NCBI GenBank assembly: GCA_020445805.1
Contig: JAGRFX010000015.1
Coordinates: 1 to 39,096, forward strand
Length of the DNA: 39,096 nucleotides
Source of the DNA: Rhodocyclaceae bacterium
GTDB taxonomy: Bacteria > Pseudomonadota > Gammaproteobacteria > Burkholderiales > Rhodocyclaceae
Reading direction: 5' to 3'
The stretch's first letter is position 1, and each line of letters begins with the position of its first letter. Position numbers and translations under genes: made by a program. The notes beneath the pieces were generated by a model. It was not told where the DNA came from and ran no database searches. It saw nothing but the letters and a program-made list of their open reading frames with translations. This document shows, piece by piece, positions 1 through 39,096 of this stretch.

Positions 1-527
1 ATCTCGTCCTCGGTGAAGTTCTCGGGGATCGGGACCGGGGCGCACACCACCAGGCGGGGGTCACCTGCCGCGTGGGCACGGCGCGCCAGGTCGTCGGCGA
101 TCGACGCGGCCGTGTCCCGACGGACCGGCTCGCCGCAGCACCGGCAGACCAGGTGCGAGGCGCGCGCGTACAGGAGTTTGAAGTGGTCGGCCAGCTCGGT
201 CATGGTCCCGACCGTCGAGCGCGAGGTCCGGACCGGGTTGGTCTGGTCGATGGCGATGGCCGGCGGCACGCCCTCGATGCGGTCCACCCGCGGCTTGTCC
301 ATGCGGTCGAGGAATTGCCGCGCGTAGGGCGAGAAGGTCTCCACATAGCGTCGCTGGCCCTCCGCATACAGGGTGTCGAAGACCAGCGAACTCTTGCCCG
401 AGCCCGACACGCCGGTGACCACCACCAGCTCGTTGAGCGGGATGTCCAGATCGAGCCCCTGGAGGTTGTTCTGGCTGGCGCCGCGGATGCGGATGGCGTC
501 GCCGGAGCCGGCTGCGGACTTGGACAT
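1..527 (-). CDS. uvrA: UvrA-family excinuclease ATPase, N-terminal part (truncated by window edge)
   Basis: Only the first 175 codons are in the window; the gene continues past base 1. UvrA is the damage-recognition ATPase of nucleotide excision repair. The visible part has the UvrA-type Walker A (VTGVSGSGKSSL, about residues 39-50), the FDTLYAEGQRRY segment, the YARQFLDRM segment, and SRSTVGTMTEL, which matches the conserved RSTVGT motif. A CRCCGEPV segment near residue 131 looks like a remnant of the zinc-binding region. The wording NPVRTSRSTVGTMTEL differs from E. coli UvrA (HNPRSTVGTITEI). It resembles the long, duplicated UvrA-like proteins of some proteobacteria as I remember them, but the length cannot be judged here. 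The ATG at 527 is the first in frame, and a TAGAAT -10-like box lies about 35 bases upstream. Confidence 0.88.
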   Translation of the reverse strand, partial: MSKSAAGSGDAIRIRGASQNNLQGLDLDIPLNELVVVTGVSGSGKSSLVFDTLYAEGQRRYVETFSPYARQFLDRMDKPRVDRIEGVPPAIAIDQTNPVRTSRSTVGTMTELADHFKLLYARASHLVCRCCGEPVRRDTAASIADDLARRAHAAGDPRLVVCAPVPIPENFTEDE

Positions 528-561
528 GGAGCATTCTGAGAGGGACAGGGAGGAGGTAGGG

Positions 562-567
562 ATTCTA
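562..567 (-). promoter_or_regulatory. Putative -10 element (TAGAAT) for uvrA
   Basis: TAGAAT on the minus strand sits about 35 bases before the uvrA ATG. The same hexamer recurs upstream of several other genes in this window at similar distances. No convincing -35 was seen here. Confidence 0.35.
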
Positions 568-697
568 TTCGTCGGTAAGGGTTCCAGGCGCCTGTCCGAC
601 CGCGCTCGGAATTCACTAAAGTTATGTTGCAGCGTCCCGTTCATGTCCGTTGCAGCCCCGGATACACGCGGGCGCGTTCCATCGGAGACAGCACACC

Positions 698-1639
698 ATG
701 GCCAACCTCATCTGGATGCAGACTGGCGCCTGCAGCGGCGACAGCATGTCGCTGCTGACCGCTGACGGTCCGTCGATCGAGGGACTGATCCGCAGCGGCG
801 CCATCCAGCTGCTCTGGCATCCTTCCCTGACCGACGCGCCCTCCGGGCACTTTTCCCGCCTGGTCGAACGCGTCGAATCGGGCGAGCTGGCCCTCGACAT
901 CCTGTGCATCGAAGGCAGCATCGTCACGGGACCCTACGGTTCCGGGATGTTCGACAGCCACCGCGGTCGTCCCAAGATGCAGATCGCGGCCGCCCTGGCG
1001 GCCCGTGCCCGTACCGTGGTGGCGGTGGGCACCTGCGCGGCCTTCGGCGGCGTGCACGCCGCGCCCCCCAACCCTTCCGACTCGATCGGCCTGCAGTACG
1101 ACCACGCCGACCCGGGCGGCCTGCTTGATGAGCACTGGCGCTCCGGCGACGGCCGGCCGGTGATCAATCTCGCCGGCTGTCCGGTCCATCCGCTGACCAT
1201 CACCCGGACCCTGGCAATGCTGGCCTCCGGAACGCCCTTCGAGCTCGATTTCCTGAACCGGCCCAAGGTCTTCTTCTCGTCCACGGTGCACCAGGGGTGC
1301 ACGCGCAACGAGTACCACGAGTACGACGTGGAGGACCACGAACCGGGCGGCAAGGCCTGCATGTACTTCAACCTTGGCTGCCAGGGGCCCAGCACGCTGG
1401 CCAACTGCAACGCCGAACTGTGGAACAACCGCAGCAGCAAGACCCGCGCGGGGGTGCCGTGCTTCGGCTGCACCTCGCCGGATTTTCCCCGCGACGGCGA
1501 CCTGTTCAGCACCGACAAGATCGGCGACGTGCCGGTGACGCTGCCGATGGGCGTCTCCCGGGCCCGCTACATGGCCTACAAGAACCTGGCCAAGGCCGCC
1601 GCCCCGGTACGACTGGTCAAGCGCGAGATGGAGCCCTGA
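698..1639 (+). CDS. [NiFe] hydrogenase small subunit, group 2-like, no Tat signal
   Basis: 313 aa. This is the electron-transfer subunit of a cytosolic [NiFe] hydrogenase. It starts directly with the flavodoxin-like domain and has no Tat signal, as in group 2 (HupS/HupU-type) enzymes. Proximal-cluster ligands: C12 followed by S-G-D15 where most families have a second Cys, then Cys in AVGTC and NLAGC. Distal cluster: HQGC plus two Cys in ACMYFNLGC. Medial cluster: Cys in NCNAELW and both in PCFGC. The SSKTRAGVPCFGC stretch closely resembles cyanobacterial HupS (group 2a). Start: the ATG at 698 has GGAG about 10 bases upstream and fits the family N-terminus; an in-frame start at 650 would add an unrelated leader. 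The large subunit begins 2 bases after the stop. The Asp at position 15 is notable (see findings). The exact HydDB subgroup is not settled. Confidence 0.93.
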   Translation: MANLIWMQTGACSGDSMSLLTADGPSIEGLIRSGAIQLLWHPSLTDAPSGHFSRLVERVESGELALDILCIEGSIVTGPYGSGMFDSHRGRPKMQIAAALAARARTVVAVGTCAAFGGVHAAPPNPSDSIGLQYDHADPGGLLDEHWRSGDGRPVINLAGCPVHPLTITRTLAMLASGTPFELDFLNRPKVFFSSTVHQGCTRNEYHEYDVEDHEPGGKACMYFNLGCQGPSTLANCNAELWNNRSSKTRAGVPCFGCTSPDFPRDGDLFSTDKIGDVPVTLPMGVSRARYMAYKNLAKAAAPVRLVKREMEP

Positions 1640-1641
1640 GC

Positions 1642-3177
1642 ATGGCACGCCGAACCCTGGGCATCGACCTGAACCGGGTCGAGGGCGACCTCGAGTTCGA
1701 GGTGGATCTGGAAGACAACCGGATCGTGAACGCGCGCTGCATCGGCACCCTGTTCCGCGGCTTCGAGCAGCTGCTGGTGGACCGCGCCCCCCGTGACTCG
1801 CTGGTGATCACGCCCCGCGTCTGCGGCATCTGCGGCACCGCCCACCTCTACACCGCGGTGCTGGCGCTGGAACGCATCGGCCAGCTGGCCGTGCCGCCGC
1901 AGGCCACGCTGATCCGCAACCTCTGCCTGATGGCCGAGAACGTCCAGAGCGACCTGCGCCAGACCTTCCTGTTCTTCGTACCCGATTTCCTGAATCCGCG
2001 CTACGCCGGCCATCCACTGGCGGCCGAGGTGGCGCGGGCCTTCCAGCCCATGAAGGGCAGCGCGGTCGTCGGCGCGCTGGGGGTGACCCGCAAGATCCTG
2101 CAGGTGGTCGCCATTTTCGGTGGCCAGTGGCCGCATTCCTCCTACATGCTGCCCGGTGGCGTGACCCGGGGCGCCAACGAGCGGGACATCGTCGACTGCC
2201 GCGAACTGGTCGAATCGACCATCGCCTGGGTCGAGGATGCCGTCCTCGGAGACCGGCTCGAAGCCTTTCTCGACCTGGACTCCCTGCCGGCGCTCGAGCG
2301 CTGGCTGGCCGAGCCCGCCCGGGCGGGCCTGGCCCTGCCCCTGTTCTGCGCTTTCAGCCGGTCGATCGGCCTCGATCGCATCGGCGGCGGCGCCCGGACC
2401 TTCCTGTCGGGTGGCAGCTACCACGACCCGGAGGCCTGGGGGCCCCCTTACGGCGACCAGAAGACCCTGCTGGCGGCGGGCATCTTCGACGCCGACGACG
2501 GCAGCCTGGCGCCATTCGACCCCGACCGGGTCAGCGAACACGTCAGGCACTCCTGGTTCCGGCCCTACGAAGGCGGCCGGCACCCCTACCAGGGCGAGAC
2601 GGTTCCCGACTACCAGCCCGGCACCGACCGCTATACCTGGGCCAAGGCACCCCGCTATGGCGAGCAGGTCGTCGAGACCGGCCCCCTGGCCGAACTGCTG
2701 GCGGCGGGCGATGCCCTGTGCCGCGACATCGTGGCATCGCTGGGTCCGAATACCTGGCTGCGGCAGTTTGCGAGGCTGCGTCGCGCGGCGCGCGTGCTGC
2801 TGCTGATGCGGGAACACGTGGAAGCGCTGGGGCGCCGGATCGGCGAACCCCATTATCTCCACCCGGCAGCCGATACGCTTTCCGATGGGGATGGATTCGG
2901 CCTGGTCCAGGCGGCGCGGGGCACGCTGGGACACTGGGTGCAGATCCGTGACGGGCGCATCGCCCGCTACCAGATCGTCACCCCCACGGCCTGGAACGCC
3001 TCGCCGCGCGACAGCGCCGGGCGCCACGGACACTGGGAGCAAAGCGTCATCGGACTGGAACTGGCCGACACCGAGGATCCGGTCGAGCTCGGACACATCG
3101 TGCGCTCCCACGATCCCTGCCTGGTCTGCACCGTGCATTTCGCCGGGAGCGGAAAACGGATTCGCTATGGCGTATAG
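1642..3177 (+). CDS. [NiFe] hydrogenase large (catalytic) subunit
   Basis: 511 aa. The active-site subunit, which oxidises H2 at a NiFe(CN)2CO centre. L1 motif: RVCGICGTAH with C61 and C64. L2 motif at the C-terminus: DPCLVCTVH with C493 and C496, so all four Ni/Fe-binding cysteines are present. The N-terminal NRVEG segment matches the conserved RIEG region. Twelve residues follow His499, which looks like a short cleavable tail, and a maturation protease gene follows. The L1 motif ends in His as in catalytic hydrogenases; from memory, HoxC/HupV sensors have Gln there, so this is not a textbook HupV. The ATG at 1642 follows the small-subunit stop by 2 bases, implying translational coupling. 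The stop overlaps the protease start by 11 bases. No hyp maturation genes are in the window. Confidence 0.95.
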   Translation: MARRTLGIDLNRVEGDLEFEVDLEDNRIVNARCIGTLFRGFEQLLVDRAPRDSLVITPRVCGICGTAHLYTAVLALERIGQLAVPPQATLIRNLCLMAENVQSDLRQTFLFFVPDFLNPRYAGHPLAAEVARAFQPMKGSAVVGALGVTRKILQVVAIFGGQWPHSSYMLPGGVTRGANERDIVDCRELVESTIAWVEDAVLGDRLEAFLDLDSLPALERWLAEPARAGLALPLFCAFSRSIGLDRIGGGARTFLSGGSYHDPEAWGPPYGDQKTLLAAGIFDADDGSLAPFDPDRVSEHVRHSWFRPYEGGRHPYQGETVPDYQPGTDRYTWAKAPRYGEQVVETGPLAELLAAGDALCRDIVASLGPNTWLRQFARLRRAARVLLLMREHVEALGRRIGEPHYLHPAADTLSDGDGFGLVQAARGTLGHWVQIRDGRIARYQIVTPTAWNASPRDSAGRHGHWEQSVIGLELADTEDPVELGHIVRSHDPCLVCTVHFAGSGKRIRYGV

Positions 3178-3613
3178 CACGCATATCGTCTGCTTCGGCA
3201 ATGAGCTGCACGGTGACGACGGCTTCGGTGCCGCCATGCACGCCGCCCTTGCCGATCGCGTGCTGCCGCCCGGCATCCGCCTGATGCGGGCCGATGCGGG
3301 CAGCCCTGGGGCCATCGATTGCTTCGACGGCTGCGAGTCCGTGGTGGTGGTCGATATCCTGAGTGGCTTCGGCGAGCCGGGCACGGTCCATTGCCTGCCG
3401 GGCGAAGCCCTGCAGCCGGAGGAGACGGCGGCCCACGGGGCCGGGATCGGTCGTCTTCTGGAGACCGTGCGCAGCGTGCTGGACCAACCGCCACGGGTTC
3501 AGGTGGTGGGGGTCGAGGCGGCCCGGATCGACGCGTTCTGTCCGGGTCTGTCCGGGCCGGTGGCCGCAGCGCTGCCGGCCGCCACCCGCAGGGTGATGGC
3601 CTGCCTGCCATGA
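3167..3613 (+). CDS. Hydrogenase maturation endopeptidase (HupD/HycI family)
   Basis: 148 aa, close to the family's usual 150-160. These proteases recognise nickel in the large subunit and remove its C-terminal tail to close the active site. GNELHGDDGFG (11-21) is the signature motif. E13, D63 (VVDIL) and H90 (AHGAG) match the three metal-contacting residues known in HybD (E16, D62, H93). The gene overlaps the large subunit by 11 bases and the kinase gene by 4 (ATGA), so all four proteins are probably made from one transcript. Its presence argues that the large subunit is processed and catalytically competent, unlike regulatory hydrogenases that lack a tail and a dedicated protease. Confidence 0.9.
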   Translation: MAYSTHIVCFGNELHGDDGFGAAMHAALADRVLPPGIRLMRADAGSPGAIDCFDGCESVVVVDILSGFGEPGTVHCLPGEALQPEETAAHGAGIGRLLETVRSVLDQPPRVQVVGVEAARIDAFCPGLSGPVAAALPAATRRVMACLP

Positions 3614-5685
3614 CCACACCGCGCTCGATCATCATCCCGATCAAGGAGGTGACCCCCGTCGTGGGGCAGGACAGGCGCTGGTGCGGGCACATCCAGGTAC
3701 CGGGTCGCACGCACGAGACCCACGTCCTGATTCTCGAGCGCGGCGGGCGGCTGGTGGGCATTCCGGCCCTCTGTCCCCACGACGGCAGCCGGATGGACCG
3801 CTGCCGCAGCGACGAGGACGGCAACCTGATCTGCGGCGCCCACGGCCTCAAGGTGCCGGTGGAATCCAATGTCGAGTCCTTCGAGGTCGAGAAGCGCGAC
3901 GGGCAGTACTTCTTGCAGCGCAACGACACCGTACCGTCCTTCGGGGACCATGACGAAGCATCTCGCCTGCGCGATGAGCTCAATGCCCTGCGCGAGGCCA
4001 ATTCGGTGCTGGAGGCGCAGGTCACGACCATCAGCGAGGTCATGGACGGCATGATCGCGGAGCTGTCCGAGAAGTCCGGTCAGCTCGAGCGCCGCAGCCG
4101 GGAACAGGCTCGCCTCAGTCGCTTCGTGGACAACGTCGTGAACAGCATGGAGAACCTGCTGGTGGTCCTCGACGGGCGGGGACAGATCAATCAGATCAAC
4201 GCGGCGGTCACCCGCGAGCTCGGCTTCCAGCACAGTGACGTCATCGGCAAGCCCAGCGATGTCCTGCTCTCCGAACAGAGCCTCGAATCCCTCCGGGCGG
4301 CAAACCAGGACGCCAACCTGCCCACCGGACTGAACCTCTTCCGCACCATTCTCGATCGGGGCCAGCTGGCGTTTGAAGCGACGCTGGCCCACGCCTCGGA
4401 GAGCGGAACCGGCAAACATTTCATCATCCGCGGAACGCCGCTCTACGAGCGCAGCGGCAAGCTGGAAGGGGCGGTCGTGGTGGCGTCCGACATCACGCGC
4501 CTGCGGGAACGCGAGAACGAACTGCTGTTGAGCGAACAGCGGTTCAGGGACTTCAGCGCAGTCTCGTCCGACGGCTTCTGGGAAGTGGACCAGGCGATGA
4601 ACTTCATACGGCCGGTGTTCGGCCGCGCAGAGCTGATCGGCTGCAGCGTGTTCTCGATCGCACGCAAGGAGACCAAGGCGCAGAAGGCGGCGCTCAAGGG
4701 AATCGAGGCGGTGCTGGCGCATCATGAGGAGTTCCGTGACTTCGAGTTCCAGCTGCAGGATCCGGTCGAAGGCTGGGACTGGCTCAGTTCGAGCGGCCGA
4801 CCGGTGTTCGATCTGGACGGTCGCTTCACCGGCTATCGGGGCACCATCAAGAACATCACCCAGCGCAAGAATGCGCAGGAAGAACTCCAGTTGCACCGGG
4901 ATCACCTGGCGGAGCTCGTGGCGAGCCAGACCGCCGACCTGCTGGCGGCGAAGGAGCAGGCCGAGCGGGCCAACCAGGCCAAGAGCGAATTCCTGGCCAA
5001 CATGTCCCACGAGTTCCGCACGCCGCTTCACGGGATCGGCTCATTTGCGTCCCTCGGCATAAAGAAGGTGGATTCGGCGCCACCCGAGAAGCTGCGCGCC
5101 TACTTCGAGAGCATCGTGAAGAGCGGCAACCGGCTGGGGGAGCTGGTAAACGACCTGCTCGACCTGGCCAAGCTCGAGGCGCGCCAGATGAAGCTGCAGC
5201 TGCAGCCCACCGACGTCCGCGAGCTGGTTGCCATCATCGCCCAGGACTTGCGGGCCCTCACGGACAGCCGCCAGGTCATGCTGCGGGTCGCCACCGCAAC
5301 CCATGACACCGGCGCCCTGATCGACCCACGCCAGTTCCATGCGGTGGTTCAGAACCTGGTCTCCAACGCGGTCAAGTTTTCGCCGGCCTGCAGCGAGATC
5401 GTCATTTCCTTCGGCGATGGCGAACTGGCCGACGGCCGCTCGGCCCTGCGCATGTGCGTGCGCGACCAGGGAGTCGGCATTCCCGAGAACGAGGTCGAAA
5501 CGATCTTCGACAAGTTCGTGCAGAGTTCGAAGACCAAGACCGGCGCGGGCGGCACGGGCCTGGGCCTGGCCATCACCCGCGAGATCGTGCATCTTCACGA
5601 AGGTGAGATCTCCGCCGGCAACCATCCCGACGGTGGGGCGGTCTTCACCGTGCTGGTTCCCAGGCGTCAACGCCCTCCCGCGTAG
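3610..5685 (+). CDS. Rieske-PAS-PAS histidine kinase, cytoplasmic, hydrogenase-linked
   Basis: 691 aa, no membrane segment. Domains in order: a Rieske-type [2Fe-2S] domain at about 5-105, with ligands C55-x-H57 and C75-x2-H78 separated by 17 residues (the classic CxH-x15-17-CxxH pattern); a heptad-like coiled coil at about 115-170; PAS1 at about 172-290, ending in the usual DITRLRERE linker; PAS2 at about 305-425, ending DITQ-like ([12 protein letters not shown]); a second coiled coil; HisKA with phospho-acceptor H467 in MSHEFRTPL; and HATPase_c with the N-box [10 protein letters not shown]619 in DQGVGI and GGTGLGLAI. No receiver domain is fused and no response regulator lies next door. The ATG overlaps the protease stop (ATGA). 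I infer that electrons from the hydrogenase reduce the Rieske centre and change kinase activity. The alternative is a general redox or oxygen sensor that merely shares the operon. Confidence 0.92.
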
Positions 5686-5828
5686 GGCGATGCCTTGGGC
5701 ATGCAACTTGCTCAGCGCCATGACCGGGGAACCTGAACCTGGATCCAGCTGACAAAGCCTAAAATTCAAATAGTTGGATCGCCAAACCAGAACAGGTCCA
5801 CCCGAGTTGCGCACCAGCGGGAGCGCCG

Positions 5829-5847
5829 TTGCACCAAAGAGGTGCAA
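5829..5847. repeat. Perfect inverted repeat TTGCACC-N5-GGTGCAA
   Basis: A 7-bp perfect dyad with a 5-base centre lies 33 bases before the start of the small gene at 5880. GCACC-N5-GGTGC resembles the NtrC operator consensus (TGCACCA-N3-TGGTGCA) with one mismatch in the inner positions. It could equally be an operator for another dimeric regulator or a 5' leader hairpin. Confidence 0.5.
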
Positions 5848-5879
5848 TGTCCGCCGGTCGCTAACGGGAGGAGAGAGAC

Positions 5880-6152
5880 ATGCTGAGTCTGACCGACTGC
5901 CTCGATTTCGTTGATCTGGATGCAGCGACGATCGAGGTCATTGCAAGCCATGAAGACCTGCCGATGATCGTCGCGGCAGAACTGGGGCACCAGTTGCTGG
6001 GCGACCTGCGGGGCATTTTCGTGCTGCACCAGATGCATCGCACGCTGATCGAACGGGCGGCCGAGAAAGGCAGCCTGGACGACGAGAAACGCCTGCGCGC
6101 GATCTACACGGCCTTCAACCGCAAGTACCCGGTGCCGCGCCAGCTAACCTGA
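5880..6152 (+). CDS. Small conserved-looking protein of unknown function (90 aa)
   Basis: 90 aa, soluble, with no signal, membrane segment or metal motif. A strong Shine-Dalgarno (GGGAGGAGAG) precedes the ATG at 5880. The middle reads EVIASHEDLPMIVAAELG, predicted helical, and the C-terminus LRAIYTAFNRKYPVPRQ. It looks like a small all-helical protein found in other proteobacteria, but I cannot name a family with confidence. It is 194 bases downstream of the Rieske kinase with a perfect dyad between, so it may be a separate transcript. It is convergent with the lipoprotein gene, 3 bases apart. It is not a receiver domain, so it is not the missing kinase partner in the classical sense. Confidence 0.75.
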   Translation: MLSLTDCLDFVDLDAATIEVIASHEDLPMIVAAELGHQLLGDLRGIFVLHQMHRTLIERAAEKGSLDDEKRLRAIYTAFNRKYPVPRQLT

Positions 6153-6155
6153 ACC

Positions 6156-6629
6156 TCAGTTGGCCTGGGTGTGTTCGCGCGGCGTGGCGTGGGCTTCGTC
6201 CTGGGCCAACGCGCTCCCCGGTTGATCCGGCGGGGGCGCCGCGAGACCGCGGCCGGTGACCTTGGCGGCCGCCTGACGGGTCAGCTCGAGGACTCGGGCA
6301 GCCGCTTCGCGGGTGGCTTCCATGGCATCGCGGGTCGGCTCGCCGGCCGCCTCAGCGTCGGAGGAACCCGACGCCACGGCATTGCCCTGGGGCGCCTGGC
6401 CGGGGCCGGCCTCGGGGCGCACGCCGATCGCGCGGCTGGCCTCGATGACGGCATCGCTGGCCTTGCCGATCGCCTGTGCTGCCTTGTCGCCGGCCTCGCG
6501 CGCCGCTTTGACGGCCTCTTCGGCCGCTTTGCTGGCCCGGTCGGCCGATTCTCCCTGCTGCTGTGAACAGCCTGCCGTCATCCCGATGATCAGGAAGCCC
6601 AGGAACAGTGCTGCGTACCGCGTGCTCAT
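6156..6629 (-). CDS. Ala-rich coiled-coil lipoprotein, unknown function
   Basis: 157 aa. The N-terminus is a lipoprotein signal with lipobox TAGC (Cys21), so the mature protein is predicted to be a periplasm-facing lipoprotein. The rest is low-complexity: long Ala/Lys/Glu/Arg helices (AEEAVKAAREAGDKAAQAIG) that should form coiled coil, then a Pro/Gly/Gln-rich linker and a second helical block. No catalytic motif is seen. The Shine-Dalgarno GGAGAGAG is directly upstream of the ATG at 6629. Its stop is 3 bases from the convergent small gene. It may have a structural or envelope role; function is not assigned. Confidence 0.8.
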   Translation of the reverse strand: MSTRYAALFLGFLIIGMTAGCSQQQGESADRASKAAEEAVKAAREAGDKAAQAIGKASDAVIEASRAIGVRPEAGPGQAPQGNAVASGSSDAEAAGEPTRDAMEATREAAARVLELTRQAAAKVTGRGLAAPPPDQPGSALAQDEAHATPREHTQAN

Positions 6630-6721
6630 GTCTCTCTCCGCCAGGGGCGAGTTGTCAGTCAGTCCGTCATTGGACGAACTGAACGGCCATTCCTTTCGAC
6701 TCTTTATATGTAGAACAATAC

Positions 6722-6749
6722 AAAAAGAAAAAGGGGCTTGCGCCCCTTT
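6722..6749 (-). terminator. Intrinsic terminator after efp
   Basis: On the minus strand, AAAGGGGC-GCAA-GCCCCTTT forms a perfect 8-bp stem with a 4-base loop, followed by a T-rich run (TTCTTTTTG). It lies 19 bases past the efp stop. Confidence 0.85.
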
Positions 6750-6767
6750 GTCACGGTCCGAGATGAA

Positions 6768-7325
6768 TTACTTCACCCGGTTGCGATATTCGTCCGTCCG
6801 CGTGTCGATCTCGATCTTGTCGCCGATCTCGACGAAGGCCGGCACCATCAGCTCGAAGCCGGTCGCAAGCTTGGCCGGCTTGAGGACCTTGCCCGAGGTG
6901 TCGCCCTTGACGGCCGGCTCGGTATAGGTGACTTCGCGAACGACGCTGTTCGGCAGTTCGACGGAAATGGCCTTGCCGTTGTAGAAGACCACCTCGCAAG
7001 CCAGGCCGTCCTCGAGGTACTTGAGGGCGTCCTCCATGTTCTCGGCCTCGACCTCGTACTGCTCGTACTCGGCATCCATGAACACGTACATCGGATCGGC
7101 GAAGTAGGAGTAAGTGACCTCCTTGCGCTCCAGAATCACCTGCTCGAACTTGTCGTCGGCCTTGTAGACCGTCTCGGACGGGGCGCCCGTGAGCAGGTTC
7201 TTGAGCTTCATCTTGACGACGGCGGCGTTACGACCCGATTTGTTGTACTCGGCCTTCTGCACCACCAAGGGGTCGGATCCGACCATGATGACGTTGCCCG
7301 AGCGAAGTTCCTGTGCGGTTTTCAT
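6768..7325 (-). CDS. efp: Elongation factor P, Arg32 (rhamnosylation-type)
   Basis: 185 aa, full length for EF-P (188 in E. coli). EF-P binds between the ribosomal P and E sites and relieves stalling at consecutive prolines. The KOW-like N-terminal domain opens [10 protein letters not shown]. The modified loop reads KSGRN with Arg at position 32, the residue glycosylated by EarP, rather than the Lys34 of EpmA-type EF-P. The middle and C-terminal OB domains (VYNG-type loop, [17 protein letters not shown]) are intact. Start: the ATG at 7325 gives the standard N-terminus; an upstream in-frame codon at 7355 would add ten unrelated residues. earP lies directly upstream, so the modifier and its substrate are adjacent. 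A good promoter sits in the earP 3' end. Confidence 0.97.
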
Positions 7326-7380
7326 GCGGTTTCCTGACTGATCTTCCCGGGCCATCCCGGTTTAAACTGGATAACCCGTC

Positions 7381-7407
7381 ATTATACATGCGCTTTTGAA
7401 AGTTCAA
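7381..7407 (-). promoter_or_regulatory. Putative sigma-70 promoter of efp
   Basis: A perfect TATAAT (7386-7381) overlaps the earP stop codon. TTGAAC (7407-7402) lies upstream with a 15-base spacer, or TTGA with 17 bases to the -10. A leader of about 50 bases would precede efp, letting efp be transcribed independently of earP. Confidence 0.55.
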
Positions 7408-8554
7408 CCAGGCTCCCGGCAAGCTCCGGACCAACGGCCAGCACCTCGCTCCACCGGCGGGTGGCCGCCGCCAGCGCTGGCAGCTTGTGCAGGAAACCGG
7501 TCCAGTCACCCTCGCCGCCGTCTGTGCCGTTCCAGGCCTGCAGGGACGACAGGTAGGTCCCGGGCAGGCCCGCCGGCGCCACGCCGCGGGCAAACGCGGT
7601 CGCCAGCGCTGCGACCTTGTCCAGGTGGGCATCGTCAGGCTGAACATAGGCCTGCCAGAGAAACGGACGGGCCGCCCACAGCGCGCGCACGAGCGAATCC
7701 TCGCCCCGGACGAGATTGAGATCGCAGGCCCACAGCAGCTGGTCGAAGCGGTCCTGGGCCATGAAAGGAACCCGGACCACCCGCAGCGCGCCGACCACGG
7801 CGCTGTCTCCGGGTCTCGCCAGCGGTGATCCGGCCCATGCGGCGACCTGGGTTGCGCTGCGATCTTCGGGCACCACGACGGTCCAGGGTGACTCATCGCC
7901 GGCCATCACATCGAGGAGCGCAATCGCTGCCGGGTTTTCGTAGCCGAAGAGACAGACCCGCCGCTCAGCTCCAGCCGGTGCGTCGAGACCCAGGCCTTGC
8001 CAGAAGGCGGCCTGAGCGTCGGGGTCGGCAGTGAACGCGTCGCGACGCGCCAGGAGCCCCGACTCCCGCAGCAGGCCACCGGTCCCGCCGGTGAATCCCG
8101 GAAAGACGAAAACCTTGTCGAGCCCCAGCTCGGGGTGGCGGGATACCAAGCCATGACACCCCTCCACCCAGGGTTCAGCGCTCAGGTATTCGAGGTTTAT
8201 CCACAGGCGACGCCGCCCATCGCTCGCCATCTGTCTGGAATAGCCTTCCGGAAGTTCACAGGCGAAGGCTTCGATCACGACAGCCGTGGTCGCCTCAGGA
8301 ATCAGGCTGCTGCACCAGCGTATCACCCGGAAAGGTGCGCCAATTGGCGATTCAGCAGCGATCGCCGTCGGCTCGTCCATGCGCTGCAGCAACTCCGGCT
8401 GGTCGGTGATGAGGCGGACAGCGATGTCGTGATCGCGCGCCAGGCTGAGGCACAAGCGCCGGCAGACACCGATATCCCCGAAGTTATCCACAACACGGCA
8501 GAACACGTCCCAGGTCGGGCGCGGGTCGGGACGGGTCTCGGCCAGAGCACTCAC
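7382..8554 (-). CDS. earP: EF-P arginine rhamnosyltransferase EarP
   Basis: 390 aa from the GTG at 8554, near the usual 370-390. EarP is an inverting GT-B glycosyltransferase that moves rhamnose from dTDP-rhamnose to Arg32 of EF-P. The N-terminal signature is WDVFCRVVDNFGDIGVCRRL with D23 and D27 (the catalytic-site Asp pair), and the C-terminal RGEDSLVRALWAARPFLWQ carries the conserved Glu and nucleotide-binding residues. The start has GGAGGG about 9 bases upstream; the in-frame extension to 8677 is Arg/Gly-rich and non-homologous. The next gene is the matching Arg32 efp. Oddities: the coding sequence contains two exact TTATCCACA 9-mers (8197-8205, 8484-8492), one using the rare codon ATA. 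Confidence 0.95.
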   Translation of the reverse strand: MSALAETRPDPRPTWDVFCRVVDNFGDIGVCRRLCLSLARDHDIAVRLITDQPELLQRMDEPTAIAAESPIGAPFRVIRWCSSLIPEATTAVVIEAFACELPEGYSRQMASDGRRRLWINLEYLSAEPWVEGCHGLVSRHPELGLDKVFVFPGFTGGTGGLLRESGLLARRDAFTADPDAQAAFWQGLGLDAPAGAERRVCLFGYENPAAIALLDVMAGDESPWTVVVPEDRSATQVAAWAGSPLARPGDSAVVGALRVVRVPFMAQDRFDQLLWACDLNLVRGEDSLVRALWAARPFLWQAYVQPDDAHLDKVAALATAFARGVAPAGLPGTYLSSLQAWNGTDGGEGDWTGFLHKLPALAAATRRWSEVLAVGPELAGSLVELSKAHV

Positions 8555-8782
8555 GTGCGCGCGCCCTCCGCGCCAGATCGAAGGCCGCAGCGACGTACCA
8601 CCCGCCCGGCCGTTGCGCCATCCACAATTCGCCCCCAGGCTATCCACACCATTTCCAGTGCACAATCCACGTCGCAATCCCCTGATTTATTGACTGAAAT
8701 TCAAGTAATACACAGGAAAATCCAAGCCTCGATACCATTGTGCACCCCGCACACACGCCAGCATGCACGCAACGGACAGACC

Positions 8783-9496
8783 ATGCAGATCGAACGCATC
8801 ATCCACAGCCAGGGCTTCGGCAGCCGCAAGGAATGCCGTGCGCTGATCCGGGCCGGCCTCGTCAGCATCGACGGGCAGGTCGTCGACAAGCCCCACATGG
8901 AGTTCCCGGTCGACGACCTGGTCTTCGAAGTCGAGGGGGAGGCATGGCGCTATCGCCCGAAGGCCTACCTGATGATGCACAAGCCCGGCGGTTGCGAGTG
9001 CTCCCACCAGCCCCAGTTCCATCCCAGCATCTATGGCCTGCTGCCCTGGCCAGTCGTCCAGCGGGGGGTGCAGTCGGTGGGGCGACTCGATCAGGACACC
9101 ACCAGGCTGATCCTGTTTTCAGACGACGGCCAGTTCATCCATACCTGGAGCTCCGGCAAGAAGCGGATACCCAAGGTCTATCAGGCCGTGCTGGCCGAGG
9201 CGCCGACCGAGGCGCTGGTGGACCACCTGCTGGCAGGTGTGCAGCTGCACGACGAGCCCGAGCCGGTGCATGCCGTGGCCTGCCGGATCACAGGCGAGCG
9301 CCGGATCGAGCTGACGGTCACCGAAGGCAAGTACCACATGGTCAAGCGAATGATCGCGGGGGTAGGTGGCCATGTGGTCCAGCTCCACCGCCAGCAGATC
9401 GGTGGCTTGTCCATCCCTCCCGACCTGCTGGAGGGCGAGTGGTGCTGGCTGGAGGACGAACAGGCAGCAGCACTCGCAAACTGGGTTGTTCCTTAG
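8783..9496 (+). CDS. rsuA: 16S rRNA pseudouridine synthase, RsuA family
   Basis: 237 aa, close to E. coli RsuA (231). RsuA isomerises U516 of 16S rRNA. An N-terminal S4 RNA-binding domain (about 1-60, SRKECRALIRAGLVSIDG) precedes the synthase domain with catalytic D103 in the GRLDQDT motif and the C-terminal EGKYHMVKRMIAGVGGHVVQLHR segment. After the catalytic motif the usual T-G-L reads T-R-L. The start at 8783 is chosen because the S4 domain begins there; the Shine-Dalgarno is weak. It diverges from earP across a 228-base gap containing three ATCCAC(A) motifs spaced 22-23 bases. RluB/RluE-type specificity cannot be fully excluded. Confidence 0.88.
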   Translation: MQIERIIHSQGFGSRKECRALIRAGLVSIDGQVVDKPHMEFPVDDLVFEVEGEAWRYRPKAYLMMHKPGGCECSHQPQFHPSIYGLLPWPVVQRGVQSVGRLDQDTTRLILFSDDGQFIHTWSSGKKRIPKVYQAVLAEAPTEALVDHLLAGVQLHDEPEPVHAVACRITGERRIELTVTEGKYHMVKRMIAGVGGHVVQLHRQQIGGLSIPPDLLEGEWCWLEDEQAAALANWVVP

Positions 9497-9707
9497 TTTT
9501 TAGTCTTATATAAATAACAACAACGTATACGCTCCGCCGTTTTCTGTGGATAAGCGATTTTAATTCATTGAGATCATGAGCTTGCCGCGTTGAGAAGTCT
9601 TCGGAGAAGGCTGTGGAACCGATGTGCGCGGATCGTGGATCAAATTGGACGCGGGCGTATTCGAGGCGGTTGTGCACAGTTCATCCACCTATCGTCCGAG
9701 CGTTTGT
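9497..9707. other. AT-rich convergent intergenic region with DnaA-box-like motifs
   Basis: 211 bases between the convergent rsuA-like and COG0523 genes. It begins with an AT-rich stretch (9494-9530), then an exact DnaA box in reverse orientation (TGTGGATAA, 9545-9553). Degenerate boxes follow at 9612 (TGTGGAACC), 9670 (TTGTGCACA) and 9704 (TTGTCTACA), with GATC sites at 9572, 9631 and 9638. No gene or clear terminator hairpin was seen. A DnaA-binding regulatory or origin-like element is possible but unproven. Confidence 0.4.
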
Positions 9708-10769
9708 CTACAGGATCGGCGGCTCGACCGGTTCGGCATCGCAGAACATCGCCAGGCTGTGCGACAGGGTTGCCCGGCTCAATCCATCGACGATGAAGAC
9801 CAGCCGCGTGTCCCGGTCCTGGTCAGGCCAGGCGGGTAGCGTCGCGGCCGGATAGCGGCGGTGTCCGACGCACTGGACGACACGGGGCAAGGCTTCGCCG
9901 GCCACGTGGACCAGGCCCTTGATCCGCAAGATACCCTGCCCGCTGGCCTCGAGCAGGGTGTCCAGACCGTCGGCCAGCTGCAGCCAGTCGAAGGGGCGGT
10001 CATAGCGCAGCACGTGGGCGCGCACGGACTCGTCGTGGCGGCCCGCCGGCTGGATCGAGCGGTAGGCCGGCGCCGCGGCGGCGATGCGGTCGTCTGCCAG
10101 CCAGCGGGCCACGTCCACTCGGCGGGTCGTCGGATCGTAGAGACCCAGCCCGCACACGCGCTCCGCGTCGATCTGCCCATCCTGGATCCGCAGCCGATCG
10201 GCTGCGGGGTTGATCCGTCCCAGGCTCGCCTCGAGGGTGTCCAGCTCCGTCGCGCTGGCCAGGTCGCATTTGCTGATCAGCAGGCGGTCGGCCATGGCGA
10301 CCTGGCGCACGGCTTCCCGATGACGGGCCAGTGTGTCGAGCCCGGCCAGGCCGTCGACGACCGTGACGATGCCGTCGGCGCGATAGCGCTCGGCGATGAA
10401 GAAATCCTCGAGCAGGGTACGCATCAGCGGAGCAGGGTCGGCGAGGCCCGTGGTTTCCAGCAGGAGCCGTCGGATCGGCGGTATCTCGCGCCGCTGGCAG
10501 CGCATGGTCAGGTCCTTGAAGGCCCGCGGCAGGTCACCGCGCACCGAGCAGCACACGCAGCCGGAGTCGAGCAGGACCAGCCGGTCCTCGGCCATCGCCA
10601 CCAGGTGGTGGTCGATGCCGACGGCGCCGAATTCGTTGATCAGCACGGCCGCCCCCTCCATGGCCGGCTGCTGGACAAGGGCATTGAGCAGGGTGGACTT
10701 TCCGGCCCCGAGAAAGCCCGAGAGGACGGTGACGGGGACCTTGGCGAGCTGTGGATCGTCTGTGGACAT
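9708..10769 (-). CDS. COG0523 (CobW/ZigA-type) GTPase, putative metallochaperone
   Basis: 353 aa from the ATG at 10769. These G3E-family GTPases deliver metals, often zinc, to client proteins or act in cobalamin synthesis. Walker A is GFLGAGKST, the metal-binding CxCC motif is CVCC within DSGCVCCSVRGDL, Walker B-like ETTGLADP is intact, and the SKCD motif stands for NKxD. The C-terminal CobW_C domain spans about residues 230-345. Neither flank is a cobalamin or zinc-uptake gene, so the client is unknown. Start: an in-frame GTG at 10802 exists, but a TAGATT -10-like box (10808-10803) directly abuts it, which favours the internal ATG at 10769. Neither start has a strong Shine-Dalgarno. Confidence 0.88.
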   Translation of the reverse strand: MSTDDPQLAKVPVTVLSGFLGAGKSTLLNALVQQPAMEGAAVLINEFGAVGIDHHLVAMAEDRLVLLDSGCVCCSVRGDLPRAFKDLTMRCQRREIPPIRRLLLETTGLADPAPLMRTLLEDFFIAERYRADGIVTVVDGLAGLDTLARHREAVRQVAMADRLLISKCDLASATELDTLEASLGRINPAADRLRIQDGQIDAERVCGLGLYDPTTRRVDVARWLADDRIAAAAPAYRSIQPAGRHDESVRAHVLRYDRPFDWLQLADGLDTLLEASGQGILRIKGLVHVAGEALPRVVQCVGHRRYPAATLPAWPDQDRDTRLVFIVDGLSRATLSHSLAMFCDAEPVEPPIL

Positions 10770-10802
10770 CGTGGGGACAGCCGGTGGATGGCGGATGTGC
10801 AC

Positions 10803-10808
10803 AATCTA
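10803..10808 (-). promoter_or_regulatory. Putative -10 element (TAGATT) for the COG0523 gene
   Basis: TAGATT on the minus strand, 34 bases before the ATG at 10769. Its position makes the upstream GTG start at 10802 unlikely to be used. Confidence 0.3.
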
Positions 10809-10849
10809 GCAAAGCCTTTCCTTAAGCGGACTCCGGCCGATGAATGCCC

Positions 10850-10855
10850 TAGAAT
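10850..10855 (+). promoter_or_regulatory. Putative -10 element (TAGAAT) for the DUF1857-like gene
   Basis: TAGAAT 33 bases before the ATG at 10889, in the divergent gap with the COG0523 gene. No clear -35 was seen. Confidence 0.35.
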
Positions 10856-10888
10856 CGAATTTGTCCACAGGCACCCGGGAAAGGACCG

Positions 10889-11359
10889 ATGCAGTTCGAA
10901 CATCTGGTGGAGATCAACGATCTTCCCAATCCGGCGATCGCGGACCTGACGCGCGAGGAGATCTGGTTCGGGCTGCTCTACCGGGCCGAGGACCCGGCCG
11001 TTTTCCTGCCCGGCCTCGAGACCTGCGAGATCGTGTCGCGGGGTGAACGGGAGCTGGTCCGGGACCTGGATTTCGGCGCCCGCGTGCTGCGCGATCGGGT
11101 AACCTTCGAACCCCTCGAGTGGATGTGCTTCGAGGTGGCCCCCGGGGTCGACCATGCGGGCGGCAGCCTGACGATCTCGATCGAGGAGCCGTCGCCCGGC
11201 GCCCTCTTCCTGCGCTTCCGCTACCGCACGACCCTGGCCGAGGGGGCCGCCAGCGACGGGGTGGCCGTCGCGGCGTACGTCAGGTCGGCCTACCAGGATT
11301 CGGACATCGAGACGGTGCGGCTCATCCGCCAGATTGCCGAACAGGCCCGCATGCAGTAG
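10889..11359 (+). CDS. DUF1857/AtaL-like (START-fold) protein
   Basis: 156 aa. The opening FEHLVEINDLPNPAIADLTREEIWFGLLYRAEDPAVF matches my recollection of the DUF1857 (AtaL-like) family, small SRPBCC/Bet v1-fold proteins with a hydrophobic pocket and mostly unknown roles. It has no signal or membrane segment, so it is predicted cytoplasmic. The Shine-Dalgarno GGAAAGGA is well placed before the ATG at 10889. Its neighbours (COG0523 GTPase, ybiT) give no functional clue. A GC-rich hairpin with a T-rich tail follows before ybiT. Family assignment is from sequence pattern only. Confidence 0.8.
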   Translation: MQFEHLVEINDLPNPAIADLTREEIWFGLLYRAEDPAVFLPGLETCEIVSRGERELVRDLDFGARVLRDRVTFEPLEWMCFEVAPGVDHAGGSLTISIEEPSPGALFLRFRYRTTLAEGAASDGVAVAAYVRSAYQDSDIETVRLIRQIAEQARMQ

Positions 11360-11406
11360 TCGGCCGGCGATCCGACCCGGACGTTCCCCCGGGTGCTGCA
11401 TCGCGG

Positions 11407-11412
11407 TAGAAT
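11407..11412 (+). promoter_or_regulatory. Putative -10 element (TAGAAT) for ybiT
   Basis: TAGAAT 55 bases upstream of the GTG start at 11467. If used, the GCCGGC hairpin at 11424-11441 would lie in the 5' leader instead of terminating the upstream gene. Confidence 0.35.
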
Positions 11413-11423
11413 CGGCTACCTGC

Positions 11424-11452
11424 GCCGGCCGTCGAGCCGGCTTTGCGTTTTT
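11424..11452 (+). terminator. GC-rich hairpin with T-rich tail (terminator or leader hairpin)
   Basis: GCCGGC-CGTCGA-GCCGGC followed by TTTGCGTTTTT. It could terminate the DUF1857-like gene, or form a leader structure just upstream of the ybiT Shine-Dalgarno. Confidence 0.45.
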
Positions 11453-11466
11453 GTCCGGAGTCCGCC

Positions 11467-13086
11467 GTGCTGATTGCCAACAACATCACCATGCAGTTCG
11501 GGGCCAAGCCCCTGTTCGAGAATGTGTCCGTCAAGTTCGGCGAGGGCAACCGCTACGGCCTGATCGGTGCGAACGGCGCCGGCAAGTCCACTTTCATGAA
11601 GATCCTCGCCGGGGTGCTCGAGGCCAGCGCCGGCAACGTGACCATCGACAGCGGCGAGCGGATGGCCTTCCTGAAGCAGGACCAGTTCGCCTACGAGGAC
11701 CAGCGCGTCATCGACGTGGTGATGATGGGCCACGAGGAGATGTGGTCGTGCATGCAGGAGAAGGACGCCATCTATGCCAATCCGGAGGCGAGCGAGGACG
11801 ACTACATGCACGCCGCCGAGCTGGAGTCCAAGTTCGCCGAGTACGACGGCTACACGGCCGAGGCGCGGGCTGGCGAGCTGCTGTTGGGCGTGGGCATCCC
11901 CACCGAGCAGCACGTCGGCCCCATGCGCGAGGTGGCGCCGGGCTGGAAGCTGCGCGTGCTGCTGGCCCAGGCCCTGTTTGCCAATCCCGACATCCTGCTG
12001 CTCGACGAGCCGACCAACAACCTGGACATCAACACCATCCGCTGGCTCGAGAACGTCCTGAACGAGCGCAACAGCACCATGATCGTGATCTCCCACGACC
12101 GCCACTTCCTGAACCAGGTGTGCACCCACATGGCCGACCTCGACTACGGCCGCATCCAGACCTGGCCCGGCAACTGGGACGACTACATCGAGGCTTCCTC
12201 GCAGGCCCGCGAGCGCCAGGCGGCGGCCAACCAGAAGGCCAAGGAGCGGGTGGCCGAGCTGCAGGCCTTCGTTCGCCGCTTCTCGGCCAACAAGTCCAAG
12301 GCCCGCCAGGCCACCAGCCGGATGAAGCAGATCGACAAGATCAAGATCGACGACTTCAAACCGTCGAGCCGGCAATACCCCTACATCCGCTTCGAGTTCG
12401 ACGAACGCGAGAAGCTGCACCGGCAGGCGGTCGAGATCGAGAATCTGTGCTTCGGCTACGAGCCGGACGAGCTGCTCTTCAAGAATTTCACCTTCACGGC
12501 GGACGGTGGCGACAAGATCGCGATCATCGGCGAGAACGGGGTCGGCAAGACGACCCTGATGAAGCTCCTGATGGGCGAACTCGAGCCGCAGAAGGGCACC
12601 ATCAAGTGGGCCGACAAGGCCAAGCTGGGCTACTACGCCCAGGACCATTCGGCCGAGTTCCAGGGCAAGGAAACCCTGACCGACTGGGTGGCCGGATATG
12701 TCCGCGCCGGTGGCTACGAGGGGGATGACGCCGAGACCCTGCTGCGCGGCACCCTGGGCCGCCTGCTGTTCAAGGGCGACGACGTCCGCAAGCCGGTCAA
12801 TGTGATCTCCGGCGGCGAGCAGGGCCGGATGCTGTTCGGCAAGCTGATGCTGTGGCGCCGGAACGTGCTGCTGATGGACGAGCCGACCAACCACCTGGAC
12901 ATGGAATCGATCGAATCCCTGAACTCGGCGCTGGCGGAATTCAACGGCACCCTGTTCTTCGTCTCCCATGACCGGGAGTTCGTCTCCTCGGTTGCGACGC
13001 GCATTCTCGACATCCGCCAGGACCACCAGGTCATCGATTACCGGGGCGGCTACGAGGAATACCTGGCGAGCCAGGGGATCGAATAA
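11467..13086 (+). CDS. ybiT: ABC-F family ATPase YbiT
   Basis: 539 aa. ABC-F proteins bind the ribosomal E site and act on stalled translation. Two ABC domains are joined by the arm and P-site tRNA-interaction linker. Domain 1 has Walker [10 protein letters not shown] and [11 protein letters not shown] with a relaxed signature (VAPGWKLR) as in E. coli YbiT; domain 2 has Walker [10 protein letters not shown], signature ISGGEQGRM and [19 protein letters not shown]. The linker ([20 protein letters not shown]) matches YbiT closely. Start: the GTG at 11467 has GGAG 7-10 bases upstream and gives the family N-terminus [12 protein letters not shown]; an in-frame TTG at 11443 has no support. There are no membrane segments, so this is not a transporter. 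Confident family call; the precise ribosomal role is not established. Confidence 0.95.
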
Positions 13087-13124
13087 GCCGTCCGGGCGAC
13101 CGGACCGAGGGTGGGCGCGGCGAC

Positions 13125-13149
13125 GCGCGAGCCTCGCGCTTTCGCGTTT
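13125..13149 (+). terminator. Possible terminator after ybiT
   Basis: GCGCGA-GCC-TCGCGC stem followed by TTTCGCGTTT, 39 bases past the ybiT stop. The T-run is interrupted, so strength is uncertain. Confidence 0.4.
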
Positions 13150-13164
13150 CCGTGGGGCTCCCAC

Positions 13165-13170
13165 TAGAAT
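13165..13170 (+). promoter_or_regulatory. Putative -10 element for the plus-strand pigment arm
   Basis: TAGAAT 36 bases before the ATG at 13206, the first gene of the plus arm. No clear -35 was found. Confidence 0.35.
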
Positions 13171-13205
13171 GCGCGTGATTGAATGAGCCTGATTGGGCGG
13201 AGCAC

Positions 13206-14519
13206 ATGGGTTTCGATTGCGATGTAGTTGTCATCGGGGGCGGCCCGGCCGGGTCGACCGTGGCGGCGCTGCTGGCCGAGAAGGGGCATCGCGTCACCCT
13301 GCTCGAGAAGGGGCGCCATCCGCGCTTCCACATCGGCGAGTCCCTGCTGCCGGCCAACCTGCGGATCTTCGACCGGCTCGGTGTCGGCGAACAGGTACAG
13401 GCCCTCGGCATGGAGAAGCGCGGCGCGGAGTTCGTGTCCCCCTGGCATGAACACCGCCAGGTCTTCGAGTTTGGCGATGCCTGGGACAAGTCGATGCCCA
13501 TGGCCTACCAGGTGCGGCGCTCGGAGTTCGACGAGGTCCTGATCCGCAACGCGAGCCGGCTCGGCGCCGAGGTGATCGAGGGCTGCCGGGTGGTCGACGT
13601 GGATACCTCGGCCGGCAGCGACGGGGTCGCCGTGACCGGCCGGCACGAAGATGGCCGCGAGCAGCACTGGCGGGCCCGCTTCCTGGTGGATGCCTCAGGC
13701 CGCGACACCTTCATGGCCAACCGACTGAAGGCCAAGCAGCGCAACCCCAAGCACAACAGCTCGGCGGTTTACGGCCACTTCCGGGGCGCCAGGCGCCTGG
13801 AAGGCAGCGCCGAAGGCCACATCACGATCTTCTGGTTCGACCACGGGTGGTTCTGGTTCATCCCCCTGCGCGACGGTGCGACCAGCGTGGGCGCCACGGT
13901 CTGGCCCTATTACCTCAAGGGCCGCAACAAGCCGCTCAAAGAGTTCTTCCTCGACACCATCGCCATGTGCCCCGCACTGACCGAGCGTCTGAAGGATGCG
14001 GAGCTGGTCAGCGAGGTGGAGGCCACCGGCAATTTCTCCTACGTGACCGACCACACCTGCGGCGAGAACTACCTGCTGCTGGGCGACGCCTTTGCGTTCA
14101 TCGACCCGGTCTTCTCATCGGGGGTCATGCTGGCCATGCAGGGTGGCGTCGGCGGGGCGGAGGCCATCGACACGATCCTGCGCGAGCCCGCGCGACGCAA
14201 GGAAGCCCTGGCCCGATTCGATCGCATGGCCCGCCACGGTCCGCGCGAATTCTCGTGGTTCATCTACCGCATCACCACGCCCACCATGCGCGATCTCTTC
14301 ATGGGGCCACGCAACATCTTCCGGGTGCGGGAGGCCCTGCTCTCGGTCCTGGCGGGCGACATCTACGACAAGACACCGATCTGGTCCTCGTTGCGGATCT
14401 TCAAGGCCATCTATTACTTCGCGGCCCTGCGACACCTGCCGCGCAGCGTCGCGGCCTGGCGGCGCCGGCGCATCAATATCCGGGCCGTCGACGACACGGG
14501 CTTGTCGGCCGGCACATGA
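13206..14519 (+). CDS. Flavin-dependent halogenase-like oxidoreductase of the pigment locus
   Basis: 437 aa. The FAD-binding GGGPAG motif is at residues 11-16 and HIGESLLP at 42-49. W215-x-W217-x-I219-P220 is the WxWxIP motif that distinguishes flavin-dependent halogenases from monooxygenases. K71 in MEKRGAEF is placed like the catalytic lysine. Xanthomonadins are halogenated aryl polyenes and their loci carry such a gene, so this enzyme may halogenate the aryl ring or its precursor. A non-halogenating flavin oxidoreductase remains possible. Start: the ATG at 13206 has GGAG 7 bases upstream; an in-frame TTG at 13179 was rejected. The stop overlaps the chorismatase start (ATGA). Likely needs a separate flavin reductase, not seen here. 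Confidence 0.85.
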   Translation: MGFDCDVVVIGGGPAGSTVAALLAEKGHRVTLLEKGRHPRFHIGESLLPANLRIFDRLGVGEQVQALGMEKRGAEFVSPWHEHRQVFEFGDAWDKSMPMAYQVRRSEFDEVLIRNASRLGAEVIEGCRVVDVDTSAGSDGVAVTGRHEDGREQHWRARFLVDASGRDTFMANRLKAKQRNPKHNSSAVYGHFRGARRLEGSAEGHITIFWFDHGWFWFIPLRDGATSVGATVWPYYLKGRNKPLKEFFLDTIAMCPALTERLKDAELVSEVEATGNFSYVTDHTCGENYLLLGDAFAFIDPVFSSGVMLAMQGGVGGAEAIDTILREPARRKEALARFDRMARHGPREFSWFIYRITTPTMRDLFMGPRNIFRVREALLSVLAGDIYDKTPIWSSLRIFKAIYYFAALRHLPRSVAAWRRRRINIRAVDDTGLSAGT

Positions 14520-15517
14520 GGCCAGACCTCCCGATCCTCGGTACCCGGTCGTGGCCGCGACCGGAAGAGCCGATGCTCGGCGGTCTGGCATTCGGTAGCG
14601 GGCCCGCCGTGCCCTCGGCGCTGATGGCGGTGGGCGCCCGGCAGCTTGCGCCGGAGGCGCCGATGGCCATCGCCCTGCCGGCGTCCGACGAGCCGGTGAG
14701 GTCGGGATCCCAGGGGCTGGTCCGCTGGTGCGAGGCAGGCCCATTGCTGTTCGGACGGATCGCCGTCGATGAGTCGGCGTTTGCGGAGGAGGCCCCTTCG
14801 CGGCTGATGGATCTCACCGCCGCCGCCTATCGGGACCTCTTCGCCACCCTCGAGACGCGGGGTTTTCCGACCCTCGCGCGGGTCTGGAACTACCTGCCCC
14901 ACATCAACCTCGAGTCTCACGGACTGGAGCGCTATCGACAGTTCAATGCCGGACGGCAGGTGGCCTTTGCGGCCAGTGGCCGGCCCCTGGTCGGCAACGT
15001 GCCGGCGGCCTGTGCGCTGGGGACCCACGGCGGTCCGCTGTCGATCGCCTTCCTGGCCGCCCGTGGCGAATTCCTGCCGGTCGAGAATCCGCGGCAGGTC
15101 AGCGCCTACCACTACCCGCGCGATTACGGCGAGCGCAGCCCCACCTTCTCGCGGGCCGGCATCCTTCGGCTGAACGGCCGCGAGCTGCTTTTCGTCTCGG
15201 GGACGGCGGCCATCGTGGGCCACCGTTCGCTGCATCCCGACGACGTGGTCGCCCAGACCCACGAGACCGTCGCCAATCTCCGTTCGGTGCTGGCCGTGGC
15301 GGCCAGGACCTCCCCCCGGGTGCCGGCACGCCTGGAATCGCTGGACTTCACGGTCTATCTGCGCCACGCGGACGATCTGGCTCGGGTCCGCGGCGTGCTG
15401 GCCGAGGCACTCGAGGGCGCGCCACGCTGCACCTTCGTCGAGGCCGACGTCTGCCGGGCCGACCTGCTGGTGGAGATCGAGGCCACCGGCGAGGCCATGA
15501 CGGGGGCTTCGGCGTGA
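14516..15517 (+). CDS. xanB2: XanB2/FkbO-type chorismatase (hydroxybenzoate synthase)
   Basis: 333 aa. The family hydrolyses chorismate; XanB2 of Xanthomonas yields 3- and 4-hydroxybenzoate, 3-HBA being the xanthomonadin starter. Family features visible: LARVWNYLPHIN and LERYRQFNAGR in the middle, SAYHYPRDYGERSPTFSR, and a C-terminal EADVCRADLLVEIEATG segment where the family's catalytic Glu lies. It overlaps the halogenase-like gene by 4 bases (ATGA) and the porin gene by 4 (GTGA). In this locus it would replace the tyrosine ammonia-lyase route that makes 4-hydroxycinnamate in other aryl-polyene clusters. Which isomer it makes cannot be read from the sequence. Confidence 0.88.
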   Translation: MRPDLPILGTRSWPRPEEPMLGGLAFGSGPAVPSALMAVGARQLAPEAPMAIALPASDEPVRSGSQGLVRWCEAGPLLFGRIAVDESAFAEEAPSRLMDLTAAAYRDLFATLETRGFPTLARVWNYLPHINLESHGLERYRQFNAGRQVAFAASGRPLVGNVPAACALGTHGGPLSIAFLAARGEFLPVENPRQVSAYHYPRDYGERSPTFSRAGILRLNGRELLFVSGTAAIVGHRSLHPDDVVAQTHETVANLRSVLAVAARTSPRVPARLESLDFTVYLRHADDLARVRGVLAEALEGAPRCTFVEADVCRADLLVEIEATGEAMTGASA

Positions 15518-16359
15518 CCGGCGCACCGGCGACGACCCTCCGCTGCGCTCTCCTTGGCGTGCTGCTGGGGTCGAATGCGGCCCTGGCCGCCGACAAGGCA
15601 CCGCTGTGGGAGCTGGGGCTGGGGGTCGGCGCGGTCAGCTTCCCCGATTATCGGGGTTCGGACGAGCGGCAGACCTATCTCCTGCCCACGCCCTATTTCA
15701 TCTACCGGGGCGATTTCCTGCGCTCGGACCGCAAGGGCCTGCGGGGGGTGTTCTTCGACAGCGAGCGCCTCGAGCTGAACCTCAGCGTGTCCGGCTCCGT
15801 CCCGGTGGACAGCGACGGCAACAAGGCGCGCCGCGGCATGCCCGACCTTCACCCGACCGTCGAATTCGGGCCCTCGGTGGACCTGTCGCTCTGGAAGAGC
15901 GCCGACGGACGCCGGGAACTCGACCTGCGCCTGCCCGTGCGCTGGGCATTTCGCCTCGGCGGCAGGCCCCGCGACATCGGCCTGGTGTTCAGTCCGCGCG
16001 TGAACCTGGACGTGGCCGATCCGGCTGGCTTCGAGGGCTGGCGACTGGGCATGCTGGCCGGGCCGATCTTCACCGACCGTCGCAACAACGCCTACTACTA
16101 CGACGTGGCCGAGCCCTACGCGACCGCCGAGCGACCCGCCTATGCCAGTTCGGGCGGCTATGCCGGCAGCCAGTTCGTGGTGGCCCTGTCGAAGCGCTAT
16201 CCGGGCTACTGGGTGGGCTTCTTCTCGCGTTACGACAGCCTGGGGGGCGCCGTCTTCGACGACAGCCCGCTGGTCAGGTCCCGCCACATGTGGGCCGGGG
16301 GCGTCGCGATCTCCTGGATCATCGGCGAGTCCTCGACGCTGGTCGACGATGAGGAGTGA
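15514..16359 (+). CDS. MipA/OmpV-family outer membrane beta-barrel protein
   Basis: 281 aa. Signal peptide with cleavage after AALA (about residue 25), then alternating amphipathic beta strands ending in an aromatic-rich C-terminal strand (MWAGGVAISWII). The PDYRGSDERQTYLLPTPYFIYRGDFLR opening is typical of MipA/OmpV. Family members are outer-membrane barrels linked to murein-complex scaffolding or small-molecule passage. Inside the pigment arm it may help place or anchor the product at the outer membrane. The GTG at 15514 overlaps the previous stop (GTGA). The C-terminus runs 11 bases into the next gene. Confidence 0.88.
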   Translation: MTGAPATTLRCALLGVLLGSNAALAADKAPLWELGLGVGAVSFPDYRGSDERQTYLLPTPYFIYRGDFLRSDRKGLRGVFFDSERLELNLSVSGSVPVDSDGNKARRGMPDLHPTVEFGPSVDLSLWKSADGRRELDLRLPVRWAFRLGGRPRDIGLVFSPRVNLDVADPAGFEGWRLGMLAGPIFTDRRNNAYYYDVAEPYATAERPAYASSGGYAGSQFVVALSKRYPGYWVGFFSRYDSLGGAVFDDSPLVRSRHMWAGGVAISWIIGESSTLVDDEE

Positions 16360-17161
16360 GGGTTTGGCCGGGGCTGCGGACCCGTCCGGCACCGTCCGGA
16401 TGTCGCGCGCAAGGGAATACCTGTGCCTCTACCTGGGGCTCGGATTCCTCGGCCTCGAGTGTCTCGTCTGGCTGCCCTTCGCCGCGCTGCTGCACGGGCT
16501 GCTGCCGGCGTCCCTGGGCCAGCCCGTCGGCCGACGCGTGATCCGCTTCGGCTTTGCGCTGTACCTGCGCTGGCTCAGCCTGCTGGGGGCCTGCCGCTTC
16601 GACGTGTCGGCCCTGGACGGCCTGGCGGACGAGGGGCCCATGATCATCGCCCCGAACCATCCCTGCCTGCTCGACGCGGTGATGGTGATCTCCTGCCTGC
16701 CCAACGTCGCCTGCATCATGAAGGCCAGCCTGATGGGCAACCTGTTCCTGGGGGCCGCCGCGCGCCTGGCCGGTTACATCCGAAACGAGCCCACCCTGGC
16801 GATGGTCCTCTCGGCCGTCACCGAACTGGGGCGCGGCAGCCAGCTGCTGCTGTTCCCGGAAGGGACGCGAACCGTGCGCGACCCGATCAACCGCTGCCTG
16901 CCCAGCGCGGCGATCATCTCGGGACGCTCGGGCGTGCCGATCCAGACGGTCCTCATCGAGACCGATTCGGCCTATCTGTCGAAGGGCTGGCCCCTCTTCC
17001 GCCGCCCCGACATGCCGATCACCTACCGGCTGCGGCTCGGTCGCCGCTTCGCCCCCTCCGCCGACCACGAGGCCCTGACGGCCGAACTGGAGCGCTATCT
17101 GTCGGAGGAGATGCAGGCCAGCGACATGAAGCCGCCAGCGGCGCCGGCCAGCCAGCCATGA
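16349..17161 (+). CDS. PlsC-like acyltransferase of the pigment locus
   Basis: 270 aa from the ATG at 16349 (253 from an alternative ATG at 16400). An N-terminal hydrophobic segment (YLCLYLGLGFLGLECLVWLPFAALL) is followed by the acyltransferase core with HPCLLD (the HX4D catalytic motif, written after Asn) and LLFPEGTRT. LPLAT/PlsC enzymes acylate glycerol-3-phosphate-like or glycan acceptors. In this locus it may attach the polyene or a companion fatty acid to a lipid carrier. The start at 16349 is preferred for translational coupling (11-base overlap with the porin gene), though no clear Shine-Dalgarno is seen at either site. The stop overlaps the glycosyltransferase start (ATGA). Confidence 0.85.
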   Translation: MRSEGLAGAADPSGTVRMSRAREYLCLYLGLGFLGLECLVWLPFAALLHGLLPASLGQPVGRRVIRFGFALYLRWLSLLGACRFDVSALDGLADEGPMIIAPNHPCLLDAVMVISCLPNVACIMKASLMGNLFLGAAARLAGYIRNEPTLAMVLSAVTELGRGSQLLLFPEGTRTVRDPINRCLPSAAIISGRSGVPIQTVLIETDSAYLSKGWPLFRRPDMPITYRLRLGRRFAPSADHEALTAELERYLSEEMQASDMKPPAAPASQP

Positions 17162-17916
17162 GCGCGTCCAAGACCCATCTGGTCCTGATCCCCAGCTACA
17201 ACCCGGGTCCCAAGGTGTTCGAGACGGTGGCCGAGGCTCGGGCGCAGTGGTCGCCGGTGTGGGTGGTGGTCGATGGCAGCACCGACGGCACCGGCGAGCG
17301 GCTGGCCAGCCTGGCCGAAAACGACCCGGGCCTGCGGGTCATCCGGCTGCCCGAGAACCGGGGCAAGGGGGCTGCAGTGCTGGCCGGTCTCGACGAAGCG
17401 GCCCGTGCCGGCTTCAGCCATGTGCTGACCATGGATTCCGACGGCCAGCATCCGGCGGCCCTGATCCCGGACTTCATGGCCGCCTCGGCCGAGGCGCCGG
17501 CCGGCATGGTCCTGGGCAAACCGGTGTTCGACGACAGCGCGCCCCTGCTCCGCGTGCGCGGCCGGCGCATCTCGAACTGGTGGGCGAACCTGGAGACCCT
17601 GGGTGCCGGCATCGGCGATTCGCTCTACGGCTTCCGGGTCTATCCGGTCGAGCCCCTGCGCCAGGTCATGGGCGGGCAGCGCTGGATGCGGCGTTTCGAT
17701 TTCGACCCCGAGGCGGCAGTCCGGCTGGCCTGGCGAGGCATCCGGCCCATCAACCTGCCGGCGCCCGTGCGTTATCTGCAGGCCGACGAGGGCGGGGTTT
17801 CCCACTTCAACTACCTGCGCGACAACGTATTGCTGACCTGGATGCACATCCGACTGATGGTGGGCTTTGGTCTGCGCCTGCCCTGGCTGGTGGTGCGGAA
17901 GCTAGCCGGGCGCTGA
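17158..17916 (+). CDS. Family 2 glycosyltransferase of the pigment locus
   Basis: 252 aa. GT-A fold glycosyltransferase with the nucleotide-sugar-binding IPSYNPG and VVVDGSTDGT segments, GKGAAVLAGLD, the DXD-type motif in MDSDGQHP, and a C-terminal segment typical of dolichyl-phosphate-mannose-synthase-like GT2s. Aryl-polyene loci regularly include such a gene, and I infer that it glycosylates the lipid part of the pigment. The last gene of the plus arm: its 3' end overlaps that of the minus-strand PAP2 gene by 15 bases. No terminator is visible between the facing arms. Confidence 0.9.
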   Translation: MSASKTHLVLIPSYNPGPKVFETVAEARAQWSPVWVVVDGSTDGTGERLASLAENDPGLRVIRLPENRGKGAAVLAGLDEAARAGFSHVLTMDSDGQHPAALIPDFMAASAEAPAGMVLGKPVFDDSAPLLRVRGRRISNWWANLETLGAGIGDSLYGFRVYPVEPLRQVMGGQRWMRRFDFDPEAAVRLAWRGIRPINLPAPVRYLQADEGGVSHFNYLRDNVLLTWMHIRLMVGFGLRLPWLVVRKLAGR

Positions 17917-18558
17917 GTCGGCCCGCCGCTGCCAGGCCAGCAGCAGGGCGGCGCCTGCGAGGCCGAGCGCCGTGCCGGCGAGCACATCGAGGAAGACATG
18001 CTGGCGGGTCGAGAGGGTGGACAGGACGATGGCCGCCGCCCAGATCAGGTTCACCCCCTTGGACCACCGCGGCGCCACAAGCTGACCCAGGATGCGGTGC
18101 ATCCATACCGCCGAGAAGACCGCCGTGGCCACGTGCAGCGAGGGACAGGCGTTGCCCGCCTTGTCGATGCCCTGGAGGAGGTCGGAGCCCGGGAAGCCCT
18201 GCCAGTCGAGCACCGTGCGGGGCACGGCCGTGGGCCACAGCAGGAAGCAGGCGAGTCCGGTCAGGCAGACCAGGCCGATCGCCAGGCCGTAGCGCTCCAG
18301 CTCCCGCCGCTCGACGATCAGGCTCGGGGGCAGGCTCACGTAGACCCACAGGCTGAGGTAGAGGGGCAGGCTGGCCGGCAGGAAGGGCACCAGGCGATCG
18401 ACGATCGTCAGCGGCATGGCCACCACCGGCCGGACCGGATGGTTGAGCAGGTGGAAGTAGGCCATGAAGAAAAGCGTCATGAAGGCCGTGATGCCCACCG
18501 ACTTCAGCAGCAGCAGCGAACGGACGCGCGACAGCACGCGCGAGCAGGAAAGGCCCAC
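17902..18558 (-). CDS. PAP2-superfamily membrane phosphatase
   Basis: 218 aa from a GTG at 18558; the start is uncertain (another GTG at 18537), chosen because it lies 5 bases past the preceding stop. About six hydrophobic segments. PAP2 motifs are visible: ACPSLHVATAV (PSxH) and STRQHVFLDVLAG (HxxxD), both carrying the active-site His. The first KX6RP motif is not evident, as in divergent PAP2_3 members. It probably dephosphorylates a lipid phosphate, or acts as a transferase on one, in the inner membrane. The last gene of the minus arm. It is unlike the core aryl-polyene set, so its role there is inferred from position. Confidence 0.82.
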   Translation of the reverse strand: MGLSCSRVLSRVRSLLLLKSVGITAFMTLFFMAYFHLLNHPVRPVVAMPLTIVDRLVPFLPASLPLYLSLWVYVSLPPSLIVERRELERYGLAIGLVCLTGLACFLLWPTAVPRTVLDWQGFPGSDLLQGIDKAGNACPSLHVATAVFSAVWMHRILGQLVAPRWSKGVNLIWAAAIVLSTLSTRQHVFLDVLAGTALGLAGAALLLAWQRRADSAPG

Positions 18559-18563
18559 CGGCG

Positions 18564-19286
18564 CTACGCCATTCCACCGTTGATCGAGATGACCTGCCCG
18601 CTGATGTAGGCGGCCTGCTCCGAGGCCAGGAAGCCCACCAGATCGGCGACCTCCTCCGGCCGCCCGCTGCGCTTCATCGGCACCATCTGGGCGATCGCCT
18701 GGGGATCGAACTGGCCTTCGCTCATGGCGGTCTCGATGATGCCGGGGGCCACGGCATTGACCGTGATGCCCCGCGCGGCCACCTCCAGGGAGAGGGCGCG
18801 GGTGGCGGCGTGCAGCGCACCCTTGGCGGCGGCGTAGTTCACCTGGCCGCGATTGCCCATCACCGCGGCGACCGAGGTGATGCTGACGATGCGCCCCCAG
18901 CGGGTGCGGATCATGGGCAGCAGCAGCGGCTGGGTGACCCGGTAGAAGCCGTTGAGGTTGATGTCCACCACCCGGTCCCATTGACTGGCGCTCATGCCCG
19001 GGAAGACCGCGTCGTCGTGGAGGCCGGCATTGTTGACCAGCACCTGGATCGGCCCGCTGGCCAGCAGCTGCTCGATGGCCGCGGTGCAGGCATCCGCGTC
19101 GGCCAGGTCGAAGGCGATGGCCGAGGCCTGGCCGCCCGCCGAACGGATCGCCTCGGCCAGGGCTTCTGCCCGCTCGGGATGGCGATTGGCGTGAACCGTC
19201 ACCTCGAGGCCATCGGCCGCCAGGCGGCGGCAGATGGCGGCACCGATGCCGCCGCTGCCCCCGGTCACCAGGGCGCGGCGGCTCAC
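18564..19286 (-). CDS. 3-oxoacyl-ACP reductase (FabG-like, SDR) of the polyene pathway
   Basis: 240 aa. Classical SDR with TGGSGGIG (8-15), NNAG (85-88) and the catalytic triad S138, Y151, K155. It would reduce the beta-keto group after each condensation using NADPH. It corresponds to ApeQ-type reductases in aryl-polyene clusters. GTG start at 19286 overlaps the upstream dehydratase stop by 4 bases (GTGA), which fixes the start. Well conserved; high certainty on enzyme class, and on pathway by context. Confidence 0.93.
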   Translation of the reverse strand: MSRRALVTGGSGGIGAAICRRLAADGLEVTVHANRHPERAEALAEAIRSAGGQASAIAFDLADADACTAAIEQLLASGPIQVLVNNAGLHDDAVFPGMSASQWDRVVDINLNGFYRVTQPLLLPMIRTRWGRIVSITSVAAVMGNRGQVNYAAAKGALHAATRALSLEVAARGITVNAVAPGIIETAMSEGQFDPQAIAQMVPMKRSGRPEEVADLVGFLASEQAAYISGQVISINGGMA

Positions 19287-19717
19287 GCGTCCACCTCGGC
19301 CCGCAGGATGACCGTGGCCCGGCCCCGCAGCAGGGCCGTGCCGCCAGCCGCGACCTCGAAGCTGTAGAGCACCGTCGTGTCGTCACCGGAGATGCGCTCG
19401 GCGCAGACCCTCAGCGGATCGGGCTGGTCGAGACGCTCGGCCAGCAGTTCGACCCCGCGCACGCTGGCAATGTAGCCCACGCGGGGCTTTCCGCCGGCCG
19501 GACTGAGCATCGCGCCGTGGGCCGCCATGGCCTGGGCGGCGTACTCGATGCCGACCGCGATGCCGAGGCCGCCCGCCTTGCGCAGCGGATTGTCCGGATC
19601 CCGGTGGCTGGTGGCGGTGCATTCGATGCGCTGCGCGTCGCAGTGGGTGACCTGCTCGAGCAGGCACATGCGGCCCTGGTGCGGCAGGTGCTGGGTCAGC
19701 CAGGCGTGGTCGTGCAT
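19283..19717 (-). CDS. Hotdog-fold 3-hydroxyacyl-ACP dehydratase (ApeP-like)
   Basis: 144 aa. Single hotdog-fold protein of the FabZ-like COG4706 type. LPHQGRMCLLEQV matches the family opening (HRxPMxLLD-like) and GIEYAAQAMAAHGAM the central helix. It would remove water from the 3-hydroxyacyl-ACP to give the trans-2-enoyl group; without an enoyl reductase in the locus the double bonds persist, giving the polyene. It probably works with the second dehydratase at 27809, since aryl-polyene dehydratases form an ApeI:ApeP heteromer. ATG at 19717 overlaps the CLF stop by one base (TGATG). Confidence 0.85.
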   Translation of the reverse strand: MHDHAWLTQHLPHQGRMCLLEQVTHCDAQRIECTATSHRDPDNPLRKAGGLGIAVGIEYAAQAMAAHGAMLSPAGGKPRVGYIASVRGVELLAERLDQPDPLRVCAERISGDDTTVLYSFEVAAGGTALLRGRATVILRAEVDA

Positions 19718-20526
19718 CAGGAGGCCCCTGCCAGGTCGACGCGCAGCGTCATCGCCTCGTGCAGGGTCAGGACGCAGTGCGCGGGCGTGCCGCCGGCCAG
19801 CCCGACCAGAAGCGGCAGGGCGCGGCCACTGGGCGAACCCAGGCGCACATTCTCGAGCGCACCCGCGAGCCGGGTTTCGTCCGCGAAACCGCCGACCTGG
19901 ACATCGATCCGCGCGCGGGCGAGGGGGCCTGGCTGTCGCGCCAGGACCAGCCCGACCCCGCAGGCATCGCCCATCGGACGGGCGGCGGCCAGCGGTTCCG
20001 GGTAGGGCACGTCGTAGCTGATCAGCAGGATCCGCTCGCAGGCCTCGGTCGGCGCGGCCAGCTGGCACAGGGCCTCGAGCAGGCCGGCCGCGAAGCTGCC
20101 GTCAAACGCCGAGACGATGGCCGATGGCGCCATCGCGCCGGTGGCGATGCCCCAGTAGCCCGAGGCCGCGTTATTGACCGAGTTGTGGAAGCGGATCGGC
20201 GAGATCAGGCGGTCGCTGGAGGCGAGGGTCTCGCAGATGGCGTGACAGTTGGCTCCGTCACCGCCGGACGAGGCGAAGACCGTGGCCAGTTCCGCGGCGT
20301 CGGCAGCGGCCGCCTCGCAGGCCGCGAGGCCGGTGGCCAGGGCCAGGCGGACCACCTGGCCGACCCGGCGGCGCTCGGCCGGCGGCAGCACGGTGAGCTT
20401 GGGGATGTCGGTGGGCGCGAGGGCCAGGTCCGCAGCGCCGGCAAGCAGCGGCACCGAGGCGTCCCAGCCCGTGAGGCCGGGGGCGAACAGGGAGATGCCC
20501 TCGATCCAGGCGGAGAGGACGCTCAT
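19717..20526 (-). CDS. Beta-ketoacyl synthase-like chain-length factor (ApeC-like)
   Basis: 269 aa, matching the shortened beta-ketoacyl-synthase N-terminal family (PF13723) rather than a full 400-aa KS. The FHNSVNNAASGYWGIATG region replaces the active-site region, with no nucleophilic Cys in the usual place, so it should act as a partner subunit. It overlaps the upstream ketosynthase by 4 bases (ATGA), supporting an obligate KS:CLF pair. CLFs set polyene length. The ATG at 20526 is unambiguous. Confidence 0.87.
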   Translation of the reverse strand: MSVLSAWIEGISLFAPGLTGWDASVPLLAGAADLALAPTDIPKLTVLPPAERRRVGQVVRLALATGLAACEAAAADAAELATVFASSGGDGANCHAICETLASSDRLISPIRFHNSVNNAASGYWGIATGAMAPSAIVSAFDGSFAAGLLEALCQLAAPTEACERILLISYDVPYPEPLAAARPMGDACGVGLVLARQPGPLARARIDVQVGGFADETRLAGALENVRLGSPSGRALPLLVGLAGGTPAHCVLTLHEAMTLRVDLAGAS

Positions 20527-21719
20527 CGGCTGCCTCGGCTGAGGATCAGGCTGGCGTTGGTGCCGCCGAAGCCGAAGGAATTGGAGAGCACGTGAACGAT
20601 GGGCCGGCTGCGGGGCGTGAGCACGTAGTCGATGCCGATGGCCGGGTCGGCTGTCCGGGTGCCGGCGCTGCCCGGGATGGCGCCGTCCTGCAGCGCGATC
20701 GCGGCGATCACCGCCTCGAGTCCGCCGGCCGCCCCCAGGGCGTGGCCGGTGTAGCCCTTGGTGGAGCTGGCCGGCACGGTGCGTCCGAAGAGGTCAGCGA
20801 CAGCCCGCCCTTCGGCGCTGTCGTTGCTGGGCGTGGCGGTGCCGTGCAGGTTGATGTAATCGATGTCGGTCGGCGCAAGATCCGCCCGGGCGAGCGCGGC
20901 TTCCATGGCCAGCCGGGCCCCGAGGCCCTCGGGATGGGGCGAGGACATGTGGTGGGCGTCGCTGGATTCGCCGTAGCCCCTGAGGACGATGGCCTCATTG
21001 GAGACCACGTCGGGCGCCCGTTCGAGGAGCACGAAGGCGGCGGCCTCGCCGATCGAGATGCCGCGCCGGCCGGCATCGAAGGGCCGGCAGGGTTCGGGTG
21101 ACAGCAGCTCGAGGGAATTGAAGCCATAGAGCGTCGTCAGGCAGAGGGAATCGACGCCCCCGACCACGGCAGCATCGATCAGGCCCACCTCGATCATGCG
21201 GGCCGCCGTTGCGAAGACCTTGGCGCTCGAGGAACAGGCCGAGGACACCGCCAGCGCCGGACCTTCCAGGGCGCAGGCCTGGCGCACGAAGTCGCTCACC
21301 GAATGGATGTTGTGGGTCCCGCGGTAGTCGAAGTCGGCGGGCAGGGCGCCGGATCCGGCATCCCGCCGGCGATAGGCATGCTCGGTGGTCAGGATGCCCG
21401 CGGTGCTGGTGCCCAGCAGCACGCCGACCCGTTCGCGCCCGTGGCGGCCGGCGGCCGCTGCGACCGCTTCGGCGAAACCGTCCTGGGCCAGGGCCAGCTG
21501 GGCCAGGCGGTTGTTGCGGCAATCGAAGCGGACCAGATCGGCGGGCAGCGTGACCTGGTCGAGTCCGGCGACCTCGCCGATCCAGCAGGGCAGCGTGGCG
21601 TCCTCGAAGCGGCAGGGCACGAGTCCGCTGCGCCCGGCGCGCAGGGACGCGCGGGTGGCTTCGAGACCGGTACCGATGCAGCTGGCGGCCGTCAGGCTGG
21701 AGAGGAGAATGGGTTTCAA
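20523..21719 (-). CDS. Beta-ketoacyl-ACP synthase, KS partner of the CLF
   Basis: 398 aa, full-length FabF-type. Catalytic C162 (SSACSSSAKVF), H292 (LHGTATPSND) and H326 (KGYTGHALGAAGG) are all present. It performs decarboxylative Claisen condensation with malonyl-ACP. Overlap with the CLF start suggests that these two form the heterodimer that elongates the aryl starter. A 51-base gap separates it from the upstream methyltransferase, and a TTGA...TAGAAT promoter-like element fits in the gap, so this gene may start its own transcript within the arm. Confidence 0.93.
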   Translation of the reverse strand: MKPILLSSLTAASCIGTGLEATRASLRAGRSGLVPCRFEDATLPCWIGEVAGLDQVTLPADLVRFDCRNNRLAQLALAQDGFAEAVAAAAGRHGRERVGVLLGTSTAGILTTEHAYRRRDAGSGALPADFDYRGTHNIHSVSDFVRQACALEGPALAVSSACSSSAKVFATAARMIEVGLIDAAVVGGVDSLCLTTLYGFNSLELLSPEPCRPFDAGRRGISIGEAAAFVLLERAPDVVSNEAIVLRGYGESSDAHHMSSPHPEGLGARLAMEAALARADLAPTDIDYINLHGTATPSNDSAEGRAVADLFGRTVPASSTKGYTGHALGAAGGLEAVIAAIALQDGAIPGSAGTRTADPAIGIDYVLTPRSRPIVHVLSNSFGFGGTNASLILSRGSR

Positions 21720-21747
21720 GGGCGACGGGCGGAGGGATTCGGGATCG

Positions 21748-21774
21748 ATTCTAGCAAAGCCATCGGCCCTTCAA
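21748..21774 (-). promoter_or_regulatory. Putative internal promoter before the KS gene
   Basis: TTGAAG (21774-21769) and TAGAAT (21753-21748) with a 15-base spacer, 29 bases before the ATG at 21719. It is the only gap of this size in the lower half of the minus arm. The -35 overlaps the methyltransferase stop. Confidence 0.45.
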
Positions 21775-22484
21775 GGGCGATGCGCGATCAACAGCACATT
21801 GGCGAAGGGGGTGCCCTCGCTCATGGCCCGGCACTCGACCCGGAAGCCGAGCTGCACCAGACGATTCTGCCATTCGACCAGGGGCCGGCCATAGAGGGCC
21901 GGCAGTCGCAGGCCCCGCCAGCGGCACACCAGCCGGTCCACCGCCATGGTGAAGCGAAAGCGGCGTCCCGCACCGGCATCGCCGACCCGCAGGATGAGCC
22001 GCCCGCCCGGCGCGAGGGCAGACGCCACGCGGCCCAGCAGGGCATCCTGGGATTCGGGCTCGATGTAATGGAGCACGTCGAGCAGGAAGATCACGTCCGA
22101 CTCCGGCAGGCGCGCCGTGCGCAGGTCGTCCTGGGCCACCTGGGCACCGGGCCAGGCGGCGACCACGCGGCGGGCCAGGCGGACGTCCCGCTCCATCAGC
22201 TCGAGGCCCAGGTAGCTGGCCGGGCGCGGCGGCGGCGTTTCCGCCGGCCACTCGCCGGCGGCCAGGGCCTCCTGGGCCGCCGCCAGCCAGGCGACCAGGA
22301 GGCCGGCGCCGCAGCCCAGGTCGAGCAGTCGCGCCTGGTCGGGGATCAGGCCCGGGCTCAGCAGGGCGCGGAACATCGGGTCGCCGGCCAGCTTGCCGCG
22401 GGTGTGGTAGCGCATGTAGATGCCGGCGCTGCGGTAATGGCGTGCGGCCCGGCGGGCCAGCTGGCGGGTGGCCGAGGGGGTCAT
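21771..22484 (-). CDS. SAM-dependent class I methyltransferase
   Basis: 237 aa. Rossmann-type methyltransferase with LLDLGCGAG (motif I, SAM binding), DVIFLLDVLHYIEP (motif post-I/II) and LAPGGRLILRVGD (motif III). In aryl-polyene and xanthomonadin loci a methyltransferase decorates the aryl head (C- or O-methylation), and this is the likely job here. The N-terminal AARHYRSAGIYMRYHTRGKLAGDPMF segment is typical of the APE-linked group. ATG at 22484 overlaps the deacetylase stop (ATGA). Confidence 0.87.
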   Translation of the reverse strand: MTPSATRQLARRAARHYRSAGIYMRYHTRGKLAGDPMFRALLSPGLIPDQARLLDLGCGAGLLVAWLAAAQEALAAGEWPAETPPPRPASYLGLELMERDVRLARRVVAAWPGAQVAQDDLRTARLPESDVIFLLDVLHYIEPESQDALLGRVASALAPGGRLILRVGDAGAGRRFRFTMAVDRLVCRWRGLRLPALYGRPLVEWQNRLVQLGFRVECRAMSEGTPFANVLLIAHRP

Positions 22485-23287
22485 CGGAAACCCTGGCGCA
22501 GGCTGACGGGCCGCAGCCCGGCGGCGGCGATGGCCTCCAGCAGGCGCGGAAGCACACTGAGGATCACCGGCCGGCCCCGGGCATCCAGCGCGCCATGGCC
22601 GTCATGGACCAGCAGAATGTCGCCGGCGGCGAGGCCATCGAGCAGACGGGCAAGGATCCGTTCGGGGTCCCGCTCGCGGGTGTCGAAGCCGCGCCGGGTC
22701 CACGCGGCCAGCTGCAGGCCCTGGGCCGCCAGCTGGGGTTCCAGGAAGGGGTTGCGCAGGCCGGCCGGGGCGCGGAAGAAGCGCGGCGCGTCGCCGGCCA
22801 GTCGGCCGAGGCTGGCCTGGGCGGCGGCGATCTCGCGGCGGAAGCCGCCCGGCCCCATCAGCGAGAAGCTGTGACGGTGCCGCTGGCTGTGGTTCTCGAT
22901 GTCGTGGCCGCGACGGACGATCTCGGCGATCAGCGCGGGGTGTGCTTCGGCCCGCGCGCCGATGCAGAAGAAGCTGGCCCGGGCCCGGTGGGCCTCGAGG
23001 ATGTCGAGGACCTGGGGCGTGAGCTCGGGATCGGGGCCGTCGTCGATCGTGATCGCCACCTCGCGCCGCTGTATTGCCGCCTCGGGCAGGCGCAGGATGT
23101 TGGGGCCGAGCAGGCGGCTGCGCGGCCACAGGCCGGCAGCGCTCAGGACGGCATGATTGGCCGCCAGGAGCAGCAGCCAGGCCGGCCAGGAGGCGGGCCG
23201 GGCCAGCCAGGCGACGACGACGCCGAGGTGCACCAGGCCGGTGAGGATCAGCAGGGGCGTGGGACGCCAGGGTCGCGGCGGGTTCAT
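22481..23287 (-). CDS. NodB-type polysaccharide deacetylase, membrane-anchored
   Basis: 268 aa. Two N-terminal hydrophobic segments (residues about 10-30 and 34-52) are followed by a NodB domain with ITIDDGPDP (catalytic base and metal-binding Asp), H-x4-H in NHSQRHRHS, and RFFRAPAGLRNP. The metal site looks complete, so de-N-acetylase activity on an amino sugar is plausible. This is not a standard aryl-polyene gene as far as I know. With the family 2 glycosyltransferase it suggests a modified amino-sugar in the lipid carrier. The start overlaps the hydrolase stop (ATGA). Confidence 0.87.
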   Translation of the reverse strand: MNPPRPWRPTPLLILTGLVHLGVVVAWLARPASWPAWLLLLAANHAVLSAAGLWPRSRLLGPNILRLPEAAIQRREVAITIDDGPDPELTPQVLDILEAHRARASFFCIGARAEAHPALIAEIVRRGHDIENHSQRHRHSFSLMGPGGFRREIAAAQASLGRLAGDAPRFFRAPAGLRNPFLEPQLAAQGLQLAAWTRRGFDTRERDPERILARLLDGLAAGDILLVHDGHGALDARGRPVILSVLPRLLEAIAAAGLRPVSLRQGFR

Positions 23288-23958
23288 GGGGCGCCGCTCC
23301 GCGCCGCCAGCCACCACCGCCACACGGCGGCCCAGGTGGGCCAGTCGTGGGCACCGGGCAGGGCGGACACGCGCTGGGGGGGGAGCGTCGCTGCCATCAT
23401 CTGCTGGCTCGTCGCGAAGCGGTCCTGGGCCCCGAAGCCGAACCACAGCGGCACCGAGGGGTGCTCCCCGAGCCGCTTGGCGCTGCGCCACGCCCGCAGC
23501 TCGCCCTCGTCGGCCGCCAGTGCCTCCGGCCGCCAGGCGCGTATGCCGCCGGCACGCGCGATGGTGGCGGTGAGGGCCCGGTTGCCCGGGTAGGTGGCGA
23601 TGGCAAGCAGCTCGTCGGCCGAGTCCGGGAAGACGTCCTGGTGCAGCAGCGCCATCATGGCGCCGATGGAGATGCCCCCGAGGATCAGGTGGCCGTAGCC
23701 GTCACGGCGGGCCGGTTCGATGACCCGGGCGTGGAGTTCGTGGACGATGCGCCCGTCGGCCACGGCGGACAGGTCGGTGCGCAGGAGGGTCAGGTCGGCC
23801 GTGAGGCCGGCCGCCGCGCAGGCCTCGGGGAGGCCGTGCTCCAGAAAGCGCGCGGGGGGGTCGTAGGCACCGGCCAGCATCACCAGCAGGGTGTCCGCGC
23901 GCCGGGCCGCGTGCCGGCGCAGGTCGATGCGGTCGGACTCAGGACCGGCCGGCGACAT
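23284..23958 (-). CDS. Alpha/beta hydrolase-fold esterase-like protein
   Basis: 224 aa from the ATG at 23958. Nucleophile elbow GISIGAM (GxSxG) and a C-terminal catalytic-type His in GAHDWPTW. An acid residue is plausible in GFGAQDRFAT. No signal peptide, so probably cytoplasmic. It could act as an editing thioesterase or as an esterase on the pigment lipid; the usual aryl-polyene thioesterase gene is not otherwise seen here. It lies within the MMPL reading end (20-base overlap) and overlaps the deacetylase start. Substrate unknown. Confidence 0.82.
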   Translation of the reverse strand: MSPAGPESDRIDLRRHAARRADTLLVMLAGAYDPPARFLEHGLPEACAAAGLTADLTLLRTDLSAVADGRIVHELHARVIEPARRDGYGHLILGGISIGAMMALLHQDVFPDSADELLAIATYPGNRALTATIARAGGIRAWRPEALAADEGELRAWRSAKRLGEHPSVPLWFGFGAQDRFATSQQMMAATLPPQRVSALPGAHDWPTWAAVWRWWLAARSGAP

Positions 23959-26290
23959 GGCGGGGGCGGCTCGCGAACATGGCCGAAAAGCCGAGTGCCA
24001 GGATCGCCCCCGGTCCAACGATGACGCCGATGGCGTGCATCACCGGTACCGACGACAGGGCCAGCACGCCGAAGCCGCAGAGGGTGGTCAGGTTGGCGAT
24101 CAGCAGCGAGGCCAGGGTCTCCGGTTCGGGCAGGCCATCGGCCGGGTCGGCGGTGACGAAAAACAGCGCATAGTTGGACCCCACCGCGCCCACCAGCAGC
24201 ATGCCGACCAGGTGCAGCAGGGTCAGGCGTTCGCCCGACAGCACCACCAGGGCGGTGATCACCAGCACCGCCGCGGTGAGGGGCAGCACCAGGCGCAGCA
24301 CGCGCCCGAGGCTGCGCAGGGTCGCCAGCAGGACCACGACGATGGCCGCCACGCCGGCCAGCGCCGCAGTCCAGGCCTCGCGCAGGTAGGTGGCATACAT
24401 GCGCTGGGACTCGCGCGCGAGATCGATGAAGACCGTCTGCGGCACGCTGGCATCCGCCACCGCCTGCCCGATCCGCTCGGCATCCAGGTCCTTCAGTCCT
24501 TCGCTGCCGCGCGGGCTCGAGAGCGGCAGCAGCGCCCGCCAGTGGTCGCCCTGGCGGATCAGCATGGCCTCGAGGCCGAGCCCGATGCCGGTTCCTTCGA
24601 GGCTGGAGGGGGCCAGCAGCGGTCCTTCCCGGGCGGTGGTCACGTCGCTGATGAAGCCCTCGAGCCTGGCCGCCTTGAGGGGCAGGGTTTCAGTGGCCTG
24701 TTCCAGGCGGCGGCGCAGTTCCTCGGGCGGCGGCAGCGCGTCGCGGCGGGCCTGCTGGGTATGGAGGCTGGGCAGGAGGCGCGCCGGGCTGTCGAAGGCG
24801 GCGATCTGGCCGGCGGTCTGCAGGGTGGTCAGCGTGGGCGCCAGGGCCTCGGCCTGCTCCAGGGCGTCCTCGGCGCTGGCGCCGGTGGTGACGACCAGGA
24901 AGCGGGTGTCGGGCGCACCCAGGTCGGCCCGCAGCAGGGCATCGAGCTGCTGGGCTTCCACAGGGATCGGGCTGAGGGCCGAGAGCTGGTGGTGCCAGAG
25001 GTGCTCGCGCTGCTGCCACAGCAGGGCGGCGGCGGCCACGGCCAGGGCGAGGGCCGGCCAGCGCAGCCGCGTCAGGGCCAGCACGGGCCGTGACAGCCAG
25101 CGGCCCAGGGGGGCCACGTCGCGGGCGCGAAAGCCCTCAGGCGTCAGGGCGGGCAGTACGAAGCGGGTCGTCAGCACCGCGGCGAGCAGGCCCGCCATGG
25201 AGTAGGTGCCGAGCTGGGCGAGGCCCGGAAAGCCCGACAGCAGCAGGGCGCCGAAACCGCACAGCGAGGTGATCACGCCGAGCCGGATGGTGCGCCAGAA
25301 GGCGTCGTGGGCGCGGGCGGCCCCCTGCACGAAATAGTAGATGGCGTAGTCGATGGCCTCGCCGATCAGGGTGATGCCGAAGCCCAGGGTGATGCCGTGG
25401 ACCTCGCCGAAGGCCAGGCTGACCGCCAGGATGCCGGCCAGGGCGCCGGTCACCACGGGGGCGAGGCCGAGGGCGAGGGCGGCGAAGGAGCGGTAGATCA
25501 GCAGCAGCAGGGTGATGATGAGGGCCGACCCGATGAGGGAGAGGCGCTTGATCTCGCTGCGGATGGTCTCGCGGGCATCCACGGCGAAGACGCCCGGACC
25601 GGTCATCAGCACCTGCATCTCGGGGCTGCCGTGGGTGGCGCGGGCTTCCCCGAAGGCATCGCGGACCGCCTGGATGGCCGCTTCCTGGCCGTCGGTATCG
25701 GAGCCTGGTGCGCGGGTGGTGGCGATCAGCAGCGCCCGCTCGCCGTCGGCCGAGGCCCAGACGCCGTCGTGGCGGGCCGGCTGGCTGCCCCCAGTGAAGC
25801 TGTCGAGCACTGCCAGGGTTTCGGCGGTCGGGTCCCGGGCCAGCAGGGGCTTGACCATCAGTCCTGCCGACGAGGCGAGCAGGTCCAGTGTATGGCTGAT
25901 GGCCTGGTAGAGCCCGGCGTCGGTGAAGTGTTCGGGGTCGACGGCCGGGCTCAGCAGGTAGCGGTTGCCGAAGACCCAGGCCCGGTCGGCCTCAGAGTGT
26001 CCGCTGGCTCCGTTGGTGACGGACAGGAAGCGCGGGTCCACGTGCATGGCCGAGGTCATGGCGTTGGAGACCGCGGCCCGCTCGGCAGCCGTGCCGCCGC
26101 GGACACCCACCAGCAGGAGGCGCGAGACCATGCCGTCGCGCAGCAGGTCCACGAGCAGCGCCTGTTCCTCGGTCGGCGAACGGGGCAGAAAGGCCGAGAG
26201 GTCTGCGGTGAAGCGGGTGCGAAAGACGTTGCCGATGCACAGGGCGAGGATCAGCAGCCAGACCGCGATGATGACCGGGCGTCGACTCAT
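23939..26290 (-). CDS. MMPL/RND-family exporter of the pigment locus
   Basis: 783 aa with two repeats, each a periplasmic loop followed by a bundle of five to six helices, giving about 12 membrane segments. The opening MSRRPVIIAVWLLILALCIG is TM1, the first large periplasmic domain holds FTADLSAFLPRSPTEEQ, and helices such as LIGSALIITLLLLIYRSFAALALGL and LHLVGMLLVGAVGSNYALFFV follow. Such MMPL proteins (COG4258) are standard in aryl-polyene clusters and are thought to move the lipid product across the inner membrane, handing it to the LolA-like carrier. ATG at 26290 overlaps the LolA-like stop (ATGA). Confidence 0.92.
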   Translation of the reverse strand: MSRRPVIIAVWLLILALCIGNVFRTRFTADLSAFLPRSPTEEQALLVDLLRDGMVSRLLLVGVRGGTAAERAAVSNAMTSAMHVDPRFLSVTNGASGHSEADRAWVFGNRYLLSPAVDPEHFTDAGLYQAISHTLDLLASSAGLMVKPLLARDPTAETLAVLDSFTGGSQPARHDGVWASADGERALLIATTRAPGSDTDGQEAAIQAVRDAFGEARATHGSPEMQVLMTGPGVFAVDARETIRSEIKRLSLIGSALIITLLLLIYRSFAALALGLAPVVTGALAGILAVSLAFGEVHGITLGFGITLIGEAIDYAIYYFVQGAARAHDAFWRTIRLGVITSLCGFGALLLSGFPGLAQLGTYSMAGLLAAVLTTRFVLPALTPEGFRARDVAPLGRWLSRPVLALTRLRWPALALAVAAAALLWQQREHLWHHQLSALSPIPVEAQQLDALLRADLGAPDTRFLVVTTGASAEDALEQAEALAPTLTTLQTAGQIAAFDSPARLLPSLHTQQARRDALPPPEELRRRLEQATETLPLKAARLEGFISDVTTAREGPLLAPSSLEGTGIGLGLEAMLIRQGDHWRALLPLSSPRGSEGLKDLDAERIGQAVADASVPQTVFIDLARESQRMYATYLREAWTAALAGVAAIVVVLLATLRSLGRVLRLVLPLTAAVLVITALVVLSGERLTLLHLVGMLLVGAVGSNYALFFVTADPADGLPEPETLASLLIANLTTLCGFGVLALSSVPVMHAIGVIVGPGAILALGFSAMFASRPRHVAGRS

Positions 26291-26871
26291 GCGGGCGGTT
26301 GGGCGGCGTCGGCCGGCTCGAGGGTCATGACGGAGCGGTCGCCGTCGCCTTGCAGGATCTCGACCGAGCGGATGTGACCGCCCTGGCCTTCGATGTGGAT
26401 CCGCAGCACCAGCTCGGCGAGTTTGCCGTCCCTGGGCAGCAGGTCGAGCCACCAGGCCGTCGCATCACCGCCCAGCGAGAGGAGGAATCGACGCTCGAGG
26501 GCCTGGCGGTCGCCGGCCAGCGTGCCGCGGATACTGTCGATGAAGGCCGCCGCCTCCGGGTAGTCGCGCAGGCGCAGGTCGAGTTCCCTGCCCTCCCGGC
26601 GGATGCTCAGGCGGTCGCCGTCGAGGACCATGGTCTCGGGCTTGGGCGTGACCGTCTGGCGCTCGAGGCGGCCCGGTGGCGTGAAGCTCATCTGTCCCGT
26701 GGACACGACCGGCTCATCGAGGATGGCGATGTACTTGCGCTCGATGAAATTGACGCGCCCACCCGCCCGGTCGGCGAGGCGTTGCATCAGGGTGTCGAGG
26801 GTCCAGGGCTCGGCGGCGGCGGCCAGGGTGCAGAGGGCCAGGGCGGGCAGGAGGAGCAGGCGGCGGATCAT
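26287..26871 (-). CDS. LolA-like periplasmic carrier of the pigment locus
   Basis: 194 aa. Signal peptide with cleavage near AAAAE (about residue 20), then a LolA-type beta-rich domain (FIERKYIAILDEPVVSTGQMSFTPPGRLERQT). The first line matches the LolA signature of an outer-membrane lipoprotein carrier that shields acyl chains in a hydrophobic half-barrel. Together with the MMPL exporter it would carry the polyene lipid through the periplasm. It is a paralogue-like protein distinct from housekeeping LolA, which lies elsewhere. ATGA overlaps at both ends. Confidence 0.88.
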   Translation of the reverse strand: MIRRLLLLPALALCTLAAAAEPWTLDTLMQRLADRAGGRVNFIERKYIAILDEPVVSTGQMSFTPPGRLERQTVTPKPETMVLDGDRLSIRREGRELDLRLRDYPEAAAFIDSIRGTLAGDRQALERRFLLSLGGDATAWWLDLLPRDGKLAELVLRIHIEGQGGHIRSVEILQGDGDRSVMTLEPADAAQPPA

Positions 26872-27806
26872 CGGGCCGGGTCTTGGGGGCTGTCCCAGAA
26901 ATCGTAGAAATTGAACCAGTTGTTGGGCGCCTCATGGCAGCAGCGCTCCAGTTCGCGAGCATACGCGAGCATCGCCGCATCGACAGCGGCGTCGCGGTCG
27001 GGCCGGTCCACGGTGGCGAAATCGGCGATCTCGACGAAGCGGATCCGGTAGCGGTTGCCCCCCAGGTAGAGGCCGGCCATGAACACCACCTTGCGCTTGA
27101 GCATCGCCGCCATGCGAAAGGCGCCGACCGGCAGGCGGGCGGTGTCGCCGAGCAGCGGGACCGGGCGGGTCTCGTCGGCCTCGAGGCTGCGATCGGCCAG
27201 CAGGCCCACGAACTGGCCGTCGTCGAGGGCGTCGCGGACCCGCAGCATGGTGTCCACCTGGCCGAGGGGGATGATGCAGGGGCGGGCCTGTGGGTTGATG
27301 GCTTCGAGGGTCGCCTTGATCTTGCGCGCATTGTCTTCGAACATGGTCAGCGCGATTCGCAGGCCGGGATGGCGCCGCCCCAGGGCCCGCACCACCTCGA
27401 AGCTGCCCAGGTGGCCACCGAAGACCAGTGCGCCCTCCCGGCGTTCGATCAGCGGATGCATCAGCTCCTCGCCCTCGACGACGATGTCGAAGGCGTCGAA
27501 GCGGTCGGCCAGCAGATAGATCCGGTCGTGGATGGTCGAGGCAAAGGCGTGGACATGCCGTGCCACGTCGCCAAGCCCGGGCCGACGGCCGAGCGCCCGG
27601 CGCAGGTAGTCCCGCGAGGCGCGGCGCGCGCGCGGCGCGAAGCACACGAAATAGGCCGTGATGCCGAGCAGCACCAGGCGGCCGACCGGGCGGCCGAAGC
27701 GCAGTGAAATCCAGGTCATCAGGCGCAGCGTGGCCAGGTTGCTGCGCTCGGGCTGGCGGATCCACTGGGCCTCGCGGGCCGGGCCGGAGGCGGCCGGGCG
27801 CTGCAT
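26868..27806 (-). CDS. LpxL/HtrB-like acyltransferase of the pigment locus
   Basis: 312 aa. Lysophospholipid-acyltransferase (LABLAT-like) family with an N-terminal membrane segment (LVLLGITAYFVCFAP), the HLGSFE motif (an HX4D/E variant with Glu) in VFGGHLGSFEVV, and LLADRSLEADETRPV. Family members add acyl groups to lipid A or ornithine-like acceptors from acyl-ACP. It is a core aryl-polyene gene type and is the likeliest enzyme to transfer the finished polyene from ACP to its lipid carrier. The ATG at 27806 is 2 bases past the dehydratase stop. Confidence 0.88.
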   Translation of the reverse strand: MQRPAASGPAREAQWIRQPERSNLATLRLMTWISLRFGRPVGRLVLLGITAYFVCFAPRARRASRDYLRRALGRRPGLGDVARHVHAFASTIHDRIYLLADRFDAFDIVVEGEELMHPLIERREGALVFGGHLGSFEVVRALGRRHPGLRIALTMFEDNARKIKATLEAINPQARPCIIPLGQVDTMLRVRDALDDGQFVGLLADRSLEADETRPVPLLGDTARLPVGAFRMAAMLKRKVVFMAGLYLGGNRYRIRFVEIADFATVDRPDRDAAVDAAMLAYARELERCCHEAPNNWFNFYDFWDSPQDPAR

Positions 27807-27808
27807 GC

Positions 27809-28105
27809 TCAGCGCTCCAGCGGGCCGATCCTGCCGCTGGCGATCGCCCGGCCGTCGCAGTCGATGCGGAAGTCGCGCTGACCGCCGGTGGTGGGCGGCG
27901 AAATGCGGAGTTCGAGCGAGTCGTCGGGGCCGGCAGGGGACAGGAACTTGGCCGATGCGATTTTCCAGGGGCCGGTCTCGCCGGCCGAGGCAAGGGCCGC
28001 CAGCACGCGGTCGAGCAGCCAGGCCCCGGGCACCACCGGCTGATCGGGAAAGTGTCCGTCGAAGACGGTGTGGCCATGCGGCATCGAAAAGCGAAGCTGG
28101 ATCAT
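27809..28105 (-). CDS. Small FabZ-like dehydratase (ApeI-like)
   Basis: 98 aa, a single short hotdog domain. GHFPDQPVVPGAWLLD is the FabA/FabZ-type motif (GHFPxxPVxPG) with the active-site His. The other catalytic residue (Glu/Asp of classical FabZ) is not obvious in this short protein, so it may depend on the second dehydratase at 19283 as partner, as in ApeI:ApeP. ATGA overlap with the upstream ligase stop; ATG at 28105 is clear. Confidence 0.85.
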   Translation of the reverse strand: MIQLRFSMPHGHTVFDGHFPDQPVVPGAWLLDRVLAALASAGETGPWKIASAKFLSPAGPDDSLELRISPPTTGGQRDFRIDCDGRAIASGRIGPLER

Positions 28106-29439
28106 GCCGGCGACTGTCCGCGATGGCGCGCGAGCAGGGTCTGGCAGACCTCGCGCGGGAGCTTGCCGGTGGCATTGCGCGGCAGCATGTCCAGCTGGAT
28201 GACCGGTCGCGGCAGGAACACCGGGTCGATGCGCTGGCGCAGGGCCGCCAGCACCTCTTGCACGCTCATCCCCGGGGCGACCACCAGGGCGGCGGGCCGG
28301 CCGATGTCGTCTTCGTCCGGCGGCAGGAAGAAGGCGCCGTCGCGGACCCCGTCGATGGCCAGCAACTGGGCATTGAGATAGCCGAGAGAGCTGCGCTTGC
28401 CGGCCACGTTGACCAGATCGCCGTTTCGGCCGCAGAGGCGGAAGTGGCGCGGATCATCGAGCTCGATGATGTCGCCGAGGGGCATCTCCTGCTCCACATG
28501 CCCGCCCGACGCCCAGCAGGCCCCGTCGCGCTGGACGAGCCGGATGCCGGGAAAGAGCGTCCATGCCGGCCCGTCGAGGGTCCGGCGCGAGGCCAGCTGG
28601 CTGGTCTCCGTGCTGCCGTAGATCTCGAGCAGCCGGCACGCGAAGGCCTGTTCCGACCGGGCGGCCAGCGCACTGTCGAGGGGGGCGGTTGCCGACACCA
28701 GCAGGTCGGCGGCGGGGACCGCGATGTCCGCCTCCAGCAGGGTGCGCAGGTGGAAGGGCGTGGTCACCAGCACCCGCGGGTGCGGCAGCGCGGCCAGGCG
28801 GTCGCAGATGTCGGCCGGGAAGAAGGGGCGCTCGGCCACCAGCAGGCCGCCGCACAGCAGCGGCATCAGCACCGTGGTCTCGAAGCCGTACATGTGCTGG
28901 GGCGGCACGGTGGCGAGCACCGCGAAGGGCGTGTCGCGGCCGAGGCCGAGTTCGCCGCATTCGGTCTGCACGTTGAGGACCAGCTTGCCCCAGGTCTTGC
29001 AGTGGGGCACCGGCGCGCCGGTCGACCCGGACGTGAACACCCAGGCCACGGCGTGCTCGTGGGGAATGTCGGGCACGGGCAGGTCTTCGTCCGGCGCGGG
29101 GACATCCTCGGAAAAGCGCAGCAGGGGCAGCTCGCTGTCCACGCCGGGATCGTCGGTGACCACGAAGACGTCGCCCGAGAAGGCCCGCAACTGTTCGGCC
29201 ACGCTGGCGTTGAAGGTGGACGGCAGCAGGGCGGTCCGACCCGTCATCAGGCCAGCGGCGAGGGTCACCGCGAAGCGGTAGCGATCCGCGCAATGGGCCA
29301 GATAGTGGCGTCCGGGCGGCATCCGCTCGGCGAGCTGCCGAGCATGGGCGAGGAAGGCATTGCGGCTGATGGCCGCGCCGCCGCGCCAGGCCACCGGGCT
29401 GTCAGGCGAAGGGTGCGAGAGAAGCGGGCTCTTGGGCAC
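28102..29439 (-). CDS. Acyl-AMP ligase activating the aryl starter (ApeH-like)
   Basis: 445 aa from a GTG at 29439. ANL-superfamily adenylating enzyme with FTSGSTGAPVPH (phosphate-binding loop), LEIYGSTETSQ, LCGRNGDLVNVAGKR, and NATGKLPRE with the C-terminal catalytic Lys. It should convert hydroxybenzoate or a related aryl acid to acyl-AMP and pass it to an ACP. The protein is short for the family (about 450 against 500+). Start: GTG 29439 has AGGT seven bases upstream; a second GTG at 29460 lies 5 bases past the preceding stop and is a fair alternative. Stop overlaps the dehydratase start (ATGA). Confidence 0.9.
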   Translation of the reverse strand: MPKSPLLSHPSPDSPVAWRGGAAISRNAFLAHARQLAERMPPGRHYLAHCADRYRFAVTLAAGLMTGRTALLPSTFNASVAEQLRAFSGDVFVVTDDPGVDSELPLLRFSEDVPAPDEDLPVPDIPHEHAVAWVFTSGSTGAPVPHCKTWGKLVLNVQTECGELGLGRDTPFAVLATVPPQHMYGFETTVLMPLLCGGLLVAERPFFPADICDRLAALPHPRVLVTTPFHLRTLLEADIAVPAADLLVSATAPLDSALAARSEQAFACRLLEIYGSTETSQLASRRTLDGPAWTLFPGIRLVQRDGACWASGGHVEQEMPLGDIIELDDPRHFRLCGRNGDLVNVAGKRSSLGYLNAQLLAIDGVRDGAFFLPPDEDDIGRPAALVVAPGMSVQEVLAALRQRIDPVFLPRPVIQLDMLPRNATGKLPREVCQTLLARHRGQSPA

Positions 29440-29465
29440 GGGGCGACCTGAGTGCAGCACGCGAC

Positions 29466-30152
29466 CTAGCGGGGCGAGACCTTGGCCCGGCCCAGGTCGC
29501 ATTCGCGCTCCGTGGCGGCGGGGCGCGGGACGAGGCTGGCCCGGATCGAGGCGATGAAGCCGGTGCGGCATTCACGCGGCAGGCGCTGGCGGGCGACATA
29601 TTCGGCCACGAACATCAGCCCGATCAGCGCGGGGGTGAGCAGGTTGGCGTAGGCCGACCACCAGGCGATCGGGGCCACGAAGAACAGCACGGGCGAGGAA
29701 GTGGCCATGAGCGTGAAAAACACCGTCCAGGCCAGCGTGGCCTGTCGCGTGTACTGCGCCAGGGCCGCAGGGAGCGGGCCGTGGATTCGCTCGGCGAAGC
29801 CCGCGATCATGGGCTTGGCGCCGGCGCCCAGGGTGCGCCCGAAGCCGATCGCCAGCAGCGTGAAGGCGCCCGCGTGCTGGCACAGGTAGATCCAGGAAAA
29901 GTTGCTGCGCAGGATCTGCCACTGGCTGGCAATCGCCAGGACCACCAGCAGCCAGCCGCCGACCGCCGCCACCCGGTGCCGGGCCCGCCAGGCCATGACC
30001 AGGGCCACCGCCATGTAGGGGCCGAGCGACAGCAGCGCGCCACCGGTGCTCGGCCGGTCGGCGGCCGTGAGGACATGGGACAACCAGTAGTAGAGCGCCG
30101 CCACGGCCACGACGGCCGCGATGCGAAGCACCATGGCGGGCGAAGCCTTCAT
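29466..30152 (-). CDS. COG4648-like integral membrane protein
   Basis: 228 aa with about six hydrophobic segments (e.g. LRIAAVVAVAALYYWL, YMAVALVMAW, GGWLLVVLAIAS, LAWTVFFTLMATSSPVLFFV, LLTPALIGLMFVAEYV). It belongs to an uncharacterised membrane family that I associate with aryl-polyene loci (COG4648-type). Function unknown; possibly holds the biosynthetic complex at the membrane. ATGA overlap with the ACP stop. Its stop is 26 bases before the ligase start. Confidence 0.85.
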   Translation of the reverse strand: MKASPAMVLRIAAVVAVAALYYWLSHVLTAADRPSTGGALLSLGPYMAVALVMAWRARHRVAAVGGWLLVVLAIASQWQILRSNFSWIYLCQHAGAFTLLAIGFGRTLGAGAKPMIAGFAERIHGPLPAALAQYTRQATLAWTVFFTLMATSSPVLFFVAPIAWWSAYANLLTPALIGLMFVAEYVARQRLPRECRTGFIASIRASLVPRPAATERECDLGRAKVSPR

Positions 30153-30424
30153 TGGGTGCGGTGCTGGGCCACGTAGTCCGTGAGGCTCGCCAGCGAGGCG
30201 AAGATGCGCACGTTGTCTTCGTTGTCGGAGCGCAGCGTGAAGCCATAGCGCTTGGACAGCACCAGGGCCACCTCGAGGATGTCGATCGAATCCAGTCCCA
30301 GTCCGTCGCCGTACAGGGGCGCATTGGGTTCGATCTCGGCGGGGGCGACGTCCAGGTTCAGGGCCGAGACGATCTGCTCGGCGACTTCGAGCCGCAGTTG
30401 CTCAGTGGAAAGGGTATCGGTCAT
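30149..30424 (-). CDS. Acyl carrier protein (91 aa)
   Basis: 91 aa, acidic helical bundle with the phosphopantetheine attachment site S46 in GLGLDSIDIL. Type II carrier protein. Aryl-polyene loci use two ACPs (ApeE/ApeF types), and this is one of the pair. ATG at 30424 is chosen because the in-frame extension to 30478 (Arg/Ala/Asp-rich) is not ACP-like. It follows a 125-base gap containing a TAGAAT promoter-like element, so the lower half of the arm may begin here. Confidence 0.93.
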   Translation of the reverse strand: MTDTLSTEQLRLEVAEQIVSALNLDVAPAEIEPNAPLYGDGLGLDSIDILEVALVLSKRYGFTLRSDNEDNVRIFASLASLTDYVAQHRTQ

Positions 30425-30502
30425 GGTGTCTCGATCGGCATCAGCGGCGGCATCTTGAGGCCGCTTGGCCGCCTGCAAAATCAGTCGGTTGGGATGGGCG
30501 CC

Positions 30503-30528
30503 ATTCTATCGTCTGGCGCCCGCCTCAA
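30503..30528 (-). promoter_or_regulatory. Putative promoter before the 91-aa ACP gene
   Basis: TTGAGG (30528-30523) and TAGAAT (30508-30503) with a 14-base spacer; read as CTTGAG (30529-30524) the spacer is 15. It lies in the only long gap (30425-30549) of the minus arm and resembles the elements before the KS gene at 21719 and efp. Confidence 0.4.
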
Positions 30529-30549
30529 GAAGTGGAGCCTGCCACGCCC

Positions 30550-31797
30550 TCAGTCTGATGCGCTGCGGAAAACCAGGACCGAATTGGTTCCACCGAAGGC
30601 GAAGGAGTTGGACATGCAGGCGCGCACGGGCCGCCGGTGGCCGGGCTCGCGGACATGGAGGACGCCCTCGCAGGCCGGATCGACGGTCTCCAGGTGTGCA
30701 GTGGGGGGAATGGCCCCCTGCCGCATGGCCTCGACGCAGATCAGGGCTTCGGTGGCACCGGTGGCGCCCATCAGGTGGCCATGCATGGACTTGGTGGCGC
30801 TGACCGGCAGTTCGGCCGCGCGCGGGCCGTAGAGGCGGCGGATCGCGTCGATCTCGATCGGGTCGCCCTCGCGGGTCGCCGTGCCGTGGGCATTGACGTA
30901 GTCGATGTCATCCGCCGACAGCCCGGCCAGCTCGAGGGCCTGCTGCATGGCGGCAAGCTGCCCGTCCGGCGAAGGCTTGACCAGGTGGCTGGCGTCGCAG
31001 CTGGCGCCGTAGCCGGCGAGTTCGGCGAGGATGGTGGCGCCCCGCGCGCGGGCATGTTCCCATTCCTCGAGCACCAGGGCCGCCGCTCCCTCGGCCAGCA
31101 CCAGGCCGGCCCGATCGGCGCTGAATGGCCGGCAGGCGGCCTCGGCGCCCCGCTTTCCGACCGGGGCCAGCACCCGCAGGGCCTCCCAGGCGCGCACCAC
31201 CGCCAGCGACATCGGGCTGTCGGCGCCGCCGGTCAGGGCCACGTCCGAACGGCCGTCGCGGATGGACTGCCAGGCCTCGCCGATGGCCGCCGCCGCCGAG
31301 GCGCAGGCGATGGTGTAGGTGAGACAGGGGCCACCCAGGCGGAAATGGATCGCCAGGTGCGACGCGGCGGCGTTGTTCATGCCGAGGATCAGCGACAGGG
31401 GCGGGACCCGCTCGCGCCCCTTGATCAGCATTTCGCGGTAGCCCTGCTCGTAGGTCAGGGTACCGGCCAGGGCGGTGCCCCAGTACATGGCCGCACGTCG
31501 GTCGGGGCTCTCGGGGATCGGCCTGCCCGCCTGCGTCCATGCCTGGCGGCAGGCGGCAAAGCTCATCTGGGCCGAGCGGTCCATTGCCGAGGCGGCGCGA
31601 CCGACCTCCGTCTGGGCGTCGAAACCGGGGCAATGGACGGCCGGCATCGACATCGACAGGTGGGCTTCGTCGGTCTGGTAGTGGTACACGGCCGACTGGC
31701 CCGCCATCAGGCGGCCGAAGAAATCCGGGACATCCGAGCCCCACGGACTGACAACCCCCAGGCCGGTGATGGCAACGCGACGGGGCGGAGCGCTCAC
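30550..31797 (-). CDS. Second beta-ketoacyl-ACP synthase of the polyene pathway
   Basis: 415 aa, FabF-type with catalytic C165 (TIACASAAAAIG), H304 (NAHGTATREGDP) and H341 (KSMHGHLMGATG) complete. It is independent of the KS:CLF pair at 19717-21719 and may perform the first condensation on the aryl starter or an auxiliary elongation, as described for the second KS of aryl-polyene systems. The GTG at 31797 overlaps the ACP stop (GTGA). High confidence in enzyme class; the division of labour between the two KSs is inferred. Confidence 0.93.
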   Translation of the reverse strand: MSAPPRRVAITGLGVVSPWGSDVPDFFGRLMAGQSAVYHYQTDEAHLSMSMPAVHCPGFDAQTEVGRAASAMDRSAQMSFAACRQAWTQAGRPIPESPDRRAAMYWGTALAGTLTYEQGYREMLIKGRERVPPLSLILGMNNAAASHLAIHFRLGGPCLTYTIACASAAAAIGEAWQSIRDGRSDVALTGGADSPMSLAVVRAWEALRVLAPVGKRGAEAACRPFSADRAGLVLAEGAAALVLEEWEHARARGATILAELAGYGASCDASHLVKPSPDGQLAAMQQALELAGLSADDIDYVNAHGTATREGDPIEIDAIRRLYGPRAAELPVSATKSMHGHLMGATGATEALICVEAMRQGAIPPTAHLETVDPACEGVLHVREPGHRRPVRACMSNSFAFGGTNSVLVFRSASD

Positions 31798-32033
31798 TGA
31801 GCGGCGTCCGGTGCCAGTTTCTCGAGCTGGTCCATCAGTTCGCGGACCGTGGTGGGCGTCGGCAGGTCATCGGGCAGTTTGACCCCCGTCTTTTCCTCGT
31901 ACTCGAACATCACCTCGAGCAGCATCAGGGAGTCGATGCCGATGTCGGCCAGCACCGCGTCCGGTACGACGCTCTCGGGATCGATGTCCGAGTGCGAGCT
32001 GACGAAATCACGAATCAGTTTGAGGGCGTCCAT
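31794..32033 (-). CDS. Acyl carrier protein (79 aa)
   Basis: 79 aa with the phosphopantetheine site S35 in GIDSLMLLE. First gene of the minus arm, immediately before the second ketosynthase. Together with the ACP at 30149 it makes the expected pair. The ATG at 32033 is clear. A TATACT -10-like element lies about 100 bases upstream in the divergent gap. Confidence 0.93.
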   Translation of the reverse strand: MDALKLIRDFVSSHSDIDPESVVPDAVLADIGIDSLMLLEVMFEYEEKTGVKLPDDLPTPTTVRELMDQLEKLAPDAAQ

Positions 32034-32133
32034 GGGGTGGTCCGGTGTTGGATGGGGCTGGCCCGGTCGAAGTGTGGTCAGGCGCGCGATCCGGTCGGGA
32101 CATCCGGACGGCTGCGCAGCGCCGTCGGGCGCA

Positions 32134-32139
32134 AGTATA
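32134..32139 (-). promoter_or_regulatory. Putative -10 element (TATACT) for the minus pigment arm
   Basis: TATACT on the minus strand, about 100 bases before the first ACP start, within the 253-base divergent gap (32034-32286). No clear -35 was found; nothing else recognisable is in the gap. Confidence 0.4.
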
Positions 32140-32286
32140 CCGCGTCACCCGGCCCGTGATCCTGTTCGGCGATCGCCCGTTTCGTCGCCCGTGCCAAGGA
32201 TTTGCAGTCGCTCGCAGGGCCAGCACCCCGCGACGGCTGCTGCGCCGCCATATGACAGGCCGGGACAGCTGGGCCAGACTGCCGTC

Positions 32287-32883
32287 GTGCACGGAACCAA
32301 CCCCCACGCCGACGGAGCCGGACGGGCCTCCAGACTGGCCCTCCGCCTGCTCGGCTGGCTGGGGTGGCGGCTCGATCTGCCGCCCCTCCCGGCCCGCAAG
32401 CTGGTGCTGGTCTTCTACCCCCATACCTCCAACTGGGATTTTCCGCTGGGCCTGCTGGCCCGATTCGGCTCCGGCTGGCCGGTCAGCTGGGTGGGCAAGC
32501 ACACCTTGTTCGCCGGACCGTGGCGTCGCCTGATGGTGCGCTGGGGCGGCATTCCCGTGGATCGGACGTCCGCCGGCGATTTCGTCGGCCAGATGGTCGC
32601 GCTGTTCCAGTCCCGGGAGGTCCTGGTACTGGCGATGTCGCCGGAGGGCACACGGCGTCACGTGGACACCCTGAAGTCCGGCTTCTACCGGATTGCCCGC
32701 GCCGCCGATGTGCCGGTGGCCCTCGGCTACCTCGACTATGCGACGCGGACGCTGGGTATCGCCGACGTGATCTCGCTCAGTGGCGAGGTGGAGCAGGATC
32801 TGGCGCGGATCCGCGCGGCCTACGCCGGCAAGCGTGGACGCCATCCCGAGCAGGCCGGAGAGATCCGCTTCCGCAAGCGCTGA
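32287..32883 (+). CDS. Small PlsC-like acyltransferase
   Basis: 198 aa. 1-acyl-glycerol-phosphate acyltransferase-like core with HTSNWD (HX4D) and SPEGTRR. The GTG at 32287 is the only plausible start in frame that keeps the family N-terminus ([13 protein letters not shown]); the Shine-Dalgarno is weak. It diverges from the minus pigment arm and may be part of the same regulon or a housekeeping lipid gene. It is the third LPLAT-type gene in about 16 kb. Its stop abuts the convergent lipoprotein stop exactly (TGATCA). Confidence 0.82.
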
Positions 32884-33276
32884 TCAGTCGCCCTGGGTCT
32901 CGGGGGCGGGCGGCAGCTCCGGCACCACGAGCGGTTCGGGCGGCTCGGGCCGTCGCTGGCAGGCCCCCTGTTTCTCGAACCAATACACGATGTTGCCGGC
33001 GATGACGATGCTGCCCGATACCACCGCGCTGGCGGCCGCCACGACCCCCGCGCCGGCCAGGATGGCGGCGCAGCCCTCGCCGCGGCATCCCACGAAGGCC
33101 CCCACCTGCTGCATCTCGAGCACCATCTCCCGGGCCTCGATGTGGCAGTCCTCGTCGTATACGAGGGTCGTTCGCGGCACGAAGACGCAGCCGGCCGCGA
33201 GCCAGGCCGCCGCGGCGGCGGCAAGCCAGGCGGGCCGGAAGCTCGGTCGGCGGCTAGGAATGTCCGTTCGTCTCAT
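32884..33276 (-). CDS. Small lipoprotein of unknown function
   Basis: 130 aa. Lipobox LAAGC (Cys30) after a hydrophobic segment. Further Cys in [18 protein letters not shown] and QGACQRRP could form disulfides. A second hydrophobic stretch ([30 protein letters not shown]) suggests a membrane anchor or hydrophobic hairpin. The C-terminus is Pro-rich ([16 protein letters not shown]). No known family was recognised. The ATG at 33276 diverges from the chemoreceptor-like gene. Confidence 0.8.
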
Positions 33277-33364
33277 GGTCTCAAGTTTCGTCGCATTGTC
33301 GCCGAGAAGGGTTCAAGCAACGGCGCGCAGAACGCCTGTCAATTGGCCCTCAGGAGACACAGCC

Positions 33365-34537
33365 ATGGAGAGACTCAGTATACGGAACGCCTTCATGGCG
33401 TTCGCCATCCTTGCCATCGTGCTTGAAATCGCCAGCCTTGTCCTGTCCGGCGGCGTGAGCCAGATCGCCGGCGGCGATTATGGGCCACTGCTGGAGCTGG
33501 TCGGCAGCGCGGTGGTGATGGTGTTGATCGCGTTCGCATTCGGACGTCACTTCGCCCGTCGCACCGAGACCCTGGTCGGCGGACTCAACCGCCTGGCGAA
33601 GGGCGACCTCACCTGCAAGCTCAACCTGACAGGGCGCGACGACTTCGCCTGGCTGGGCTACGAGTACGACTCGGCCCGCAAGTCGCTCACCAAGCTGGTT
33701 CGGGAGCTGCTCGTGCTCTCCCAGCGTGTATCCGAGTGTTCGGAGCAGTTGCGCGCGGATTCGAAGTCGATCTACGGTAGTTCGCAGCAACAGAGCGAGG
33801 CGGCCTCCACCATCGCGGCGGCCATCGAGGAGATGGCGGTGAGTGTCAGCCACGTCGCCGACAATGCCCGCCACGCCCGAGACTTCACCGACGAGGCGGG
33901 CGCCGCCTCGGCCAAGGGGCGATCGGTGATCGGCGGTGTCGTCGGCGAGGTCGGCAACATTGCCGAGGCCGTCCAGGCGTCGTCTGCCGTGATCGAGGAA
34001 CTGGGGCGCAAGTCCGCAGAGATCCGCAACATCGTCAGCGTCATCGACGAACTGGCCGACCAGACCAACCTGCTGGCACTCAACGCGGCCATCGAGGCGG
34101 CGCGGGCCGGCGAGCAGGGACGTGGATTCGCCGTGGTGGCCGACGAGGTGCGCAAGCTGGCCGAGCGGACGGCTACGGCCACGAAGGAAATCGGCGGCAT
34201 GATCGCCGCCGTGGACAGCGGCAGCGAGCAGGCGGTCAAGAGCATGCACGGCGGCGTCGAGAAGGTGGAACACGGCGTCAAGCTGGCCCGCGAGGCGGGG
34301 GTGACCATCGACGAGATCAACAGCCAGACCATGAAGGTGGTTTCGGCAGTCGGCGACATCTCCGCCGCCATGGACGAGCAGCGCAGCGCGACCGACCAGA
34401 TCGCCCGCCATGTGGAGGAGATCGCCCGGATGGCCGAACGTAACAGCGAAGGCACCGCGCGGACCCGCGAGACGGCCGAGACCCTGAGCGGCTTGTCCGG
34501 CGAGCTGAAGGAGGCGGCAGGGCGCTTCACCCTGTAG
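33365..34537 (+). CDS. Methyl-accepting chemotaxis-like protein with minimal sensor region
   Basis: 390 aa. Two membrane segments (about 8-30 and 41-60) leave only about ten periplasmic residues, so there is no external ligand-binding domain. A HAMP-like region (about 60-115) is followed by a long MCP signalling coiled coil with the hairpin tip ([47 protein letters not shown]), which contacts CheA/CheW. No C-terminal CheR-binding pentapeptide (ends GRFTL). The ATG at 33365 has GGAG 9 bases upstream. No che genes are nearby. It could sense membrane state or couple to a partner protein. Confidence 0.92.
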
Positions 34538-34552
34538 TGCCCCTCGGGCACT
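34536..34552 (+). terminator. Perfect hairpin overlapping the chemoreceptor stop codon
   Basis: AGTGCCC-CTC-GGGCACT, a 7-bp stem with a 3-base loop beginning inside the TAG stop. There is no T-run, so it is at most a weak terminator or a 3'-end stabiliser. Confidence 0.35.
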
Positions 34553-34564
34553 CCGGTGCCGCGA

Positions 34565-34570
34565 TATAGT
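34565..34570 (+). promoter_or_regulatory. Putative -10 element (TATAGT) for the TPR gene
   Basis: TATAGT 39 bases before the ATG at 34610. No good -35 was seen. Confidence 0.3.
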
Positions 34571-34609
34571 GGGCGGATTCTCGCAGCCGGGCGCATCTGG
34601 GAGTCCGCT

Positions 34610-35083
34610 ATGTTGATCCGATTCCTCATCGTTGCCGCGTGCCTTTGCGGCCCGGTCGGCCGAGCCCTGGCCGATGGTGGCGGCGGCTCCGAGCCGGTCC
34701 GCAACGTGGTGCCCGCGAGCGAGTTCGCGCGTGCCCTGAATGCCCTCGAGCGGGGCGATTTCCAGCGCGCTGCCGGGCTGCTCGAGCTTCACACCCGGCG
34801 TCATCCCGACGATGCCGAGGGCTGGAACCGACTGGGCTTCGCCCGGCGCAAGGCGGGCATGCTGGATGCCGCCTTCGTCGCCTACCGGCGGGCCCTGGAT
34901 CTCGACCCCCGCCATCTCGGCGCCCACGAATACATCGGCGAGGCCTACCTCGCCGCGGGTGACGTGGCCTCGGCGGAGAAGCACCTGGCGGTCCTGGCCG
35001 AGCTGTGCCGGACGCCGTGCGAGCAGCATGCCGACCTGCAGGCCGCGATCGCCCGCCATCGTGCGGGGGCCGCGGGCCGATAG
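34610..35083 (+). CDS. Periplasmic TPR-repeat protein
   Basis: 157 aa from the ATG at 34610 (GGGAG Shine-Dalgarno 6-10 bases upstream). Signal peptide with cleavage after RALA (about residue 21), then a tetratricopeptide region: ALNALERGDFQRAAGLLELHTRRHPDDAEGWNRLGFARRKAGMLD is the first repeat pair and AFVAYRRALDLDPRHLGAHEYIGEAYLAAGD the next. Such proteins scaffold protein-protein contacts. The neighbours give no partner. A closing Cys pair (LCRTPCEQH) may form a disulfide in the periplasm. Confidence 0.87.
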   Translation: MLIRFLIVAACLCGPVGRALADGGGGSEPVRNVVPASEFARALNALERGDFQRAAGLLELHTRRHPDDAEGWNRLGFARRKAGMLDAAFVAYRRALDLDPRHLGAHEYIGEAYLAAGDVASAEKHLAVLAELCRTPCEQHADLQAAIARHRAGAAGR

Positions 35084-35193
35084 CGTGTCCGTCGTGATAC
35101 TTCCGTGATCGATTCGTTGCCCTGGCTGGAGGACCGGCCGGGCCCCGGAAGCCTAGGCTGGAGCCTCCCGAATCCAGACCCAGGAGCGACACG

Positions 35194-35916
35194 ATGCGCA
35201 TTTCCCGAGCCCTCGGTACGGCGGCGACGACGCTGCTCGTCCCCCTGGCAGCCGGCGCTGCCGACCTCGAGATCACGGTCACCAACCTGACCGGCGGTCT
35301 CAGCTTCACCCCCCTGCTGGTCGCGGCGCATCCTGCCGACACCCATCTCTTCCAGACCGGCAGCGCCGCCTCGGCCGCCCTCCAGGCGATGGCCGAAGGC
35401 GGTGACATTGCCGGGCTGCAGGCGGGCGTTACCGCCGCGGGCGGGCAAGTGGTGGCCGATCCGGCCGGCGGGCTTCTGGCACCGGCAACGGCCGCAGGCG
35501 TGGCCGAGCTGACGACCGGCAGTGCCAATACCCACCTCTCGATCACGGCAATGCTGCTGCCGACCAATGACGGCTTCGTCGGCCTGGATGGCTGGGCGAT
35601 CCCGACCACCCCCGGGACCTACACCGTGATGCTCAATGCCTACGATGCCGGGACCGAGGCCAATACGGAGCTGATGAACCCCGGCGCCGGTGGCGCGCCG
35701 GGCGTGCCCGGCATTCCGGGTGACCCGAGCGGTCGCGCCGGCAGCGGTGGCAGAGGGGTGGTCGCGGCCAGTCCGAATGACAGCGAGCCCCCGGTCGTGC
35801 ATATCCACCGCGGGCAGCTGGGCGATACGGATGCGACGGGGGGCCTCAGCGACCTGGACAGCCGCAGCCATCGCTGGCTCAACCCGGTGGCCCGGGTCAC
35901 GGTCGTCGTGAAGTGA
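35194..35916 (+). CDS. Secreted spondin-domain protein with short collagen-like segment
   Basis: 240 aa. Signal peptide with cleavage after AGAA (about residue 23), then a spondin_N-type domain (ITVTNLTGGLSFTPLLVAAH ... VMLNAYDAGTEANTELMNPG). Residues 164-178 are five Gly-X-Y triplets (GAG-GAP-GVP-GIP-GDP), then SGRAGSGGRG, a collagen-like insertion in a loop. The final third carries HIHRGQLGDTD and the strand VARVTVVVK. Bacterial spondin-domain proteins are secreted and poorly understood. ATG at 35194 has AGGAG 7 bases upstream. A paralogue follows 8 bases downstream, then a two-component system. Confidence 0.88.
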   Translation: MRISRALGTAATTLLVPLAAGAADLEITVTNLTGGLSFTPLLVAAHPADTHLFQTGSAASAALQAMAEGGDIAGLQAGVTAAGGQVVADPAGGLLAPATAAGVAELTTGSANTHLSITAMLLPTNDGFVGLDGWAIPTTPGTYTVMLNAYDAGTEANTELMNPGAGGAPGVPGIPGDPSGRAGSGGRGVVAASPNDSEPPVVHIHRGQLGDTDATGGLSDLDSRSHRWLNPVARVTVVVK

Positions 35917-35924
35917 GGCCCACC

Positions 35925-36629
35925 ATGACACGAACGACACTTCAGGCCCTGATCGCGGCCGCCCTGCTCCCGACGCTGGCGGCCTGTGGCGGCCACGGTG
36001 GAGACGATGACGCGCGCGTCGAGATGCACACGCTGCGGATCACGGTAGCCAACCTGACGGCCAACCAGCCCTTGAGTCCGGTACTGGTGTCGCTGCATCG
36101 GAGCGGCGCGCCCTGGACGGCGGGCATGCCGGCCTCGAGCGGACTGGAGCGCCTGGCGGAAGGCGGCGATGGCACCGCCCTGGCGGCGGAACTGGCGGCC
36201 CAGGGGGGCATCGTCGATGCCACCGGCAGTGCGCCGGTCGGGCCGGGTGCGGGCGACAGCTTCGAGCTCAGCTACCCGGCGGCCGAGGATGCGCAGCTGA
36301 GCCTGGCGACCATGCTGGTGAATACCAACGATGCCTTTTCGGGTTTGAGCGCCCTGCCGGTCGGCGCCATGGCCGCCGGCGATCGCCAGCAGTTCGTGCT
36401 GGCGGCCTGGGATGCGGGCACCGAGGCCAATTCGGAAGCCGCCGGTACGATTCCAGGCCCAGCCGACGGCGGGACGGGCTTCGATCCGCAGCGGGACGAC
36501 CCTCTCGACGCGGTCCGGCTCCATGCCGGCGTGGTCTCCCGGGACGACGGGCTGGCGGATTCGACGCTCGGCAGTAAGTTTCGCTTCGACAACCCGGTCC
36601 TAAGGGTGACGGTCGAGCGGGTGCGCTAG
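35925..36629 (+). CDS. Spondin-domain lipoprotein, paralogue of the preceding gene
   Basis: 234 aa. Lipobox LAAC (Cys21) predicts a lipid-anchored protein. The spondin_N-type domain (ITVANLTANQPLSPVLVSLHR ... QQFVLAAWDAGTEANSEAAG ... VRLHAGVVSRDDGLADSTLG) parallels the preceding protein almost segment for segment, without the Gly-X-Y insert. So a secreted and a membrane-anchored form are encoded in tandem. Start: the ATG at 35925 with GTGAGG upstream; the in-frame codon at 35913 is less likely. The response-regulator gene follows after 39 bases. Confidence 0.88.
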   Translation: MTRTTLQALIAAALLPTLAACGGHGGDDDARVEMHTLRITVANLTANQPLSPVLVSLHRSGAPWTAGMPASSGLERLAEGGDGTALAAELAAQGGIVDATGSAPVGPGAGDSFELSYPAAEDAQLSLATMLVNTNDAFSGLSALPVGAMAAGDRQQFVLAAWDAGTEANSEAAGTIPGPADGGTGFDPQRDDPLDAVRLHAGVVSRDDGLADSTLGSKFRFDNPVLRVTVERVR

Positions 36630-36668
36630 CCCCGCGGTTGCCGGATCGTGGAGGTGGAATCGAAGACC

Positions 36669-37367
36669 ATGGCCGATATCCTGGTGGTCGAGGACGAGGC
36701 CGACATCGCCAACCTGGTGCGCCTGCACCTGGAGATGCTCGGCCATCGTGTCCTGTGCTGCGACACGCTCGCCTACGGCCGGCGTGCCCTGGAGAGTCGC
36801 GAGTGGGCCCTGCTGGTGCTCGACCTGTCCCTGCCCGACGGGGACGGGCTCGGGTTCTGCCGGGCCCTGCGCGACGCCGACGCGGCGCTGCCGATCCTGA
36901 TGCTGACCGCCCGAAGCAGCGAACACGACCGGGTCCGCGGCCTGGAGACGGGCGCCGACGACTACCTGGCCAAGCCCTTCGGCGTGCTGGAGCTGCAGGC
37001 GCGGGTGCGCGCCCTGCTGCGGCGCGCTTCCCTGCTCGAGCCGAGCGCGCCGGTGGGGCCGCTCGAGGTACCACCCCTGCGTCTCGATCCGGCCCGGCGG
37101 GCCGCCACACGGGATGGCGAGGCCCTCGAGCTCACGGCGACCGAGTTCGACCTGCTGGCCTTCCTGGCCCGGCAGCCCGGCGTGGTCTTCAGCCGGCAAC
37201 AGCTGCTGTCCGAAGTCTGGGGCTACCACCACGAAGGCTACGAGCACACCGTCAATTCCCACATCAACCGGCTGCGGGCCAAGATCGAGCGCGATCCGTC
37301 CCACCCGCGGCTGATCCGGACCGTGTGGGGCGTGGGCTACACGCTCGACGTGTCGGAGGCCGCGTGA
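36669..37367 (+). CDS. OmpR/PhoB-family response regulator
   Basis: 232 aa. Receiver domain with the acidic pair DE (residues 9-10, VVEDEADIAN), phospho-acceptor Asp in LVLDLSLPDGDG (about residue 53) and Lys in LAKPFG, then a winged-helix DNA-binding domain (ELTATEFDLLAFLARQPG, VNSHINRLRAKIERDP, IRTVWGVGYTL). ATG at 36669 gives the standard MADILVVEDE; an upstream GTG at 36648 is less likely. GTGA overlap with the kinase. Probably controls the spondin pair, among others. Confidence 0.95.
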   Translation: MADILVVEDEADIANLVRLHLEMLGHRVLCCDTLAYGRRALESREWALLVLDLSLPDGDGLGFCRALRDADAALPILMLTARSSEHDRVRGLETGADDYLAKPFGVLELQARVRALLRRASLLEPSAPVGPLEVPPLRLDPARRAATRDGEALELTATEFDLLAFLARQPGVVFSRQQLLSEVWGYHHEGYEHTVNSHINRLRAKIERDPSHPRLIRTVWGVGYTLDVSEAA

Positions 37368-38821
37368 GCGGCAGCTTCTTCGGTCGGGTGGCACTGGTGC
37401 TGGCGCTGATGGTGGTGGCGCTGGCGGCCCTGATGCTGCAGGTGGCCGGCCAGCGCGAACGCTGGCATTCGGACCAGGTGCAGCAGGCCCTGCACCGGGC
37501 GCTGGCGAGCCACATGGTGGATGACAATCCCCTGCTCCGCCACGGCGAGATCGCCGCCGCCTCCCTCGAGAATGCCTTCCATGCGCTGATGCTGCTGGGG
37601 CCGGCCTTCGAGATCTACGCCACCGATCTGGACGGACGCATCCGCGCCTACTCGGCCGAGCCCGGACAGGTGCGCGAATTGCGCATCGAGCTGGCGCCGG
37701 TGCGCGACTTCCTGGCCGGGCATCCCCTGCCCATCTATGGCACGGATCCGCGCGACCCGGCGCGTCGCCAGGTCTTCTCCGCGGCGCGGATCCTCGATCC
37801 CGGCGGCGCCCTGCGGGGCTACCTCTATGTGATCGTCGGCGGCAGCCAGCTCAGTGCCGTCGAGCGGCAGCACGAGGCCGGCCTGTGGCAGGACCGGGCC
37901 CTGCTGTTTTCGCTGGGGGCGCTGCTGGTGGTGGTGTTCATCTCGGCCCTGATGTTCGGCCTGCTGACCCGGCCCCTGGCGGCGCTGAACCGGGCCATGA
38001 CGGCTTTCCGCGCCGGGGGCCTGTCGCGCGAGGCGATCGGCCGGCAACTGCCCGGCTGGGCCAGCCGCGAGGTGGCGGAACTGCAGGCCGGTTTCGTGGG
38101 CCTGGCCGAGACGGTGGCCGACCAGCTCGACCAGATCCGGGGCAACGAGGAGGCGCGGCGCGAGCTGATCGCCCAGATCGCCCATGACCTGAAGACGCCG
38201 CTGGCCTCCCTGCAGGGGTATCTGGAGACCTGGCTGCTACAGCACCCCGAGGCGCCCGACCGGCAGCACGTGGAGGTGGCGCTGCGCAATGGGCGCCAAC
38301 TCCATCGCCTGGTCGAGCAGCTGCTCGAGCTGGCCCGCCTCGAGGCCCGCCAGGAGCGGCTCGAGGCCGAGCCGGTGGCGGTCTTCGAACTGGCCCACGA
38401 CGTGGCGGCGCGATTCGCCCTGGAGGCCAGGCGCCGCGGCGTGGGGCTGCACGTGGCCGGTGACGAGGACGCCATGGCGCGGGCCGATATCGGCAAGCTG
38501 GAGCGGGTCCTGGTGAACCTGGTGGACAACGCCCTGGAACATACGCCGGCCGGCGGCGAGGTACGCATCGGCGTGCTGCGCGAGGGCGAGGCCGTGCAGC
38601 TCGAGGTCCGTGACTCGGGCTGTGGGATTCCTGCAGGTCATCAGTCGCGGATCTTCGAACCGCGCTATCGGGTCGCGGGCGCGGGCGGCGGAGACGGGCT
38701 GCACCTGGGCCTGGGGTTGGCCATCGTCCAGCGCCTGCTGGCGCTCCACGGCAGTTCCATCCAGGTGGACAGTGCGCCGGGTCGCGGGGCGGCCTTCAGC
38801 TTCGGCCTGGCCCGGGCCTGA
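37364..38821 (+). CDS. Membrane sensor histidine kinase (partner of the OmpR-type regulator)
   Basis: 485 aa. TM1 at about 8-28, a periplasmic sensor of roughly 150 residues (containing YATDLDGRIRAYSAEPGQ and LYVIVGG), TM2 at about 185-207, HAMP, HisKA with phospho-acceptor His in IAHDLKTPLASL, and HATPase_c (NLVDNALEHTPAGGEV, RDSGCGIPAG, GLGLAIVQRLL). Resembles BaeS/EnvZ-type kinases. The GTG at 37364 overlaps the regulator's stop (GTGA), so the two are co-translated. The sensor domain was not recognised beyond a PAS-like fold guess. Confidence 0.93.
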   Translation: MSGSFFGRVALVLALMVVALAALMLQVAGQRERWHSDQVQQALHRALASHMVDDNPLLRHGEIAAASLENAFHALMLLGPAFEIYATDLDGRIRAYSAEPGQVRELRIELAPVRDFLAGHPLPIYGTDPRDPARRQVFSAARILDPGGALRGYLYVIVGGSQLSAVERQHEAGLWQDRALLFSLGALLVVVFISALMFGLLTRPLAALNRAMTAFRAGGLSREAIGRQLPGWASREVAELQAGFVGLAETVADQLDQIRGNEEARRELIAQIAHDLKTPLASLQGYLETWLLQHPEAPDRQHVEVALRNGRQLHRLVEQLLELARLEARQERLEAEPVAVFELAHDVAARFALEARRRGVGLHVAGDEDAMARADIGKLERVLVNLVDNALEHTPAGGEVRIGVLREGEAVQLEVRDSGCGIPAGHQSRIFEPRYRVAGAGGGDGLHLGLGLAIVQRLLALHGSSIQVDSAPGRGAAFSFGLARA

Positions 38822-38860
38822 CGGGAGTTCGCGACGCCGGCCGCGCCCGGGCCGCGGTCC

Positions 38861-39096
38861 TCAGCCGATCTTTACCACGATGTCGTGGAGGGTGTTGGCG
38901 CAGTGGGCCATGCGGTCGGCGCCGTTGGAGAGGTGGCGGTAGATCTCGCGGCGCTTGAACATGTTGAGATAGTCGTCGCCCTGGAAGAGGTCGGCGAGGG
39001 CGCGGCGATAGAGCTTTTCGACCCGCCGCTCGGCCTTGCGTGCGGCATCGGCGTCGGCCGCGGCGCGGGCCGGCGTGGTGCCCAGCTGGTTGAAGC
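38861..39096 (-). CDS. DUF47/PhoU-like phosphate-transport accessory protein, C-terminal part (truncated)
   Basis: Only the last 77 codons are in the window; the gene starts beyond the right edge. The end reads KAERRVEKLYRRALADLFQ ... MFKRREIYRHLSNGADRMAHCANTLHDIVVKIG, the characteristic C-terminus of DUF47 (TIGR00153) proteins, which are PhoU-like helical bundles usually beside a Pit phosphate transporter. The stop is at 38861-38863, convergent with the histidine kinase, with 39 bases between. Confidence 0.88.
   Translation of the reverse strand, partial: FNQLGTTPARAAADADAARKAERRVEKLYRRALADLFQGDDYLNMFKRREIYRHLSNGADRMAHCANTLHDIVVKIG

What the first reader, a model, noticed from the sequence alone, without database searches (positions are those of the whole stretch)
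698..5685. Candidate H2-sensing module: [NiFe] hydrogenase feeding a Rieske-domain histidine kinase
Small subunit, large subunit, protease and a soluble kinase are translationally coupled (2-base gap, 11-base overlap, 4-base overlap). The kinase begins with a complete Rieske [2Fe-2S] ligand set (C55, H57, C75, H78), then PAS-PAS-HisKA-HATPase, with no membrane segment. Known H2 sensors (HoxBC-HoxJ/HupUV-HupT) couple to a PAS kinase without an Fe-S domain of this kind, and HydDB lists group 2 hydrogenases proposed to act with histidine kinases. A fused Rieske domain would give a physical electron wire from the small subunit's distal cluster to the kinase, so kinase output could report H2 oxidation rate or redox state. 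I do not know of a described system of this exact architecture.
Basis: partly seen in the sequence, partly recalled or inferred. Interest (0 to 1): 0.88.

Follow-up and report, generated by a model that had tools for sequence, protein, structure and literature searches.

The report
H2 sensor with a Rieske-domain kinase
A soluble hydrogen-splitting enzyme is encoded in one operon with a signalling kinase that carries its own iron-sulfur domain, so this bacterium may pass electrons from hydrogen gas straight into a signalling protein; this is a testable variant of a little-studied class of proposed hydrogen sensors.

Summary
Sequence and fold searches agree on Rieske. By tree the hydrogenase goes with HydDB group 2c ('diguanylate cyclase-linked, putative'), not 2a or 2b. 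Of 80 related loci, 70 had a classifiable partner gene: 37 kinases (15 fused to the protease) and 33 GGDEF/EAL proteins; 26 of the 70 carry a complete Rieske motif, 44 do not. The constant part is a coil plus PAS. In a scan of 297 family genomes all 12 Rieske-coil proteins sit beside this hydrogenase, but three of the 12, from one genus, have lost one or both histidine ligands. So an H2-sensing module is well supported by gene content (not by any assay); the electron wire is plausible, unproven and not universal. I found no description of Rieske-kinase or Rieske-GGDEF hydrogenase partners in the open-access text searched. New variant of a known kind.

The parts
698..1639 (+). [NiFe] hydrogenase small subunit, group 2c type, begins at the first cluster motif without a signal peptide; cluster ligands (assigned by alignment and recalled positions): proximal C12, D15, C113, C161, distal H198, C201, C221, C228, medial C237, C255, C258
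1642..3177 (+). [NiFe] hydrogenase large subunit; L1 RVCGICGTAH, L2 SHDPCLVCTVH, 12-residue C-terminal extension
3167..3613 (+). hydrogenase maturation protease (HycI family)
3610..5685 (+). soluble histidine kinase, 691 aa: Rieske - coil - PAS - (second PAS, weak) - HisKA - HATPase; no receiver domain found in it
3625..3924 (+). Rieske domain (residues 6-105); ligand codons C55 3772-3774, H57 3778-3780, C75 3832-3834, H78 3841-3843
3949..4146 (+). long coil (residues 114-179), the part shared with partners that lack the Rieske domain
4123..4506 (+). first PAS domain (residues 172-299)
4978..5181 (+). HisKA (residues 457-524)
5323..5667 (+). HATPase_c (residues 572-686)

Best explanation
A cytoplasmic H2/redox sensor of the group 2c kind. 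The hydrogenase dimer oxidises H2; the kinase, through its coil and first PAS, is its dedicated partner; in this version the Rieske [2Fe-2S] centre at the kinase N-terminus takes electrons from the small subunit's distal cluster, and its redox state, together with docking of the hydrogenase, sets kinase activity towards a response regulator encoded elsewhere. Shown by sequence: the operon, the conserved Fe-S relay ligands, the Rieske fold and ligands, the pairing. Inferred: complex formation, cluster binding, H2 as the signal, electron transfer to the Rieske centre, the direction of the kinase response.
For: Overlapping genes. Same gene order in 5 of 61 genomes near the window's; among the rows listed (the list was cut) these 5 are the only kinase matches that begin before residue 100. 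In 70 of 80 related loci the partner is a signalling protein; checked without motifs, in 72 loci with a long enough downstream ORF the longest one is that partner in 70, starts with the same coil in L107, and is a protease ORF cut by the contig end in L119. 12 of 12 Rieske-coil proteins in 297 family genomes adjoin the hydrogenase (the window is one). All 11 relay ligands are kept in 28 of 28 Rieske-bearing rows. The large subunit has a 12-residue C-terminal extension and a protease gene, unlike five 2b examples with 0, as in catalytic enzymes. Purifying selection on the Rieske region: dN/dS 0.10, 0.26, 0.25 against three relatives (dS near 1). Precedent: HucE, a protein with a Rieske motif, is needed for H2 oxidation by the related group 2a enzyme (PMC6883350, abstract and passages), and the cytoplasmic electron acceptor of the 2b sensor is called yet unknown (PMC5665086, passages).
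Against: 44 of 70 partners lack a complete Rieske motif and the relay ligands are kept there too (43 of 43 rows, D15 being E in 10), so intact ligands do not show a Rieske wire. Three genomes of one genus keep the domain without the full ligand set. Nothing about interface, distance, potential, cluster binding or H2 response was measured. No small-subunit position tracked the Rieske state perfectly (best: S18, 27 of 28 against 8 of 43, not corrected for kinship). HucE may itself be an assembly factor, as its authors say.
Confidence: 0.5

Rival explanations
1. H2 sensing by docking and shape change (my recollection of how HoxBC-HoxJ is pictured): the coil-PAS region reads the hydrogenase; the Rieske domain is a docking or stabilising module whose cluster is dispensable.
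For: A coil model finds 41 of 44 Rieske-less partners at E<1e-3. Two Zoogloea loci (L059, L060) have no Rieske domain yet keep coil, PAS and kinase. One genus keeps the domain without the full ligand set.
Against: Both Cys and both His are invariant in 26 of 26 rows across kinase and GGDEF partners, unlikely if the cluster were idle there; but 25 of those rows were picked by the motif.
Confidence: 0.3
2. The Rieske centre is a second input (cell redox state or O2) that gates the H2 signal, not an acceptor of hydrogenase electrons.
For: Scattered presence over the tree, 5 changes on the 77 classified rows, fits an optional modulator. Fe-S redox-sensing kinases exist (chloroplast sensor kinase, PMC6949291, abstract and outline).
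Against: No Rieske-coil protein was seen away from the hydrogenase in the family scan; in the class scan only the window's own locus matched Rieske plus coil (longer ORFs with short matches were not all opened).
Confidence: 0.15
3. An energy-conserving uptake hydrogenase whose kinase neighbour is incidental.
For: Turnover-type features: C-terminal extension plus protease, His in L1; the closest solved structure is Huc, an uptake enzyme.
Against: In 70 of 80 related loci the partner is a signalling protein, 15 of them fused to the protease.
Confidence: 0.05

Closest known systems
HydDB group 2c [NiFe] hydrogenases ('diguanylate cyclase-linked, putative')
   Same: Methylobacter genomes are said to hold 2c enzymes by HydDB (PMC12810054, passages), and a Thiomargarita enzyme was called 2c with Methylobacter tundripaludum as its best match (PMC4853749, passages). 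That species' locus L067 is on the window's branch, small subunit 65% identical; that L067 is the enzyme those papers mean is my inference. L2 SHDPCLVCTVH is close to the 2c consensus quoted there.
   Different: Here the output is a histidine kinase, and the partner has a Rieske domain, which the passages I read do not mention.
Group 2b regulatory hydrogenase HoxBC/HupUV with HoxJ/HupT
   Same: Soluble hydrogenase plus histidine kinase.
   Different: 2b loci read here: no C-terminal extension, Gln in L1; HoxC needs no protease (PMC10073562, passages); kinase without an Fe-S domain (recalled). Window: 12-residue extension, protease, His in L1. The same genome also has a 2b-type large subunit (L035).
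Group 2a Huc with HucE
   Same: Closest solved hydrogenase (7uur/7utd); a Rieske partner protein.
   Different: The HucE-like protein of L165 is NifU plus a Rieske domain on its own; here the Rieske belongs to a signalling protein and its sequence looks different by eye.
Fe-S histidine kinases such as chloroplast sensor kinase
   Same: Kinase with a redox-active Fe-S cluster.
   Different: [3Fe-4S], answers to plastoquinone (abstract); no hydrogenase partner as far as I recall.

Membership tests
HydDB group 2c | places with enzymes called 2c on a tree | tested here: met
   same branch as the Methylobacter loci; the HydDB server was not run and Greening et al. 2016 was not held
HydDB group 2c | L2 motif SFDxCLVCTVH (as quoted in PMC4853749) | tested here: inconclusive
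   SHDPCLVCTVH in the window and in 75 of 78 rows in all; deeper loci L161, L163 match the quoted consensus exactly
HydDB group 2c | adjacent diguanylate cyclase/phosphodiesterase | tested here: not met
   the window has a histidine kinase; 33 of 70 relatives have GGDEF/EAL. This is a putative label of the class ('may be co-transcribed'), so the claim of membership rests on the tree alone
Group 2b regulatory hydrogenase | no C-terminal extension, Gln in L1 | tested here: not met
Group 2a Huc | SYDSCLVCTVH L2 and separate HucE | tested here: not met
   the 2a L2 was read from loci L165 and L166 only, and a HucE-like gene was seen in L165 only
Rieske [2Fe-2S] domain | CxH...CxxH ligands in a Rieske fold | tested here: met
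Rieske [2Fe-2S] domain | binds a [2Fe-2S] cluster | not testable with these tools
   needs EPR
H2-sensing two-component system | kinase output changes with H2; cognate response regulator | not testable with these tools
   needs an assay; no response regulator gene was found next to the kinase

The most novel reading that the evidence does not exclude
A signalling protein is the physiological electron acceptor of a sensory hydrogenase: electrons from H2 run through the small subunit into a Rieske centre fused to a kinase (and, in methanotrophs, to a c-di-GMP enzyme), so H2 oxidation itself is read as the signal.
Probability: 0.35. Interest if true: 0.85.

Novelty: new variant of a known kind. 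Interest (0 to 1): 0.62.

Why it matters
Where the electrons of H2-sensing hydrogenases go is open for the well-studied 2b sensor (PMC5665086 speaks of a yet unknown cytoplasmic electron acceptor). Here nature fused a candidate acceptor to the output protein, in two output types, and also offers natural controls: relatives that lack the domain or its ligands. That makes the question directly testable by EPR and phosphorylation assays.

Tried and rejected
Rieske as the universal link: rejected, 44 of 70 partners lack the complete motif. HucE as the direct source of the domain: not supported by eye; no tree was made. Covariation of small-subunit residues with Rieske state: nothing clean. His/Gln in L1 as a correlate: none simple (12 of 16 Rieske-GGDEF loci have Gln; of the kinase loci with a large subunit, one protease-HK has Gln). 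Local response regulator: none near the window kinase; the nearest receiver-like ORF is at 36648-37367; three Zoogloea loci have a receiver ORF about 2.4 kb downstream on the other strand (BLAST with receiver seeds only). The first fold search, on the 315-residue model, showed PAS/LOV-type entries in the 50 rows printed, so residues 1-110 were folded alone. Plasmid search with the domain: no match. An earlier count of 6 Rieske changes took 8 unclassified rows as Rieske-less; with those left out it is 5.

Limits: the locus scan kept the best 80 of 97 and used two peptide patterns, so it leans to the window's branch. Of the 10 unclassified loci, 7 end within 1.5 kb after the large-subunit gene, L113 has no large subunit in reach, L119 is a protease ORF cut by the contig end, and L107 begins with the coil but shows no kinase motif. 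Classes come from motifs; nine partners were checked by Pfam. Deep forks of both trees are weak. Literature searches; I saw listings, and passages of the papers cited; Greening et al. 2016 was not held, so group 2c details come from papers that cite it.

Full report
The finding reads correctly. Small subunit 698-1639, large subunit 1642-3177, maturation protease 3167-3613 and kinase 3610-5685 are all on the + strand with the stated gap and overlaps. Pfam and NCBIfam agree on the parts. The window is a whole 39,096-base contig of a 771-contig assembly; its nearest named relatives are Rhodocyclaceae MAGs.

The Rieske domain is real. Alone, the window protein scores 18.5 bits against a cut-off of 20.3. 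Homologues L067, L055 and L158 pass it, L062 does not, L049 is not listed. A 26-row profile matches Rieske ferredoxins in the PDB by sequence (best E 5.3e-5; a few unrelated coil proteins appear lower down). The AlphaFold model of residues 1-110 has pLDDT 87.5; its first 45 Foldseek rows are Rieske ferredoxins or Rieske oxygenases, though E-values are modest (best 0.0039, none at or below 0.001). The longer model shows the Rieske sheets, a helix of residues 114-179, then PAS. No hydrophobic segment of membrane type was found.

The operon is conserved. In 61 genomes around the window's, kinase matches beginning before residue 100 were listed only in G000, G002, G004, G005 and G033 (the list was cut), and all five have small subunit, large subunit, protease and kinase in that order; in G004 the kinase carries an in-frame TAG. 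G001 and G003 of the genus showed no Rieske-coil match.

The hydrogenase class. The closest solved protein is Huc, group 2a, but L2 motif, C-terminal extension and neighbours separate the window from 2a and 2b examples among 20 fetched regions. Methylobacter, which two papers connect with group 2c, has its loci on the same branch. HydDB calls 2c 'diguanylate cyclase-linked (putative)' with undetermined role (PMC5037454, passages). The window genome also holds a 2b-type large subunit with Gln in L1 and no extension, cut by a contig end (L035), and a full-length large subunit with the best family score, 718.7 bits, on C452.

What the partners are. One scan of genome contigs with the small-subunit alignment kept 80 of 97 relatives. 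For 70 a partner after, or fused to, the protease was classed by motifs: Rieske-HK 9, Rieske with truncated kinase 1, Rieske-DGC/PDE 16, DGC/PDE 17, HK 12, protease-HK 15; 10 unclassified. Because the classes were picked by signalling motifs, I checked without motifs: 72 loci have an ORF of 200 aa or more in the right place downstream, and the longest is the classed partner in 70; L107 starts with the same coil but shows no kinase motif, L119 is a protease ORF cut by the contig end. So no locus with room was seen to lack a signalling partner, with L107 unsure. Nine partners were checked by Pfam.

The trees. In the first tree, rooted at its midpoint, kinase loci and GGDEF/EAL loci fall on two sides, with 55% support. 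With deeper group 2c-like rows as outgroup, the Vibrionaceae-type kinase loci fall beside GGDEF/EAL rows on an unsupported fork, so the split by output is not firm. Rieske presence needs 5 changes on the 77 classified rows and lies in four separate lineages: Rhodocyclaceae-type kinases, methanotroph GGDEF/EAL proteins, two Sulfuricella loci, and L158. One old gain with losses and repeated gains are both open.

What stays constant. A profile of the coil finds 67 of 70 partners at E<1e-3; 41 of these are among the 44 without a complete Rieske motif, which were not in the profile. The relay ligands of the small subunit are kept in the rows of every group, except that D15 is E in some. So the coil-PAS, not the Rieske, is the common interface candidate.

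Pairing in the other direction. A Rieske-coil profile over 297 family genomes gives 14 matches at E<=1e-15, 12 of them including the Rieske part; all 12 adjoin large subunit and protease (window included). Nine of the 12 keep all four ligands. Three (G1077, G1186, G1275, one genus) do not: two have lost both His, one has lost H78 but keeps H57, while C25, C55, C65 and C75 remain. Over 369 class genomes only the window's own locus matched Rieske plus coil; 92 others matched, as listed, mostly the 50-residue cluster region, often in short ORFs, and G939 also the coil alone in a 2c locus. Longer ORFs among them were not all opened.

Mechanism. Most likely this is an H2 sensor; most of the confidence lies there. 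That the Rieske centre takes hydrogenase electrons is the best single account of a conserved cluster domain tied to a hydrogenase, with the HucE precedent, a catalytic-type large subunit and the stated view that H2 sensing needs continuous H2 activation with electron transfer (PMC10073562, passages). Against it stand the many partners without it and the genus with lost ligands. Output: no receiver was found in or next to the window kinase, so its response regulator is unknown. By the same search 15 of 15 protease-HKs and 9 of 12 other HKs carry a receiver, and none of the Rieske-HKs does.

Novelty. Group 2c H2 sensing was already proposed, so the module is a variant of a known kind; the Rieske-bearing kinase and GGDEF/EAL partners I did not find described in the searches listed under Tried and rejected. 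The protease-kinase fusions were not searched for in the literature.

Noticed in passing
L093, L095-L097, L101, L103-L106, L111, L114, L115, L120, L123, L124 (also L047:4539-7757): The hydrogenase maturation protease is fused in one ORF to a histidine kinase with a receiver in 15 of 70 classed loci, an odd coupling of enzyme maturation to signalling.
   Followed up: partly
L216, L217, L218 (L219-L221): One genus keeps the Rieske-like domain with one or both His ligands lost but four Cys kept; it may be a ligand-free docking domain or bind another cluster.
   Followed up: partly
L035:6333-7640 (contig C133 end): The window genome carries a second sensory-type hydrogenase large subunit, group 2b by motif (RICGICSVSQ, no C-terminal extension).
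   Followed up: partly
L029:6352-8739 (G004) = L048: The kinase gene of a close relative is split by an in-frame TAG; assembly error or decay not decided.
   Followed up: no
Large subunits of Rieske-GGDEF loci: 12 of 16 Rieske-DGC/PDE loci have Gln in place of the L1 His, as in group 2b sensors.
   Followed up: no
window 6768-7355 (-) and 7382-8677 (-): By eye, elongation factor P and an EarP-like modifying enzyme lie downstream of the operon on the other strand; not tested with a tool.
   Followed up: no
window 36648-37367 (+): Receiver-like ORF (E 4.5e-12), far from the kinase.
   Followed up: no
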